NCBI RefSeq assembly: GCF_000257665.1
Contig: NZ_AJKR01000003.1
Location: 186,001 to 250,000, forward strand
DNA: 64,000 nt
Direction of reading: 5' to 3'
Origin: Candidatus Aquiluna sp. IMCC13023
GTDB lineage: Bacteria; Actinomycetota; Actinomycetes; Actinomycetales; Microbacteriaceae
Part shown: positions 1 through 64,000 of the stretch, piece after piece
Position numbering within the stretch: position 1 is the first letter of the stretch
Layout: each line of letters starts with the position of its first letter
Notes under the pieces: model-generated
What the model was told of the DNA's origin: nothing
The model's input: only the letters and a program-made list of their open reading frames with translations
The model's database searches: none
Translations under genes and position numbers: made by a program

Positions 1-1670
1 CCCTGACCCGCCAAAGCTTTTCGCTCGGCAATTGTCTGTCGTTTTTGTGCTTCCTTTGAAGACTTTTCGGCCTTGCCGCCGGCTAGTGACTTGGACACCT
101 TGAATTCGCCTCGTCCTTTATAGGAAACCTCTCTGGCTGAAAGATCAAATCCAGAGAAACGGTGACCCGAGGCGAAGAACTTGTTTCTGGCCAGCAGCTG
201 AACTAGTGGATGGGTGAACATGGTCACTACCAAGAGGTCAATCAAGGTTGTTAGACCCAAGGTGAACGCGAAGCCGCGAACCGAAGAGCTTGTTAGCAAG
301 TAGAGGACTACCGCTGCTGTAAAGCTAACGGCGTCTGAGATCAAGATTGTGCGTATTGCTCGCTTCCAACCAGCCTCGACTGCGCTTTCTAGATTTCTAC
401 CGTCTCGCAGCTCGTCCCTAATTCTTTCGAAGTAGACAATGAACGAGTCAGCGGTAATTCCAATAGCTACGATCAAACCGGCTACTCCAGCAAGTGAGAG
501 CCTGTAGCCCTGTCGCCATGATAGGAACGCAATTGCTAGATACACCAAGAGCGCGGCCACAATTAGCGACCCAAGAACTACGGTAGCTAGACCGCGGTAC
601 TGGAAGGCCATGTAGATAATCACGAAGATTAGACCGATTAGTCCGGCTAGCAGTCCGGAACGAAGAGATTCTGATCCAAGAGTCGCAGAGATGTTCTCCT
701 GAGACTGAACTTCAAACCCAATCGGTAGCGCACCGTACTTCAACTGATCAGCCAAAACCGTTGCGGATTCTTGAGTGAATGATCCTGTTATTTGAGCCTG
801 ACCATTCGTGATAACTGCGTTCGTCGATGGAGCTGTAATCACCAGGCCGTCAAGAGTGATGGCAAATTGATTCCCCGGACTTTGAAGTCCAAAGAGTCTT
901 GAGGTAACCAAACCGAACGCATCGGAGCCAGTCCCATCGAATTCTAAGTTGACTGCCCACGTGTTGGTGCTTGCACCTGTTTGAGTGGTCACTGTTCCAG
1001 CAGTGGCGTCTGAGATGTTAGCTCCCTGCACTTCTACCGGACCAAGGATGTACTTATAGAGTGACAGTTCGTCGCAAGTCACAAGACCTACAGTCGGATC
1101 ATCCACTTGTCCTGGTCCTCTAAACGGTAATGAACAGTCCAAGTTTTCAAATTGAGCCTGAAGACGCTCGGTTATCCAGGCAGCATCGCTGGCGTTCACT
1201 GGCGTGGTAGCCGTCACATCGCTGAAAGTTTCAAGGTCTACTGGAAGTGCGCCCTCAGCAGCAGGTGCAGAGATGCCCTGAACAATTACCGGCCGAAACT
1301 CAAGCAATGCGCTTGCCTTTATAAGTTGAAGAGTAGTTGCGTCTGGAGTCCCTGGAATTGCAACAACAATGTTTTGATTACCCTGAATCGAAACCTGCGC
1401 TTCTCCAACTCCGGATCCATCGATTCTCTGTCGAATGATGGTCACGGCCTGAGTTAGCTGCTCAGAACTTGCTTGGTCACCTTCGGCAATGGTGGGGGTC
1501 AGAATAATCTGGGTTCCGCCCTGAAGGTCAAGTCCCAACTCAGGTGCATATGATGCGCCGGGCTGAACCGTAGCTACACCCCAAACCATTAGCCCAATGA
1601 AGAAGACTGCAATACCGGTCAGCCATGAGAGCTTCCGTCTAGCGGATGTTGTAGTGGTGTTCTCAGCCAA
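1..1670 (-). CDS. secD: Protein translocase subunit SecD (3' end outside window)
   Basis: SecD is the membrane subunit that, with SecF and YajC, assists SecYEG-driven protein export using the proton gradient. About 556 codons are visible; the gene runs off the left edge. An N-terminal membrane helix (about residues 17-33) precedes the family motif LGLDLQGG (about 45-52), a periplasmic P1 region, and the C-terminal RND-type helices with GITADSFIVYFERI. The start is a TTG two bases after the yajC stop. It is favoured because GAGGAG lies about 8 bases upstream, inside the end of yajC, and no other start fits better. It is the last visible gene of the long minus-strand run, in the usual yajC-secD order. 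The call is firm; the exact C-terminus cannot be seen. Confidence 0.95.
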   Translation of the reverse strand, partial: MAENTTTTSARRKLSWLTGIAVFFIGLMVWGVATVQPGASYAPELGLDLQGGTQIILTPTIAEGDQASSEQLTQAVTIIRQRIDGSGVGEAQVSIQGNQNIVVAIPGTPDATTLQLIKASALLEFRPVIVQGISAPAAEGALPVDLETFSDVTATTPVNASDAAWITERLQAQFENLDCSLPFRGPGQVDDPTVGLVTCDELSLYKYILGPVEVQGANISDATAGTVTTQTGASTNTWAVNLEFDGTGSDAFGLVTSRLFGLQSPGNQFAITLDGLVITAPSTNAVITNGQAQITGSFTQESATVLADQLKYGALPIGFEVQSQENISATLGSESLRSGLLAGLIGLIFVIIYMAFQYRGLATVVLGSLIVAALLVYLAIAFLSWRQGYRLSLAGVAGLIVAIGITADSFIVYFERIRDELRDGRNLESAVEAGWKRAIRTILISDAVSFTAAVVLYLLTSSSVRGFAFTLGLTTLIDLLVVTMFTHPLVQLLARNKFFASGHRFSGFDLSAREVSYKGRGEFKVSKSLAGGKAEKSSKEAQKRQTIAERKALAGQ

Positions 1671-1672
1671 AG

Positions 1673-1927
1673 CTAGTTCTCCTCAGAAGTCTGGATTGCT
1701 CTTACTGCTTGCTTAAGCACCTTGAGCTTCGTACCCGGCGTGGTCTCTATCTCTAGGTCGTCTTCGCCAATGGCAATGACTTTTCCCTTGATACCCGCGT
1801 GGAGAATAACGTTTGACCCAACCTGAAGAGTCTCAACTAGATTCGCCGCGTCGCGCTTTCGCTTCCTGTTCTGGTTTACCAGCAACAGAATCATGGCGGC
1901 AAGAACCGCTAATAGTATTAAATCCAA
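1673..1927 (-). CDS. yajC: Preprotein translocase subunit YajC
   Basis: A small auxiliary protein of the SecDF translocase complex, 84 residues, normal for the family. It has one N-terminal membrane helix (residues 2-18) followed by a charged stretch (NRKRKR) and the YajC domain with the pattern VGSNVILHAGIKGKV. The start codon is TTG, preceded by AGGA 6 bases upstream. A TATAAT hexamer at about 1956-1961 (minus strand) lies in the 56-bp gap behind ruvB. yajC-secD may therefore have its own promoter in addition to readthrough from the operon. The stop lies 2 bases before the secD start, so translation is probably coupled. Confidence 0.93.
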   Translation of the reverse strand: MDLILLAVLAAMILLLVNQNRKRKRDAANLVETLQVGSNVILHAGIKGKVIAIGEDDLEIETTPGTKLKVLKQAVRAIQTSEEN

Positions 1928-1955
1928 GGTTTTCCTAACCGATTGGTACCCCGAA

Positions 1956-1961
1956 ATTATA
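1956..1961 (-). promoter_or_regulatory. Candidate -10 box of an internal promoter for yajC-secD
   Basis: A perfect TATAAT on the minus strand, about 29 bases before the yajC TTG, in the only gap of more than 20 bp in the ten-gene run. No convincing -35 hexamer was seen. The function is inferred from sequence only. Confidence 0.45.
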
Positions 1962-1983
1962 GGGCTTAGATGAAAAACTTGCT

Positions 1984-2955
1984 CTACTGAATCCCTAAAT
2001 GAACTAAACCGTGACTTGTTATCTCTCTGCCGCGCGGTGTTCGCTGCAATAATCCGGCTCTAATCAAGAAAGGTTCTATCACGGCTTCAATGGTCTCGGG
2101 CTCTTCGCCGAGGGCGACGGCGAGGGTCGAAAGCCCTACCGGCTTGGCGCTAAATTTAGTTGCCAGCATTGTCAGGAGAGTTCTGTCTACTCGATCCAGG
2201 CCCAATTTATCCACCTCGAATAATGTCATCGCGTCTAACGCTATTCCGTAATCAATAACGCTGTGCTCATTGACGCTTGCAAAATCACGCACTCGCCTAA
2301 GCAGGCGATTTGCGATTCGAGGCGTACCTCGCGATCGAGTGCTCAATAAATCAAGCGCCTCGGCTTGCAGGTCGATGCCGAGTTTCAGCGAAGATGCTTC
2401 TAGCACTCGTGCAATCTCATCGGCTTCGTAGTACTCGAGGAAAGCCGTGAAACCAAAACGGTCCCTGAGAGGAGTAGGCAGCATTCCGCTTCTAGTAGTC
2501 GCACCAATAAGTGTGAACGGCTCGATATCAAGAGAAATAGAAGCTGCGCCTGGACCTTTGCCAACCATCACGTCAACTCGAAAATCTTCCATCGCCAGAT
2601 ACAGCATCTCCTCGGCACTTCTTGACATGCGGTGGATTTCATCGATAAACAAAACGTCACCGGCCTCAAGGGCAGAGAGTATCGATGCCAGGTCACCCGA
2701 AGATTGAATTGCTGGGCCGCTAGTCAGCTTGAGGGTCCGCTCCGCCTCATGGGCAACAATCATTGCGAGGGTGGTTTTACCAAGGCCAGGAGGCCCTGCT
2801 AGCAAGATGTGATCCGCGGTCCTTCCACCCAGCTTGGCCGCCTTTATCACTAGCGAAATCTGCTTAACAACTTTTTCTTGGCCTACGAAGTCTCCAAGAA
2901 CTTTTGGTCTCAGTGCTGCTTCGAGAGCCCTCTCCTCAGGTGCGGACTCAATCAT
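1984..2955 (-). CDS. ruvB: Holliday junction branch migration ATPase RuvB
   Basis: AAA+ motor that, with RuvA, drives branch migration of Holliday junctions during recombination and repair. Walker [10 protein letters not shown] (about residues 54-62), Walker B FIDEIH (about 103-108), sensor/arginine-finger region with [16 protein letters not shown], and a C-terminal winged helix ([15 protein letters not shown]). At 323 residues it is normal for RuvB, though with a short N-terminus. It overlaps ruvA by 4 bases (ATGA type), giving coupled translation in ruvC-ruvA-ruvB. Confidence 0.97.
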
Positions 2956-3518
2956 GAGGTCAACTTCGAACGACCAAGTTCGGCTAATGCCAGCTTTAGC
3001 AGCGCAGACTCAGAAAGTGACTGATCAAGGCTTGAAAGAAGCTTCCTGGACGCAATTTCATCGCCACCCAGTTGAAGCATCGCCTGCAGAACGTTTTCAT
3101 TGACCCTGACGCTTGAGGACAACCCCACCTTGCCGCTCAAGGTGATCAATACCAGTTTCGCCGTCTTCGGTCCGATTCCTGGAATCGAGCGAAACGCACT
3201 CTCGTCCTGGGAATTGATTGCATTGACTAAGAGGTCACCGGTCAGCCCAGAAAGTGTTGTCATTGCAAGCCTGGGACCAATTCCATTCACACCGCAGAGC
3301 AAGTCAAATAGTTCAGCCTCTTGGCTGGTCTGAAAACCAAACAAGGAAAGATCGTCTTCTCTAACCACAAGTTTTGTTTGTATCAAGAGCTCTTGGCCGA
3401 CCGAGAGTTTTGCTGCGTGACGACTAGTGACCTGAATCGAAAAACCAACACCTGATACAACCAGCGTAAGACGATCTTGGCCCAAGTGGCTAATGGTTCC
3501 CTGCAGGCTTGATATCAC
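2952..3518 (-). CDS. ruvA: Holliday junction DNA helicase subunit RuvA
   Basis: RuvA binds the four-way junction and loads RuvB. The 188-residue protein has the N-terminal OB-fold ([13 protein letters not shown]), two helix-hairpin-helix segments ([13 protein letters not shown] and [15 protein letters not shown]), and a C-terminal RuvB-binding domain. It starts 4 bases after the ruvC stop and overlaps ruvB. Confidence 0.96.
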
Positions 3519-3522
3519 GTAA

Positions 3523-4050
3523 CTAACCTAATCTGCGGTTGGCACTCTTAGCTGCTGCGACCCACTTTTGCTGGGCATTAGTGCCTAGGCCCTTAGCTCT
3601 CTTCGATGCGCAAATCGCAACAGCCAAGGCGTCTGCGACGTCGGCTGGTTTCGGAGTTTCTTCTAAGTTCAGCGTTCGCCTAACCATTTCTGACACCTGT
3701 GCTTTGTCGGCTCTGCCGTTCCCCGCAACGGCAAGCTTGACCTCACTCGGAGTGAAAAATTCAAGTGGTATGTCGTGCCTGAAGGCCAGAGCCATCAGCG
3801 CGCCTGATATTTGAGCCACCCCCATCACGCTTCTAAGGTTCGCCTGCGCAAACACACGCTCGATCGCTATAAGAGCTGGCTTGTGGGTTTCAATAATTCT
3901 GTCCAGAGAGTCCGCTATAGAACCGACTCTATCCCGCGGATCCTGAGTCGGTGACGAAGTAAAGTGACCATAGTCAACTGCCGTGAGGCCGGAGATTAGG
4001 CCGAACCCACATCGCGTGAGCCCAGGGTCAACTCCGAGAATTAGTTCCAC
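3523..4050 (-). CDS. ruvC: Crossover junction endodeoxyribonuclease RuvC
   Basis: Metal-dependent resolvase that cleaves Holliday junctions symmetrically. It has an RNase H-like fold: the first acidic residue is D8 in LGVDPG, then the E of IAIERVF and the aspartates of PADVADALAVA near the C-terminus. At 175 residues it is normal. The start codon directly abuts the last base of yebC, the conserved actinobacterial order yebC-ruvC-ruvA-ruvB. Confidence 0.96.
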   Translation of the reverse strand: MELILGVDPGLTRCGFGLISGLTAVDYGHFTSSPTQDPRDRVGSIADSLDRIIETHKPALIAIERVFAQANLRSVMGVAQISGALMALAFRHDIPLEFFTPSEVKLAVAGNGRADKAQVSEMVRRTLNLEETPKPADVADALAVAICASKRAKGLGTNAQQKWVAAAKSANRRLG

Positions 4051-4805
4051 TAGCTAATGGCTTCTAGCTCGGCCATAACCGCTTCTGAAATCTCCATGTT
4101 TGTATAGACTTCCTGGACATCATCAAGTTCTTCCAGCGCTTCGATAAGGTCAATTACCTTCTTGGCGTTGGCGGCATCAACGTCGACCTTCAAAGATGAA
4201 ACAAATTCCACGTCCGCCGATTCGTAATCAATCGTTGACTGCTGGAGAGCAGTCCTGGTTTCTGTCATCTTGCTTGGGTCACAGGTCAACACGAAGTTTT
4301 CACCAATTAGCTGAAGGTCCTCAACGCCGTGCTCGATTGTTGCTTCAAGAATCGCGTCTTCGCTGAAGGTGCCAGGAACCGATATGACTCCCTTGCGAGC
4401 AAACTGATAACTCACCGAGCCGGGATCCGCCATGTTTCCAGAATTCTTACCAACAGCAAGCCTTACCTCTGCTGCAGCGCGATTCCTGTTATCCGTGAGG
4501 CATTCGATCATTACCGCCACCCCAGCAGGCCCATATCCTTCGTAAATAATGTTGTGGTACTCAACGCCATCGCCTAATTCGCCCGCGCCACGCTTGACCG
4601 CACGATCGATGTTATCTCCGGGCAAAGAAAGCTTTTTGGCTTTGTAGATAGCCTCGTACAGGGTTGGGTTTCCTTCAAGGTCGGAGCCGCCTAGGCGCGC
4701 CGCCACCTCAATGTTTTTGATAAGTTTCGCAAACAGCTTGGCTCTCTTGGAGTCGTTAGCTGCTTTTTTGTGCTTGGTTGTTGCCCATTTGGAGTGACCT
4801 GACAT
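4050..4805 (-). CDS. YebC/PmpR family protein
   Basis: TACO1/YebC family, 251 residues, with the family signature start MSGHSKWATTKHKKAA and the conserved segment IIYEGYGPAGVA. Members are described as transcriptional regulators, and more recently as factors that relieve ribosome stalling at proline-rich stretches. Which role applies here cannot be read from sequence. Location between pdxT and ruvC is typical for actinobacteria. Confidence 0.93.
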   Translation of the reverse strand: MSGHSKWATTKHKKAANDSKRAKLFAKLIKNIEVAARLGGSDLEGNPTLYEAIYKAKKLSLPGDNIDRAVKRGAGELGDGVEYHNIIYEGYGPAGVAVMIECLTDNRNRAAAEVRLAVGKNSGNMADPGSVSYQFARKGVISVPGTFSEDAILEATIEHGVEDLQLIGENFVLTCDPSKMTETRTALQQSTIDYESADVEFVSSLKVDVDAANAKKVIDLIEALEELDDVQEVYTNMEISEAVMAELEAIS

Positions 4806-4820
4806 AGTTCCTCTAAATTA

Positions 4821-5393
4821 CTAGCTTTGGTGCTCTTCAACGAGCGAAATGAATAACTTATGTAAATGTGTCGCTCCGGTCAGCTCCGGGTGGAAGCTTG
4901 CGCCCATGAGGTTTCGAAACTTCACCGCCACTGGTTCTTGGTTATGGGTTGCCAACACTTCACAGTTTCCAGCCTCGAGTATTTTCGGAGCTCGGATGAA
5001 AGCTACGTTTTCAGAGGTACCATCGGCAAACACAACGGAGCCCTCAAATGAATTCAGTTGACCGCCATATGCATTGCGCTCCGTCTTGACTGGAAGCCCA
5101 GTGATTAGCTCCTGATCTGGAAGCGCTCCGATTACTTCATCCGAAATAAGTATCAGCCCGGCGCAAGTGCCAAGCACCGGCTTCGATTTGGCAAATGTTC
5201 TAACCTGCGGCATAAGATCAAAGTTCACCAGAAGCTTCGAAATGGTTGTCGACTCCCCCCCGGGGATTATCAACGCATCGACGGCTGCTAAATCGCCCTC
5301 TGTCTTGACGGCAAGACCCTCTACCCCTAATTGTTTTAGGAGTAGAAGGTGCTCTCGGCTATCGCCCTGAAGAGCGAGAACGCCTATTCGCAA
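4821..5393 (-). CDS. pdxT: Pyridoxal 5'-phosphate synthase glutaminase subunit PdxT
   Basis: Class I glutaminase that feeds ammonia to PdxS for de novo PLP synthesis. Motifs: PGGEST (about residues 45-50), the nucleophile Cys in LGTCAGL, and the His/Glu pair in SFHPEL near the C-terminus. 190 residues, normal length. Its start codon immediately follows the pdxS stop, so the two subunits are probably made in a fixed ratio. Confidence 0.97.
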   Translation of the reverse strand: MRIGVLALQGDSREHLLLLKQLGVEGLAVKTEGDLAAVDALIIPGGESTTISKLLVNFDLMPQVRTFAKSKPVLGTCAGLILISDEVIGALPDQELITGLPVKTERNAYGGQLNSFEGSVVFADGTSENVAFIRAPKILEAGNCEVLATHNQEPVAVKFRNLMGASFHPELTGATHLHKLFISLVEEHQS

Positions 5394-6287
5394 TTACCAG
5401 CCACGCTCCGAAAGCCTGTGTGGTGCTGGCAGGTCGTTGACATTAATGCCCACCATCGCCTCACCTAGACCACGGGAAGCGTTTGCTACCACATCTGCAT
5501 CGTTGTAAAAAGTAGTCGCTTTGACGATCGCTGCTGCGCGAGCAACCGGGTTACCAGACTTGAACACTCCGGACCCAACAAATACTCCGTCGGCACCCAT
5601 CTGCATCATCATGGCCGCGTCCGCAGGAGTAGCAACTCCTCCGGCGACAAATAGCACTACTGGCAACTTGCCTTCTCTAGCTACCTGCTTCACAAGAGCG
5701 TATGGGGCTTGAAGCTCTTTGGCGGCAACGAATAGCTCGTCATCGCTTCTGGATGAAAGAGCTCGGATTTCGCCAAAGATAGTCCTGATGTGCTTGGTGG
5801 CTTCCGAAACGTCTCCGGTTCCGGCTTCGCCCTTTGACCTGATCATCGCTGCACCCTCGGTGATGCGGCGAAGCGCCTCGCCCAAGTTGGTAGCTCCACA
5901 AACAAAAGGAATGTCGAATTTCCACTTATCAATGTGATTAATGTAATCGGCTGGGCTCAAAACCTCTGACTCATCGATGTAGTCAACCTTGAGAGACTGA
6001 AGAATCTGCGCCTCAACGAAGTGACCGATGCGAACCTTGGCCATCACAGGAATTGACACGGCTGCCCTGATGCCATCAAGCAAGTCTGGATCGCTCATCC
6101 TGGCTACGCCACCCTGAGCTCTGATGTCTGCTGGAACGCGCTCTAGAGCCATTACGGCTACGGCTCCGGCATCTTGAGCGATGATTGCCTGCTCCGCGTT
6201 TACAACGTCCATGATGACGCCACCCTTTAGCATTTCAGCTAATCCGGACTTAACTAAGGGCGTTGATTCTGTCGTGTTGTTTGTCAT
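5394..6287 (-). CDS. pdxS: Pyridoxal 5'-phosphate synthase lyase subunit PdxS
   Basis: The (beta/alpha)8 synthase that builds PLP from ribose 5-phosphate, glyceraldehyde 3-phosphate and ammonia delivered by PdxT. The 297-residue protein carries the family segments [22 protein letters not shown] (with the Schiff-base lysine) and DESEVL. It starts 9 bases after the HIT gene. In many actinobacteria several phosphatidylinositol genes lie between these two; here they are directly adjacent. Confidence 0.97.
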
Positions 6288-6296
6288 GCTCTAATC

Positions 6297-6830
6297 CTAA
6301 ACTCCGTCTATCCAGTTGGTAGCAATTGTTTCCCTAACTTCACCCAGAAGTTTTGGAATCGCTTTGGTCTGAGCAATAATCGGAAAAAAGTTGGAATCAT
6401 TCCTCCAACGGGGAACTATATGTTGGTGAAGATGCTCTGCGATACCAGCGCCCGCAACTTGACCTTGATTCATACCAATGTTGAAGCCATGCGCCCTTGA
6501 GGTTGCCTCTATCGTTGCCATCGCCTGTTGAGTCAAGAGCGCAATCTCAGCGGTCTCCGCAAGCGTTGCCTTGTCATAGGTTGCGACATGCCTGTATGGG
6601 CAGACAAGCAAGTGCCCTGCGTTGTAGGGGAACAGATTCAAAAGCACATACGCTGTGACTCCGCGCTTAACAATTAGCCCGTCTTCGTCTGATTTATTAG
6701 GTGCATCGCAAAAGACGCAGTCGTCGGTTGGAGGCTTCTGTAGGTCCTCTATGTAGACCAACCGATGAGGAGTCCAGAGCCTCTCGAAGCCGTCCTGCAT
6801 CCCAGTCATATTGTCTAGGTATTCGCTCAT
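6297..6830 (-). CDS. HIT-domain nucleotide hydrolase/phosphorylase
   Basis: Histidine-triad protein of 177 residues with the catalytic triad H133-x-H135-x-H137 (HLHQHIVPRW) and the supporting segment LNLFPYNAGHLLVCP. A cysteine pair C38/C41 (CVFC) could help bind a metal, as in related AP4A phosphorylases. Close actinobacterial relatives next to thrS act on diadenosine polyphosphates. The exact substrate is inferred. It overlaps the thrS stop by one base, which supports a link to aminoacyl-AMP or Ap4A by-products of the synthetase. Confidence 0.9.
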   Translation of the reverse strand: MSEYLDNMTGMQDGFERLWTPHRLVYIEDLQKPPTDDCVFCDAPNKSDEDGLIVKRGVTAYVLLNLFPYNAGHLLVCPYRHVATYDKATLAETAEIALLTQQAMATIEATSRAHGFNIGMNQGQVAGAGIAEHLHQHIVPRWRNDSNFFPIIAQTKAIPKLLGEVRETIATNWIDGV

Positions 6831-8815
6831 TAGACCTGTTCCTTGTTACTGATCGCATCTCGAATGATTTGTTTGGCTTCTTCAAGTGGAATATCGTTGC
6901 GCTGATTCCCGTCCCGGAATCTAAAAGCCAGAGTTCCGGCTTCAACGTCTCTTGCACCCGCAAGAATTATGAATGGAACCCGATCAAGAGTGTGGTCTCG
7001 GATCTTCTTTTGCATCCGGCTGTCTGAGTGGTCCACATTTATGCGGACTCCCTCTTTCTTCAAAGAACCGGCAAAGCTATCTAGATAATCTGCAAATTCG
7101 TCGGCAACAGGAATGCACACAGCTTGGACCGGAGCGAGCCAAGGTGGGAAGTGGCCGGCGTAGTGCTCAGTTAGCACTCCAAAGAATCGTTCGATCGATC
7201 CAAATAAAGCGCGGTGAATCATGATCGGCTGATGCCTTCCACCATCCGACCCTACGTATTCCAACTTGAAGCGATCTGGGAGATTGAAGTCAAGCTGAAT
7301 TGTGCTCATTTGCCAGGTGCGACCAATTGCATCTCTTGCCTGGACAGATATTTTTGGACCGTAAAATGCCGCGCCGCCAGGATCCGCCACCAACTCTAAA
7401 CCGGAGTCCATTGCCACCTGCTCGAGTGTCTTTGTGGCGGATTCCCAAATGGCATCCTCACCGACAAACTTCGGATTGCCCTCTTCTCTGGTGGATAGCT
7501 CAAGGTAGAAATCGTTCAATCCGTAATCGCGAAGAAGATCAAGCACAAACTTCAAAACGCTTGTCAACTCTTCCTGCAACTGTTCCTGAGTGACAAATAA
7601 GTGAGCATCGTCCTGAGTCATACCGCGAACCCTTGTTAGGCCATGCAAAACGCCAGATTTCTCGTAGCGATAAACAGACCCGAACTCAAACATGCGAAGC
7701 GGTAGTTCTCGATAGCTTCTAGAGCGAGACTTAAAAATCAGAATATGAAATGGGCAGTTCATGGGCTTCAGGTAATAATCAACGCCCTGCTTGCGAACTT
7801 CTCCGTCTTCGCCAACTTCAGCATCCAGCTTCATTGGTGGGAACATCCCGTCGGAATACCAATTCAAATGTCCGCTTTGCTCAAAAAGATTCGACTTAGT
7901 TATGTGAGGCGTGTAGACGAACTCATACCCGGCCTCTTCGTGCTTAGCGCGTGAGTAGTCCTCCATGACTTTTCGTATGATTCCACCCTTTGGGTGAAAC
8001 ACCGCAAGACCCGATCCGATCTCCTCGGGAAAGCTGAATAGATCAAGCTCTGCGCCAAGCTTTCTGTGGTCGCGCTTGGCTGCTTGCTCAATTCTGTCTA
8101 GGTGCTCCTCAAGAGCCTCCTTGGTCGGCCACGCCGTTCCATAGATGCGCTGAAGTTGTTTATTGTTTTCATTGCCTCGCCAGTAAGCAGCTGCGCTTCT
8201 AGTCAATGAGAAACTCTTGCCAATTTGTCTGGTATTTGGCAGGTGAGGGCCCCTGCATAGATCGCGCCATGCGAAGATACCGTCCGGGTTGGTGTTTTCA
8301 TAAACCGAGAGCCCTCCGGAAGACACTTCAACCGATCCCTCTTGGACATCCTCAGACTTGAGTCCGATGAGCTCTAGCTTGTAAGGCTCATTGGCCATGA
8401 GTCCCTTGGCTTCTTCATCCGAAACTTCAACGCGCGTAAAACGCTGAGATTTACCGACTAGTTCCTTCATGCGCTTTTCTATGCGCTTTAGATCTTCTGG
8501 AACAAACGGCTCTAAAACATCAAAATCGAAATAGAAACCATCGGTGATGTAAGGGCCGATGCCGAGCTTGGCGTGCGGGAACATCTCCTGCACGGCCTGG
8601 GCCATGACGTGAGCTGTTGAGTGACGAAGTATTTCAAGCCCCGCCGGAGAGTCGATAAGTATTCCCTCGACCTGATCTTCTGCGTTTACAACGTGAGACA
8701 AGTCCCTGGCTTCACCGTTGACGTGCATTGCAATGACCTCACGCAGTTCGAAAAGATCAAAACCGGTGGCTCCCTCACTTACCTGGTGAGTCTTCCCTGC
8801 TAACAATATGTTCAC
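6830..8815 (-). CDS. thrS: Threonine--tRNA ligase
   Basis: Class II synthetase charging tRNA-Thr. The 661 residues carry an N-terminal TGS domain (about 1-60), an editing domain with [10 protein letters not shown], the catalytic core with the zinc-binding cysteine in KPMNCPFH, and a C-terminal anticodon-binding domain. The start is GTG at 8815 with AAGGAG 6 bases upstream. It is the first gene of the ten-gene minus-strand run and divergent from the VIT-family gene. Confidence 0.97.
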
Positions 8816-8902
8816 TTGTGCTCCTTCTATCCTTCAAAGTCTATCGACCGAGTTAGGCATGCCTTGCTAGTAATGGCTCAAACAACTCAGCAAAATTGGA
8901 CT

Positions 8903-9439
8903 ATGAATGCAAATAAAGATCGTGATCTTGAGCGAAAGCTAAATTGGCTGAGGGCAGCAGTTCTTGGCGCAAATGATGGCATTGTCTCGGTCGCTGGGAT
9001 CGTTGTGGGGGTAGCCGCCGCGGGAGCAAGCTATGAGGTAATTCTCCTCGCTGGTATCGCGGCAGTGGTCGCAGGCGCAATCTCCATGGGTGGAGGCGAG
9101 TTCATTAGCGTGAGTGCTCAGCGTGACACCGAAATCGCACACGGCAGAAAAAAGGGAAGCATAAACGCAAGACCTTGGTCTGCTGCCTGGTCCTCGCTTC
9201 TGGCCTTTGTATCTGGCGCCGCGCTGCCCTTGCTAGCGATCACCGGTCCTTGGCAAGCAATTAGCATTCAAGCTACCTTTGTGAGCGTTGTTGTAGCGCT
9301 AGGACTTACCGGATGGTGGGCGGCATGGGCCGGCAGCACACCGGTTCTGAAATCAATTGCACGAAACATCGTGATTAGTACTCTGACAATGGGAATTTCC
9401 TACGCAATTGGAGCACTTTTGGGCGTAACAGTCCTCTAG
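8903..9439 (+). CDS. VIT1/CCC1-family transporter without the usual cytosolic metal-binding domain
   Basis: Vacuolar-iron-transporter-like membrane protein, probably exporting Fe2+ or Mn2+ from the cytosol. The family hallmark LRAAVLGANDGIVS lies in TM1 and GAISMGGGEFISVSAQRD at the end of TM2. Three further hydrophobic helices follow. The hinge between TM2 and TM3 is only about 20 residues (EIAHGRKKGSINARP); typical bacterial members insert about 60-70 residues with glutamate-rich metal-binding helices there. The start is uncertain: ATG 8903 fits homologues and has CAAAAT 6 bases upstream; ATG 8873 and 8816 are in frame. No Shine-Dalgarno sequence is seen for any of them. Confidence 0.85.
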   Translation: MNANKDRDLERKLNWLRAAVLGANDGIVSVAGIVVGVAAAGASYEVILLAGIAAVVAGAISMGGGEFISVSAQRDTEIAHGRKKGSINARPWSAAWSSLLAFVSGAALPLLAITGPWQAISIQATFVSVVVALGLTGWWAAWAGSTPVLKSIARNIVISTLTMGISYAIGALLGVTVL

Positions 9440-9457
9440 AGCGATTACCCTCTTAGT

Positions 9458-10924
9458 GTGAGTGAGATAGAAAAATACGACTTTGCCCTAATTGGCGGCG
9501 GAATAATGTCCGCAACGCTAGGCGTGCTTCTAAAAAAGCTTGACCCGAGCATTTCGATTGTTATGTATGAGCGGTTGGGTGAAGTTGCAGAGGAAAGCTC
9601 GAACCCTTGGAATAACGCCGGTACCGGACATGCTGCGCTGTGTGAGCTGAACTACATGCCGGATTCCACAGACGGCTCCTTGCCAGATCCCGCCAAGGCG
9701 GTGGCCATCAACGAGCAATTTCAGGTCTCCAGGCAATTCTGGTCAAGCCTGGTGACCTTGGGTGCTCTTGAAGACCCAAAGACGTTTATCCGTTCAGTCC
9801 CTCACATAACTTTTGTTCGTGGCGATTCGGATGTTGACTACCTAAGAAGAAGACAAAAGTCCCTTGATGCCCAGCCGCTATTTACGGGCATGAAGTTCTC
9901 CGAGGATGTCAAAGAGCTCGCGGAGTGGATTCCATTGATGATGGATGGCAGGGGCGACGAAAAAGTTGCTGCGACATTTACCAATCAGGGCACAGATGTC
10001 GACTATGGATCTATGACCAAGCAGATGATCAACTGGCTTGTCAAAAATGGCATGCGACTGGAAACGAACACCGAAGTCAAATCTGTCCTTCAATTTGAAG
10101 ATAAAAAGTGGCAGCTCTGGTTCGGGGGCTCCCCAGGGCGTATCGTCCACGCAAATAAGGTGTTCGTAGGTGCGGGTGGATATGCTCTAAAAATTCTCCA
10201 GAAATCTGGAATTCCAGAGATAGATGGTTACGGAACCTTCCCGGTAAGCGGGCATTTCTTGCGGACCAACGACCCTGAAATTGTTGCCAGCCATCAAGCC
10301 AAGGTCTACTCGCAGGCTGAGGTTGGGGCTCCCCCAATGTCGGTGCCACACCTAGACACAAGAGTTGTCGACGGCAAAACCAGTTTGCTGTTCGGGCCAT
10401 TTGCCGGAGTCAACCCAAAGTTTTTGAAAAACGGTTCAGTGCTTGATCTTCCACTGTCAATAAGGATCAAAAACATCACTTCTTACCTTTCGGTTGCGCT
10501 AAGAAACTTAGACCTTATGAAGTACTTGCTGACAGAAGTAACGAAGTCAAAGAAAAGTAAGTTTGAAGCCTTGAGAGTGTTCGTGCCAAACGCGTCTCCA
10601 AAAAACTGGTCCTACTACGAAGCCGGTCAGCGAGCCCAGGTCATCAAGCCAAATGGTCGTGGCGGAACACTTCAGTTCGGAACTGAAGTTATCTCCAGCA
10701 AGGATGGGACCATTGCGGGTCTTCTAGGTGCTAGCCCCGGAGCTTCGGTCAGCGTGAGCGTCATGCTAGACGTTCTGGAGCGAATGGCGCCGGACGACTT
10801 CCCAACCTGGGCAAAAGCCATCCAGGAGCTAATACCAAGCTTTGGCAGAGACCTAAATAAGAACGCGGAGCTTGCCAAAAAAACGATGAAGCAGACAGCA
10901 AAGTCCCTGAAACTAACCGCCTAA
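9458..10924 (+). CDS. mqo: Malate:quinone oxidoreductase
   Basis: FAD-dependent peripheral membrane enzyme oxidising malate to oxaloacetate and passing electrons to the quinone pool. The 488-residue protein begins with the nucleotide-binding motif ALIGGGIMSATLG and has the family segments NPWNNAGTGHAALCE and the C-terminal GLLGASPGAS. The start is GTG, with no Shine-Dalgarno but a TACCCT hexamer ending 6 bases upstream, typical of a leaderless mRNA. No malate dehydrogenase is visible in this window. With acnA it represents the TCA cycle here. Confidence 0.96.
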   Translation: MSEIEKYDFALIGGGIMSATLGVLLKKLDPSISIVMYERLGEVAEESSNPWNNAGTGHAALCELNYMPDSTDGSLPDPAKAVAINEQFQVSRQFWSSLVTLGALEDPKTFIRSVPHITFVRGDSDVDYLRRRQKSLDAQPLFTGMKFSEDVKELAEWIPLMMDGRGDEKVAATFTNQGTDVDYGSMTKQMINWLVKNGMRLETNTEVKSVLQFEDKKWQLWFGGSPGRIVHANKVFVGAGGYALKILQKSGIPEIDGYGTFPVSGHFLRTNDPEIVASHQAKVYSQAEVGAPPMSVPHLDTRVVDGKTSLLFGPFAGVNPKFLKNGSVLDLPLSIRIKNITSYLSVALRNLDLMKYLLTEVTKSKKSKFEALRVFVPNASPKNWSYYEAGQRAQVIKPNGRGGTLQFGTEVISSKDGTIAGLLGASPGASVSVSVMLDVLERMAPDDFPTWAKAIQELIPSFGRDLNKNAELAKKTMKQTAKSLKLTA

Positions 10925-10950
10925 TCGAATAGCTCCTGTAGCCTTCAAAC

Positions 10951-11238
10951 ATGAAAACATGCACTGTTGTAGCCACCTTTACGCCGAATCCTCAAAACTT
11001 GATTGAAGTCAAAGAGCTGCTGCTCGACGTAGCGAAAGATGTCCGGCTTGAGCTTGGTTGCCTCCTCTATGATCTCTACGAAGAAGTGTCAGGAAAGCTG
11101 ATGTTCATCGAGGCTTGGGAATCCAGAGAACTCTGGGAAATCCACAACAACGCTCCGACCGTTGGAAGAATCCTAGAATTTATAGACGGCAAGCTCTCAG
11201 AGCCAGTAGTGGTCCAGGAAATGTACGCCGCAAATTAG
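10951..11238 (+). CDS. Antibiotic biosynthesis monooxygenase-fold protein (putative quinol monooxygenase)
   Basis: Small ABM-fold (ferredoxin-like) protein of 95 residues resembling YgiN-type quinol monooxygenases: VATFTPNPQN start, GCLLYDLYEE and FIEAWESRELWEIH segments. Such proteins act as dimers without cofactor or metal; the substrate cannot be deduced. Its position just behind mqo and facing the MhqO/MhqD-like genes suggests quinone chemistry (inference). TAGCCT ends 6 bases before the ATG, so it is probably expressed as a leaderless mRNA from its own promoter. Confidence 0.8.
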   Translation: MKTCTVVATFTPNPQNLIEVKELLLDVAKDVRLELGCLLYDLYEEVSGKLMFIEAWESRELWEIHNNAPTVGRILEFIDGKLSEPVVVQEMYAAN

Positions 11239-11305
11239 CCGAGATCCAAAAACTAGGAAGGCTTATGGCTTCCGGCCTTTCGACTGCGTTATCTAGAGTG
11301 TTCGA

Positions 11306-11443
11306 CTACTTGAGGTCTTTTCCAAAGATGGAGGAAAACGAAAGGTGCGCGAACATCCCTAGCAGTGAAACGATGCCCACCGCCGAAAGCGACATCAGGA
11401 CAGTTACTTCGTTGAGCACTAGAACCAAGTCGTGGCTTTCCAT
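11306..11443 (-). CDS. Small membrane protein, 45 residues
   Basis: A short reading frame starting MESHDLVLVLNEV and ending FGKDLK, with one predicted membrane helix (about residues 15-34, ending near GMFAHLSF). The start is supported by AAAGGATG about 8 bases upstream of the ATG. It lies 53 bases downstream of the MhqD-like gene on the same strand and could be the third gene of that operon. No family is recognised. It is a likely real gene because of the ribosome site, hydrophobic profile and lack of any alternative gene in this 258-bp gap. Confidence 0.6.
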   Translation of the reverse strand: MESHDLVLVLNEVTVLMSLSAVGIVSLLGMFAHLSFSSIFGKDLK

Positions 11444-11496
11444 CAGATCATCCTTTTTTTCGTGTTCTTAGAGTTTAGTTTCTTTTCGTCCGCACC

Positions 11497-12111
11497 TCAG
11501 AGATAAAGCGCACTCGCGATCTCAGTCACGTGCGATTGGGAAATTTGGTGTCCGCCAGGATGGCGTAACCACTTGATGTCAGCACCAAAACTTTGAAGTT
11601 CTTGAACCCAAGCTTCGCTTACTTGAACCGGGGCGTAAGGGTCCTGATCTCCATTTGCCAGCCAAATTTGCCTTCCCTTTAAGTTTATGTCATCAACCGC
11701 ACGATAGGGCTTGGTAGAGCCAAATAGGGCTGCTCCGGATAGCAGTGCTGGATGCTTGATCATTAGAGCCGCAGCGGTGTTTGCGCCGTTACTAAAACCG
11801 GCACCAAAGATGTTGGAGCGATCAAGCTCATACTCAACAATCGCGGCCTCAATAAACTCGGACAGCTCTGCGACTCCCTGGTCTATGGAAGCTTCGTTGA
11901 AGCTGCCATCCGGGTAGCGCTCAAAGAAGCGATTCATTCCTGACTCTAAATGCATGCCCCTAGGTGACAAGACCGAAGCCTCAGGATCTAGGGCTCTAGC
12001 TAGTCCAAGAAGATCATGTTCGTCAGCGCCTGTGCCGTGAAGCAATAGCAACGTCCGAGAGCAACTTCCCATCTGAAATACGTGTGGTCTTGCTAGATCG
12101 TTATTTGCCAT
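11497..12111 (-). CDS. MhqD-like alpha/beta hydrolase (phospholipase/carboxylesterase family)
   Basis: Serine hydrolase of 204 residues: oxyanion-hole segment LLLLHGTGADEHD, nucleophile elbow GFSNG (about residues 107-111), acid around NGDQDPY and the histidine in HPGGHQIS. The family includes Bacillus MhqD, co-expressed with the dioxygenase MhqO in quinone and diamide stress. The same pairing is seen here with a 4-base gap. The natural substrate is unknown. Confidence 0.85.
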   Translation of the reverse strand: MANNDLARPHVFQMGSCSRTLLLLHGTGADEHDLLGLARALDPEASVLSPRGMHLESGMNRFFERYPDGSFNEASIDQGVAELSEFIEAAIVEYELDRSNIFGAGFSNGANTAAALMIKHPALLSGAALFGSTKPYRAVDDINLKGRQIWLANGDQDPYAPVQVSEAWVQELQSFGADIKWLRHPGGHQISQSHVTEIASALYL

Positions 12112-12115
12112 CTTG

Positions 12116-13051
12116 CTAGACGCTAATCTCGGTCAGGGACTGCTGGATTTGATCTCTTGACGGCTCTAGCCACGGTGGAAGCTTTAGCTTCTTACCAAGT
12201 TCCAGAAGCGGCTCATCGGTCTCAAAGCCGGGGTCATCGGTTGCAATCTCGAACAGCACTCCCCCGGGCTCTCTAAAGTAAATGCTCTTGAAGTACTGCC
12301 TATCCTTGATTTCAGTGACGGCAACCCCGCGGTTCATGAGCTCCTGCTGCCAAAGCTCCATGGTCGTTAGATCAGGTGCCCTAAACGCCACGTGGTGAAC
12401 TGTGCCGCCTGCCTGGAGACCGCGGTCTCCCACACCTCCAAGAACTTCAACCTTGGTCCCGGAGGCCCCTTCGGCCATCTGGAAGTTTGCCTTCCCAGAA
12501 GACTCTGACGACAGGCTCATGCCCAGAAGATTTTGAAGCATGCCTGCGGTAGGATCGATCTGGATCTGTGATAGCTCAACGGAATGGAGACCGCGGACAG
12601 CATGGTCGGCTGGAATATTTGAAACTCCATCCCAACCGCTTCTAATGTCACCTACGGTTCCAACAAGCTGCAGTCGCATACCGTCGTAATCCCGGACCTC
12701 GATTAGATCGTGGCCGGACGAATCCTTGCCCCATGACCAATCGATGTTGAGCCCGGCCAAGTGCTTGCTCCAAAAGCCAAGCGATGTGGCTGGAACTGAG
12801 AATGATGTTGCCGTGGTTAGACCCGAGCCCTCACGACCTGGAGTTACGCCGGGCCATGGAAAGAACGTCAAAATCGAAGCTGGAGAGCCGTGCTCGTCCC
12901 CGTAGTAGAGATGCCAGATGTGAGGTGCATCGAAATTTACTGTTTGTTTCACGAGCCGAAGCCCAAAGACTTTTGTATAAAAATCGACGTTTCGCTGTGG
13001 GTCTCCGGCAATAGCCGTTACGTGATGAATGCCGTGCGGGGTTACGCTCAT
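12116..13051 (-). CDS. Ring-cleaving dioxygenase of the glyoxalase/VOC family (MhqO-like)
   Basis: Extradiol-type VOC protein of 311 residues with two glyoxalase modules. Metal ligands are probably H9/H10 in GIHHVTAIAGDP, a second histidine in TVHHVAFRAPD (about residue 216) and glutamate in FREPGGVLFEIATDDPGF. The family includes Bacillus MhqO/MhqA, induced by hydroquinones. Start ATG has GGAG about 8 bases upstream. First gene of a probable operon with the MhqD-like hydrolase and the 45-residue membrane protein. Role in quinone detoxification is inferred from family and pairing. Confidence 0.87.
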   Translation of the reverse strand: MSVTPHGIHHVTAIAGDPQRNVDFYTKVFGLRLVKQTVNFDAPHIWHLYYGDEHGSPASILTFFPWPGVTPGREGSGLTTATSFSVPATSLGFWSKHLAGLNIDWSWGKDSSGHDLIEVRDYDGMRLQLVGTVGDIRSGWDGVSNIPADHAVRGLHSVELSQIQIDPTAGMLQNLLGMSLSSESSGKANFQMAEGASGTKVEVLGGVGDRGLQAGGTVHHVAFRAPDLTTMELWQQELMNRGVAVTEIKDRQYFKSIYFREPGGVLFEIATDDPGFETDEPLLELGKKLKLPPWLEPSRDQIQQSLTEISV

Positions 13052-13106
13052 TTTAATCTCCAGTCAACAGGGGGTAAGAGCCCTGACTACCAAAACATTC
13101 CCTTAG

Positions 13107-13135
13107 CCCAAGAAAGGCGCCTTCTAGTTCTTGGG
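13107..13135 (-). terminator. Hairpin at the end of the PGPGW gene
   Basis: Perfect 8-bp inverted repeat (CCCAAGAA at 13107-13114 and TTCTTGGG at 13128-13135, 13-base loop with an inner AGGCGCCT palindrome). It straddles the stop codon of the minus-strand PGPGW gene. There is no clear U-run, so it may be a weak terminator or an mRNA 3'-end stabiliser. Confidence 0.35.
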
Positions 13136-13387
13136 TTTGCGCCTAAAGATTCTTTTTATACGGGCAACTATTCTTTCCAGCCCCTGCACACCCTGCTGGT
13201 TAAGCTCCCTTGCCCACTTGATTTCTAGTGCCAAAATTGAGAGCCCGAAGAAGATAAACAGCAGTCCGGGTCCAGGCGTGACCAGCATTACTAAACCGAG
13301 AATCAAGAGCGCGAAACCAATCAACATGATCAAGGCCCAACGAATCGGGTGAGGCAGATTTGCTAGTAGCTTTTTCAGCTTTTCCAT
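13124..13387 (-). CDS. PGPGW-family transmembrane protein
   Basis: An 87-residue protein with the PGPGW-family core VTPGPGLLFIFFGLSILALE, framed by a hydrophobic helix (about residues 17-35) and a second helix, then a basic C-terminal tail (RIKRIFRRKPKN). Proteins of this family are widespread in actinobacteria and have no established function. It is divergent from the small membrane protein at 13547. Confidence 0.8.
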   Translation of the reverse strand: MEKLKKLLANLPHPIRWALIMLIGFALLILGLVMLVTPGPGLLFIFFGLSILALEIKWARELNQQGVQGLERIVARIKRIFRRKPKN

Positions 13388-13490
13388 TTAGTGCTCAACT
13401 GTCTTCACAGCGTAAGTATTTCAGGTCACAGAGAAAAATAACTGCTTTTTCACTAGCCTTGAAAAAAACCCTCTCAACGAAAGGCAGATG

Positions 13491-13514
13491 AGTCGAGTTC
13501 CTGGTCACTCGACT
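13491..13514. promoter_or_regulatory. Perfect 8-bp inverted repeat between divergent small membrane-protein genes
   Basis: AGTCGAGT (13491-13498) and ACTCGACT (13507-13514) are exact reverse complements separated by 8 bases. They lie about 33 bp before the ATG of the 49-residue protein and 104 bp from the start of the PGPGW gene. Could be an operator or an mRNA hairpin. Confidence 0.4.
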
Positions 13515-13546
13515 TACTCAGTGGCAACTCAAAAAGGAGAAATTTT

Positions 13547-13696
13547 ATGAACAATGAGCGTTTACGCGAATATCTCTCTCGATTCAAAAAACTTGAGTCC
13601 AATTGGCAAGGGTGGTTTTTTCGAATTTTGGTTACCGGCGGTCTGACCGTTTTGCTCGCTACTCAACTCTGGGCCGCCATCGGAAGAATTAGTTGA
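13547..13696 (+). CDS. Small membrane protein, 49 residues
   Basis: Short reading frame starting MNNERLREYLSRFKKLES and ending AAIGRIS, with an amphipathic charged N-terminus and one membrane helix (about residues 24-46, with WFFRILVTGGLTVLL). AAGGAGA lies about 7 bases before the ATG. No other gene covers this 350-bp region between 13387 and the tRNA cluster. Family unknown; the ribosome site and membrane profile make it a likely real gene. Confidence 0.6.
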   Translation: MNNERLREYLSRFKKLESNWQGWFFRILVTGGLTVLLATQLWAAIGRIS

Positions 13697-13738
13697 TCTT
13701 TTAGATAGCAACCAAGCCCCTACTGCTATGGGCTAACT

Positions 13739-13813
13739 TGGTGGGCGATACTGGGTTCGAACCAGCGACCTCTTCCGTGTCAGGGAAGCGCGCTACCACT
13801 GCGCCAATCGCCC
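13739..13813 (-). tRNA. tRNA-Val (anticodon GAC)
   Basis: Read on the minus strand, GGGCGAT pairs with ATCGCCC. The D-arm GGCGCAGTGGTAGCGC, anticodon stem CTTCC/GGAAG with loop carrying GAC, and the T-arm GGTTCGAACC are complete. The 3' ACCA is encoded. Confidence 0.95.
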
Positions 13814-13824
13814 AGCTTTGAAGC

Positions 13825-13898
13825 TGGAGGTGAAGACGGGATTCGAACCCGTGTACGCGGCTTTGCAGGCCGCTGCCTCGCCTCTCGGCCACTCCACC
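13825..13898 (-). tRNA. tRNA-Cys (anticodon GCA)
   Basis: Acceptor GGTGGAG/CTTCACC, anticodon stem GCGGC/GCCGC with loop carrying GCA, T-loop TTCGAAT, and an encoded 3' TCCA. 11 bp separate it from tRNA-Val. Confidence 0.95.
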
Positions 13899-13923
13899 AA
13901 TACAGGGGCTAAAAGCCTCTGAG

Positions 13924-13995
13924 AGCGGATGACGAGATTCGAACTCGCGACCCCAACCTTGGCAAGGTTGTGCGCTACCACTGCGCCACATCCGC
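13924..13995 (-). tRNA. tRNA-Gly (anticodon GCC)
   Basis: Acceptor GCGGATG/CATCCGC, anticodon stem CAACC/GGTTG with loop TTGCCAA. The three bases after the discriminator are CTC, so CCA is not encoded, unlike in the two neighbouring tRNAs. It is probably transcribed first in the Gly-Cys-Val cluster. Confidence 0.95.
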
Positions 13996-14045
13996 ACGCT
14001 CTTTTTCAAGAACTAGATAACTATGCCACAAAAACGATTGCTGTG

Positions 14046-14087
14046 AAAACACAAAAGCGGGAGAAAGATCTCCCGCCTTTGTGTTTT
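14046..14087 (-). terminator. Strong intrinsic terminator behind amt
   Basis: Long hairpin with a GC core GCGGGAG/CTCCCGC extended by AAAACACAAA/TTTGTGTTTT arms. The arms give a U-rich tail in either direction, but the position marks it as the end of the amt transcript. Confidence 0.9.
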
Positions 14088-14103
14088 CTTGAATCTTTTG
14101 GAG

Positions 14104-15324
14104 CTACTTGACCTCTGCATCCTGGCCGAAGCTGTAGGCAGCCTCGCCGTGGACAACGGAGTCAACGCCTGCGATTTCATCCTCGCTCTTGACCCTGAAG
14201 CCAACGGTCTTCTCAATAGCGAAGCCGATAACAAGGGCAAGCACGAAGCTGTAGGCAAGAACACCAAAGGCTGCAATTGCCTGCACGACTAGCTGTCCGA
14301 TGTCGCCACCTGTGAACAAGCCGGTGTCGATTGCGAAGAATCCTAGGTACAGAGTTCCAACCAACCCGGACACCAAGTGGATGCCGACTACGTCAAGTGA
14401 GTCGTCGTAACCGAACTTGTACTTGAGATCCACAGCTAGAGCAGAAAGAACACCAGCAAGAACACCAAGTAGTAGTGCGAAGACCGGAGTCACGTTTGCA
14501 CAAGCTGGAGTGATGGCAACTAGACCAGACACTGCACCCGACGCTGCACCAATTGACGTTGCCTTGCCCTCTTTGACCTTTTCAATAACAAGCCAACCAA
14601 GAATAGCTGCGGCGGTTGCACCAAGGGTGTTCACGGTGATTAGACCAACGTTTTGCATGCCGTTCAGGAACTCTGCTCCAACGTTGAATCCGAACCAGCC
14701 GAACCATAGAAGTCCTGCACCAAGAAGTACAAGAGGCACGTTGTGTGGCTGCATGATTCCCTTGGCAAAGCCAAAGCGCTTACCAAGAACAATCGCAAGT
14801 GCTAGAGCGGCAGCTCCAGCGTTGATGTGTACTGCTGTACCACCTGCGTAATCAATAACTCCAGGCATGTCGAGCCAGGTACCTAGCTCCATGACCCATC
14901 CGCCACCCCAAACCCAAGCTGCAACTGGGAAGTATCCAAAGGTTGCGAAGAGGCCCGCAAAAATCAACCATGAGCCGAATTTTGCTCGATCCGCAATCGC
15001 ACCAGAGATTAGGGCAATGGTGATGATTGCGAAGGTTGCGCCGAAGCCTGCGCCAATTAGGCCATCGTTATCTAGGCCATCAAGACCAAAGGTTGTGAAT
15101 GGGCTTCCAGCGAAGTCCGTTGGGTTTTCGACCGCTGACATGCTGTAGCCGTAGAGGACCCATAGGACACCCACTAGGGCAATTGAACCAAAGCTCATCA
15201 TCATCATGCTGACTACGGACTTGGCCTTAACCAATCCTCCGTAGAAAAAAGCGAGACCCGGGGTCATAAGTAGTACCAGTGCTGTTGCGGTTACCGCCCA
15301 GCTAAGTTCTCCTGTATCTAACAT
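14104..15324 (-). CDS. amt: Ammonium transporter
   Basis: Amt/MEP/Rh channel protein of 406 residues and about 11 membrane helices, importing ammonium. Signature segments: MTPGLAFFYGG (about residues 21-31), DYAGGTAVHINAGAAALA (first pore histidine) and IHLVSGLVG (second pore histidine). Start ATG has GGAGAGG about 8 bases upstream. Monocistronic between its own promoter and a strong terminator. No glnK/glnD follows, unlike the common amt-glnK-glnD order. A double GlnR-type operator lies upstream. Confidence 0.96.
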   Translation of the reverse strand: MLDTGELSWAVTATALVLLMTPGLAFFYGGLVKAKSVVSMMMMSFGSIALVGVLWVLYGYSMSAVENPTDFAGSPFTTFGLDGLDNDGLIGAGFGATFAIITIALISGAIADRAKFGSWLIFAGLFATFGYFPVAAWVWGGGWVMELGTWLDMPGVIDYAGGTAVHINAGAAALALAIVLGKRFGFAKGIMQPHNVPLVLLGAGLLWFGWFGFNVGAEFLNGMQNVGLITVNTLGATAAAILGWLVIEKVKEGKATSIGAASGAVSGLVAITPACANVTPVFALLLGVLAGVLSALAVDLKYKFGYDDSLDVVGIHLVSGLVGTLYLGFFAIDTGLFTGGDIGQLVVQAIAAFGVLAYSFVLALVIGFAIEKTVGFRVKSEDEIAGVDSVVHGEAAYSFGQDAEVK

Positions 15325-15396
15325 TTGTTATACCTCTCCAAATAGGTTTCAAGCGATCGAATTCTCCGAGCACGTTTGATAGCTTTCCGCTAAAAG

Positions 15397-15434
15397 GTTT
15401 CCAACAGTCACTTCTAATGTTTCGGTCTGGTTAC
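15397..15434 (-). promoter_or_regulatory. Tandem GlnR-type operator upstream of amt
   Basis: On the minus strand, GTAAC-6 nt-GAAAC (15434-15419) matches the actinobacterial GlnR box GTnAC-n6-GAAAC exactly. A second copy, GTGAC-5 nt-GAAAC (15411-15397), follows 7 bases later, about one pair of helical turns on. The pair lies 73-110 bp before the amt start codon. The GlnR gene itself is not in the window. Confidence 0.7.
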
Positions 15435-15513
15435 ATCTCGCAGTTTGCCGGGTAAAGAAAAATAGCTAAACACCACAGGGTATTCTGAAGACAGCAAATC
15501 GAAATGGAGAGCC

Positions 15514-16665
15514 ATGAAAAGCGATCGTTCTGCCGCCCTGCTACTAATGGGAGCGGCAATTATCGGCATAGTAATAGCCAATAGCCCCTTCGGCCCGGCC
15601 TTCCTTGACTTCAAGCACGCCTACGTAGGATTCGAATCAATTGGTCTAAGCCTTAGTGTCGAGCACTGGGTCAGCGATCTACTTTTGGCCACCTTCTTCT
15701 TGGTTGCGGGGCTAGAACTGAAATATGAACTTTCAAGTGGTGTGCTTTCTAAACCTGCCAGCGCTCTTGTTCCAGTGCTGGCCGGCATCGGCGGCGTCGT
15801 TGTGCCTGCCCTGATTTACGTTGCCTTCAACTGGGGAACCGATTACGTGAATGGTTGGCCAATTCCGACCGCTACCGACATCGCATTTGCTCTTGGAGTG
15901 CTTGCAATTTTCGGCCGAGGACTTCCTAAGTCGGCCCGGGTCTTTTTATTGGCTCTAGCCATTTTCGATGACCTTGTGGCGATCCTGATTATCGCGGTGT
16001 TCTTCACCTCCGATGTCGAGGTGTTATGGCTCGTTGCAGCAGTAGTAATTGCAGCACTGCACATGTTGATGGAGAAGTTCGGAAAGCTGCCGATCAACTA
16101 CGTAAGAGTATTTACATTTATCCTGCTTTGGTACACCGTGTACCAGTCCGGAGTTCACGCGACTGTTGCCGGTGTTGTTCTTGGCCTGATAATCCCCAGC
16201 AAGAAAACACACTCCCTGGTTGCAAAAATTCAGCCCTGGACTAACACTGTGTCACTTCCTATTTATGCATTCTTTGCAGTGGCAATCGCGCTGCCCGTGT
16301 TTGACGGTGCGTTCTCCAGTGTCTTTGTCGGTATCGCAATAGCGTTGCCAGTGGGCAAGGTGCTCGGAATAACGGCGCTGGCTATTTTGGCAAACAAGAT
16401 CGCTGCCAAGCCGGATCGTTTGGACTTAGAGCCCCTTGACTTCCTGGCAATAAGCGGCCTGGCTGGAATCGGCTTTACCGTTTCGCTTCTAATGACCAAC
16501 TTGGCCTTCAAAGACACTCAGTACATAGTGGCGGAAGCGACGCTGGCTGTAATCCTCGGTTCAGTGGTAGCGATGGCCTTTGGTGGCTGGTTGTCCCAAG
16601 TCAGAGGTCGCTACCACATGCGCAAGCACCGAGAAGAAAACGCAAAGGCTAAGAAAGACTCGTAA
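15514..16665 (+). CDS. nhaA: Na+/H+ antiporter NhaA
   Basis: Electrogenic sodium/proton antiporter of 383 residues with about 12 membrane helices, used for pH and sodium homeostasis. The ion-site aspartates are visible in TATDIAFALGVL and IFDDLVAILII. Start ATG has GGAG about 5 bases upstream. The 3' end overlaps the convergent zapE gene by 17 bp. Confidence 0.95.
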   Translation: MKSDRSAALLLMGAAIIGIVIANSPFGPAFLDFKHAYVGFESIGLSLSVEHWVSDLLLATFFLVAGLELKYELSSGVLSKPASALVPVLAGIGGVVVPALIYVAFNWGTDYVNGWPIPTATDIAFALGVLAIFGRGLPKSARVFLLALAIFDDLVAILIIAVFFTSDVEVLWLVAAVVIAALHMLMEKFGKLPINYVRVFTFILLWYTVYQSGVHATVAGVVLGLIIPSKKTHSLVAKIQPWTNTVSLPIYAFFAVAIALPVFDGAFSSVFVGIAIALPVGKVLGITALAILANKIAAKPDRLDLEPLDFLAISGLAGIGFTVSLLMTNLAFKDTQYIVAEATLAVILGSVVAMAFGGWLSQVRGRYHMRKHREENAKAKKDS

Positions 16666-17650
16666 GAGCTCCCATGCGAGAGATTGTTCTCAAATACTTT
16701 TTCCGATAGCCGCCAGACAACATAGTTTTGGAGAACACCGCCGTAATTGGTGTGCTGCCCGAGGTCCTTAGCGGAACCTGAAACTCGTACATTCTGTCTA
16801 TAAAGGCAACGAGTCTTAGCGCGTGCACTTGGTCATCGAGTTTTGACACATCGGTGATTCCAAGAGCACCGACGTTGGACACTAGCGCTCGGTATTTGGT
16901 TGGATGCAATGTTCCAAGGTGCCCGAGAAGCTCGCTGAAGTCGTCTCTGAAATTATTTTTGTGCTCCTTGAGCCAAGCTCCAAGAGTAGTTTCGTCAAGC
17001 GTTTCGGACGCAGCGTCTATGTCGCGATGACGATAATCCTCCCCGTCTACAGACACAATCCGGAACCTGTCTCCAAGACCCTTGATCTCTCGCTGAAAAT
17101 CACTCGCTGCAAATCTTCCGTCGCCAAGAGCGTTAGGAGGAGTGTTGCTGGTAGCTGCAAACCTGGTGCCACTAGCCTCTAACTCCTTGAGGAGCCTGGA
17201 CATGATCATTGTGTCCCCCGGGTCATCAAGCTCAAACTCGTCGATGCAAATGAGGCCGTACTTTTTTAGCTCCAGCACGGTCTGCGCAAACCCGAGGTAC
17301 CCAACCAGGCTCGTGTATTCAAGAAAGCTGCCGTACGCCTTCACTCCAGCGTAGGCATGCCAGATGGATGCGAGAAGGTGCGTTTTGCCGACTCCAAAGC
17401 CGCCATCTAGGTATATTCCAGGAAACTTCTCGGCTTTTGAAAAGAGCTTCTTTTTGGGTCCGTGGACAAATTCTTGGCACAATTGCAAGGCAGTTGACTG
17501 ACTCTCGTAGTTCTTATCGGGGCGATAACTTTCGAACCGAGCGTGATCGAACTCGGGGGGTGGCTTAAGCTGTCTAATAAGTTCTGCCTTAGAAACCTCA
17601 GGATGCCGCGTCAGCAAGGAATTTGGTTTTTCCAAATCTTGTTCGGTCAA
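16649..17650 (-). CDS. zapE: Cell division protein ZapE (AFG1-like ATPase)
   Basis: P-loop ATPase of 333 residues of the ZapE/AFG1 family: Walker A GGFGVGKTHLL (about residues 84-94), Walker B LICIDEFELDD, sensor AATSNTPP. In E. coli ZapE acts at the Z-ring; the role in actinobacteria is less clear. Start is TTG at 17650, with GAAGGG about 9 bases upstream; moderately sure. Divergent from sseA. Confidence 0.9.
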   Translation of the reverse strand: MTEQDLEKPNSLLTRHPEVSKAELIRQLKPPPEFDHARFESYRPDKNYESQSTALQLCQEFVHGPKKKLFSKAEKFPGIYLDGGFGVGKTHLLASIWHAYAGVKAYGSFLEYTSLVGYLGFAQTVLELKKYGLICIDEFELDDPGDTMIMSRLLKELEASGTRFAATSNTPPNALGDGRFAASDFQREIKGLGDRFRIVSVDGEDYRHRDIDAASETLDETTLGAWLKEHKNNFRDDFSELLGHLGTLHPTKYRALVSNVGALGITDVSKLDDQVHALRLVAFIDRMYEFQVPLRTSGSTPITAVFSKTMLSGGYRKKYLRTISRMGALTSLS

Positions 17651-17698
17651 TGTAAGCGCCCTTCGTCAGAATAAGTGTAGATAATCAAAAGGAGAACT

Positions 17699-18574
17699 AT
17701 GAACCAGTTGAGCAAAATAGCCCAGTATGCGAACCCAGATGTTCTGGTAACAACAGAGTGGCTCAAGAACAACATGGACAACGTGATCGTTGTTGAATCC
17801 GACGAGGACATCCTTTTGTATGAGACCGGCCACATTCCGGGAGCCGTAAAGCTTGACTGGCACACCGAACTCAACCACCCGCTAAGACGCGACTACCTTG
17901 AAAGCGAAGAGTTCGCCAACCTGATGAACCTCAAAGGCATCGGTAGGCAGGACACAGTCGTTCTTTACGGTGATCGTTCTAACTGGTGGGCCACCTATGC
18001 CTTTTGGGTATTCAAGCTCTTCGGTCACGAAAACGTGCTGCTGCTCGATGGCGGTAGAAACAAGTGGATCGCTGATGGGGGAGAAATATCAAAGGAGAAG
18101 CCAACGGCTTCTAGCAAGGATTACCCAGTAGTCGAAAGACACGATTCAGAAATTCGAGCATTTAGAGACGAAGTTCTTCAGCACATAGGTCAGCCAATGG
18201 TTGACGTTCGATCTCCTGAGGAATACTCGGGCGAGCGTCTACACATGCCAGATTTCCCAAATGAGGGTGCTACACGTGGCGGTCACATCCCGACAGCGGC
18301 ATCTATCCCTTGGTCTAAGTCAATCCAGGAAGACGAAACCTTCCGACCGATTGCTGAGCTTGAGAAGCTTTACTTCGAAAACACCGGCTACGACAGGAAT
18401 TCGGACTTTATCGCGTACTGCCGAATTGGTGAACGATCCTCACACAGCTGGTTTGTGCTGAAGTATTTGCTCGGTGTGAAAAACGTCCGTAACTACGACG
18501 GTAGCTGGACTGAGTGGGGTAACCTCGTGGGCGCCCCGATCGCGACCGGCTCTGAACCTGGGCTTGCAGCTTGA
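17699..18574 (+). CDS. sseA: Thiosulfate sulfurtransferase (rhodanese)
   Basis: Two-domain rhodanese of 291 residues transferring sulfane sulfur from thiosulfate to acceptors. The catalytic cysteine is in the C-terminal domain motif CRIGERS (about residue 240); the N-terminal domain is inactive (GDRSNWWA loop). Strong site AAGGAGA 5-6 bases before the ATG. Overlaps the TTG start of sufE by 4 bases, so it may supply sulfur to the Fe-S assembly system. Confidence 0.94.
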
Positions 18575-18999
18575 CTCGTGCCGCCGAAGATATTGTCGCT
18601 GACTTCCAGTTCCTGGAGGGCAGTGACCGTCTGCAGCTACTCCTAGAATTCAGCGAAGCCCTTCCGGAATTGGATGAGCGTTACGGCAATCATCCGGAGC
18701 TGCTTGAACGGGTTGAAGAGTGCCAGTCTCCAGTGTTTATTGCCGTCGATGGAACAGCGGCCAAGATTGTGCTTCATTTTTCGGCACCGAGAGAATCCCC
18801 AACCACAAGGGGCTTTGCGAGCATTTTGTTCACCGCATTGAGCTCACATTCAGCAGACGAAATCCTCCAGCTCTCGGATGACTTTCCGACTGAACTTGGA
18901 CTAGACCACATAATCACTCCGCTTCGAGTTCGCGGTATGCGTGGCATGTTAGCCAGAATCAAGCGTAAAACTGCAGAGCTCGTCGCCAAGGATGCCTGA
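18571..18999 (+). CDS. sufE: SufE-family sulfur acceptor
   Basis: SufE takes persulfide sulfur from a cysteine desulfurase for Fe-S cluster assembly. 142 residues with the active-site cysteine in [10 protein letters not shown] (about residue 51), as in the family. TTG start overlaps the sseA stop, and the 3' end overlaps the next gene by 8 bases, giving a coupled three-gene unit. Confidence 0.93.
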
Positions 19000-19534
19000 G
19001 GTTCTAAGCCTAATTGGCGACCCACTAATTACGGCATCCATGGTTGTCGATGATGCGGGATCTCACATTGGGCCTGACGGCACCTCCAAGTCACTTGGAG
19101 GTGAATCAGACCTCGAGCTTCTGATGCTTTTCAGAAAAAGAGCCGGAACCGTTCTAACGACCGGGCTGACCGCTCGTTCCGAGAACTATCGACTGCCATC
19201 CTCTTCAGCATTGGCCATTCTTACAAGATTGGCCATCGAAACACTCCCCGAACAACTCCGGGTTGAACAAGTGCGGCTAATCGGAAACGAAATAATTCTC
19301 ACACCGGACGAAGCAATTCAGGAACTAATGACATCGAGTCCAACTCCGATTCACATTGAGTTTGGCCCAACCGCGCTGACAGAAACTCTGCGATCAAGAA
19401 CTGATGTTCGCGCTTTCATCAGCAGTGAATATGAATCAGGAGCTACCGCTTTTATTTCGAAGTGGAACTTGCTCCAAGTGGGAGCCTTTAGATTCAAGAA
19501 TCTATACGTAACTGAGGTTAGTGGGCGAGTCTAG
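18992..19534 (+). CDS. RibD C-terminal/dihydrofolate-reductase-fold protein
   Basis: 180 residues resembling the reductase domain of RibD (pyrimidine reductase family): ITASMVVDDAGSHIGPDG at the N-terminus, AGTVLTTGLTARSENY in the middle and HIEFGPTALTETL near residue 125. It is shorter than typical stand-alone members (about 220-250), and the usual nucleotide-binding glycine pattern is weak. Substrate unknown; riboflavin synthesis is not implied by neighbours. Translationally coupled to sufE by overlap. Confidence 0.65.
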   Translation: MPEVLSLIGDPLITASMVVDDAGSHIGPDGTSKSLGGESDLELLMLFRKRAGTVLTTGLTARSENYRLPSSSALAILTRLAIETLPEQLRVEQVRLIGNEIILTPDEAIQELMTSSPTPIHIEFGPTALTETLRSRTDVRAFISSEYESGATAFISKWNLLQVGAFRFKNLYVTEVSGRV

Positions 19535-19569
19535 AGGGAGCCCCGTGAATACCTCTGTAACTTGTTGTT

Positions 19570-20130
19570 GTGGAACTTGACCTAGCCAACATCTCAGAAC
19601 CTTTTGCCTCGATGCTTCGTGAGCTTTCGAGCTTGTCGGTCCGGGATGAGATCGAACTTACTCAAATACCTTCACCAACTGGGATTGCCCCAGAAGCAAT
19701 CGCGATTTCGGCCGAGATAGTCCACCAGACAGCCTCCGACCACGGTGTTTCACGGCTGGTTTTTTGCCGTAATCCCGAGGTCCCAGAGGGTTGGAACTCG
19801 GAGTTTCGAATTATTGGCTACGCCAAGTCACCCATTGAGCTTGAAATGGCAAAGGATGACTACACCGCGGCCCTACCCTGGGAGTGGCTGAAGGACTCCC
19901 TGGCGGCTGAAAAGGCCGGCTTTGCCCACGAGGCTGGAACCACGACTACAGTTATCTCCACGGGGCACGGAGCTCTTATCGCGCAGCCTCAGCACGCTGA
20001 GCTTGAAATTCGAGCCAGCTGGGCTCCGACATCGTTTGATTTGGCGTCACACTTATCAGGCTGGATAGAGCTTTTGGCCCTGATTTCCGGCCTGCCACCG
20101 AAAGACAGCAAAGTTATGAGAATTAGTTGA
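19570..20130 (+). CDS. DUF3000 family protein
   Basis: Actinobacterial DUF3000 protein of 186 residues with the conserved segment FAHEAGTTTTVISTGHG. Function unknown. Starts at GTG with TAACTT ending exactly 6 bases upstream and no Shine-Dalgarno, so probably leaderless. It overlaps the rnd start by 4 bases, the standard actinobacterial pairing. Confidence 0.88.
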   Translation: MELDLANISEPFASMLRELSSLSVRDEIELTQIPSPTGIAPEAIAISAEIVHQTASDHGVSRLVFCRNPEVPEGWNSEFRIIGYAKSPIELEMAKDDYTAALPWEWLKDSLAAEKAGFAHEAGTTTTVISTGHGALIAQPQHAELEIRASWAPTSFDLASHLSGWIELLALISGLPPKDSKVMRIS

Positions 20131-21332
20131 ATTTAAACACCCCCAGACGACCAGTAGTCCAAGTCGTCGAACAAGAATCGCTCGAAGAAATGCTGGAAGC
20201 TCTAAAACAAAACACGGACACCCTTGCCGTTGACACTGAAAGAGCAAGCGGTTTCCGCTACTCCCAGCGTGCTTACCTAGTCCAGATTGGCCTTGCTGCA
20301 GGTTCTATCTACCTGGTTGACCCGGTGGCACTGGATGAGAGCTCCCCCGGCTGGAGCGAACTCGTGGCTGCACAGATAAACATCCGGACCTGGTTGCTAC
20401 ATGCTGCCACCCAAGACATCCCTTGCCTGACAGAACTTGGCTTCACAAGCGAAACGATTATCGACACTGAACTGGCCGCTCGGCTAGCAGGCTACGAGAA
20501 GGTTGGTCTCGGCTCTATGGTCACGGAATTACTTGACCTTGAGCTTGCCAAAGAGCACTCGGCATCAGACTGGTCAATACGACCTTTGCATCCTTCGCTG
20601 CTCAATTACGCGGCGCTTGACGTGGACGTGCTGCACGATCTTTGGGCAGAAATTGAAAAAAGCCTGGAATCTCAGTCCAAAAGCCAATGGGCAAATGAAG
20701 AATTTGCAGCCTTGCAGAATTTCAAGCCCAAGCCAGTCGCCCAGGAACCATGGCGGAACCTCCCGGGTCTAAGCCGGGTCAAAGACCAAGTGAAGCTCAA
20801 GGCCGCAGCTGCGTTGTGGCTAGCCCGAGACGAGATCGCCAGTGAATCAGACATTGCTCCCGGACGTTTGATTCCAGACCGTTCGATAATGGCCGCAATC
20901 GATAAGGTGCCTAGGTCCAAGCACGAGCTGTCCCAGAACAAATTGTTTCAAGGCCGAGCCTCTAGGTCGATGTTGACGGTTTGGTGGGAGGCAATCGAAG
21001 GATCAAAGAACCTAGAGATTTTGCCAGCCCCTGAGCACACCGGAGCTATCCCAAATCACAAGAGCTGGGAGAAAAGATTCCCCGAGGCACACGTTCGACT
21101 GAAACTCGTACGAGAGCTAGTAATGGCTAAAGCAACGGAATTAGTTGTTCCCGTAGAGAATCTTTTGACGCCGGAGTTTTTGCGAAGAGTTTGCTTTGAG
21201 CCTGAAAAAGAAATAGCTGCGCAGCTGGAAAAGCTCGGCGCAAGACCTTGGCAGGTTCAAATCGTCACTGAGCTTATTGAAGAGGGTCTTGCGTTAGCTG
21301 AGGCTGAGAACTCTCATCCTCAAACGCCTTAG
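20127..21332 (+). CDS. rnd: Ribonuclease D (DEDD exonuclease with HRDC domain)
   Basis: 3'-5' exoribonuclease family of 401 residues: DEDD motif residues in LAVDTERASG (Exo I), LHAATQDIPCL (Exo II) and NYAALDVDVLHDLW (Exo III). An HRDC domain lies at about residues 215-295 (AAALWLARDEIASESDIAPGR). Acts in stable-RNA processing. TTG start. The last 59 bp overlap the convergent dxs gene. Confidence 0.9.
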   Translation: MNLNTPRRPVVQVVEQESLEEMLEALKQNTDTLAVDTERASGFRYSQRAYLVQIGLAAGSIYLVDPVALDESSPGWSELVAAQINIRTWLLHAATQDIPCLTELGFTSETIIDTELAARLAGYEKVGLGSMVTELLDLELAKEHSASDWSIRPLHPSLLNYAALDVDVLHDLWAEIEKSLESQSKSQWANEEFAALQNFKPKPVAQEPWRNLPGLSRVKDQVKLKAAAALWLARDEIASESDIAPGRLIPDRSIMAAIDKVPRSKHELSQNKLFQGRASRSMLTVWWEAIEGSKNLEILPAPEHTGAIPNHKSWEKRFPEAHVRLKLVRELVMAKATELVVPVENLLTPEFLRRVCFEPEKEIAAQLEKLGARPWQVQIVTELIEEGLALAEAENSHPQTP

Positions 21333-23217
21333 CGTGCGGAACTTTTGACCCAAGAACCTGCGCAACAATGTCTCTAGCGATTGATTTAGCGGTGAGACCT
21401 AGTCGCTCAAGTATTTCTGCCCGCTCGGCGTGCTCTAAGAACTCGGCCGGAACACCAACCTCGCTAAGCGCAGTATCAACTTCATTAGCCCTTAGCTCCT
21501 GACGAACTCTTGAACCGAATCCCCCGGTCTTTAGTCCATCCTCAATTGTCACGACCAATCGGTGATCCTTGGACATCTCAACAAGGTCCTTGTTTATTGG
21601 CAAGATCCACCTTGGGTCCACGACCGTGGCACCAATCCCCTGACTTGCCAAAAGATCAGCAACGTCTATTGCAACCGACGCAAAACTACCGACTCCAACG
21701 AGCAACACATCTTTGCTTGCCGCCTGCTTCAGGACATCAACACCGTTGGTAGTGCGCATGATGGCCTCAATTGAATTTGGCACCGCACCCTTTGGAAAAC
21801 GGATAACGCTCGGGGAATCATCGATTGCGATTGCCTCTCTGAGGCCTTCTTGAAGCCGTTCTTTATCCCTCGGCGCCGAAATGTGGATTCCGGGGACCAT
21901 TTGCAAAAGCGGAATGTCCCAGACACCATGGTGGCTGGCGCCGTCAGGGCCTGTTATGCCGGACCTATCAAGCACGAAGGTCACTCCGGCCTTGTGAAGC
22001 GCGACATCCATCAGGACTTGATCAAAGGCACGGTTTATAAAAGTCGAATAGATCGCAACGACTGGATGGAGTCCGCCGAAGGCCATGCCCGCAGCTGCAG
22101 CCACGCCGTGCTGTTCCGCTATACCAACGTCAAAAACTCGGTCCGGAAATTCGCTAGCAAATTTATCCAAGCCAACAGGAATCATCATGGCTCCGGTGAT
22201 CCCTACAACTCTTGAATCAGCCTTTGCAATGTTCAGAATCTCATCCGCGAATACTTCGGTCCACGGTGTCGAACCATTGCTCGGCATCGGCATTCCGGTC
22301 TCAGGATTTATCTTGCCAACCGCATGGAATTGGTCAGCCTCATCCCTGATAGCAGGATCGTAGCCCTTGCCCTTTTGAGTAATTGCGTGGACAACCGCCG
22401 GTCCTTGGTGTGCCTTAGCTCTTGCCAGCGCCTTTTCAAGTGCTGCCAGATCATGACCATCTACTGGGCCGAAGTACTTTATGTCCAAGTTAGGAAATAT
22501 CCCACCGAAGTTACCGGGGCCAAACAAAGAGTGCAGTCCGGCACGGGTTGAATCAAATACGGCTCTGCCTAGAGGGCCTACTCGGTAGAAAATCTTCCTG
22601 GATAGTGAGTAACTGGCGTGGTAAAGAGTATTGGCTCTTATTGACTCGAGACGATGAGCCAAACCACCCATGGTTGGGGCATAAGAACGGCCGTTGTCAT
22701 TTACTACAATCACCAGGTTGCGGTCATTGTCATCGGTGATGTTATTCAATGCCTCCCAGGACATGCCACCTGTCAAAGCACCATCGCCAATTACCGCGAC
22801 GACGTGCCTGTCGAGCTGGTTGGTTGCCTTATAGGCCCTTGAGATGCCATCTGCCCAGCTCAAAGAGGATGATGCATGCGATGACTCTACGATGTCATGT
22901 TCGCTCTCAGAACGCTGCGGGTAGCCTGCGATGCCATCCTTTTGACGAAGAGTCGATAGGTCCTGACGGCCGGTGAGTAGTTTGTGGACGTAGCTTTGAT
23001 GTCCGGTGTCGAAAACTATCGAATCTTTGGGAGAGTCAAAAACCCTGTGCAGTGCAACCGTAATTTCAACGACGCCCAAGTTGGGACCCAAGTGACCACC
23101 AGTTTTAGAAACTGAATCAACTAGGTGTTCTCTTACTTCCTGGCACAACTCCACCAACTGTGCTGCGGACAACGCTTCGAGATCACTAGGAGATTTGATT
23201 TCAGCTAAAAGACTCAT
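21274..23217 (-). CDS. dxs: 1-deoxy-D-xylulose-5-phosphate synthase
   Basis: TPP-dependent first enzyme of the MEP isoprenoid pathway, condensing pyruvate and glyceraldehyde 3-phosphate. 647 residues: TPP/Mg site GDGALTGGMSWEALNN (about 143-158), a transketolase pyrimidine domain with the conserved glutamate in DVGIAEQHGV, and DRSGITGPDG. The C-terminal tail overlaps rnd by 59 bp in the opposite strand. Isoprenoids would supply quinones and any carotenoids. Confidence 0.96.
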   Translation of the reverse strand: MSLLAEIKSPSDLEALSAAQLVELCQEVREHLVDSVSKTGGHLGPNLGVVEITVALHRVFDSPKDSIVFDTGHQSYVHKLLTGRQDLSTLRQKDGIAGYPQRSESEHDIVESSHASSSLSWADGISRAYKATNQLDRHVVAVIGDGALTGGMSWEALNNITDDNDRNLVIVVNDNGRSYAPTMGGLAHRLESIRANTLYHASYSLSRKIFYRVGPLGRAVFDSTRAGLHSLFGPGNFGGIFPNLDIKYFGPVDGHDLAALEKALARAKAHQGPAVVHAITQKGKGYDPAIRDEADQFHAVGKINPETGMPMPSNGSTPWTEVFADEILNIAKADSRVVGITGAMMIPVGLDKFASEFPDRVFDVGIAEQHGVAAAAGMAFGGLHPVVAIYSTFINRAFDQVLMDVALHKAGVTFVLDRSGITGPDGASHHGVWDIPLLQMVPGIHISAPRDKERLQEGLREAIAIDDSPSVIRFPKGAVPNSIEAIMRTTNGVDVLKQAASKDVLLVGVGSFASVAIDVADLLASQGIGATVVDPRWILPINKDLVEMSKDHRLVVTIEDGLKTGGFGSRVRQELRANEVDTALSEVGVPAEFLEHAERAEILERLGLTAKSIARDIVAQVLGSKVPHAKAFEDESSQPQLTQDPLQ

Positions 23218-23250
23218 TAGATTCCCAACATCTGTCGACTTGAAGTATTC

Positions 23251-25920
23251 CTAGGCCACCAAAGAGCGAAGGACGTACTGCAAAATACCGCCATTACGGA
23301 AGTAGTCAGCTTCACCTGGAGTATCGATGCGAACGACCGCGTCAAATTCGATAACTGACTTACCTTCAGCGGAGTGCGCTGTCGGTCTCGCCACCACGTG
23401 AACTGTCTTGGGTGTCTTGCCGTTGTTCAGCTCTTCAATGCCCGTGAAGTCAAACTCTTCAGTGCCATCAAGCCCAAGACTTACTGCGTGCTGTCCTGAA
23501 GGGAACTGCAGCGGCAGAACGCCCATGCCGATTAGGTTGCTTCGGTGAATGCGCTCAAAGCTCTCTGCGATAACCACCTTGATGCCCAAGAGGCTTGTTC
23601 CCTTAGCCGCCCAGTCCCTGGAGGATCCGGAGCCATACTCTTTGCCGGCAATTGCAACCAGTGGTGTACCGGCTGCGCGGTAGTTTTCAGCCGCATCAAA
23701 TATGAAGCTCTGCGAGCCTTCATCGTTGGTGAAATCTCGCGTGTAACTTCCCTCAACGTTGTCAAGAAGCTGATTGCGAAGCCTGATGTTCGCAAAAGTT
23801 CCGCGAATCATCACTTCGTGGTTACCACGACGAGATCCGTAGGAATTGAAATCAACCCTCCCGACGCCCTTTTCCATCAGGTAGATACCTGCCGGAGAGT
23901 CAGCCTTTATCGAGCCGGCAGGCGAGATGTGGTCGGTAGTAACAGAATCACCAAGCAACACCAGGGCCCTTGCAGAATGAACATCGGTCACTGGCGAAGG
24001 GGTAAGGCTCATGCCTTCAAAGTAGGGCGGCTTTCTTACATAAGTAGAATCACTGACCCAGTCAAATAATGCGCCCTCAGGCGTTGGTAGTGATTGCCAT
24101 CTGCTGTCGCCATCGAATACGGAGGCGTATTGAGTGGTGAACATGTCTGAGTTGATTGAGCTATCAATCGTCTCTTGAACCTCGCCCGGTGTTGGCCAAA
24201 TGTCCTTCAGGAACACATCGTGCCCGTCCTGATCCAAACCAAGTGATTCAGTATCGAAATCAAAATCCATGGTTCCAGCCAGAGAGTAAGCGATCACCAA
24301 TGGAGGGGACGCCAAGTAGTTCATCTTGACGTCGGGATTTATGCGTCCCTCAAAGTTACGGTTTCCGCTAAGGACTGCTGTTACAGCAAGGTCGCCCTCA
24401 TTAACCGCTGCTGAGATTTCGTCAGCCAGCGGGCCGGAGTTCCCGATGCACGTCGTGCAGCCATAACCGACTAGCTGAAAACCCAGCTGATCCAAAGACT
24501 CTGTTAGACCCGCCTTTTTGTAGTACTCGGTAACGACCTTGGAACCCGGCGCCAAAGAGGTCTTTACCCAAGGCTTAGCCGTTAGGCCCTTTTCAACGGC
24601 CTTCTTTGCAAGCAGTCCGGCAGCTATCATCACCGAAGGGTTTGAGGTGTTCGTGCAAGAAGTGATCGACGCGATTGTAACTGCGCCGTGGTCGAGCTGA
24701 TAGTCCTTGCCCTTCACAGGCACTGGCGCACTGAATGAAGGTGCGTAACTCTTCAGATCTCGTTCAAAAGAAGCCTTGCTCGTGGAGAGCTCAACGCGGT
24801 CCTGTGGACGCTTAGGCCCGGCGATCGACGGCACAACCGTTGAAAGATCTAGCTCTAGGTATTCGCTAAAATCAGGCTCTTTACTTGGGTCGTGCCACAT
24901 GCCCTGCGCTTTGGCGTAAGCCTCGACTAGGGCTATTTCGTCTGAATCACGGCCAGTGATGCGCAGATAATCAAGGGTTACATCATCAATTGGAAAAATG
25001 GCTACTGTAGAGCCAAATTCAGGAGACATGTTCCCGATAGTCGCTCGGTTCGCCAAAGGAACACTGGCAACACCCTCGCCGTAGAATTCAACAAACTTGC
25101 CCACGACACCGTGGTTACGGAGCTGCTCTGTAATGGTGAGCACCACGTCGGTAGCCGTTGCACCAACAGGAATCTGCCCGGTCAGCTTGAAACCGACGAC
25201 CTTTGGAATAAGCATGGATACTGGTTGACCCAACATCGCAGCCTCGGCTTCGATTCCGCCAACACCCCAACCGAGGACCCCAAGTCCGTTGACCATGGTC
25301 GTGTGTGAATCTGTTCCAACGCAGCTATCGGGATACGCAATAACTTCGCCATCAACCTCGCGGGTCATCACGGTTCTAGCTAGGAACTCGATGTTCACCT
25401 GATGAACGATGCCTGTTCCTGGCGGCACGACTTTAAAGTTATCGAACGCAGTCTGGCCCCAACGCAAAAACTGGTACCGCTCACTGTTTCGCTGGTATTC
25501 AAATTCGACATTACGCTCAGCGGCATCTGGAGATCCGGACACATCCGCCACAACGCTGTGATCGATTACCATCTCGGCTGGAGTCAATGGGTTGATGCTT
25601 TGAGGATCTCCGCCAAGCTCCTGCACTGCCTCACGCATGGTTGCTAGATCAACAATGCAGGGAACTCCAGTGAAGTCCTGCATAATCACTCTTGCGGGGC
25701 TGAATTGAATTTCGGTGTCAGGTTCCTTATTGGGATCCCATGACACTAGGGCGTCGACGTGCGCCTGGGTTACATTCGCACCATCTTTGGTGCGGAGCAT
25801 GTTCTCTAGGAGAATCTTGAGGCTGTAAGGAAGTTTTTGGACTTCTAGGTCGGCCATGCTGAAGTACTTATAAGTCTTGTTGCCGACGGTTAGATTGCTG
25901 GCGCTTGAAAAATGTGACAT
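23251..25920 (-). CDS. acnA: Aconitate hydratase
   Basis: 889-residue aconitase A (IRP1-type) isomerising citrate to isocitrate. The three 4Fe-4S cysteines are in SCTNTSNPS and [11 protein letters not shown]. Catalytic motifs [20 protein letters not shown] and [14 protein letters not shown] are present. AGGAG lies about 9 bases before the ATG. The reverse strand holds several long open frames, which are shadows. Confidence 0.97.
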
Positions 25921-25939
25921 TAGAACAACTCCTAGAGGA

Positions 25940-26623
25940 TTACCCCTCTAATCTACCGTCAATTGGGTTGGCAATGCGCCTCAGCAGAATCCAGGTCAGA
26001 GCCAACAGGCCAGCGTACGCCGGAGCGCCCATGACGACCCGAGAAGCGGCCAGAAGTTCAACCTGTCCAGAGAAATACAACGGTAACTGAACTGCCAGCC
26101 GGGCTAAGAAAAACCCCACCCAAACTAATGTCACGGTTCTAAGCCTTGAAAAAACCGCCTTGTTGCTCCGCCAGTCTGCGAGGCCGAAGAGCAACTGGGC
26201 TAAGTAGCCCATGACGGGTCTTCGAATCAAAACCGAAACCAAAAAAGCTAAGGCATATGCCCCGTTAGTAAAAAAACCCGGCACAAAGTAGTCGGCCGCC
26301 TGCCCCCCATTACGAAGTGCTAAAAACGCCGCGAATGCTATAGCTGCAGCACCCACGATTGCCTGCACTAAAGACTTTCGCTGTCCAAGGCGAATGGCTA
26401 TAAACAGTGCCGAACTCACGGCGGCTACTCCAACGGCGGCTATCGCCTCACCGGTTATGGCAAAAACAATAGAAAACAGCGTTGCTGGGAGTATCGCTTC
26501 GGCAATCCCGAGCGGCCCTCCGATTCCAGCGAGCAATGACTGACGATTTAGATCAAAGCCGTTTTCGCCCTTTTCTATCCCGAGACGCTTGGCAACGGAA
26601 TCGGGATCACTCATCTTTGTCAC
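25940..26623 (-). CDS. DUF3159 family membrane protein
   Basis: Polytopic protein of 227 residues with about six hydrophobic helices, including [16 protein letters not shown] and [19 protein letters not shown], which are typical of DUF3159. The first about 25 residues ([16 protein letters not shown]) are soluble. Function unknown. Overlaps the DUF3710 gene by 17 bases; together with dut it forms an actinobacterial block. Confidence 0.87.
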
Positions 26624-27170
26624 TGACTGGCAATCTCAACGGCAACAGCTCACCCGGAGGCATCGCAACATCTCCACGACTTACCGCAGCCGATCGAAAA
26701 ATCGAAACTAAGCGCGCATAAACATCTTCGCTGATTGTGGAAGCTGAGATGACACCTCGAAGAAACCATCTCGGGCCATCTACACCGATGAACCTTGTAG
26801 GTCTTGAGATAACTTGATCCCCACTCTTTGCAGGTACGCTGCCCCGAAGCTCCTGCCCCATGATTCCCTCAACAGGTTCAACCGATCCCCCTTGCGAAGA
26901 AATACCTTGAATCAGCGCAGACATTGTCGCTTCCCACAACCCGTCGGACTTAGTCGATGCAAAAGCCTGCAGTTGCAACCTGTGCCCATCAATTTCAACG
27001 GTTAGGGCTACTACTTTTTTGCTTGTATCGTCGATGTCGGCTCGAATTTGCATGTCCTGTCGAGGAGCTAACCGAATTGAACCAAAATCGAGATACGGAG
27101 TTAGCACACCGATTTCGGAAACGTCGAACGGACCAGCGGTATCTCTGTCCTCAGGGGTCGATTTTGGCAC
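26607..27170 (-). CDS. DUF3710 family protein
   Basis: 187-residue soluble protein with DUF3710 features: PFDVSE near residue 14, DFGSIRLAP, GVDGPRWFLRGVISG-like segment (FIGVDGPRWFLRGVIS) at about 126-141. No function is established. Its ATG overlaps the dut stop by one base, so it is translated from the dut mRNA. Confidence 0.87.
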   Translation of the reverse strand: MPKSTPEDRDTAGPFDVSEIGVLTPYLDFGSIRLAPRQDMQIRADIDDTSKKVVALTVEIDGHRLQLQAFASTKSDGLWEATMSALIQGISSQGGSVEPVEGIMGQELRGSVPAKSGDQVISRPTRFIGVDGPRWFLRGVISASTISEDVYARLVSIFRSAAVSRGDVAMPPGELLPLRLPVSDKDE

Positions 27171-27601
27171 TATGACCTCCCGCTCGAGCCGAAGCCGCTT
27201 TCACCACGACTTGATTCAGGCAATTCATTGACCGCAATGAAGCGGGCTCGTTCGACTTTCTGAAACAGCAACTGGGCTATGCGATCGCCAACTTCAATGT
27301 GAAAATCCTCCGCGGAGGTGTTTAGCAGTGTCACCATAATTTCACCCCGGTAACCAGCATCTACCGTTCCTGGAGAATTCAAAACCGTGATTCCGTGCTT
27401 GGCTGCCAGTCCGCTCCTGGGGTGGACAAGCCCCACGTAACCATCAGGCATCGCAAGCTTTAATCCGGTGTGAACAAGCATCCGCTCTCCTGCGGGAATC
27501 ACGAGTTCATTCGTCGAACGAAGATCACAGCCGGCATCCCCCGGCTTTGCGTAGATCGGCTCAAAGCCGTCCTGAGCAATTATTAGCACTTCCAAATCCA
27601 T
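27170..27601 (-). CDS. dut: dUTP diphosphatase
   Basis: Trimeric dUTPase hydrolysing dUTP to dUMP, keeping uracil out of DNA. 143 residues from ATG 27601 with all five motifs: AGCDLRS (I), PRSGLA (III area), GTVDAGYRGEI, RIAQLLF and the C-terminal glycine-rich arm RGESGFGSSGR. A longer in-frame start at 27631 exists. ATG 27601 is preferred: it fits the family and TACGCT ends exactly 6 bases upstream, as in leaderless genes. Confidence 0.95.
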   Translation of the reverse strand: MDLEVLIIAQDGFEPIYAKPGDAGCDLRSTNELVIPAGERMLVHTGLKLAMPDGYVGLVHPRSGLAAKHGITVLNSPGTVDAGYRGEIMVTLLNTSAEDFHIEVGDRIAQLLFQKVERARFIAVNELPESSRGESGFGSSGRS

Positions 27602-27623
27602 GCCTAGAGCGTAATGTATTCCT
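27602..27623. promoter_or_regulatory. Divergent leaderless promoter, dut/DUF3093
   Basis: The 22-bp gap holds two -10 hexamers: TACGCT on the minus strand (27613-27608) and TAATGT on the plus strand (27612-27617). Each ends exactly 6 bases before its start codon. They overlap by the shared TA at 27612-27613. Both RNA polymerases could not bind at once. Confidence 0.6.
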
Positions 27624-28067
27624 GTGCCCACTAATTCTTATTTCGAACGCTTGTATCCTTCAGTGGGCTTTTTTATAGCCCTTAGCCTGTCCGCTCCACT
27701 TGTTTTGCTGTCATTGTTGCCGATATCTCAAACCGTTGCGGTATTTATGGCCGGACTGGTTCCGGTTGGACTTATTTTTCTCTCAATTTTTTCCGCTCCA
27801 ACAATCAAGATCTCGGAAAATATTCGCGTTGGCCGGATAAATGTTCCGCTAAGCGCACTAGGTGAGGCCTTTGGTTTGGAAGGAGATCAGATGAAGAAAG
27901 AACGAGGACCGGGTCTTAGCCCTGCTGCACAATTTATAATTAGAGGGGACCTCAAATACATGGTAAAAGTTTCCGTCAAGGACCCGAACGACCCCACGGC
28001 CTACCTGCTAATAAGTACCAGAAATCCAGCGGCTCTAGCCAGCGCAATCAATGCAAATGGCAGCTGA
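27624..28067 (+). CDS. DUF3093 family membrane protein
   Basis: 147 residues, two N-terminal membrane helices (about residues 11-28 and 33-55) followed by a soluble domain with NIRVGRINVPLSALG and the C-terminal YLLISTRNPAALASAIN typical of DUF3093. Function unknown. GTG start with an ideal leaderless -10. Divergent from dut, and the 3' end overlaps the convergent DUF4193 gene by 33 bp. Confidence 0.85.
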   Translation: MPTNSYFERLYPSVGFFIALSLSAPLVLLSLLPISQTVAVFMAGLVPVGLIFLSIFSAPTIKISENIRVGRINVPLSALGEAFGLEGDQMKKERGPGLSPAAQFIIRGDLKYMVKVSVKDPNDPTAYLLISTRNPAALASAINANGS

Positions 28068-28316
28068 TCGAGGCTTTGAAGCTCTCTGCTGGTGCGGCTT
28101 AACTAGAAAACAGGTAGTGCAAGTAAATTCGTTTTCTTGAAGCGGCAACACAACAACTTCAAGCTCCTCGTTGACCACATCTGGCATCGTGAACCCGTCG
28201 ACGTTGTCGACATCGTCTTCGCCTCCAGAACCCGTGGAAGGGCCTCTTTCCTTGAGTGCATCAAGGGACTCGGTGTCGTCGTCCGTCTTTCGAGTTGCGT
28301 CGTAATCAGTTGCCAT
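28035..28316 (-). CDS. DUF4193 family zinc-ribbon-like protein
   Basis: 93-residue actinobacterial protein: MATDYDATRK start, acidic middle (GEDDVDNVDG), then FTCTTCFLV and ICIDC, i.e. two CxxC pairs that probably bind zinc. No function is established, and no DNA-binding activity can be inferred. Overlaps DUF3093 at the 3' end. Confidence 0.85.
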   Translation of the reverse strand: MATDYDATRKTDDDTESLDALKERGPSTGSGGEDDVDNVDGFTMPDVVNEELEVVVLPLQENEFTCTTCFLVKPHQQRASKPRSAAICIDCAG

Positions 28317-28477
28317 GCTGTCCAGCCTCTCTGAGCGTCTCGGCGTGAACTATGCCCTAGGAATCAATAATATGCAAACTAGGCTCGCCGCAAGACCTAA
28401 TCCTTTTACCAAACTCACCGAGGCAAATAAGCCAACAACCGACCCAAAGTGCAACACTTCTTAGCTAGGAGGCATTC

Positions 28478-29233
28478 ATGAACCTAAGATTTGTTGCCAG
28501 AGACGGTGACGCGATCATTCTCGAGTCGGACCAAGGAGAACGCTTCCAGGTCCCGATCGATGATTCGATGAGGGACGCCCTCAAAAACAATCCGCGAGTA
28601 TCCGGAGCCGACTTCAGCCCAAAATTAGTGCAAGATCTAATTCGTGCAGGACTCACCCTCGACGAGGTTGCCGCTCAGGTAGGCCAGGACGTTGACGCCA
28701 TTAGACCATTCGCAGCCCCAATACTGGACGAGCTTCGATATGTATTAGAGGCGGCCCTAAACACCGAGGTTAGTGACGGCGTGAGCATGATGCGCTTTCA
28801 GGACTTAGTTACGCGCATCGATTCTTCAGCAAGCTTCAGTCTTGCAAAAACCGAGGGAGTTTGGAACGTTCACGCAAGCGGTCAGTCTCTGATGACCTGG
28901 AAGTTTGACCCTCGTTCCAGAAGCATTGAGCCTACGAATCCAGAGGCCCAAAACGCTTCAAGACACCAATCGCGCAGAGATGTGACTTCACCGGTTATTC
29001 ATGAGACAGTCTTATCCGAGAACCTAAATATAAATGAGGCCCCTGCTCAAGAAACTACTGAAGAGCCTGCCGATTCCGGGCGTAACGCTTCTGTTCACAG
29101 CCTTGTCGAAGAGCTCAGGACCAGAAGGAAGCAGGCCGATTTGAAGCCGGCAACCGCCAAGGGAAGAGCCTCGCTACCAAGCTGGGATGAAATTGTTCTA
29201 GGGACAACAAACTCAGAACCCGATTTGGATTAA
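28478..29233 (+). CDS. sepH: SepH-like septation protein (DUF3071)
   Basis: N-terminal DUF3071 domain (about residues 1-165: LRFVARDGDAIILESDQG, GLTLDEVAAQVGQDVDAIRPFAAPI with a helix-turn-helix-like core) followed by a disordered, Q/E-rich linker and a short basic tail. In Streptomyces SepH stimulates FtsZ assembly. At 251 residues this copy is shorter than the about 340 of Streptomyces, from a reduced linker. AGGAGG sits 6 bases before the ATG. Its end overlaps the convergent phosphodiesterase gene by 21 bp. Confidence 0.85.
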   Translation: MNLRFVARDGDAIILESDQGERFQVPIDDSMRDALKNNPRVSGADFSPKLVQDLIRAGLTLDEVAAQVGQDVDAIRPFAAPILDELRYVLEAALNTEVSDGVSMMRFQDLVTRIDSSASFSLAKTEGVWNVHASGQSLMTWKFDPRSRSIEPTNPEAQNASRHQSRRDVTSPVIHETVLSENLNINEAPAQETTEEPADSGRNASVHSLVEELRTRRKQADLKPATAKGRASLPSWDEIVLGTTNSEPDLD

Positions 29234-30337
29234 CGGCACTCTTATTTCAGCTGGTGACAGCGATCCGTGATGTGCAATCATGTCAAAACTCCTGGCCTTA
29301 AAGTACTTCGAGTGATACAAAGTGAAGTCTGATTTTGCAAGAAGCATCAGCTCAGGTAATCGATCTTTCGCCGGCTGGAGAACTTCACCAAACCAATTAG
29401 CCGCAATGGCTTCCTCGGTTTTCACTGCGTCGAACGCGTAACTAAATGGCTCTAGGTCAGCAACAACTTGGTCGATAGCGCCCGAATCATCAAGATAGAC
29501 ATAATTTACCCTCGTGTCCCCCCCCACAAATTGGACCGAACCACTTTTTTCGTAGCAATCATCGAGTATTAGCTGCCTCGGCTTGGAAGTCTCTATCATT
29601 CCGTGGTCAGCTGTGATCACAACGGCGGTGTCCTTCGGGATTTGATCGCAGAAGGACCTGAGCATTGCGTCGAGCTCTTCCAGCATGGCGGCCCAACCGG
29701 AATTTGACCACCCACTCTGATGCCCATATTTATCAAGTTCGGGAATGTACAAGTAAGTAAGAGACTGTTGCTTTGAATTAGCGATCGCTTTTGCCGCCTC
29801 GAACTTCTCTTGCCACGTGTTAGCGGCAATGAAGTTTGCACCTCGCATAGTGGCCTCGGTGTAGCCGGAGTCACGATACTCGGATGCGGCGACAACATTG
29901 CACTGCAATCCAAGCGACAATGCTCGCTCAGAAACAGTTTCGCGCGGTTGCCAAACTTGCGGATCCGTACGCTCGTTCCATCCGACCAAAAGGTTTATTT
30001 GCTCATCTTGTCTTCTATCCCAAACTCGGTGCCCGACTAGGCCGTGCTGCCCCGGGGAATCACCGGTTGCGAAGGACGCGATGTTTGCACTCGTGGTGGC
30101 AGGGAAACCGCAAACCGAAATGCTCTTCTTGTCTAGCTGGCTGTTGAGCCATGGTGCATGGCCACTTCGCTGTATTATCTGTTCGGCTCCAAGGCCGTCG
30201 ATGAGTATGACAATGACCTTTTGCTTCTGACTCAAACCCAAGGGGTTGCCAAGCCCCTGCAACGAAAGAAGCCCAGATGTGAACACGTTGCGAATGTTCC
30301 CTAAAGCTTTGGGGACAGCGGGTAAAGTCAAAGGCAC
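29213..30337 (-). CDS. Alkaline phosphatase superfamily nucleotide pyrophosphatase/phosphodiesterase-like protein
   Basis: 374 residues of the type I phosphodiesterase family. Metal site aspartate in VIVILIDGLGAE (about residue 48), nucleophile threonine in FPATTSANIAS, second metal site DKYGHQSGW and ITADHGM. No signal peptide, so probably cytoplasmic. Substrate unknown. GTG start at 30337; divergent from parC with a 27-bp gap. Confidence 0.85.
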   Translation of the reverse strand: MPLTLPAVPKALGNIRNVFTSGLLSLQGLGNPLGLSQKQKVIVILIDGLGAEQIIQRSGHAPWLNSQLDKKSISVCGFPATTSANIASFATGDSPGQHGLVGHRVWDRRQDEQINLLVGWNERTDPQVWQPRETVSERALSLGLQCNVVAASEYRDSGYTEATMRGANFIAANTWQEKFEAAKAIANSKQQSLTYLYIPELDKYGHQSGWSNSGWAAMLEELDAMLRSFCDQIPKDTAVVITADHGMIETSKPRQLILDDCYEKSGSVQFVGGDTRVNYVYLDDSGAIDQVVADLEPFSYAFDAVKTEEAIAANWFGEVLQPAKDRLPELMLLAKSDFTLYHSKYFKARSFDMIAHHGSLSPAEIRVPLIQIGF

Positions 30338-30364
30338 CCCTCAAGTTTCGCACAGCTAGGACTC

Positions 30365-32719
30365 ATGACCGATACATCAGAACGAATTGTAGACATTGAT
30401 GTCTCTGCAGAAATGCAAGAGAGTTTCCTGGAGTACTCCTACTCTGTTATTTATTCAAGAGCTCTTCCAGATGCCAGAGATGGCCTAAAGCCTGTTCAGC
30501 GACGAATAATTTACCAAATGGGCGAGATGGGCCTGAAGTCCGACCGCGGTCACGTGAAGTCGGCCAGAGTCACCGGTGAAGTCATGGGAAAGCTACACCC
30601 GCACGGTGACCAGGCAATCTATGACGCTCTCGTGAGAATGTCGCAGGTTTTCTCACTGCGCCTTCCGCTTATAGACGGGCACGGAAACTTTGGAAGCCTC
30701 GATGACGGCCCAGCTGCAGCTAGGTACACCGAGGCCCGACTTGCCAAGGCTGCAGAGGCCCTAAATCAGAGCCTCGATGAAGACGTAGTCGACTTCACGC
30801 CAAACTACGATGCTCAGTTAACCGAACCTTCGGTTTTACCAGCTGCCTTCCCCAATCTTCTTGTCAACGGCGCCAGCGGTATCGCAGTCGGAATGGCAAC
30901 CAACATGCCACCTCATAATTTGCGAGAGGTCGTTGCAGCCCTGCACCTGCTGATCAAGAATCCTGATGCTTCTCTGGATCAGATTATGGAGGTACTACCT
31001 GGACCAGATTTGCCAGCTGGGGCCGTGGCCCTAGTCGGAGAAGGCCTTAGGGAGGCCTACCAAACTGGTCGAGGTACATTTCGCACCCGAGCAAAGATCT
31101 CGGTTGAAATGGTGGGTCCGCGACGCACAGGCTTGGTCGTCACTGAGCTTCCATACCTTGTCGGCCCCGAAAGGGTCATCGAAAAAATAAGGGACGCGGT
31201 GACCTCGAAGAAGCTCGAGGGAATCCACAACGTTGTCGACCTAACCGATCGCGAAAACGGACTGCGTCTAATCATTGAACTGAAAACCGGATTCGACCCT
31301 GCATCTGTCATAGATGCGCTTTACCGCTTGACGCCAATCGAGGAAAGCTTCGGCATAAACAATGTCGCGCTAGTCGAAGGCCGACCGCAGCAAATGCCAC
31401 TAAAGGCTCTTCTGGAGGTTTACCTCAAACACCGCATTAGCGTTACCACTCGACGAAGTAAAAACCGATTAGATCGCAGAATGGGAAGGCTCCACCTACT
31501 TGACGGTCTGGCGATTGCAGTACTAAACATTGACGAAATAATTGAGGTCATCAGAACCTCAGACACGGCCGACGCTGCTCGCGATCGACTTAGAACGGTG
31601 TTTGATCTCTCGGAGCTGCAATCCGATTACATTCTGGAACTACGGCTTCGAAGGCTCACTAGATTTAGCCTCATCGAGCTGGAGACAGAGGCCGACACCT
31701 TGCGAAAAGAAATCGCAAACCTTCAGCAATTGCTAGGAAGTGACGAGCTTGTAAAGCGATTGGTGTCCAAAGAACTTGACGAAGTCGCCGAAGAATTTGG
31801 GGACGCGAGGCGAACTCAATTAATAGATTCAGAGGGCGTTACAGTCTCTCGAAAGCCAGTACAGGTAGCTCAACTTGAGGACTCCCCCGCAACGGTAACT
31901 CTGGATGTATTGGGCAATCTTTTCCGCAGCGAGCCTTCATCACAGTCACAATCGGGATCAGGCAGTTTTATAAACACTTCTCTTAGGAAAGACGTCGGCC
32001 TAGTTACATCTAAGGGTCGAATACTAAGAGTTCACGTTTCTGACCTGCCAGCAATGTCGGCTGGCGTCTCCACAACTGCTTCCAGTGCTGACAAGTTTCT
32101 TGGGCTATCTGGCGAATCAGTTGTCGGTATAGCGGAATGGCTTAGCGATGCAACCTACGCAATCGGAACCAGTAACGGCGTTGTGAAGAGATTGACCGGG
32201 CCTTTCCCAGACAAGGAAGAGGTTGAAGTGATGGGGCTAAAAGATGGTGACAAGATTGTCGCATTCACCATTGCCCAGGATGGCTCAGAGCTCTGCTTCG
32301 TTACAAGCAACGCGAATGTCCTTATCTTCCCCGCAGCATCGGTGAGGCCTCAAGGGCTGAGCGCTGGCGGCATGTCAGGAATTACAGCCAGTAATTCCAG
32401 AGTCATCAGTTTTGGCGTGGTCGATTCTGATACTCACTTGGTAACAGCCGCTAACTCATCTTTGGCCCTTGGCTCAACTGATCCAGGCGCTATAAAAATA
32501 ACCCCTGTTGCCAATTACCCTCGGAAAGGTAGGGGAACCCAAGGCGTTAAATGCCACCGCTTTTTGAAAAATCAGGACCAGCTATATTTCGCAGGATTGT
32601 CCTCTGCGAGCCCCGTACTTCTAAACCTTGATGGCTCCGAACTCGCAGCGGTCGAGATTGACCAGCGCAGAGACGGCAGCGGACTAGCCATTGATGAATA
32701 TCTGGCGGCAGCCTTCTAA
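30365..32719 (+). CDS. parC: DNA topoisomerase IV subunit A (ParC-type)
   Basis: Type IIA topoisomerase A subunit of 784 residues for chromosome decatenation. The breakage-reunion domain holds [17 protein letters not shown] (about 32-48), [12 protein letters not shown] and catalytic Tyr121 in [11 protein letters not shown]-terminal beta-propeller starts near residue 530. It is convergent with parE, overlapping by 4 bp. A separate gyrase pair would be expected elsewhere, so ParC rather than GyrA is chosen by context with parE. Confidence 0.88.
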
Positions 32720-34770
32720 GCGTCTATTTTTTCTCTGTCAAAATCATCGGCTGAGTCAACAATAAAGTCACGCCTCGGAGCCACTTCGTTGCCCATCAAC
32801 AACTCGAAGGTTCGCTCTCCAGCGGCCGCGTCAACAGCCGTGATGCGTCGCAGCATCCGGTTCGAGGGTTGCATCGTGGTCTCAGCCAGCTGATCTGCAT
32901 CCATCTCGCCGAGGCCCTTATAGCGCTGAATAGGCTGTTTATATGACTTACCGGCCTTCTCAAGGCTTCTTAGAAGGTCATTGAGCTCCTGCTGTGAGTA
33001 TGTGTAAATGACCTCTTTGTTTCGACCCGCAGTCTCTACACGGTGAAGTGGGGGGACGGCCGCGTATACCCTTCCAGCCTCAACAAGTGGTCTCATGTAG
33101 CGGAAAAATAGCGTGAGCAGCAGGGTCCTGATATGAGCACCATCAACGTCCGCATCGCTCATGAGAATGATCTTCTCGTAGCGAACCTGCTCCAGATCAA
33201 AAGTTCGACCAGAACCTGCACCAAGAACCTGAATGATCGCAGCACATTCGGCATTGGAAAGCATGTCCGATAAGGACGCCTTCTGCACGTTTAGGATTTT
33301 GCCCCGAATAGGAAGTAGTGCCTGAAACGCCGAATCGCGAGCGAGTTTAGCCGTCCCCAGTGCGCTGTCACCCTCGACAATGAACAACTCAGAACCAACG
33401 GTGGCACTGCCGCGGCAATCGACAAGCTTGCTTGGTAGCGATGATGACTCAAGCGCGTTTTTCCTGCGCTGCGTGTCCTTCAGGCTCCTGGCACTAATGC
33501 GGGTCTTGGCCTCGCTAACAACTTTATCCAGAAGAGCATCAACCTCGGCTTTTGTGCCACGGATCTTGCCCGCAAGAAGCTCATCTGCCCATTTAGCAAC
33601 CGAGTTAGCAACTATCGCTTTTATTGCAGGAGTGCCGAGTGTCTCTTTGGTCTGGCCCTCGAACTGCGGCTCCGGAAAACTTACTGAGACCACTGCCGTG
33701 AGTCCCGCCATAACATCATCGCGCTCAATCTTTAGAGATGTCGCCTTCAATCGCCGAGCATTAGCCTCAATCGCAGTCCTGAAGGACTTGAGAAGGGCCT
33801 GCTCGAAACCAGTCAAGTGGGAGCCGCCCTTAGGGGTTGAGATTATGTTTACAAAAGACTTGACCCTCGTATCAAAACCACTGCCCCACCTCAGGGCGAC
33901 ATCCACAACACATTGTCGCTCGACCTCTTTGCTCTTCATTGAGCCTGACGCCTCGTCTAATACTGGAACCGTCTCCCGGAAGCTTGTCGTCTCATTGATT
34001 CGTCGGGTTGCCAACACTGGCCCGTCGGCCGCCAGGTACTCGACGTACTCAGTAATACCTCCCTCAAAGACAAACTCTTGACTGACATCGGAGAGCTCAT
34101 CGTGCACACTCAGGACCAACCCGGGAACTAAGAAAGCAGTCTGTCGTAGCCGGCTTTCCAAGTCCTGCATCTGAAAATCTGCACCAGGCTCAAAAATTTG
34201 TGAGTCTGGCCAATATCGAACCCGTGTGCCTGTTTTTGACTTAGTAACTTTGCCAACGACCCTAAGCTCACTTTTATCAACAAAAGGTGTGAAGTCCGCG
34301 GCTGGGCCCTCACTCGCAAAAACTCCCGGCTCGCCCCTGTGGAAGGACATAGCCCAAGTTTGACCGGCTCGATCCACCTCAACATCCAGACGAGAACTCA
34401 ACGCATTCACTACGGATGCACCGACTCCGTGCAAGCCACCGGAAGCTCCGTAGGATCCGCCACCAAATTTGCCACCGGCATGCAGCTTTGTGAAGACAAC
34501 TTCAACGCCAGACAGACCAGTTCTAGGTTCTATGTCGACCGGCACTCCTCGGCCGTCGTCTTGAACCGTGATAGAGCCGTCGGTGTGAATTACTACGCCT
34601 ATGCGTTTACCGTGCCCCGCGAGAGCCTCGTCGACCGAGTTATCAATTATTTCCCAAAGGCAATGCATAAGACCGCGACCGTCGGTCGATCCGATATACA
34701 TGCCCGGTCTTTTTCTAACTGCCTCGAGCCCCTCAAGGACCGAAAGGTGTCTAGCTGAGTAATCATCCAC
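32716..34770 (-). CDS. parE: DNA topoisomerase IV subunit B (ParE-type)
   Basis: GHKL ATPase subunit partnering ParC. Motifs: RKRPGMYIGSTDGRGLMH, the ATP-site NSVDEA, DDGRGVPVD, GGLHGVGASVVNAL, then TOPRIM with EGDSALG and DADVDGAH. From GTG 34770 it is 684 residues. A longer frame reaches 34839, but 34770 fits the family (VDDYSARHLSVLEG) and has TATTGT ending 6 bases upstream, as in other leaderless genes here. Placed head-to-head with the DUF7455 gene. Confidence 0.9.
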   Translation of the reverse strand: MDDYSARHLSVLEGLEAVRKRPGMYIGSTDGRGLMHCLWEIIDNSVDEALAGHGKRIGVVIHTDGSITVQDDGRGVPVDIEPRTGLSGVEVVFTKLHAGGKFGGGSYGASGGLHGVGASVVNALSSRLDVEVDRAGQTWAMSFHRGEPGVFASEGPAADFTPFVDKSELRVVGKVTKSKTGTRVRYWPDSQIFEPGADFQMQDLESRLRQTAFLVPGLVLSVHDELSDVSQEFVFEGGITEYVEYLAADGPVLATRRINETTSFRETVPVLDEASGSMKSKEVERQCVVDVALRWGSGFDTRVKSFVNIISTPKGGSHLTGFEQALLKSFRTAIEANARRLKATSLKIERDDVMAGLTAVVSVSFPEPQFEGQTKETLGTPAIKAIVANSVAKWADELLAGKIRGTKAEVDALLDKVVSEAKTRISARSLKDTQRRKNALESSSLPSKLVDCRGSATVGSELFIVEGDSALGTAKLARDSAFQALLPIRGKILNVQKASLSDMLSNAECAAIIQVLGAGSGRTFDLEQVRYEKIILMSDADVDGAHIRTLLLTLFFRYMRPLVEAGRVYAAVPPLHRVETAGRNKEVIYTYSQQELNDLLRSLEKAGKSYKQPIQRYKGLGEMDADQLAETTMQPSNRMLRRITAVDAAAGERTFELLMGNEVAPRRDFIVDSADDFDREKIDA

Positions 34771-34879
34771 CCCGAAACAATAACCCCGGTTGAGCAGACT
34801 GGCACTATGCCACTTCGCCGTAAGAGAAACTGGCTCCAAATGTCACATGCCTTTGGCCCAAGCGTGGTTAAATGTAGCT

Positions 34880-35077
34880 ATGGAAAACACAACAGAAACT
34901 ACAAAGCTATTGGTTAGTGACCGATGTGACGTTTGCGGAGCTCAGGCATACATGAGGGTTCAACTAGCAGGCGGAGAGTTACTGTTTTGCGCACACCACG
35001 GAAATGCCAATAAGGCAAAGCTTGAGCCAATAACCCTGGAGTGGCACGACCAAAGTTCTGACCTAAACCAGGCCTAG
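34880..35077 (+). CDS. DUF7455-type small zinc-ribbon protein
   Basis: 65 residues: SDRCDVCGAQAYMRVQLAGG and ELLFCAHHGN, giving a CxxC...CxxH site that probably binds zinc. Common in actinobacteria near topoisomerase and sigma genes; function unknown. An upstream in-frame start at 34790 is unlikely. ATG 34880 fits the family, with a TTAAAT hexamer 6 bases before it. Confidence 0.82.
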   Translation: MENTTETTKLLVSDRCDVCGAQAYMRVQLAGGELLFCAHHGNANKAKLEPITLEWHDQSSDLNQA

Positions 35078-35140
35078 AACCGCGCTGTTACAGAACGACT
35101 TTCTTCATCCAAGCACAGAACTTTTTGACATTCTCGTCAA

Positions 35141-35707
35141 CTAAGAAGAATTCGATCCTCGAATAGCTTCGACCCAATTTCTCATTTGTGGCTGCCAGTC
35201 GGCCGGAGATCCTCCGCAAGCAACAAGCATCTGGTCCAATAGGTTTGGATTCTTTGCCAAAAGGGGCCCGAATAACGTGGTCGCGATGAAGTCACCATTC
35301 CGGACGAAGTCTATGTCTGCTATTGAACTATTTCGATAACCGACAACAGGCCCGGCCTCATCGGTAACAACCGACCTAAACTCACTCACCACGGACCCGA
35401 GTCTTGGTGTATCTAGCCAAGTAACTTGAGAAGCCAAAAACTCATAGCTTGACCCAACAAGTAGCGTTGGCAGCCCAGCATCGTGCCTGGCCTGTAAGGC
35501 AGGTGCCAAGTCCAAAAGCTCCTTGCCATACTCGCGAATCGCCGCGCGACTAGCGTCCCCAATCAGAACGAAATCGGCGGATGACAACTCACCCGCCTCG
35601 TCAAATGAGACAGCTTGCTCGGCCAGAAAATACTTGAGAACAGACAGGTTTCCTTGATCCCCGTTGTTATCAAAATATTCGCTGTGGAAACTAAAATAAT
35701 GAGTCAC
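35141..35707 (-). CDS. GatD-like protein lacking glutaminase catalytic residues
   Basis: 188 residues, clearly homologous along its length to GatD, the glutaminase of the lipid II isoglutaminyl synthase. GDQGNLSVL (about 16-24) matches the GDxGN motif, IGDASRAA matches the GGGxDR loop and TLFGPLLAKNP matches TYLHGPxLPKNP. But the nucleophile Cys of the CGGYQ motif is replaced by Gly (VGSSYEFL, G85), the catalytic His by Phe (F146), and the GFENHGG loop reads GYRNSS. It is also shorter than normal GatD (about 240). It therefore should not hydrolyse glutamine. GTG start overlaps the MurT-like gene by 4 bases, so the two are made together. Confidence 0.85.
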   Translation of the reverse strand: MTHYFSFHSEYFDNNGDQGNLSVLKYFLAEQAVSFDEAGELSSADFVLIGDASRAAIREYGKELLDLAPALQARHDAGLPTLLVGSSYEFLASQVTWLDTPRLGSVVSEFRSVVTDEAGPVVGYRNSSIADIDFVRNGDFIATTLFGPLLAKNPNLLDQMLVACGGSPADWQPQMRNWVEAIRGSNSS

Positions 35708-36906
35708 TTGGCTAGCCCCCAGTGTCTTCTGACGCGACGCATTGCATCTGCACTAAACAGCAGAGTGTGACCAGTGCCTGGTAGCGCAAGAAAACTATCC
35801 GCGGCAGCGGCAGCATCCTCAATCACAACTCCAACTTCTACGCCGTCAAAAGCCAAGCGCAGAGCAAGCTCATTGGCGTTAAATCCGCCAACAATATCTA
35901 CTTTCTTTATCTTCGAAAAATCAACTGTCCAGAGCCAACTCGGATCGTGAATGTCACGACCGGCCATAAACATAAGTGGGGTTTGGTCCAGAACTAGCTC
36001 ATCTAAGTTCAACTGAAAGCTTGTCGGATTCTGGACCAACCGTATAACCACATCCACGCCAGAGACTTCGACCTTTTCGTTTCGCGCAAAAACTGGTTTC
36101 AGTTCTTTGAGCACCGCACTAATAATGCTCTCGGACGGCTTGATCAATTGATGCACCGCAGCGACAGCGGCTGACAAATTCAGCGCTTGATGCTCTGGCA
36201 AGCTTGTTGTGACGTACTTGGTCTCACCCTCGGAGTGAACCATAATGCTGTCCTTGCCGGCCTGAGTAAATGCATCGATAGCCGGGTGGGGACCAAAATT
36301 CAAAGCGTAATTGGCCCTTCGAGTCTTTGCCATCTCAGCAGAAAGCCCGAACCCGATAACGGGTGCAGTGAATTCCAGTTGAGCTAAGTTCTTGTCGTCA
36401 ATGTTTAGAACAACCACCTTGGCGGCTGACCCTATTTGTTTCAGCATTGCAATTACGTCATCCGGGTCATTGAACCGATCTAGCTGATCCGAATAAACAT
36501 TAGTGAGAACCGCCAATCGCACCTCAAGCTCCCCGGCAAGAACGGCCCCGTGACCCTCGTCGAACTCCAACACCGCGATGTCAGAGTCCAGCCGGCCTCG
36601 CCAGTTACCCTGTTTTAATACGGCCGCAACAAGGCCCTGCCGGATGTTTGCCGTGCTGCTATTTGTAAAGACGCGAAGCCCGTGGGCTTCTAGCAGGGTA
36701 ACTAGGTAGCTGGTTGTCGACGACTTTCCTGCCGAACCGGAGACGACCACTAGCCCATGATCTAGAGCTGCAAGGGCATTGGAAAGCAGCTTTGGATCTA
36801 ATTTATTTGCCACTACTCCCGGAAGTGCGGAGCCTCCGCCTGGCCTGACTAGACGAACGAGAAACCGTAATAGCTTCCCGATCGAAACCGCCAGGATGGC
36901 ACGCAT
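35704..36906 (-). CDS. MurT-like Mur ligase (DUF1727) without the zinc ribbon
   Basis: 400-residue Mur-ligase-family ATPase. P-loop GSAGKSSTT (about 57-65), FDEGHG, NVYSDQLDRF (about 136-145), VFARNEKVEV and the C-terminal DUF1727 segment SWLWTVDF. MurT normally activates the D-Glu alpha-carboxyl of lipid II for amidation with GatD-supplied ammonia. Ordinary MurT carries four cysteines forming a zinc ribbon; this protein has no cysteine at all. ATP-binding and core motifs are kept, so it looks functional but altered. Its ATG abuts the sigA stop, making a sigA-murT-gatD transcript likely. Confidence 0.85.
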   Translation of the reverse strand: MRAILAVSIGKLLRFLVRLVRPGGGSALPGVVANKLDPKLLSNALAALDHGLVVVSGSAGKSSTTSYLVTLLEAHGLRVFTNSSTANIRQGLVAAVLKQGNWRGRLDSDIAVLEFDEGHGAVLAGELEVRLAVLTNVYSDQLDRFNDPDDVIAMLKQIGSAAKVVVLNIDDKNLAQLEFTAPVIGFGLSAEMAKTRRANYALNFGPHPAIDAFTQAGKDSIMVHSEGETKYVTTSLPEHQALNLSAAVAAVHQLIKPSESIISAVLKELKPVFARNEKVEVSGVDVVIRLVQNPTSFQLNLDELVLDQTPLMFMAGRDIHDPSWLWTVDFSKIKKVDIVGGFNANELALRLAFDGVEVGVVIEDAAAAADSFLALPGTGHTLLFSADAMRRVRRHWGLAK

Positions 36907-38145
36907 TTAGCCGTCCAGGTAGTCGCGAAGAAGTTGTGATCTAGAAGGGTGTCGAAGCTTCGACATGGTCTTTGACTCGATTTGCCTAATGCGCTCTCTA
37001 GTCACGCCAAATTTTTCGCCAATCTGGTCAAGAGTCATCTGAACTCCATCACCCAGGCCGAATCGGGAGCGAATCACTCCAGCCTCACGAGGGTGAAGGC
37101 TATCTAATACTCGCTCTAATTCTTGCTGAAGCATTGTGAAGCCAACGGCGTCGGCTGGGACAACTGCCTCGGTGTCCTCGATCAGGTCACCGAATTCGCT
37201 GTCGCCATCTTCTCCCAAAGGAGTAGAAAGTGAGATTGGCTCTCTTCCGTACTTTTGGACCTCGACGACCTTTTCAGGGGTCATGTCCAATTCGGCTGCC
37301 AGCTCGTCGGGAGTTGGCTCTCTTCCAAGGTCCTGAAGTAGCTGACGCTGAACTCTGGCCAGCTTGTTGATTACCTCGACCATGTGAACAGGGATGCGAA
37401 TAGTTCGCGCCTGGTCTGCCATCGCGCGAGTAATAGCCTGCCTGATCCACCAAGTGGCGTAGGTCGAGAACTTAAAGCCCTTTGTGTAGTCGAATTTCTC
37501 GACCGCACGAATCAAGCCGAGGTTTCCCTCTTGAATCAAATCTAGGAACTGCATGCCGCGTCCGGTGTAACGCTTGGCCAGTGAGACCACCAAACGAAGG
37601 TTCGCTTCCAGAAGGTGCGATTTTGAACGCTTTCCGTCCTTCACAACCCAGTTCAAGTCCCTGCGGTCCGCCGGTGCGAGCTTAGATTCGGTAGCAAGTT
37701 TGTCTTCGGCAAACAAACCGGCCTCAATACGCTTTGCAAGCTCAACTTCCAACTCAGCGTTTAGAAGGGCAACCTTGCCGATCTGCTTCAGGTAGTCCTT
37801 GACGGGATCAGCAGTTGCTCCAGTGATTGCTAAATTTTGGACCGGAATGTCGTCCTCGTCATCGTTGATGACTAGGGCACCCTTAGGTAGCTCGATGGCT
37901 GCAGTTACCGGATCCAAGTCGGTATCCAGGCTCAGATCAACCGCTGAGGTTGCCTCCGAAACGATGTCCTCTACCGAGGCCTCTTTTTTGACCTTTGGCT
38001 TTGTCGTTGTTTTCTTCGCAGCGGCCTTTACGGGTGCAGCGGAATCCTTCTTTGGCGCGGACTTTACCGGCTTGACGCTCGCCTTCTTAGTATCAGCCTT
38101 GACGGCTTTCTCTGTTGGGGCTTCTTTGGCTTTCGCCTTTGACAC
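36907..38145 (-). CDS. sigA: Primary RNA polymerase sigma factor
   Basis: Group 1 sigma-70 of 412 residues. A low-complexity Lys/Ala/Thr-rich N-terminus (about 1-60) is followed by region 1.2 ([16 protein letters not shown]), region 2 ([36 protein letters not shown]), region 3, and region 4 ([20 protein letters not shown]). It directs housekeeping transcription. GTG start; TATCAT ends 7 bases upstream, so its own mRNA is probably leaderless. A separate inverted repeat lies behind that. Confidence 0.95.
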
Positions 38146-38181
38146 TGTTGCGATGATAGACCTCGCTCTTGGGCAGACTTT

Positions 38182-38216
38182 AAACCCTTGTCAAGTCTGG
38201 CGACCTGAAAGGGTTT
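38182..38216 (-). promoter_or_regulatory. Inverted repeat upstream of sigA
   Basis: AAACCCTT (38182-38189) and AAGGGTTT (38209-38216) are perfect 8-base arms with a 19-base spacer, 37-71 bp before the sigA GTG. On the minus strand a TTGACA lies at its inner edge but has no well-spaced -10. Could be a regulator site; weak. Confidence 0.3.
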
Positions 38217-38279
38217 CGAACAGCTAGTATGCCACTAATTGTTGCTGTCTTGCCCAATAAAAGGAAATTTTCAAGGATT

Positions 38280-39185
38280 TTATTCCTGAGAATCAGTATT
38301 TTTTCTCATCGTCGAAAGATAATTTTCTAGCTCTTCGGTCAGCTCGTCGACACTTCGAGGCTCCCCTGAGGGTTTGCTGATGGGCGCCTTTGAAGGGCCA
38401 GAGCCACCGCTGGCGTAACCGGCTTCAAGGGTCTGCACCAATTTACTCAATTCCGGGTTGTCCTCTATTTGGCTCTTGACCTTGGTTTCAAACTTTCCGG
38501 CATCATGGCGCAGCTGATCCGATGGGAACACGAGCCCAGTTGCCGCGCTGATTAGCTCGAGGCCGGTTATCGCGGCATTTGGCACCTCGTTGTCAGCCAA
38601 ATAGTGAGGTACCAAAAGCACAAACCCGGCAGTGTTCACGCCCTGGGCACTCAAACGAAATTCCAGTAGGTGTGTCACGTTTCCTGGAACCTGAGTCTGG
38701 GGTTTCCACTCCGAAAACCTTTCAATCATCTCCTTGCGATTTCCCGACACTGTCACGCCAACCGGTCTTGTGTGAGGAATCGGGAAGGGGATGGAATGAA
38801 CCCAAGTGAAATTTGAGACCTGAAAGCGCTGAATGATTTCAAGGAGGCTCGCGGCAAATGCCTCCCACTTCAAATCCGGCTCGTAGCCATCTAAAAGCAA
38901 AAACGGCTGTTGCGCTTCGTCGAACACAAGGTGCACGGATAGCGACGGTGGCTCATAGGACTCGATGTGATCCTTCTCGAAAAATAGCGCTGGACGCCTT
39001 GATCGATAATCCAAAAATTCATCGTTGTCAAAACTCAGAACCAATTCGTGATTTAGCTCCGAGAAAAAGTGATCAGACAGCTGAGAAATGGTGCTCCCTG
39101 AATCGCTAAATCCAGAAATCAGGGCGACCATCGGCAGTCCAGATGGAATCTCGGCATGACTGAATTGTTCGTATAGCTGGTTCAC
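38280..39185 (-). CDS. PAC2-family (proteasome assembly chaperone-like) protein
   Basis: 301 residues with PAC2-family features: LPMVALISGFSDSGSTISQLSDH (about 17-39), LLLDGYEPDLKWEAF and the C-terminal LELISAATGLVFPSDQL. Bacterial members resemble archaeal and eukaryotic proteasome assembly chaperones, but no role is settled. No proteasome genes are visible here. GTG start with TACGCT ending 6 bases upstream; divergent from pepA. Confidence 0.82.
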   Translation of the reverse strand: MNQLYEQFSHAEIPSGLPMVALISGFSDSGSTISQLSDHFFSELNHELVLSFDNDEFLDYRSRRPALFFEKDHIESYEPPSLSVHLVFDEAQQPFLLLDGYEPDLKWEAFAASLLEIIQRFQVSNFTWVHSIPFPIPHTRPVGVTVSGNRKEMIERFSEWKPQTQVPGNVTHLLEFRLSAQGVNTAGFVLLVPHYLADNEVPNAAITGLELISAATGLVFPSDQLRHDAGKFETKVKSQIEDNPELSKLVQTLEAGYASGGSGPSKAPISKPSGEPRSVDELTEELENYLSTMRKNTDSQE

Positions 39186-39217
39186 CCTTTAAGCGTAACC
39201 GACCTAGACTTAAGAAT
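39186..39217. promoter_or_regulatory. Divergent leaderless promoter, PAC2 gene/pepA
   Basis: In 32 bp, TACGCT on the minus strand (39197-39192) ends 6 bases before the PAC2 GTG. TAGACT on the plus strand (39205-39210) ends 7 bases before the pepA ATG. No Shine-Dalgarno is seen for either gene. Confidence 0.55.
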
Positions 39218-40621
39218 ATGCAAAACATCACATTGAGTGCCATCAGAACCAGTAAATTCACACACCTAGCGGTCCCCAAAACAAGCGGAAATTCCGAATC
39301 CGACTGGGCAGTCTCCGGGCTCCCGGATGCAGTGCTTCGATACGGAGGGTCCGCGAAATTAGACCACTCTGCTCGACTGCCCGGAGACGATGTTGTCTTG
39401 TCGGTAATCGGTTGTGGAGATGCGGTTAATTACCGAAGCTTCGCTGCCGCTGCCGTAAGAGCCTCAAAAGGGGTTTCTTACCTGAGCATTGATTTGACAA
39501 AGGCAACAACGGAAGAGGTCCTGCTGGCCGCCGAGGGTTGCCTTCTAGGTATGGACACTCCTTCAGAATACAAAAAATCCACGTCTGAGTTACTAGCAAT
39601 CGAGCTTGTAGTAAACGAACAGCACCTTGGATTGGACCTGTCTCAATCCCTGAACCTTGCTAGCAAAATTGTTCAAGCACGGCAGATAATCAACACACCG
39701 GCCAACGACCTATGGCCCGAGAAACTCGCGGAGATTTGCATTACCGCAAGCACCGGACTTCCGATTGAGATAGAGGTCTGGGATGAAGCAAGGCTGGCCA
39801 AGGAAAATTGCGGTGGAATCTTGGGAGTCGGAAAAGGTTCGGAGCGGCCGCCCAGACTTATAAAAATGAAGTATCGCGGCGGTGGGCAGCACCTTGGATT
39901 GGTTGGTAAGGGAATCACCTTTGATACCGGCGGACTTTCATTGAAGCCACCGGAATCAATGGTCGGGATGAAATACGACATGGCAGGTGCTGCAACAGTG
40001 ATGGCCGCCGTACTTGCAATTGCAGAGCAAAAGTTGGCCCTGGACGTAACGGCCATACTCTGCGTTGCTGAAAACATGCCATCCGGCCAAGCAACCAGGC
40101 CCGGCGATGTGCTGACCATGAGAAATGGCAAAACTGTAGAAGTGTTGAACACCGACGCTGAGGGCAGGCTGGTAATGGCGGATGGCCTATCAATTCTGAC
40201 CGAAATGAACGTTGACCATATCGTTGATGTCGCCACTTTGACTGGAGCTGCAACGATTGCCCTCGGGAACAGATATGCGGGTGTAATGGGCCACGGTGAA
40301 GCGGTAAATCTTATTCAAGCGGCGGCTGTCGAAGCGGACGAGCTGATGTGGGAGATGCCATTGCCTGCTGAACTGAGGCCCCTACTAGATTCCGACATTG
40401 CAGATCTGACAAACGTGAAGATTGGAAACCGGGCCGGTGGGATGCTTATCGCCGGCTGGTTCCTAAGTGAGTTTGTAAAACCAGAGGCATCTTGGGCGCA
40501 CTTGGACATTGCCGGCCCAGCAAATAATGACGGTGGTCCGTTTGCATCTACCCCCAAGGGTGCCTCGGGGGTTGCCATTCGCACACTCGTGCAAATGGCC
40601 AAGAACTTGAGCTTGCGCTAA
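39218..40621 (+). CDS. pepA: Leucyl aminopeptidase (M17)
   Basis: Zn/Mn-dependent exopeptidase removing N-terminal residues in protein turnover. 467 residues; the C-terminal catalytic domain has VGKGITFDTGGLSLKP (metal lysine and aspartates), MKYDMAGAATV and the signature NTDAEGRLVMADGL. The N-terminal domain is divergent, as usual. Leaderless-type start. Confidence 0.94.
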   Translation: MQNITLSAIRTSKFTHLAVPKTSGNSESDWAVSGLPDAVLRYGGSAKLDHSARLPGDDVVLSVIGCGDAVNYRSFAAAAVRASKGVSYLSIDLTKATTEEVLLAAEGCLLGMDTPSEYKKSTSELLAIELVVNEQHLGLDLSQSLNLASKIVQARQIINTPANDLWPEKLAEICITASTGLPIEIEVWDEARLAKENCGGILGVGKGSERPPRLIKMKYRGGGQHLGLVGKGITFDTGGLSLKPPESMVGMKYDMAGAATVMAAVLAIAEQKLALDVTAILCVAENMPSGQATRPGDVLTMRNGKTVEVLNTDAEGRLVMADGLSILTEMNVDHIVDVATLTGAATIALGNRYAGVMGHGEAVNLIQAAAVEADELMWEMPLPAELRPLLDSDIADLTNVKIGNRAGGMLIAGWFLSEFVKPEASWAHLDIAGPANNDGGPFASTPKGASGVAIRTLVQMAKNLSLR

Positions 40622-40664
40622 GTACTAGACTTGTCTTCACAAGCCGCGTTTTTTGGAGTTTTTT

Positions 40665-42038
40665 ATGGCAGAGAATAATTTTGACCTTGTAATCCTTGGT
40701 AGCGGAAGCGGTGGCTATGCGGCCGCCCTTCGTGCAGCTCAACTTGGGCTATCAGTAGCTCTCATCGAACGAGACAAACTCGGTGGTACCTGCCTTCACC
40801 GCGGTTGCATTCCAACCAAAGCACTGTTGCACTCAGCCGAAGTAGCCGACACCACTAAAGAGGCCGCACACTACGGAGTGAATGCCACTTTCCAGAGCAT
40901 CGACATGGTTCAGGTAAATAAGTACCGGGATTCCATCGTTGACAAGCTCTACAAGGGCTTGACCGGGCTAGTGGGTTCAAAGAACATAACCTCAGTACAA
41001 GGAGAAGGTCACCTAACCGGACCTAAATCGATCACCGTTGGTACCGAGGTTTACACCGGAACCAATGTTCTTCTTGCCACAGGTTCACTGATTAAGACCC
41101 TAGGCGTCGAAATCACGGGTCGAGTAATCACAAGCGACCAGGCCCTGCAAATGGATTGGGTTCCGAACAAGGTTGCAATCCTCGGCGGTGGCGTGATTGG
41201 TGTCGAATTCGCTTCCATTTGGAGGTCGTTCGGAGCTGAAGTGACAATCATTGAAGGCTTTGACCGACTAGTGCCCAACGAAGACCCCGCTATGAGCAAG
41301 GGTCTAGAGCGTGCTTATAAGAAGCGCGGTATGGAGCTAAAACTTGGAAACAAGTTCAGCCAAGTGACCCAGGATGACAACGGCGTTGTAGTCACTCTGG
41401 AAAACGGAGACAGCGTAGCCGCTGACCTTCTTCTGGTGGCCGTCGGTCGCGGACCAAATGCCACAGGCTTCGGATTCGAAGAGCAGGGCGTAACCATGGA
41501 TCGTGGATTTGTTCTGACCAACGAACGACTCCAGACAAACCTGCCGGGAGTTTATGCAGTCGGTGACATGACACCTGGACTGCAGCTTGCTCACCGAGGT
41601 TTCATGCAGGGAATTTTCGTGGCCGAGGAAATTGCTGGCCTAAAGCCATTGGTAGTCGACGAAATGGGAATTCCCCGTGTGACCTACTGCGAACCTGAAA
41701 TTGCATCCGTGGGACTAACCGAGGCGCAAGCAAAAGAGAAGTTCGGTGCGGATAAGATTTCGATTTACGAATACAACCTGGCCGGTAACGGCAAGAGCAA
41801 CATCCTTGGGACTGCAGGCGTCATAAAACTGATTCGCGAGGTAGACGGTCCAGTTATCGGCTTCCACATGATCGGCTCAAGAGCAGGCGAGCAGATTGGC
41901 GAGGCACAGCTAATTATCAACTGGGAGGCTTACCCAGAAGATGTTGCACCGCTTATCCACGCTCACCCAACAATGAACGAAGCTATCGGCGAGGCACACC
42001 TCGCTCTAGCCGGCAAACCTCTTCACGCCCACGCATAA
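40665..42038 (+). CDS. lpd: Dihydrolipoyl dehydrogenase (E3)
   Basis: FAD/NAD enzyme reoxidising the lipoyl groups of the oxo-acid dehydrogenase complexes. About 457 residues: FAD motif LGSGSGGYAAALRAA, redox disulfide GGTCLHRGCIPTK, NAD motif ILGGGVIGVEFASIW, and C-terminal HAHPTMNEAIGEAH with the catalytic histidine. ATG 40665 is chosen over 40653 because GGAG sits 6 bases before it. Followed after 28 bp by the E2 gene. Confidence 0.96.
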   Translation: MAENNFDLVILGSGSGGYAAALRAAQLGLSVALIERDKLGGTCLHRGCIPTKALLHSAEVADTTKEAAHYGVNATFQSIDMVQVNKYRDSIVDKLYKGLTGLVGSKNITSVQGEGHLTGPKSITVGTEVYTGTNVLLATGSLIKTLGVEITGRVITSDQALQMDWVPNKVAILGGGVIGVEFASIWRSFGAEVTIIEGFDRLVPNEDPAMSKGLERAYKKRGMELKLGNKFSQVTQDDNGVVVTLENGDSVAADLLLVAVGRGPNATGFGFEEQGVTMDRGFVLTNERLQTNLPGVYAVGDMTPGLQLAHRGFMQGIFVAEEIAGLKPLVVDEMGIPRVTYCEPEIASVGLTEAQAKEKFGADKISIYEYNLAGNGKSNILGTAGVIKLIREVDGPVIGFHMIGSRAGEQIGEAQLIINWEAYPEDVAPLIHAHPTMNEAIGEAHLALAGKPLHAHA

Positions 42039-42066
42039 CTAAGAACAGTAGAGATAGGTATCCAAG

Positions 42067-43503
42067 ATGAGCGAAGTAATCCTTCCGGCATTGGGAGAAT
42101 CCGTCACCGAAGGCACAGTCACACGATGGCTGAAGAACATCGGCGACTCAGTGGCCGTTGATGAACCGCTTGTTGAGGTTTCTACTGACAAAGTAGACAC
42201 CGAGATCCCATCACCATTCGCTGGCACCCTCACTCAAATCATGGTCCAAGAAGACGAGACCGTTGCGGTAGGCGCCGTCCTCGCGATCGTCGGTGAGGCT
42301 GCCTCGGCTGCCCCTGCCGAAACTGCCCCCGCTGCTCCTGAGGCCGCGGCCGCGCCGGTTGAAGCCGCTCCTGTTGCTCCAGTAGCAACTCCACCAGTAG
42401 CTGCCGCTCCTGTTACTCCCCCTGCCCCTGTAGCCGCAGCACCTGCGGCTCCTGTAGCTCCAGTTGCTCCAGTAGCAACTCCTCCGGTAACCGCACCCGT
42501 AGCCACCGAACAGGCGGCACCTGTCGCTCCAGCGCCTGTTGCGCCTGCAGCTCCTGCAGCTCCTGCAGCGCCGGTCGCAACAGCTCCAGTGGCTGCAAAC
42601 GAGGAAACTTCAAGCGACCCGAACTATGTCACGCCCATCGTCCGAAAGCTAGCAGCGGAAATGGGGATCGACCTAGGAACCATTCGCGGATCCGGGGTTG
42701 GCGGTCGCATTAGAAAAGAAGATCTAACCGCAGCAACCTCGAAGACCGCTCCAGCTGCTGCTCACGCGCCAGCCGAAGCATCCCCGCTTCGTGGAACCAC
42801 AGTTCCAATGTCAAGACTCAGAAAAGTACTTTCTGAGCGAGCGGTTGCTTCCATGCAACAGAGCGCTCAGCTGACATCGGTCGTTGAAGTTGACGTTACC
42901 AAGATCGCCGAAATGAGACAGCGTGTACAAGCTGAGTTCACTCAAAAGGCAGGAACAAAGCTCTCGTTTATGCCATTCTTTACGCTCGCAGCTGCAGAGG
43001 CTCTAGCGGCTAATCCAATCATCAACGCCACCGTGGAGGACACAAACATTGTTTATCACGGCTCAGATAACATCTCGTTTGCTGTTGACACTGAAAGAGG
43101 GTTGCTGACTCCGGTTCTAAAGGACGCGGCACACATGTCAATCTCCACAATGGCTCAGGCAATTGCCGACATGGCTGAGCGCACCAGAAGCAACAAGCTC
43201 ACTCCAGATGAACTTTCCGGAGGAACCTTCACCCTCACAAACACCGGTAGCCGTGGAGCACTATTTGACACACCAGTTGTCTTCTTACCTCAGTCAGCAA
43301 TTCTGGGAACCGGCATCGTCACGAAGCGCGCAGCGGTAGTCAAGGACGCCGATGGCAATGATGCTATTGGCATCCGTTCAATGGTCTACTTAGCCCTTAG
43401 CTATGACCACAGGATTATTGACGGCGCAGACGCCTCCCGCTTCCTAATGCAGGTAAAGATACGGCTTGAGGCTGGCAAATTTGAAGCCAATCTCGGCCTG
43501 TAG
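42067..43503 (+). CDS. sucB: Dihydrolipoamide acyltransferase (E2) of 2-oxo acid dehydrogenase
   Basis: 478 residues: one lipoyl domain (about 1-78, modified lysine in STDKVDTEIP), a long Ala/Pro/Val linker (about 80-178), a peripheral-subunit binding domain (YVTPIVRKLAAEMGI, about 188-225), and the catalytic core with HxxxDG (DHRIIDGADAS). In actinobacteria the equivalent protein serves the pyruvate complex with AceE and also shares with 2-oxoglutarate dehydrogenase; which applies here is not decided by sequence. It is followed by lipB-lipA, the enzymes that lipoylate it. Confidence 0.92.
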   Translation: MSEVILPALGESVTEGTVTRWLKNIGDSVAVDEPLVEVSTDKVDTEIPSPFAGTLTQIMVQEDETVAVGAVLAIVGEAASAAPAETAPAAPEAAAAPVEAAPVAPVATPPVAAAPVTPPAPVAAAPAAPVAPVAPVATPPVTAPVATEQAAPVAPAPVAPAAPAAPAAPVATAPVAANEETSSDPNYVTPIVRKLAAEMGIDLGTIRGSGVGGRIRKEDLTAATSKTAPAAAHAPAEASPLRGTTVPMSRLRKVLSERAVASMQQSAQLTSVVEVDVTKIAEMRQRVQAEFTQKAGTKLSFMPFFTLAAAEALAANPIINATVEDTNIVYHGSDNISFAVDTERGLLTPVLKDAAHMSISTMAQAIADMAERTRSNKLTPDELSGGTFTLTNTGSRGALFDTPVVFLPQSAILGTGIVTKRAAVVKDADGNDAIGIRSMVYLALSYDHRIIDGADASRFLMQVKIRLEAGKFEANLGL

Positions 43504-43514
43504 CATAAAGATGG

Positions 43515-44165
43515 GTGAGCTCCTTAGTAATGCCTCAATTTGAAAGAGTTGGTTTAGACCCCAACTTTGTTGATTACCGCGCAGGCATGGAGATACAGCT
43601 AAAAACTCACGCCGATGTGGCCGCTAACCTAAGGCCAAACACAGTGCTTCTTCTTGAGCACAAGGCCGTCTACACGGCTGGCAAGCGAACCGAAGAACAC
43701 GAGCTGCCGAATGATGGCTCCGAATTTATCGAAACTAACCGTGGTGGGAAAATAACTTGGCACGGGCCAGGGCAACTAATTGGCTACCCGATAATGCACC
43801 TGCCTCAACCAATTGATGTCGTCGGATACGTCCGATGGTTGGAGGAGGTTCTAATAGGAGTCGCAGCCGAGTTTGGTGTAATTGGCGAACGCGTCGAGGG
43901 TCGAACCGGTGTTTGGGTAAACACCGAAGACGGTTTTCAAAAACTTGCGTCAATCGGGATTCGGGTTAGCGAGAAAGTAACAATGCACGGCTTCGCACTC
44001 AACTGCAACAACTCGCTTGAGCCCTTCGAACACATAATTGCATGCGGTATTGACGATGCGAAGGCCACAACTTTGTCCAAACTTGCTGGAATTGATATCT
44101 CTCCAGCTCAAGCAGCTACGCTTGTAGAGCAGCAGATGGGAGAAATACCGAATGTCAGAAGCTAA
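43515..44165 (+). CDS. lipB: Lipoyl(octanoyl) transferase
   Basis: Moves octanoyl groups from acyl carrier protein to lipoyl domains. 216 residues with [18 protein letters not shown] (about 74-91), the lysine in [20 protein letters not shown] and the active-site cysteine in [11 protein letters not shown] start; a TAGCAT hexamer overlapping the E2 stop ends 8 bases upstream. An in-frame ATG at 43530 is the alternative. Overlaps lipA by 14 bases. Confidence 0.95.
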
Positions 44166-45144
44166 ACCAGAGCGAAAACTGCTCCGACTTGAAGTTCGAA
44201 ACAGCGAGGTGCCCATCGAGCGAAAACCAGAGTGGATCAGAACCACGGCCAAAATGGGGCCCGAGTATCAAAAACTGCAAAGTCTTGTTAAGGAAAAAGA
44301 GCTCCACACTGTGTGCCAGGAAGCCGGCTGCCCAAACATTTTTGAATGCTGGGAAGACCGAGAAGCAACGTTCCTCATTGGCGGAAGCCAGTGCACCAGA
44401 AGGTGTGACTTCTGCCAAATAGACACCGGAAAGCCAGCGGCTTTCGATGCGGATGAGCCACGTAGAGTCGGCTCTTCAGTGAAGCAAATGAATCTCCGCT
44501 ACGCGACCGTTACCGGGGTTGCTCGTGATGACCTTCCCGACGAAGGTGCCTGGCTTTACGCCGAAACAATACGTCAGATTAAGAAGCAGTCACCTGGAAC
44601 GGGCGTTGAAATACTCATACCGGACTTCTCAGGTAGGCCAGAGCTACTGCAAAAAGTATTCGATACCAACCCACAGGTCTTCGCTCACAACGTCGAGACA
44701 GTGCCAAGAATTTTCAAGAGGATCAGGCCGGCATTCACCTATGACCGTTCACTGGATGTTCTTAGCCAGGGCCGTGCAGCTGGAATGGTTACCAAGTCCA
44801 ACCTGATCCTGGGCATGGGCGAGGAAATACCAGAGGTGCTTCAGGCTCTTCAGGACCTACACGATGCCGGAACAGACATCATCACAATCACCCAATACCT
44901 AAGGCCTTCACCACGGCATCACCCGGTTGAGCGATGGGTGAAGCCACAGGAATTCGTTGAGCTTTCTCAGGCCGCTGAAGAAATCGGTTACCTAGGAGTA
45001 CTAGCCGGCCCGTTGGTGCGCTCGAGTTATCGTGCGGGCAGACTATGGGCCAAGTCAATGATGGCCAAGGGCCGCGAAATTCCAGAAGAACTCAAGCATC
45101 TAGCCGACAAAGTCGAGTTTGCGCAAGCAAGCGCGGTTGCCTGA
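44152..45144 (+). CDS. lipA: Lipoyl synthase
   Basis: Radical-SAM enzyme inserting two sulfurs into octanoylated domains. 330 residues with the auxiliary-cluster motif [12 protein letters not shown] (CxxxxCxxxxxC, about 55-66), the radical-SAM motif CTRRCDFC (CxxxCxxC), and the C-terminal RSSYRAG serine. Coupled to lipB by overlap. Confidence 0.97.
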
Positions 45145-45158
45145 GTAAACTATTGACC

Positions 45159-45857
45159 GTGGCTAAAGACAAGAAACCTCCAGGACGCTTCAGGCAGCTG
45201 TGGCGCGTTTATAAAACGACGGCCAAATCTGACCCGTCCTCAGCATGGCTTGCGGCACTAGTACTGCTGCTGTCCATTGCGGTCGGCTTAGCGGTTGGCT
45301 TTGTAACCGGAGACGGAAATGTTTTCACATTGGTGTTGTGGGGCCTTTCCGGCCTGATAACGGGCGTTCTATTTTCCATGATCGTTATGAGCAAGAAGGC
45401 CGAGAAGAACGCCTACATGCAAATCGAAGGTCAAGCAGGTGCCGTAGGCGCGGTCCTAGACTCACAGATCAAGCGTGGCTGGAGAACTTCCTCTATGCCG
45501 GTGGCAGTGAACGCCAAGACAAGAGAGGCGATCTATCGCATGATCGGTCGCCCGGGAGTAGTTCTTATTTCTGAAGGTTCATCAGCCCGAGTTCAGCAAA
45601 TGCTTGACGATGAAGCAAGGAAAGTTCTAAGGTCAGCTCCTGGCGCAGCGGTCCACAAGGTTAAAGTGACCGTTGACGACTCCGGAGTTCGAATTTATCG
45701 ATTACTAAAGCATGTCTACAAGCTTCCCAAGTCCCTAAGTCGTGGCGAAGTAACCGCAGTTTCAAACAGACTTGACGCTTTGGGTGCTCACGCCTCGGTT
45801 CCGATTCCAAAGGGGATTGACCCCAACCGAGTTAGAGCTCCAAAGCGCAAAGTTTAA
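45159..45857 (+). CDS. DUF4191 family membrane protein
   Basis: 232 residues, two membrane helices (about 29-47 and 54-76) after a basic N-terminus (AKDKKPPGRFRQLWRVYK), then a soluble domain with INRRGWRTSSMPVAVN-like DUF4191 features (QIKRGWRTSSMPVAVN). Function unknown; it occupies the conserved place between lipA and glnA1. The start is GTG 45159 (not the longer frame) because TAAACT ends 7 bases upstream and the family begins there. Confidence 0.85.
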   Translation: MAKDKKPPGRFRQLWRVYKTTAKSDPSSAWLAALVLLLSIAVGLAVGFVTGDGNVFTLVLWGLSGLITGVLFSMIVMSKKAEKNAYMQIEGQAGAVGAVLDSQIKRGWRTSSMPVAVNAKTREAIYRMIGRPGVVLISEGSSARVQQMLDDEARKVLRSAPGAAVHKVKVTVDDSGVRIYRLLKHVYKLPKSLSRGEVTAVSNRLDALGAHASVPIPKGIDPNRVRAPKRKV

Positions 45858-45869
45858 CATTTCTGAAAC
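45854..45869 (+). promoter_or_regulatory. GlnR-type box upstream of glnA1
   Basis: TTAAC-6 nt-GAAAC matches the GlnR consensus GTnAC-n6-GAAAC at nine of ten fixed positions or better, 66-81 bp before the glnA1 ATG and overlapping the DUF4191 stop. A second, weak half-copy may follow. This parallels the amt operator. Confidence 0.5.
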
Positions 45870-45934
45870 ATTGACTCGTTAGTTTTACCCATGAGTAAGT
45901 AGAAATACCCTAATCACCCAAGAGAGGTACCTCA

Positions 45935-47359
45935 ATGTTCAAAACAGCCTCAGAGGCACTGCAGTACATCAAGGAACACAACATCAAGTTCGTGGACGTT
46001 CGGTTTACTGACATGCCGGGAGTGCAACAGCACTTTAACCTGCCAGTTTCACAGATTGATGAAGAGTTTTTTGCAATTGGACAGCTGTTTGATGCCTCCT
46101 CAATTCGTGGCTTCGCATCCATTCACGAGAGTGACATGCAGTTGATTCCAGATGTCACAACAGCGTGGGAAGACCCATTCCGAGTCGAGAAGACTCTGAT
46201 AATGAACTTTGACATTTACAACCCAAGAAACGGCGAGCTTTACCACCGCGACCCGCGTCAGGTTGCACATAAAGCAGAACGCTACTTGCAGTCCACCGGC
46301 ATAGCTGACACGGCATTCTTTGCCCCTGAAGCTGAGTTTTTTATCTTTGACGACGTTCGTTACGAAGTGAAGTCGAACACCGCCTTCCACATCGTTGACT
46401 CAATCGAAGGCGCTTGGAACTCCGCTAGGAAAGAAGAGGGCGGAAACCTAGGAAACAAGACCCCTTATAAGGGTGGTTACTTCCCTGTCTCCCCCGTCGA
46501 CCACTTGGCTGACATTCGCGACGCAATTGTGTTGGAGCTAGAGGATGCGGGACTGAGCGTTGAGCGAAGCCACCACGAGGTTGGAACTGCCGGACAGTGC
46601 GAGATCAACTATCGCTTTGACACGCTGGTCAAGTCCGCTGATGACCTTCTAAAGTTTAAGTACATCGTGAAGAACGTTGCGCACCAGTACGGTAAGACCG
46701 CAACCTTTATGCCAAAGCCATTGTTCAACGACAATGGATCTGGCATGCACGTTCACCAGTCGCTGTGGAAAGACGGCAAGCCGTTGTTCTACGACGAGAC
46801 TGGTTACGGATCTCTTTCCGATCTTGCCCGTTGGTACATCGGTGGAATTTTGAAGCACGCACCAAGCTTGCTTGCCTTCACGAACCCATCTATCAACTCT
46901 TATCACCGCTTGGTTCCTGGCTTTGAAGCCCCAGTAAACCTTGTGTACTCCGCTGGAAACCGATCTGCAGCAATTCGTATCCCAATGACCGGTTCAAACC
47001 CCAAGGCAAAGCGCATCGAGTTTAGGGCTCCGGATAGTTCTGGAAACCCATACTTGGCATTTGCCGCTCAGCTTATGGCTGGCCTTGATGGAATCAAGAA
47101 CCGCATCGAACCTCATGAGCCGGTGGACAAGGACCTCTACGAGCTTCCTCCAGAGGAAGCCAAGATGATCCCTCAGGTCCCTGGAGACTTGGAGTCGGTT
47201 TTGAAGGCGCTCGAAGAAGATCACGAGTACCTGATGGAGGGCAACGTCTTCACAAAGGATCTGATTGAAAACTGGATCGACTACAAGCGTGAGAAGGAGC
47301 TAAAGCCAATGGCCCAGCGACCTCACCCTTACGAGTTCGAGCTTTACTACGGCGTTTAG
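45935..47359 (+). CDS. glnA1: Glutamine synthetase type I (GlnA1)
   Basis: 474 residues, ATP-dependent glutamine synthesis from glutamate and ammonia. Motifs: DGSS-like loop ([10 protein letters not shown]), [18 protein letters not shown] and NRSAAIRIP. Tyr402 in DLYELPPEE is the adenylylation site, so it is the expected substrate of GlnE encoded just downstream on the other strand. GAGAGG precedes the ATG. Ends at a strong terminator. Main nitrogen-assimilating enzyme. Confidence 0.96.
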
Positions 47360-47380
47360 GACATACGTCAACTAGATAAA

Positions 47381-47409
47381 AGCCGGGTAGGTTTTCTACC
47401 CGGCTTTTT
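47381..47409 (+). terminator. Intrinsic terminator behind glnA1
   Basis: Perfect 10-bp stem AGCCGGGTAG/CTACCCGGCT with a 5-base loop and a T-tract (TTTTT), ending 1 bp before the convergent glnE gene. It can act for glnA1 and, reversed, for glnE. Confidence 0.93.
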
Positions 47410-50295
47410 CTATTCCAAAAACAGCTTCTGAAATACCGCTCTTGAGCGCCTCGTGACCGCAAGGTAACGCTCTTCGAGATCGGTGGCTGAACCCGGCTCA
47501 AACTCCAAAACTCTTGCTATCGCCTCGAGCTTGTAGCGGTCAATTGGCAGCTCGTCTGACGCCTTATCTAGGGCAAGGACCTGAGCACTGCGCACTCTGC
47601 TGGCCATGATCCAAGCATCTTCTAACACCCGCGAATCAGCGGCACCTACATGACCAAGCGTGACTAGAAAAGCCAGAGTGCCAAGCGTGCTCAGACGTCT
47701 AAGCTCCGGATGGTTACCGGCATATCTAAGCTGCATTAACTGAACAAGCCATTCGACGTCGCTTATTGCACCGGGCCCGAGCTTCAAATGCCTGTTCGCG
47801 TCGATGCCCTTGGGGAGCCTCTCGTTTTCCACCCGAGCCTTGACTAGCCGAATCGATACAAGCTGCTTATTCGATAGCTCCTCGGGGTAGCGAAATCTAT
47901 CAATTAGACCTGTGAATGAATCCCTGAGGCCTTGAGAGCCGAACATGGGCCGTGCTCGGAGGAGAGCTTGAAACTCCCAGGTTTCCGCCCATTTCTCGTA
48001 GTAACCCTCGTAGGCGCTGAGAGATTTTATCCGAGGGCCGTTTTTTCCTTCCGGTCGCAGATCCAGATCAAGCTCAAACTCTAGAATTGAATCTTTAACC
48101 AAGGCTATAAAGTCGCCGGTGAGGGTCTCGGCCTTACTCTGAGCCTTTGGATCATCGTCTTTGTAGACAAGCATCACGTCGGCATCCGAACCGAAACCGA
48201 GCTCCTGACCACCGAGGCGACCCATGGCAACGATGCTTACGTCCAAATCAATGCTGGACTTCCGCGAAGCGACCAGAAGCATTGACCCTAGATAAATCTC
48301 AGTGACCTCGCTCAGAGCCCTCGAAATCTGAGAGATTTCCAGATTCCCAAGAGTGGCGCCAATCGCAATCCTCAGCACTTCCCTGCGCCGGATGAACTTT
48401 AGTCCCTCGGCGGCTTTTTCGAACCCCAAGTTCCTTGCCAAGAATGATTTGACTTCGGCCTCTAAGGAATCTCTGTCAGTAGATTGAAGCTTCGATTCAT
48501 CTGCAAACCACGCCGTTGATTCCGGGGTGTACTCGAGCAGCCTGGAGATGTAAACAGAGTTAGACAGAGCTTGCATTAGCCGCTCAGCAGCCCCTGAAGA
48601 GTCTCGGAGCATCTTTAGGAACCAGTGCTTGTCCCCCAACAATTCACTGAGCCTTCTAAAGCTGAGCAACGCCCCATCGGGATTCATACCCTCGGCCATC
48701 CAGCGCAACAGCACCGGAAGAATGGAGCGTTGGATGGTAGCGCCACGTGACATACCCTGGCTTAGGGCGCGAAGATGCCTCATGGCACCCTTTGGGTCGG
48801 TAAACCCAAGAGAGACAAGCCGGCTCTCAGTCTCGCTGGCTGTCAGAGATATCTCTCCGGGTGAGAGTGCGGCGGTGGCAGCCAACAATGGTCGGAAGAA
48901 GATAGTGTCGTGGAGACTTGCCACCTCCTGGCGGCTATTCAGCCACATCTCCCTCAGGCCATCGGCACTCAAACGTGGATTGACGCCGCGAGCAATTCGT
49001 CTGAGGTCCGAAGCGTCACTTGGGACTAGGTGAGTCCTGCGAAGCTTTGCAAGCTGAAGTCTGTGCTCGATAACCCGAAGCAGGCTGTATTGCTTTTGCA
49101 GCGCCAGGGCGTCGTCTCGACCCAAAAGCCCAGCATTAGCCAGTGCGTTAATTGCCGGAAATGTGCCCTCTTCTCGAAGGGTTTCATCAACCACTCCGTG
49201 GACGAGCTGCAAAAGCTGAACGGTAAATTCGACATCGCGCAGTCCGCCGCGGCCCAACTTGATGTTGAGCTCTTTTTCCTCCATTGGAATTTGGTCTATG
49301 ACGCGCTTGCGCATTTGTCTGGCGTGCTGGACCAGATTTGATCGCTCTCTATCTCCCCATATTTGGGGCTTTACTTCTAAAAGATATTGATTGCCAAGGT
49401 CTTGATCACCCGCCGCGAACCTCGCCTTCAATAATGCCTGGAACTCCCAAGGTTCAGCCCATTTTGCATAGTGTGCCGAATGAGCAGTCACGGATCTAAC
49501 GAGCGCTCCGTTTTTGCCCTCGGGTCTAAGATTTGGATCAACTTCCCAGAGCCCGGGCTCAGCAGCTGCCTCGTTGATAACCAAGCCCAACCGCTGGGCT
49601 ACTTGAGTAGCAGTCGCGATCGCATACTCCTCTGGGCCATCACCAACATAAATAACATCAACGTCGCTGACATAGTTCAACTCATCGGCACCGGTCTTGC
49701 CCATAGCGATAATCGCTAATCGAGTGTTGTCCGATTTCTCTTGAGAAATTCTGCCGTCTGAAATGAGCTCAGACCTTGCGACGGATAACCCTGCTTCCAA
49801 GGCCGCATCGGCAAGCCTACTCAAGGCACTAGTCACTTCGACGACATTCTCAGCAGGGTCTGACAGCCCCAAATCCCAATCAGCTATAGCTAGAAGCTCT
49901 CTGCGATAGGCCACCCGAAGATCAAGTCTGGAATCGGCATTGAGGGAAAAGTGTGATGGCAACGACTGGGCGCTACCAAATAGTGACAACTCATCAGGAT
50001 GACGAGTCAGATAGTCGGCCAAACCGTCTGATGCACCGAGGATAGCCATCAATCGCTTAGGACCTGACGAGCTAGAAAGCGCCTCAAGTGTCTGCTTCGG
50101 GTGATTCTTTGCAAGCTCCAGAAGATGAGCCAAAGCCCTGTCCGGTGATGCGGAAGTTTCAAATGCGGATATGCAACTCTGGTAACTTGATCCAAGAACC
50201 GTCTCTAGCTCTACCAAGTTGTCCTTGGCAACGCTCAGCGACTCGAACCCCAGTCGAACTATGTCACTTAGAGAAGCGACTCTGCCGATAACCAT
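47410..50295 (-). CDS. glnE: Glutamine synthetase adenylyltransferase/adenylyl-removing enzyme
   Basis: 961 residues, two nucleotidyltransferase domains. The adenylyl-removing half has ELNYVSDVDVIYVGDG, and the adenylylating half has ELGFGSDADVMLVYKD, each with the GxGxDxD-like metal aspartates. It inactivates GlnA1 when nitrogen is plentiful, responding to PII in other actinobacteria. It sits convergent to glnA1 and is followed, in transcription, by no other gene; its ATG abuts the glnA2 stop, so glnA2-glnE are co-transcribed. Confidence 0.95.
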   Translation of the reverse strand: MVIGRVASLSDIVRLGFESLSVAKDNLVELETVLGSSYQSCISAFETSASPDRALAHLLELAKNHPKQTLEALSSSSGPKRLMAILGASDGLADYLTRHPDELSLFGSAQSLPSHFSLNADSRLDLRVAYRRELLAIADWDLGLSDPAENVVEVTSALSRLADAALEAGLSVARSELISDGRISQEKSDNTRLAIIAMGKTGADELNYVSDVDVIYVGDGPEEYAIATATQVAQRLGLVINEAAAEPGLWEVDPNLRPEGKNGALVRSVTAHSAHYAKWAEPWEFQALLKARFAAGDQDLGNQYLLEVKPQIWGDRERSNLVQHARQMRKRVIDQIPMEEKELNIKLGRGGLRDVEFTVQLLQLVHGVVDETLREEGTFPAINALANAGLLGRDDALALQKQYSLLRVIEHRLQLAKLRRTHLVPSDASDLRRIARGVNPRLSADGLREMWLNSRQEVASLHDTIFFRPLLAATAALSPGEISLTASETESRLVSLGFTDPKGAMRHLRALSQGMSRGATIQRSILPVLLRWMAEGMNPDGALLSFRRLSELLGDKHWFLKMLRDSSGAAERLMQALSNSVYISRLLEYTPESTAWFADESKLQSTDRDSLEAEVKSFLARNLGFEKAAEGLKFIRRREVLRIAIGATLGNLEISQISRALSEVTEIYLGSMLLVASRKSSIDLDVSIVAMGRLGGQELGFGSDADVMLVYKDDDPKAQSKAETLTGDFIALVKDSILEFELDLDLRPEGKNGPRIKSLSAYEGYYEKWAETWEFQALLRARPMFGSQGLRDSFTGLIDRFRYPEELSNKQLVSIRLVKARVENERLPKGIDANRHLKLGPGAISDVEWLVQLMQLRYAGNHPELRRLSTLGTLAFLVTLGHVGAADSRVLEDAWIMASRVRSAQVLALDKASDELPIDRYKLEAIARVLEFEPGSATDLEERYLAVTRRSRAVFQKLFLE

Positions 50296-51636
50296 TTAGA
50301 GGGTTTTGAGGTTTTGATCAATCTCATACGGAGTCACCTGAGCACGATAGTCAGCCCATTCGTTGCGCTTATTTGCAAGCACAAAGTTGAACACCGACTC
50401 CCCTAGGACTTCAGCCGCAAGTTCGGAATCCTCTAGCTTTCTAATTGCGTGGTCGAGTGACTGAGGAAGAGCCTCGATGCCCATTGCTCTTCGCTCTTGA
50501 TAAGAAAGAGTCCAAACATCCTGCTCGGTCTCGTCCTCTAGCTCGTATTCATTTTCTATGCCTTTTAGTCCAGCAGCCAGGAGCAGCGAATACGCAAGAT
50601 ATGGGTTAGCCGCAGAATCCATTGCTCGGTACTCAATTCTCGTACTCTGAGCCTTCTCCGGCTTATGAAGCGGTACACGAACTAGAGCGCTTCTGTTGTT
50701 GTGACCCCAGCTGACGTAGCTAGGTGCCTCTCCACCGCCCCATAGCCTCTTATAGCTATTGACATACTGATTGGTAACCAGAGTTATCTCTGGAGCATGA
50801 CGAAGAATTCCGGCCATAAACTGCCTCGCGGTGTTAGACAGGTGGTACTCGGCGGCAGGATCGAAGAACGCGTTCTTATCCCCCTCAAATAGCGAAAAGT
50901 GAGTGTGCATTCCAGAGCCGGGGTGGTTAGTGAAGGGCTTAGGCATGAAGGTCGCATAAACGCCCTGCTCGATAGCCACCTCTTTGATCACAGTTCGGAA
51001 AGTCATTATGTTGTCGGCCATCGTGAGTGCGTCAGCATATCTCAAGTCAATTTCGTTCTGACCTGGGCCACCCTCGTGGTGGGAGAATTCAACCGAGATA
51101 CCAAGCTGCTCGAGCATGGTTACGGCTCTTCTTCTAAAGTCATGCGCCGTGCCTCCAGGCACGTTGTCAAAATAACCAGCGTTATCAACTGGAACAGGTT
51201 CTCCAGACGCGTCTACGCTGCTCGACTTCAAAAGATAAAACTCAATTTCCGGGTGAACATAAAAACTAAAGCCCATGGATGCAGCCTTGGCCAGCGTCCT
51301 GCGCAGAACATTTCGAGGATCGGCCGCTGCCGGCTGTCCATCTGGGGTCGCGATGTCGCAGAACATGCGTGCAGCAGGATCGACTGTCCCTCTCCAAGGA
51401 AGAATCTGGAAAGTAGCAGGATCTGGTAATGCCAACATGTCAGCTTCAGAGTTCCTAGCGAGTCCCTCAATGGAGGAACCATCAAAACCTATGCCCTCTG
51501 CAAAAGCACCCTCTATCTCTGCCGGGGCCACAGCCACCGATTTCAGAGACCCGGCAACGTCGGTAAACCAGAGCCGGATGAACTTAACACCGCGCTCTTC
51601 AATGGTTCTTAACACAAACTCTTGCTGCTTGTCCAT
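50296..51636 (-). CDS. glnA2: Glutamine synthetase type I (GlnA2)
   Basis: 446 residues, second type I glutamine synthetase: EGIGFDGSSIEG, MPKPFTNHPGSGMHTHFS, NNRSALVRVP. The position of the adenylylation tyrosine reads VWTLSYQERR instead of LYxLPPEE, so it should escape GlnE. ATG 51636 is used, not GTG 51651, because AGGAGG lies 4-5 bases before it. It is the upstream gene of glnE and divergent from nadE. Confidence 0.94.
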   Translation of the reverse strand: MDKQQEFVLRTIEERGVKFIRLWFTDVAGSLKSVAVAPAEIEGAFAEGIGFDGSSIEGLARNSEADMLALPDPATFQILPWRGTVDPAARMFCDIATPDGQPAAADPRNVLRRTLAKAASMGFSFYVHPEIEFYLLKSSSVDASGEPVPVDNAGYFDNVPGGTAHDFRRRAVTMLEQLGISVEFSHHEGGPGQNEIDLRYADALTMADNIMTFRTVIKEVAIEQGVYATFMPKPFTNHPGSGMHTHFSLFEGDKNAFFDPAAEYHLSNTARQFMAGILRHAPEITLVTNQYVNSYKRLWGGGEAPSYVSWGHNNRSALVRVPLHKPEKAQSTRIEYRAMDSAANPYLAYSLLLAAGLKGIENEYELEDETEQDVWTLSYQERRAMGIEALPQSLDHAIRKLEDSELAAEVLGESVFNFVLANKRNEWADYRAQVTPYEIDQNLKTL

Positions 51637-51670
51637 ATTTCCTCCTGACACTGGTAATAGGCTATCGGTT

Positions 51671-53290
51671 GTGACGTCAATAAAAGTGGCTTTTGCCCAG
51701 ACGAACCCCGTGGTGGGTGACGTTGCGCATAACCTCGAACAACTAATGAAATGTGCCGAAGTTGCCGCAGGCGAAGTCGACGTGCTGATATCAGGAGAGC
51801 TTGCGATTTCAGGCTATCCACTTGGCGACTTGAGTTATCGCGAAGACGTAATTCATCGTTCCGAAACTGCACTGTTGAAGCTCGTCGAAGCTTCTAGCGC
51901 ACCTAAGTTTTCAAACCTTTACTTTGTAGTGGGCCACGCGACTTTAGCCACTTCCAAGGCAACGCATATTCAGTCCTCCAAGGCAATAGCCCACAACTCA
52001 GCTAGCGTTATTCACGCTGGCCAGCTGATAGGCACCTATCACAAGCAAGTACTGCCCAACTATGACGTATTCGACGACTGGCGAAACTTCGTTCCCGGCA
52101 ACCAAGAGCTTATTTTTGATGCGAACGGAACCAAATGCGCAATAGCCATTTGTGAAGACATATGGGATCAAACCTCAACCAGACCTGCTGCCCTCAAAAG
52201 AGCAGGCGTTGAACTTCTGATTGTTCCAAACGGCTCTCCGTATACTCGCGACAAAGCATCAGAGAGGCGAGCAGCTGTCAGGCAATTTCAAGATGGTTTC
52301 GCAGTGGCATACGCCAATCTGTCCGGCGGACAAGACGAACTGGTTTTTGACGGCGGAAGCTTTCTAGTTGACGCAAACGGCACCGAAGTGCAGCGGGCTG
52401 AATTCGAGGAAGGCTGCTATTACGAACAGTCAGATGACCTAGAGCCTTTAGAGAGCGGCGAAATGTCGACACTTTGGAAAGTCCTAGTTGCCGGGCTACG
52501 CGACTACTGCAGAAAGACAAACCAAACAAAATTGGTGCTGGGTCTAAGTGGTGGAATTGACTCCGCACTATCCGCCGCCATCGCAGTCGAGGCAGTAGGT
52601 GCAAAGAATGTCATCGGCGTTGCCTTGCCCTCTCGTTTCTCATCGGCTCACTCGATAACAGATGCTGAAAAATTAGCGGCCAACCTTTCGATTGAAATGC
52701 GAGAGATACCTATCGACCCAGTCCATAAAGCCTTTGAATCATCGCTTCAATTCAGCGCCTTGGCCGGAGAGAACCTGCAGGCAAGAATCCGAGCAGTACT
52801 ACTAATGGGCATTTCCAACACTGACAACGCACTTCTTTTATCGACCGGGAACAAGTCAGAGATCGCGGTTGGATACTCAACAATGTATGGCGACAGCGCG
52901 GGCGGATTCGCGCCCATCAAGGACCTTTTCAAGACCGATGTTTGGAAGGTTTCATCGTGGCTAAATTCCCGTGGAAACGGCGAAACGATTCCCGAAAATT
53001 CAATAACCAAAGAGCCGAGTGCAGAACTGCGTCCCGACCAAATTGACACCGACTCATTGCCTGACTACGAAACACTTGATCGGATTTTGGCGCTGCTAAT
53101 AGAGCAATCAGCAACGATTGAACAAGTTGTTGCCAGCGGTCATCCACGCCAGCTGGCCGAGAAGATCGAGAGCATGGTGAGAGCCTCAGAATGGAAGCGC
53201 TCTCAAGGTGCGATCGGCACAAAAACTACTACGATCGCATTTGGTTCTGGACGCAGGGTCCCAATCACAACGAGGTTTACCGAACTATGA
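51671..53290 (+). CDS. nadE: Glutamine-hydrolysing NAD+ synthase
   Basis: 539 residues. N-terminal nitrilase-like glutaminase (about 1-260; nucleophile cysteine in AICEDIWD) and C-terminal synthetase (about 275-539; P-loop LGLSGGIDSALS). It makes NAD+ from deamido-NAD+ with ammonia channelled from glutamine. GTG 51671 is chosen, not the much longer upstream frame that runs antisense to glnA2. VAFAQTNPVVGD is the normal N-terminus and TAGGCT ends 7 bases upstream. Its stop overlaps the panB ATG by 4 bases. Confidence 0.93.
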   Translation: MTSIKVAFAQTNPVVGDVAHNLEQLMKCAEVAAGEVDVLISGELAISGYPLGDLSYREDVIHRSETALLKLVEASSAPKFSNLYFVVGHATLATSKATHIQSSKAIAHNSASVIHAGQLIGTYHKQVLPNYDVFDDWRNFVPGNQELIFDANGTKCAIAICEDIWDQTSTRPAALKRAGVELLIVPNGSPYTRDKASERRAAVRQFQDGFAVAYANLSGGQDELVFDGGSFLVDANGTEVQRAEFEEGCYYEQSDDLEPLESGEMSTLWKVLVAGLRDYCRKTNQTKLVLGLSGGIDSALSAAIAVEAVGAKNVIGVALPSRFSSAHSITDAEKLAANLSIEMREIPIDPVHKAFESSLQFSALAGENLQARIRAVLLMGISNTDNALLLSTGNKSEIAVGYSTMYGDSAGGFAPIKDLFKTDVWKVSSWLNSRGNGETIPENSITKEPSAELRPDQIDTDSLPDYETLDRILALLIEQSATIEQVVASGHPRQLAEKIESMVRASEWKRSQGAIGTKTTTIAFGSGRRVPITTRFTEL

Positions 53291-54072
53291 AAATCAGAAC
53301 TAGCACGCTCACGGAGCTAAAAAATAAGGGCGTTCGTTTCGCAGCGCTCACCAGCTACGACATGCACACCGCAAGCATTTTTGATGCCGCGGGCATAGAG
53401 GTTTTATTGGTTGGAGACTCGGCAAGCGATAACGTGCTGGCTAATCAGGGCACGGCCCCAATCACTCTTGAAGAAATGATCCCATTTGGAAAGGCAGTTG
53501 CGAGTAGCGCCACTAACTCTCTTGTGGTCATTGACTTGCCCTTTGGTAGTTACGAAGTCAGTGCTGAGCAAGCGCTCATAACCTCTATTCGAGCGATGAA
53601 GGAAACTGGTGCTGCGGCCGTGAAGCTCGAAGGAGCAAAGCTGGAGCAGATTTCTAGGATCGTCGACAACGGCATCCCCGTGATGGGACACGTGGGTTTC
53701 ACGCCGCAGACACTGCATGGACTAGCTGGCTACAAGGTTCAAGGCAGAGACCAGGAAAATGCAGATCGCCTTATGGCTGAGTGCCTTGCGATCCAAAAAG
53801 CCGGCGCCTTCGCAATCGTGCTGGAAATGATTCCCGCAGCATTGGCTAAAGAGATTTCTGTGGCCCTGGAGATTCCCACGATCGGCATCGGCGCCGGATC
53901 TGAGTGCGACGGACAGATACTGGTCTGGCAAGATTTCGCCGGATTGGGTGAGAGATCACCGAAATTTGCAAAGAAATACCTCAACCTTCGAGAGTCGCTG
54001 CAGGCTGCAGCAACGCAGTACCGCTCAGAAGTCCAGAATGGCAGCTTTCCTGCCGCTGATCAGCAGTTTTAG
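53287..54072 (+). CDS. panB: 3-methyl-2-oxobutanoate hydroxymethyltransferase
   Basis: First committed enzyme of pantothenate synthesis. 261 residues: YDMHTASIFDAAGIEVLLVGDSASDNVL, the catalytic glutamate region KETGAAAVKLEG, GHVGFTPQTLHG and IPTIGIGAGSECDGQILVWQD. ATG 53287 overlaps the nadE stop (ATGA); a longer frame from 53191 lies inside nadE and is rejected. Together with nadE it links two cofactor pathways in one transcript. Confidence 0.95.
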   Translation: MKIRTSTLTELKNKGVRFAALTSYDMHTASIFDAAGIEVLLVGDSASDNVLANQGTAPITLEEMIPFGKAVASSATNSLVVIDLPFGSYEVSAEQALITSIRAMKETGAAAVKLEGAKLEQISRIVDNGIPVMGHVGFTPQTLHGLAGYKVQGRDQENADRLMAECLAIQKAGAFAIVLEMIPAALAKEISVALEIPTIGIGAGSECDGQILVWQDFAGLGERSPKFAKKYLNLRESLQAAATQYRSEVQNGSFPAADQQF

Positions 54073-54254
54073 TCTTCCCACTCTTTTCTGTCTTCTTCTC
54101 TAAGCGCTTTGGCACGGGCAATAATTGCCTCAGGACCAGCTTTCGCACTCTCAAGATCCGGAAAAGGTCCGATCCGATCAAGCGAGAGCGACTGCGGTCC
54201 TATTTCGACTAGTTGAGTTTTGAGATTAAACCAGAATTCGGGCTTATCGGACAA
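54069..54254 (-). CDS. Small conserved actinobacterial protein (SPOR-like)
   Basis: 61 residues beginning MSDKPEFWFNLKTQLVEIG, with GPFPDLESAKAG and a charged helix at the C-terminus (ALREEDRKEWED). Resembles short actinobacterial proteins near map that are annotated as SPOR-like or hypothetical. No function can be given. TTG start with AGGAGG 6 bases upstream. Overlaps the convergent panB end by 4 bp and is divergent from map. Confidence 0.75.
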   Translation of the reverse strand: MSDKPEFWFNLKTQLVEIGPQSLSLDRIGPFPDLESAKAGPEAIIARAKALREEDRKEWED

Positions 54255-54294
54255 TGTGCCTCCTAAATTGCTAATTCAAAAATAGACTGGATAA

Positions 54295-55158
54295 ATGCCA
54301 AAAGCGAGCAACTCGAGTCTTGTCCCCGGGAAAATATCTAAACCACGAACCGTACCCTCAAACATAGCCAAACCAGAGTACGTTGGAAAGAGTGGCCCCG
54401 CCAAGCACATAGGTGGCGACAAATACGACGAAGAGACTATTCAAAAAATTCGCGAAGCTAGCAAGCTCGCCGCTCAAGCGCTACAAACAGTTCTTGCCGC
54501 CGTCAAGCCGGGCGTTACAACGGATCAGCTGGACCGGATAGGTCACGAATTCCTTATAGATCACGGGGCGTACCCTTCAACCCTTGGCTATCGTGGATTT
54601 CCAAAGTCTCTGTGCAGTTCATTGAACGAAGTGATTTGCCATGGCATACCGGATGACACCATTATCGAAGACGGTGACCTTGTAAACATTGATATCACCG
54701 CTTACCTAAACGGTGTCCACGGCGATAACAATGGAACCGTGATTGCAGGGCAGGCGTCCGAGGAAGTCAAGCTGCTTGTAGAGCGCACTCGTGAAGCCAT
54801 GCTGCGCGGCATAAAGGCCGCAATTCCGGGAAGAGAAGTCAACATCATTGGTCGAGCTATTGAGAGCTATGCCAAAAGATTCAACTACGGAGTTGTGCGT
54901 GACTTTACCGGTCACGGTGTTGGAACCAGTTTTCACACCGGCTTGATAATTCCGCACTACGACGAACCTTTGTACACGGACCTAATTGAGCCAGGAATGA
55001 TTTTCACAATTGAGCCTATGCTTACCCTCGGCTCTCAAGATTGGGACATGTGGGATGACGGCTGGACAATCACAACCAAGGATAAAAAATTCTCTGCGCA
55101 ATTCGAGCATACGATTTTGATTACCGAGGCCGGTCCAGAAATACTTACGGAGATCTAA
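54295..55158 (+). CDS. map: Methionine aminopeptidase type I
   Basis: Removes initiator methionine from nascent proteins. 287 residues with a Pro/Lys-rich N-terminal extension (about 1-45) of the kind in actinobacterial MetAP1c. Metal ligands lie in [33 protein letters not shown] and QFEHTIL. TAGACT ends 6 bases before the ATG (leaderless type). Followed at once by ppgK. Confidence 0.95.
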
Positions 55159-55911
55159 ATGACAACCATCGCAGTGGGTATTGATGTAGGTGGAACCGGG
55201 ATTAAGGCCGCATTGGTTGACACCTCAACCGGAGAGCTTGCCTCCACAAGGGTACGTATTCCAACTCCCGAAGGCGGAGAGCCGGACTCGGTTGCAGCAA
55301 CTTGCAAAGAACTCCTAAACCAAATTGAGGCTCCCTCTGATGCCCTGGTTGGTGTTTGCATTCCGGCAGTTGTAACTCACGGCATTTCAAGATCGGCAGC
55401 CAACATCAGTAACAACTGGATTGATTTTGATGCCGAAGACTTACTTTCAAACGTCTTGAACAGAAAAGTCCACTTGCTAAATGATGCCGACGCTGCCGGG
55501 GTTGCTGAAATGACATACGGCGCTGGACGAAATGCAAGCGGCGTTACAATCCTGGTGACGCTTGGCACCGGAATTGGCTCGGCCCTCTTTGTCGACAAGA
55601 CACTGGTGCCCAACACTGAATTTGGACATCTGGATATTGGTGAATACATCGACATTGAGAGCTACGCATCCTACGGAGCGTTTCAGCGAGACGAGATATC
55701 ACAGGAACAGTGGGGTAAGCGACTAGAGACGTTCTTCTCGCACATGGAAACACTATTTAGCCCGGACCTATTTATTGTCGGTGGTGGAGCAAGCAAGTCT
55801 CACGAGGAGTTTTTTCCCTTCATAAAAGTAAGAACTCGAATGGTCCCTGCTGAGACCAAGAATGCGGCTGGGATCATTGGCGCTGCGGCCATGGCTGTGC
55901 AGTATTTATAA
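55159..55911 (+). CDS. ppgK: Polyphosphate glucokinase
   Basis: Phosphorylates glucose using polyphosphate or ATP; an actinobacterial ROK-family enzyme. 250 residues: GIDVGGTGIKAALVDTSTGEL (about 6-26), LNDADAAGVAEMTYG (glucose-site Asp) and VTLGTGIGSALF. Begins directly after the map stop, so probably co-transcribed. Its 3' end lies 4 bp from the 3' end of rnpB, without a visible terminator. Confidence 0.93.
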   Translation: MTTIAVGIDVGGTGIKAALVDTSTGELASTRVRIPTPEGGEPDSVAATCKELLNQIEAPSDALVGVCIPAVVTHGISRSAANISNNWIDFDAEDLLSNVLNRKVHLLNDADAAGVAEMTYGAGRNASGVTILVTLGTGIGSALFVDKTLVPNTEFGHLDIGEYIDIESYASYGAFQRDEISQEQWGKRLETFFSHMETLFSPDLFIVGGGASKSHEEFFPFIKVRTRMVPAETKNAAGIIGAAAMAVQYL

Positions 55912-55915
55912 AAGT

Positions 55916-56262
55916 GAGATGGGTCGGCCGATACGCCGGGTTCTGTAATGCCTAAGCACTGACGGCCATCTATCTCGGCCACAAATTGCTAAGTGGCTCT
56001 AGCGACCTACCCGAAGACTAAACGAGCAGTCCTTAGCGTCTTCTTACTTGGTCTTGCTCCCGGTGAGGTTTACCTAGCCGAACTAGTCTCCTAATCCGCT
56101 GGTGGTCTCTTACACCACCGTTTCACCCTTACCCCCTAGGGGGCGGTTTACTTTCTGTTGCACTATCTCTTGGGTTACCCCAGGTGGGCGTTACCCACCA
56201 CCGTGCTCTTTGGAGCCCGGACGTTCCTCGGCAATGCCGCGACCGTCCAGCCGACCCATCTC
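55916..56262 (-). ncRNA. rnpB: RNase P RNA (class A)
   Basis: Catalytic RNA that trims the 5' leader of tRNAs. The P1 helix is formed by GAGATGGGTCGGC at the 5' end (56262) pairing with GCCGACCCATCTC at the 3' end (55916). Inside are the universal elements GAGGAACGTCC and GTGCAACAGAAAG-type J/P segments, AGGGTGAAACGGTG, and CAGAACCCGG near the 3' end. About 347 nt. Ends are set by the P1 pairing and may be off by a few bases. Confidence 0.93.
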
Positions 56263-56269
56263 GCAACCA

Positions 56270-56297
56270 AGACTAGCCCTGAATCAGATGGGCGCAA
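56270..56297 (-). promoter_or_regulatory. rnpB promoter inside the end of the RNase H/phosphatase gene
   Basis: Minus-strand TTGCGC (56297-56292) and TAGTCT (56275-56270) are 16 bases apart, and the -10 ends 7 bases before the P1 helix of rnpB at 56262. The promoter lies almost wholly within the last codons of the preceding gene. Confidence 0.6.
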
Positions 56298-57379
56298 GAG
56301 TTGATGGTGAATGTTTCTACGAAACCAGTACCAAAGAACCGATAAACACTTATGCCCCCCGGTGCAAAATTTACGTTCCAGTAAGTTGAATCCGCAGATC
56401 GTTGCGCCAACTTGGCAATCACCCTAGAGGGCATCATGTGCGTAACCAGGACCACGGTGCGGCCCTGATTATCGAGAACCGCTTCAGACACAAGTTCTGA
56501 AACGCGTTCTTCGAGATCCTGGATCGACTCTCCCCCTGGAGGTCTTTGGCTGGTTGATGCTCGCCACTTTGCCACCTCTGGTGACTCAATCTCCATTGAG
56601 TCCATGGACATGCCATCCCACTCCCCGAAGGCGATTTCTCTAAGCCGCTCATCCGGAAAAAGCGTGACGCCTTCGATCCCGGAAAGAGCCTCAGCAGTCT
56701 GTGTGGTCCGCTTCATAGGCGAGTTGATTATTGATGTCACCGGCGGAAGGTCAAAAAACTTCAGCAGCGGTGAAACCGCGGCGGCAGACAGCTTTGCCTC
56801 CTTGAGGCCTTTTTCACTTAGCCCTATATCCTCACCGTCACCGCCCGCAATCAGATTTGCTGCAGTGCTATTCGTGCTGCCATGCCTTATAACTACGAGG
56901 GTTGTCGGCTCTATTTTTTGCCTAGGTGCTCGAATACTTCTTGGCTGTGCGGCAGACAGCGGAAGATCCGCCTCTTCGCCATGAAAGTCACCCTCATCCA
57001 AAGCCTTATTTGCGTTGGCGTCCGCAAAGGTGTTTTTATCCCGTGGGATCCACTCGAGCTTCACGTCGAAGGCGCCAAGTAATTGACTGGCCTCGAAAAC
57101 CAGCTCCCTGATCTCAGGGCTCTTTACCTTCCAACGACCACTTAGCTGCTCAACAACCAATTTTGAATCAAGTCTTATGGTCACCAAACGGTGGTCTGTA
57201 GTTGTCAAGAACCTGAGTGCGGCAATAACGCCCTGATATTCGGCGTAGTTATTTGTTTGGTTCCCAAGGGCCTCGCCGAAGTCGGCAATCGTGCTACCCG
57301 ACTCATCCTCAATATGGACGCCATAGGATGCCGGGCCGGGGTTGCCCCGTGACGCTCCATCGCAGTAGACAAAAATCAT
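56273..57379 (-). CDS. Bifunctional RNase H / histidine phosphatase protein
   Basis: 368-residue fusion. N-terminal RNase HI domain (about 1-130; YCDGASRGNPGP, NYAEYQGVI and DKNTFADANA catalytic acids) and C-terminal phosphoglycerate-mutase/CobC-type phosphatase (about 160-368; RHGSTNSTAAN with catalytic H, and a second H in LVTHMMPSR). The Mycobacterium counterpart has RNase H activity and acid phosphatase activity. Same strand and order as the zinc-ribbon and Nif3 genes. Confidence 0.92.
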   Translation of the reverse strand: MIFVYCDGASRGNPGPASYGVHIEDESGSTIADFGEALGNQTNNYAEYQGVIAALRFLTTTDHRLVTIRLDSKLVVEQLSGRWKVKSPEIRELVFEASQLLGAFDVKLEWIPRDKNTFADANANKALDEGDFHGEEADLPLSAAQPRSIRAPRQKIEPTTLVVIRHGSTNSTAANLIAGGDGEDIGLSEKGLKEAKLSAAAVSPLLKFFDLPPVTSIINSPMKRTTQTAEALSGIEGVTLFPDERLREIAFGEWDGMSMDSMEIESPEVAKWRASTSQRPPGGESIQDLEERVSELVSEAVLDNQGRTVVLVTHMMPSRVIAKLAQRSADSTYWNVNFAPGGISVYRFFGTGFVETFTINSCAHLIQG

Positions 57380-57391
57380 TTTGGAATCAGG

Positions 57392-58108
57392 TCACTCTCG
57401 AACCAAGATGGCGCTGCACTCAGGGCAAGTTGCCAGCTCGTCATGGGCAATCGCGCGAATGGCACCCAGAGCCGTTGAGGTTAGATTCATGTTGCAGGCT
57501 CCGCAGGTTGAACCGCGCAGCGACCCAATAGCAGAGCCACGTTTACTCAATCTTTCAAATAACTCAACAAGGCCGGAATCGATCGAAGACCGGTTCTTAT
57601 CAGTTTGCCCACGAAGATCGGACAGCTCAAGAGTGACTCTTGCCAAAGATCTATTCGCCTCATCGGTAGCTACTCGAAGGTCATTCTGAAGGGCCTCGCG
57701 GCTGACCTGGGTCTCGTGCTGGAGAGCCTTTGAATCTTCGACCCGCTCCATTTGAAGCAGCTGCGCTTCCTCGAGTTCGCCCTTGCGTTTTCCAAGTGTC
57801 ACTAGCTCATGCTGAATACCCGTGATTGTCTTTGCGTCGGAAGACTGAGTAAGCCGCTGCTCATCCTTAGCAATACGAGCTTCTACTAGCTCAAGATCAG
57901 CTTCCGAGCGCCGTAAGTCTCGCTCTATTTCTTCGTGGTCACTCAGCATTTGGCTCGCCTGAGCGCTCAAAAGTAAGAGCGCTTCGCGAATGCTCTCCGA
58001 CGCTTCCCCGGCGGCAATCTTTGAGGCCTCTGCCTCGAGCTTGCGAATTTGAAACACCTGCTGATTGAAGACCATCAGGACCGGCAGTTGACTCGGATCT
58101 ATTTTCAT
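57392..58108 (-). CDS. Zinc-ribbon coiled-coil protein (C4-type)
   Basis: 238 residues: a long coiled coil (about 15-180, rich in E/L/R heptads), then a C-terminal zinc ribbon CGACNMNL...CPECSAIL (CxxC x about 20 CxxC). Family found throughout actinobacteria between Nif3 and the RNase H gene; sometimes called CdsZ-like, role not settled. ATG 58108 overlaps the Nif3 stop (ATGA); the longer frame to 58129 is unlikely. Confidence 0.88.
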   Translation of the reverse strand: MKIDPSQLPVLMVFNQQVFQIRKLEAEASKIAAGEASESIREALLLLSAQASQMLSDHEEIERDLRRSEADLELVEARIAKDEQRLTQSSDAKTITGIQHELVTLGKRKGELEEAQLLQMERVEDSKALQHETQVSREALQNDLRVATDEANRSLARVTLELSDLRGQTDKNRSSIDSGLVELFERLSKRGSAIGSLRGSTCGACNMNLTSTALGAIRAIAHDELATCPECSAILVRE

Positions 58109-58920
58109 TGCATCACCACAAAATCCCAAGGGTCGGTCGACAAGTCACTGACGACAAAGCTAACAGAGCCAAACTTATCACTGAGCTGCTTTTGAGCTGC
58201 CTCAAGCCACAACCATTCCGCTGCCCAGTGCGCGATGTCCATCAGGGCTGGGCCGCCATTTAATTTGCCCTGCTCGACGAAATCTTGAGAAGGGTGGTGC
58301 CTGAGATCAGAGGTGATGAAAAGGTCCAAATTGGCGTCTTGAGCAATGTTCAAATAGCTGTCGCCGGCACCAGCGACCAAGCCGACTCTGGAGATTAAAC
58401 GATCTGAGTCCCCTGAAATCTTTATGCCCTGAGCAACTGAAGGTAAAACTCTGGCAGCCGCTCGCGCAAATTCCAATAATGTGGTCGGTTTCCCGAGGGT
58501 TCCAGTAACCCCCTGTTTAGTATCTGGATCTAGGAAATCAAGGGAACCCAAGCCAAGCGCCTTGGCCAAAGTCTGGGAAACTCCGTTAGAGACAAAATCA
58601 GCGTTAGTGTGAGCCGAAAAAACAGCCAGGTCATTTTTGATGGCAAATGCTGCCTCTGCGCCCTTTGCTAAATCCTCCCGCAGAGTATGAGCGCCTTTTA
58701 GGAACATCGGGTGATGCGCCAAAACAAGATTGGCGCCACTGTCCTTGGCATGAATTAGGACATCCATTGTTACGTCAACAGTCAGAAACACAGTTTGTAT
58801 CTTCGAAGAAAGATCGCCGATCATCAACCCGGAACGATCCCAGTCGGCAATCTCAGATTCAGGCCAGAGTTCATTGAAGTGGTTGACAAGAGAGGAGAGT
58901 TTTTCCATGTCTTCAGCCAA
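58105..58920 (-). CDS. Nif3-like dinuclear metal-centre protein
   Basis: 271 residues of the NIF3/YbgI family: WDRSGLMIGDLS (about 23-34), the metal-binding LAHHPMFLKG and ITSDLRHHPSQ, and a C-terminal DIAHWAAEWLWLE. Described as GTP cyclohydrolase I type 2-like in annotation, but the true activity is unknown. First gene of a three-gene minus-strand unit with the zinc-ribbon and RNase H/phosphatase genes. Confidence 0.9.
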   Translation of the reverse strand: MAEDMEKLSSLVNHFNELWPESEIADWDRSGLMIGDLSSKIQTVFLTVDVTMDVLIHAKDSGANLVLAHHPMFLKGAHTLREDLAKGAEAAFAIKNDLAVFSAHTNADFVSNGVSQTLAKALGLGSLDFLDPDTKQGVTGTLGKPTTLLEFARAAARVLPSVAQGIKISGDSDRLISRVGLVAGAGDSYLNIAQDANLDLFITSDLRHHPSQDFVEQGKLNGGPALMDIAHWAAEWLWLEAAQKQLSDKFGSVSFVVSDLSTDPWDFVVMQ

Positions 58921-58994
58921 TCAATTTAGTGCTTCGTGATTTACGCCGCGCTTCTGGCTCTTAGTGCCGCGAAATCGCGACCAAGCCGTTCGAG

Positions 58995-59067
58995 TGGGCC
59001 CTACCGGGCTCGAACCGATGACATCCACGGTGTAAACGTGGCGCTCTACCAACTGAGCTAAAGGCCC
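58995..59067 (-). tRNA. tRNA-Val (anticodon TAC)
   Basis: Acceptor GGGCCTT/AGGGCCC, D-arm TAGCTCAGTTGGTAGAGC, anticodon stem CCACG/CGTGG with loop TTTACAC and T-arm GGTTCGAGCC. CCA is not encoded (bases after the discriminator are CTC). Confidence 0.95.
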
Positions 59068-59097
59068 CTCGCGAAATCTTACTACCAATCGGTTAGC

Positions 59098-59556
59098 TTA
59101 TAGAAGCTCAAGTGCCTTTTTGTAAGAATCAAGATCTCTGGGCTCCCCTGGTGAGGTAATGAATTTCGCAACTAGTTCGCCGGACTTAGCAATCACAAAG
59201 GTCCCACGAGTGGCATGCCCGCGGTCCTCCAGGAATACGTCGTACAGCTTGGTGACGAAACCGTGCGGCCAGAAATCTGCCAACAGCTGGAACTTATACC
59301 CCTGATCTTCGGCGAATTTTGCCTGTGTGAATTTGTTGTCAACTGAGATGGCAAGCAGCTCAACCTCCGCTGATTCAAAGGTGGACAAGTTGTCTCTCAG
59401 CTCACAGAGTTCTTCGGTGCAAGTGCCCGAAAAAGATAGTGGATAAAAAACAAGTACCACCGGCTTTTTACCTTCAAAATCGCTCAGCGATACGACCTCA
59501 CCGAACTGATTGGTGAGAGAGAAATCTGGGGCTTTGTCCCCGACAGAAAGTGACAT
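59098..59556 (-). CDS. Peroxiredoxin (AhpE-like with Bcp-type second cysteine)
   Basis: Thiol peroxidase of 152 residues. Peroxidatic C46 in PLSFSGTC and, five residues on, C51 in TEELC. The rest resembles mycobacterial AhpE (FWPHG, RGTFVI, PGEPRD). AhpE is a one-Cys enzyme, while C46xxxxC51 is the Bcp pattern, so an internal disulfide mechanism is likely. RBS AAAGGAAA before the ATG. Gene context next to aceE matches ahpE in mycobacteria. Confidence 0.9.
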   Translation of the reverse strand: MSLSVGDKAPDFSLTNQFGEVVSLSDFEGKKPVVLVFYPLSFSGTCTEELCELRDNLSTFESAEVELLAISVDNKFTQAKFAEDQGYKFQLLADFWPHGFVTKLYDVFLEDRGHATRGTFVIAKSGELVAKFITSPGEPRDLDSYKKALELL

Positions 59557-59689
59557 TTTTTATTTCCTTTACTTTTTGAACTCATCACCCCGAAAACAGA
59601 CAGGGTGTCGGACAGATTTCTAAGTCCTATGTAGACTTTAGACGCTCACACAAGAGCACAAGGAACCCAGGCCACGAAAAGAGGCTTCA

Positions 59690-62413
59690 GTGTCGCATAA
59701 CAACCAAGATGCATACGTCCCGCCATCCCCGGACCGCGATCCACAAGAGACAGCGGAATGGCTTGAATCGCTGGATGCCCTCACTAGGGCTCACGGTCGA
59801 GGTCGTGCAAGAGAGATCATGCAATCCCTGTTGCGTAGATCGCACGATCTGCAACTGAATGTCCCTCTAATCCCAACCACCGATTACATAAACACCATTT
59901 CTCCTGAGGACGAGCCAGACTTCCCTGGAGACGAACAGATAGAGCGCACCTATCGCGCTTGGATGCGCTGGAACTCCGCCATCATGGTGCACCGAGCTCA
60001 GCGACCTGGCATAGCCGTCGGCGGACACATCTCGTCTTTTGCCTCAAGCGCTTCGCTCTACGAAGTCGGTTTCAACCACTTTTTCAAGGGTCACGACCAC
60101 CCCGCCGGAGCCGACCAAATTTTTATCCAAGGCCACGCCTCACCGGGACCGTATGCTCGCGCATTTCTCGAGGACAGACTCAGTGCGGAAAGACTAGACG
60201 CCTTCAGACAAGAAAAATCTCAAGCCGGAGGAGGACTACCTTCCTATCCACACCCAAGGCTTTTGCCAGAATTCTGGGAATTCCCGACCGTGTCAATGGG
60301 GCTTGGACCCATCAATGCCATTTACCAGGCACAATTCAACCGCTACCTGCAGGGGCGTGGCTTTAAAGACACCAGCGAACAACATGTTTGGGCGTTCTTG
60401 GGAGACGGCGAGCTCGACGAGGTTGAATCAAGGGGCGCTTTGCAGCTTGCTGCGAATGACAGCCTGGACAACCTCACCTTCGTAGTGAACGCAAATCTGC
60501 AGCGACTAGATGGTCCGGTTCGAGGTAATGGCAAGATTATTCAAGAATTGGAAAGCTTCTTCCGAGGCGCCGGCTGGAATGTCATAAAGGTTATCTGGGG
60601 CCGGGAGTGGGACCCCTTGCTCCAGCAAGACAGCGACGGCGCACTCGTTGACCTAATGAACCAAACCCCAGATGGTGATTACCAGACTTATAAGGCCGAA
60701 TCCGGAGCGTTCGTCAGAGAAAACTTCTTTGGCAGAGACCCACGAACAGCCAACATGGTCGGAGACATGACAGACGACCAGATTTGGGGTTTGAAGCGCG
60801 GAGGACACGATTACAAAAAAATCTACGCCGCATACAAGGCCGCAACGGAGCACAAGGGTCAACCAACGGTAATCATTACCAAAACCGTGAAGGGCTATGG
60901 TCTGGGCAAGAGCTTCGAAGGCCGCAACGCCACCCATCAGATGAAAAAGCTAACTCTCCAGAATCTCAAGGACTTCAGGGATGAAATGCGTGTTCCTATA
61001 ACCGACGCGCAACTCGAGTCAGATCCATATCAGCCTCCCTACTACCACCCCGGCAGAGATGCACCAGAAATCCAATACATGCACGAGCGTCGAAAAGAGC
61101 TCGGAGGTTACCTGCCTGAACGTAGAAGCAAGTACGTAAACTTCGAATTGCCAACCGATAAGGCTTACGCCTCTCCCCGCAAGGGATCGGGCAGCCAGGA
61201 GATAGCAACCACTATGTCCTTCGTGAGAATGCTCAAAGATCTTCTCAAAGCAGACGGGATCGGGGAGCGTATTTCCATGATCATCCCGGATGAGGCCCGA
61301 ACTTTTGGAATGGATGCTTTTTTCCCAACAGCGAAGATCTACAATCCAAACGGCCAGAATTATCTGTCTGTCGACCGCGAGCAACTCTTGAGCTATAAAG
61401 AAGCCACCAACGGCCAGATACTGCACACCGGAATCAATGAGGCAGGCTCGCTTGCCGCATTTACCGCGGCTGGTTCGAGTTACTCAACCCACGGAGAACC
61501 GATTATTCCGTTCTACGTCTTTTATTCAATGTTCGGATTCCAGAGGACAGCCGATGCAATCTGGCTGGCTGGCGATCAGATGGTCAGAGGCTTCATGATT
61601 GGCGCCACTGCTGGGCGCACGACGCTGACCGGTGAAGGCCTGCAGCATGCCGATGGTCACTCACCGGTGTTGGCAAGCACAAACCCCGCTGTTATTAGCT
61701 ACGATCCTGCCTACGGTTACGAAATGGCACACATTGTTCGAACTGGAATCGAACGCATGTACGGTGGCGAACACCCGGATCCAAACGTCATGTATTACAT
61801 AACCGTCTATAACGAACCCGCACTGCAACCTGCGGAACCTGAGAATGTTGATGTCGATGGCATCGTCAAGGGAATACACCTCGTGGGCAACAATGCAGCA
61901 TCAGGCCATAAAGCGAAGATTCTTGCATCCGGAGTGGCAATCCCGTGGGCGCTTGAGGCCCAACAGCTATTGCTTGAGTGGGGCGTCTCAGCAGATGTTT
62001 GGTCAGTCACCAGCTGGACTGAGCTGCGCAAAGACGGACTAGCATCGGACGAGCAAAAGTTCCTGTATCCCAACAACGACCCAACGATGCCGTACCTGAC
62101 AGGCAAGTTAGCAGACTCCGAAGGTCCAACCCTTGGAGTCAGCGACTTTATGCACTCAGTACCCGACATGATCAGGCCTTGGATCTCTGGAGACTACGCC
62201 ACTCTAGGAGCCGACGGCTTCGGTTTCTCCGATACACGAGCTGCTGCAAGAAGGTACTTCAAGATTGACGGTCCTTCGATCGCCGTGAGAGTGCTGGAAC
62301 AATTAGTTGCGGACCAGAAAATAGATCCCTCGGTTCCTCAGTTAGCGATTGACAAGTACCGATTGCACGATGTTGCAGCTGGAACAAGCGGGACAGCCGG
62401 TGGAGACTCCTAA
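59690..62413 (+). CDS. aceE: Pyruvate dehydrogenase E1 component, homodimeric type
   Basis: TPP enzyme decarboxylating pyruvate and passing acetyl groups to the lipoyl E2 encoded at 42067. 907 residues: [22 protein letters not shown] (about 108-129), the TPP motif [22 protein letters not shown] and [25 protein letters not shown] start with GAGG 5-6 bases upstream. TAGACT in the 133-bp gap may be its -10. Overlaps the fasR start by about 14 bases. Confidence 0.96.
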
Positions 62414-63560
62414 GCATCTTGCGTGGCTGAACTCCATAGCCGGAGAGTTAGCAACCGCTACCTTAATTCGGCTCGACGAGACGCTGCCCTGGTATCGAAA
62501 CATGCCGCCGGTTCGACGAGCGGCGATAGGCGGTGTTGCTCAAACGGGCATCACTAGCTTTATTAGTTGGTACAAGGACCCAAAGGCTCAGCCATGGGTA
62601 GCAGCGGACGTGTTTGGTAGCGCACCGAGAGAACTTCTGCGATCAATTTCGCTCCAGGAGACCCTTCAGGTCATTCAAGTTGTCGTGGAGATGGTTGAGG
62701 AGACTGTTCTCAAAGAACACCCAGACCTTCACACCGCGGTTCTCAAATACTCGAGGGACTTAGCCTTTAGTGCAGCTGATGTGTACGCTCGAGCCGCGGA
62801 GGCCAGGGGTCTCTGGGATGCAAGGCTAGAGGCATTAGTTGTCGACTCAATAATTAGCGGTGAAACATCCCAGGAGATTAGCTCCCGCGTTGCTGCACTT
62901 GGGTGGCAGGCGGACGGGGCTGTGGCTGTTTTGCTCGGCTCCACCCCATCAAGCGAAGACCCCGATGGTGTTCGCAAAACTGCCAGGAAACTTGCCGCCG
63001 ACGTACTGGTTGGAATTCAAGGTCGAAGGCAGGTTGTTGTAGTTGGGCTTATGGAACCAACCAATGATGCAGAGGCCAAAATATACGAAACAGCCAGCGC
63101 GTTAGAGCAATACTTTGGATCCGGGCCACTTGTCCTTGGCCCGACAGTCTTGAGCGTCTCCGATGCCTCAAAATCAGCTAAGGCCGCCCTTTCGGCTCTC
63201 GCTGTCGCCGCTACTGTTGACTCACCTACTCGCCCAACCCACGCTGATAAGCTGTTGCCCGAAAGGGCGCTATCAGGTGACCCGCTAGCCAAGCAGTCAA
63301 TGCTAGATAAGTACTACACGCCTCTTGCTGACTCGCAATCTGACCTGCTTTCAACCCTTCGGGCCTATCTCGATTGCGGCAGGTCCTTGGAAGCAACTTC
63401 AAAGCAATTGTTCGTGCACGCAAACACAGTCAGATATCGCCTAAAACGAATACAGGAAATTATTATTGAGAACCCAACTGATCCTAGATCCGCGTTTATG
63501 CTGCAAATAGCCCTCGCACTCGGGGCGATAAGCGACAGCGAATCAGGAGTTAGAAGATGA
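62400..63560 (+). CDS. fasR: PucR/CdaR-type regulator, FasR-like
   Basis: 386 residues: N-terminal ligand-type domain ([38 protein letters not shown]) and a C-terminal helix-turn-helix ([33 protein letters not shown]). In mycobacteria FasR activates fas and acpS genes upstream of fatty acid synthesis. Here it lies between aceE and fabD, linking acetyl-CoA supply to lipid synthesis. GTG 62400 is preferred because it gives the family N-terminus; the frame stays open back to 62349. ATGA overlap with fabD. Confidence 0.85.
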
Positions 63561-64000
63561 CGATGCGGATTGTTGCCTGTCCCGGTCAAGGTTCTCAAAC
63601 AGCTGGTTTTCTTGACCCCTGGCTCTCCGAGGTCACAGGCTTTCGGGCTGAGATTGAGAAATTATCCTCGGCAAGCGACCTTGACCTTGTCAGCCTTGGC
63701 ACCACAGCGGACGACGCCAAGATCAAGGACACGGCTATAGCCCAGCCGCTGATCGTAGCTTCATCCATTGCCGCCTTCAGGACATTGTTTCGTGACTCCC
63801 CCGTCGATGGCGTTCTCGGTCACTCGGTCGGCGAATTTGCAGCTGCCGCAATAGCCGGAGTTATTTCGGACGAGGAAGCTATCAGGCTTGTGGCAATCCG
63901 TGCGCGCTCCATGGCTAGGGCCGCTGCCGAGCATCCGACAAGCATGGCGGCAATCCTAGGAGGAGACCATGCCGAAGTAATGCTTGCGGTTGGAGAAATA
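63557..64000 (+). CDS. fabD: Malonyl-CoA:ACP transacylase (cut at right edge)
   Basis: First 148 codons visible. FabD loads malonyl groups onto acyl carrier protein to start fatty acid synthesis. PGQGSQTAGF (about residues 9-18) and the nucleophile-serine motif GHSVGEF (about 89-95) are seen. AGGAG lies 8 bases before the ATG; the ATGA overlap with fasR suggests a coupled operon fasR-fabD. Indicates a type II fatty acid synthase. Confidence 0.95.
   Translation, partial: MTMRIVACPGQGSQTAGFLDPWLSEVTGFRAEIEKLSSASDLDLVSLGTTADDAKIKDTAIAQPLIVASSIAAFRTLFRDSPVDGVLGHSVGEFAAAAIAGVISDEEAIRLVAIRARSMARAAAEHPTSMAAILGGDHAEVMLAVGEI

Follow-up and report, generated by a model that had tools for sequence, protein, structure and literature searches.

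A MurT/GatD-like pair without the glutaminase nucleophile occupies an exchangeable sigA-parE slot in Microbacteriaceae and is a candidate for starting the group-B cross-bridge

The window analyzed here, a stretch of 64,000 nucleotides, carries directly behind sigA a MurT/GatD-like pair whose GatD has no glutaminase nucleophile. We found that the interval between sigA and parE in Microbacteriaceae is a swappable slot, occupied by such a pair (class B), by a second kind of dead MurT/GatD (class C) or by a CofE-like protein, almost always one of them, and this slot is a new finding. The nucleophile is absent, the Mur-ligase residues are kept, the pair is under purifying selection, it is restricted to the family in our sample of the order, and its swapping is nearly exclusive. 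MurT/GatD amidates the D-Glu alpha-carboxyl of lipid II, and the Microbacteriaceae as a whole have group-B walls, in which the bridge sits on that D-Glu alpha-carboxyl. We propose that MurT-B activates this carboxyl and that an amino acid replaces ammonia, which would make the reaction the first step of the group-B bridge in Microbacteriaceae; we hold this reading with a probability of about 0.6. The loss of the ammonia site, seen in most of the members examined of a large family from soil and water, together with a slot repeatedly refilled by other amide-forming enzymes, makes the pair a strong candidate for the cross-bridge starter. The features of the window used below are the following, with MurT residues matched to those of S. 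pneumoniae and the classes defined further on.

35704..36906, minus strand: murT-B, a MurT-like Mur ligase of 400 aa without zinc ribbon and without cysteine
35141..35707, minus strand: gatD-B, GatD-like, 188 aa, GTG start; nucleophile and catalytic His absent
35453..35455, minus strand: codon of GatD Gly85, the position of the Cys nucleophile
35270..35272, minus strand: codon of GatD Phe146, the position of the catalytic His
36724..36726, minus strand: MurT Lys61, the lysine of the P-loop, invariant (100%) across classes A, A', B and C
36646..36648, minus strand: MurT Asn87, equal to S. pneumoniae Asn85; 100% in class B
36556..36561, minus strand: MurT Asp116-Glu117, equal to S. pneumoniae Asp112-Glu113; 100% in class B
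36082..36084, minus strand: MurT Arg275, the hinge Arg, equal to S. pneumoniae Arg304; 100% in class B
35944..35946, minus strand: MurT Asp321, the C-terminal Asp of the gate on the GatD side, matched by motif to S. pneumoniae Asp355; 100% in class B
36907..38145, minus strand: sigA, directly upstream of murT-B and the fixed boundary of the cassette slot on the left
32716..34839, minus strand: a gene that we take to be of the parE/gyrB type, which bounds the slot on the right in relatives
38280..39185, minus strand: a gene that we presume to belong to the PAC2 family, the state-neutral marker in the search for named-species loci

Both reading frames of the pair are intact at these coordinates, with the murT ATG immediately after the sigA stop codon and a 4-base overlap between the gatD GTG start and the murT stop. 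The first-pass annotation had described Gly85 in place of the nucleophile, Phe146 in place of the catalytic histidine and GYRNSS in place of the ENH loop, and all three are read in the window sequence, where the sole cysteine of GatD is residue 164. It had also described a MurT partner that keeps its P-loop and MurT_C domain and has no cysteine at all, hence no zinc ribbon; Lys61 is in place, PF08353 is matched over its cut-off and the absence of cysteine was confirmed. Its claim that GatD aligns over the whole length was too strong, as the protein is 188 aa long, whereas its relatives have about 240, and the segment before the His motif is absent. The genome that carries the window comprises 1,359,862 bases in 6 contigs, and the earlier question of an intact second MurT/GatD was answered in the negative, since no second MurT was found with PF08353 and the class-B profile at 1e-20 (assembly 99.5% complete). 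By eye, a short open stretch in the gap between parE and gatD (34910-35077, plus strand) resembles a small CxxC...CxHH protein.

The window pair is homologous to MurT/GatD, as seen for MurT in Pfam, NCBIfam and PDB sequence comparisons and for GatD mainly in its predicted structure. The window MurT is over the Pfam cut-offs for Mur_ligase_M (PF08245; 1.2e-13, 52 bits) and MurT_C (PF08353; 2.1e-7, 31.3 bits), does not reach the cut-off of the NCBIfam equivalog (117 of 800 bits), and is also recognized as a MurT homologue by PDB sequence search. The window GatD scores far below the NCBIfam GatD cut-off (2e-6, 27.8 of 450 bits) and has no Pfam glutaminase match. In its AlphaFold model (188 residues; pLDDT 72, pTM 0.66) the class I glutaminase fold of GatD appears to be present and the nine best PDB matches are GatD chains, and the ten best matches of the MurT model (pLDDT 84) are MurT chains. 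The murT-gatD gene order is present in the window, and a GatD-like ORF adjoins MurT in 90/90 loci of relatives, all of which were picked for a MurT match.

A Pfam MurT_C search gave a match in 137 of 199 Microbacteriaceae genomes; with the class-B profile, 163 of the same genomes have a MurT at E <= 1e-20. The 90 loci of relatives, each picked for its MurT match, were read and classed as follows.

Class A: 18 loci, intact GatD, MurT without ribbon
Class A': 4 loci, intact GatD, MurT with ribbon
Class B: 57 loci, GatD without Cys, MurT without ribbon
Class C: 9 loci, THN at the Cys position of GatD, MurT with ribbon knuckles in 7/9
Odd loci L036 and L065: 2 loci, GatD likewise without Cys

The nucleophile cysteine is present in 18/18 class A and 4/4 class A' GatDs and in 0/57 class B and 0/9 class C GatDs. 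Similarly, in a sample of named species (the best 80 of 563 loci, from Agromyces, Cryobacterium, Leifsonia and similar genera), GatD was readable in 65/80 loci and had the cysteine in 0/65 (62 B, 3 C); the remaining loci among these best 80 comprise 8 with a CofE-like gene instead and 7 that are cut off or have no readable GatD. When 396 genomes of the order were searched with class B, scores above 404 bits were confined to Microbacteriaceae. Thirty loci were fetched in this order-wide search: the 19 from Microbacteriaceae, the window's included, lack the cysteine, and the 11 best matches outside the family all have it, with GatD intact in 11/11. The first-pass annotation had suggested following the loss of both catalytic residues in relatives; this loss is general for the cysteine, absent from every class B and class C GatD read, and is not so for the histidine, kept in 60% of class B. 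Loss of the cysteine is thus the rule in class B; loss of the histidine and the shortening of the window's GatD are not general.

The zinc ribbon, whose loss had been taken as a sign of repurposing, is no marker of it, since 0/18 class A MurTs have the four-Cys ribbon and yet their GatD partners are intact. The zinc-binding Cys tetrad is present in only some Actinobacteria, according to the available part of PMC6085368. In a quick tree of MurT, class B forms one clade and class C another, and the Cys state changes twice, which, barring a regain, suggests at least two losses of the glutaminase; from its sequences, class C appears to be a second, separate loss. Class C loci (L024-L031, L048, L203, L215, L224) have THN for the Cys motif and also lie behind sigA, and their MurT mostly has a zinc ribbon. 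The small-genome relatives L037, L038 (G015) and L039 retain a Cys-less pair.

The MurT residues expected of a working ligase are kept. In class B, the P-loop Lys, Asn85, Asp112, Glu113, Arg140, Arg304 and the C-terminal Asp355 (S. pneumoniae numbering throughout) are conserved at 100% and Asn322 at 96%; the residues compared are those discussed for S. pneumoniae, several of which were shown by mutation to be needed (PMC6085368, in the text available). Median dN/dS in Cryobacterium, Agromyces and Leifsonia was 0.11-0.21 for murT, 0.25-0.37 for gatD and 0.12-0.28 for sigA, computed on at most 12 loci per genus with mechanical ORF starts, and the largest value for Leifsonia gatD was 1.15. The murT-B and gatD-B genes are therefore under purifying selection. 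These results bear on the view that the pair is a decaying MurT/GatD remnant in a streamlined genome, which would account for the shortened window GatD and its lost histidine. We find this view barely tenable, because class-B scores were obtained for about 130/199 genomes of the family, many of them 3-4 Mb in size (the Cys site was read in 57 loci), the Mur residues are conserved and the median dN/dS is well below 1. The random decay in close relatives that the first-pass annotation had considered is likewise contradicted by the uniform lack of the cysteine (0/57 in class B, 0/65 in named species) and by the purifying dN/dS. We rejected random decay on the spread of class B, the kept residues and a median dN/dS well below 1.

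Two positions near the partner subunit differ from the canonical pair. At Arg135, next to the GatD gate, every class A, A' and C MurT has Arg, whereas the commonest residue in class B is Val and the window has Ser. Trp360 of S. pneumoniae MurT is required for GatD binding (PMC6085368, partial text), and in class B the commonest residue at this position is Tyr (58%), with Trp in the window, so that continued GatD binding in class B is an assumption. In the mechanism we propose, MurT-B would phosphorylate the D-Glu alpha-carboxyl of the lipid-linked precursor with ATP, and GatD-B, presumably without glutaminase activity, would stay as the partner of MurT-B. The amino group of the bridge amino acid would then attack in place of ammonia, where both substrate and nucleophile are what we infer; the attacking amino acid would most likely be the D-diamino acid of the bridge, 2,4-diaminobutyrate in the case of the window's nearest characterized relative.

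The sigA gene lies upstream on the same strand in 64/66 class B and C loci, mostly at 25 bases or less (with mechanical starts), the two exceptions being L037, where no more than 236 bases precede the pair, and L091, which is a second B-like copy. Such linkage would suit a noncatalytic complex with a regulatory or sensing role connected to sigA, but the conserved catalytic residues and the sharing of the slot with CofE-like, ATP-grasp and racemase genes make this very improbable. That the pair is common to all members of the family was rejected, as 36/199 genomes have no MurT at E <= 1e-20; the GatD-B profile gave two weak matches only in those 36. In 27 of the 36 we found a divergent CofE-like protein (PF01996, about 233 aa), encoded behind sigA in 24 and on other contigs in 3; in G020, a transaminase gene stands between sigA and the CofE-like gene. 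By Pfam, the slot-type CofE-like protein occurs in 28/199 genomes, 27 of which are among the 36 without MurT.

The chief support for the proposed ligation beyond sequence is this repeated, almost exclusive replacement by a CofE-family protein. At the Pfam threshold, noncanonical MurT and CofE-like overlap in 1 of 199 genomes (Fisher p 3e-17, ignoring kinship). A tree-controlled test on 107 loci (the 110-locus set minus three) gave 14 independent pairs, of which 11-12 favored exclusion, 1 opposed it and the rest showed no difference, with a median p of 0.006. On the sigA+parE tree of 110 loci, five slot states need 28 changes, those of the CofE state numbering at least 12 on well-supported branches, and MurT and CofE types interchange 15 times among the cassette-bearing loci of the 107-locus set. 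In g85, the most sampled genus of the order search, 5 genomes have class B and 12 are listed without a match at 1e-60; G164, the sole one of these 12 looked at, has the CofE-like gene. The exclusion is not absolute, as G123 and its congener G053 carry a CofE-like gene side by side with an odd MurT and GatD, the row lying directly behind sigA in G123 and the CofE of G053 falling below the Pfam threshold. The arrangement at L147 (G123) and L065 (G053), CofE-like and then an unusual MurT and GatD, could be a hybrid cassette.

A known member of the CofE family joins an amino acid to a carboxylate. The divergent slot family (for example L104:2361-3062 and L120:3695-4402) has 67% mean column identity in its alignment, and 19/28 genomes with slot-type CofE also have a standard, high-scoring PF01996 match elsewhere. 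In genus g49 (L112, L114, L117), 2-3 kb of other sequence lies between sigA and parE, which in L112 includes an apparent ABC-transporter binding protein, and neither MurT nor slot-type CofE was found in the g49 genomes.

Other genes accompany the cassettes. A PF14397-type ATP-grasp gene was found in 34/199 genomes, namely 25/28 with CofE-like, 7/12 with class C and 2 others (G018, G099), and it adjoins 22/24 CofE loci versus 1/55 B loci. Examples are L104:3125-4144 and L113:3088-5132; there are sometimes two in tandem, and some class C loci also have one alongside. Alanine-racemase-family genes lie downstream of sigA (before parE where parE was seen), and the five scanned match PF01168 and PF00842. 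Counting only loci with at least 4 kb downstream, such slot racemases were present in 20/53 B, 10/24 CofE, 1/1 mixed, 0/4 C and 1/23 empty loci of the 199-genome set, and in 10/42 B, 1/7 CofE and 0/1 C named-species loci (from the best 80 of 563). They are extra copies, since among 80 genomes three or more Ala_racemase_C matches occur in 31/32 with a slot racemase versus 2/48 others; G015 has one such match only, and one was found in the window's genome. A diaminobutyrate transaminase lies inside two CofE slots, L120 and L105, both over the TIGR00709 cut-off and that of L120 also over the NF006733 cut-off. Racemases and transaminase fit as parts wanted for a D-diamino acid bridge. The diaminobutyrate link is not general, since TIGR00709 at E <= 1e-100 is found in only 35/199 genomes and was not found in that of the window, whose own slot contains no racemase, ATP-grasp or diaminobutyrate transaminase.

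Swapping with another amide-ligase family and the nearby racemase genes favor ligation of an amino acid over that of ammonia. The pair could instead still amidate D-Glu using free ammonia rather than glutamine, with GatD as a structural partner, as S. aureus MurT/GatD accepts ammonia at pH 8.5 and requires GatD for it (available text of PMC6085368). The ligase residues kept in class B are also compatible with such a reaction. It would, however, leave the CofE-like exchange and the frequent extra racemase neighbors unexplained, and the alpha-carboxyl carries the bridge in group-B walls, so we regard amidation by free ammonia as improbable.

The chief weakness of the amino-acid ligation we prefer is that 27/199 genomes have no cassette and that at least four hold both canonical and class-B-scoring copies. 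The cassette-less genomes comprise 18 with canonical MurT/GatD only and 9 with neither, two of the latter (G022 and G146) being 87% complete. In genomes with canonical MurT/GatD only, no recognized ligase was seen in the sigA-parE interval of 13/13 loci read; L137 (G151), which has canonical MurT/GatD, has a 1.6 kb sigA-parE interval in which the profiles used recognized no gene. If the cassette-less genomes have group-B walls too, another bridge route must exist. Class A and class-B-scoring copies occur together in G054, G066, G124 and G163, three of these assemblies being fragmented, and possibly also in a fifth genome, G159. A function that is not universal in the family would also suit cassettes that are amide ligases for another wall site or polymer, such as a position elsewhere on the stem or a secondary polymer. 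We think this unlikely, as the parent MurT acts on the D-Glu alpha-carboxyl and the substrate Asn and the acidic pair are conserved at 100% in class B.

Published wall types were compared with the cassettes. Rhodoluna lacicola, a near relative of Aquiluna, has a B2beta wall with Dab, in which 2,4-diaminobutyrate occurs as D-Ala-D-Dab in the bridge (PMC4156110, in part). Subtercola vilae DB165 has a B2gamma wall with DAB (PMC5945732, in part), and contig L201 of the same strain carries class B. In the portion of PMC7033078 available (Table 3, genus level), Cryobacterium is B2gamma and Glaciihabitans B10; in the named-species sample (best 80 of 563), Cryobacterium has class B in 19/19 loci and Glaciihabitans has 4 loci of class B, 1 of class C and one that is cut. 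The same Table 3 gives a type B wall with Lys and Orn for Salinibacterium, which has two CofE-type loci and one of class B (best 80 of 563), and a B1alpha wall with DAB for Lacisediminihabitans, reported for L. profunda. The locus of Lacisediminihabitans changchengi is of the CofE type, which means that there is no simple correspondence between cassette type and diamino acid. A rule in which class B goes with diaminobutyrate walls, and CofE or class C plus ATP-grasp with lysine or ornithine walls, was not upheld, given the two CofE slots with diaminobutyrate transaminase, the CofE-type L. changchengi and the patternless TIGR00709. For Pontimonas salivibrio, a relative, direct crosslinks and no bridge enzymes were deduced from gene content (PMC6106888, in the part available). 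The walls readable for published class-B carriers, which are few and mostly at genus level, are group B. The expected tracking of cysteine loss with group-B walls is thus consistent with these carriers and is not proved, given the 27/199 cassette-less genomes. In the literature covered, with most subscription journals outside it, we found no paper connecting group-B walls to MurT and none that names a bridge ligase.

Taken together, the first observation on this pair was confirmed and extended to the family, and its interpretation as repurposing is partly supported: loss of the cysteine, the ligase residues, the swapping and the racemases fit ligation of an amino acid to D-Glu, the zinc-ribbon argument falls away and the wall tracking is weaker than expected. 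A broader proposal, to which we give slightly less than even odds, is that the sigA-parE interval is a group-B cross-bridge locus. At least three separately derived and exchangeable ligase systems (class B, class C and CofE-like, the last two often with ATP-grasp) would there put bridge amino acids on the D-Glu alpha-carboxyl, in many genomes with dedicated racemases making the D-diamino acid, and the cassette would set the bridge type. The group-B cross-bridge serves as a defining character of a large bacterial family, and the locus narrows the search for its enzyme to a short gene list. If the proposal is true, loss of the ammonia source turned an amidotransferase into an amino-acid ligase on at least two occasions, and the dead subunit was retained.

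Compared with known systems, the pair resembles the MurT/GatD lipid II isoglutaminyl synthase of S. aureus, S. pneumoniae and M. tuberculosis in operon order, in the Mur-ligase fold with MurT_C, in the substrate and nucleotide residues and in the predicted GatD fold. Unlike that enzyme, the window and class-B GatDs have no Cys nucleophile and their MurTs have lost the gate Arg135, and class B sits behind sigA and swaps with other ligases; the zinc ribbon is absent as well, but this absence is common to the intact class A of Microbacteriaceae. The slot protein resembles CofE, the coenzyme F420-0:L-glutamate ligase (PF01996), in that the examples scanned exceed the Pfam cut-off, and differs in lying far below the NCBIfam equivalog cut-off (30.3 bits vs 180.65). 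The FemABX and ATP-grasp Asl bridge ligases of group-A walls have folds unrelated to MurT/GatD and act on the side chain of residue 3; if our proposal is true, the pair would share with them the task of attaching bridge residues.
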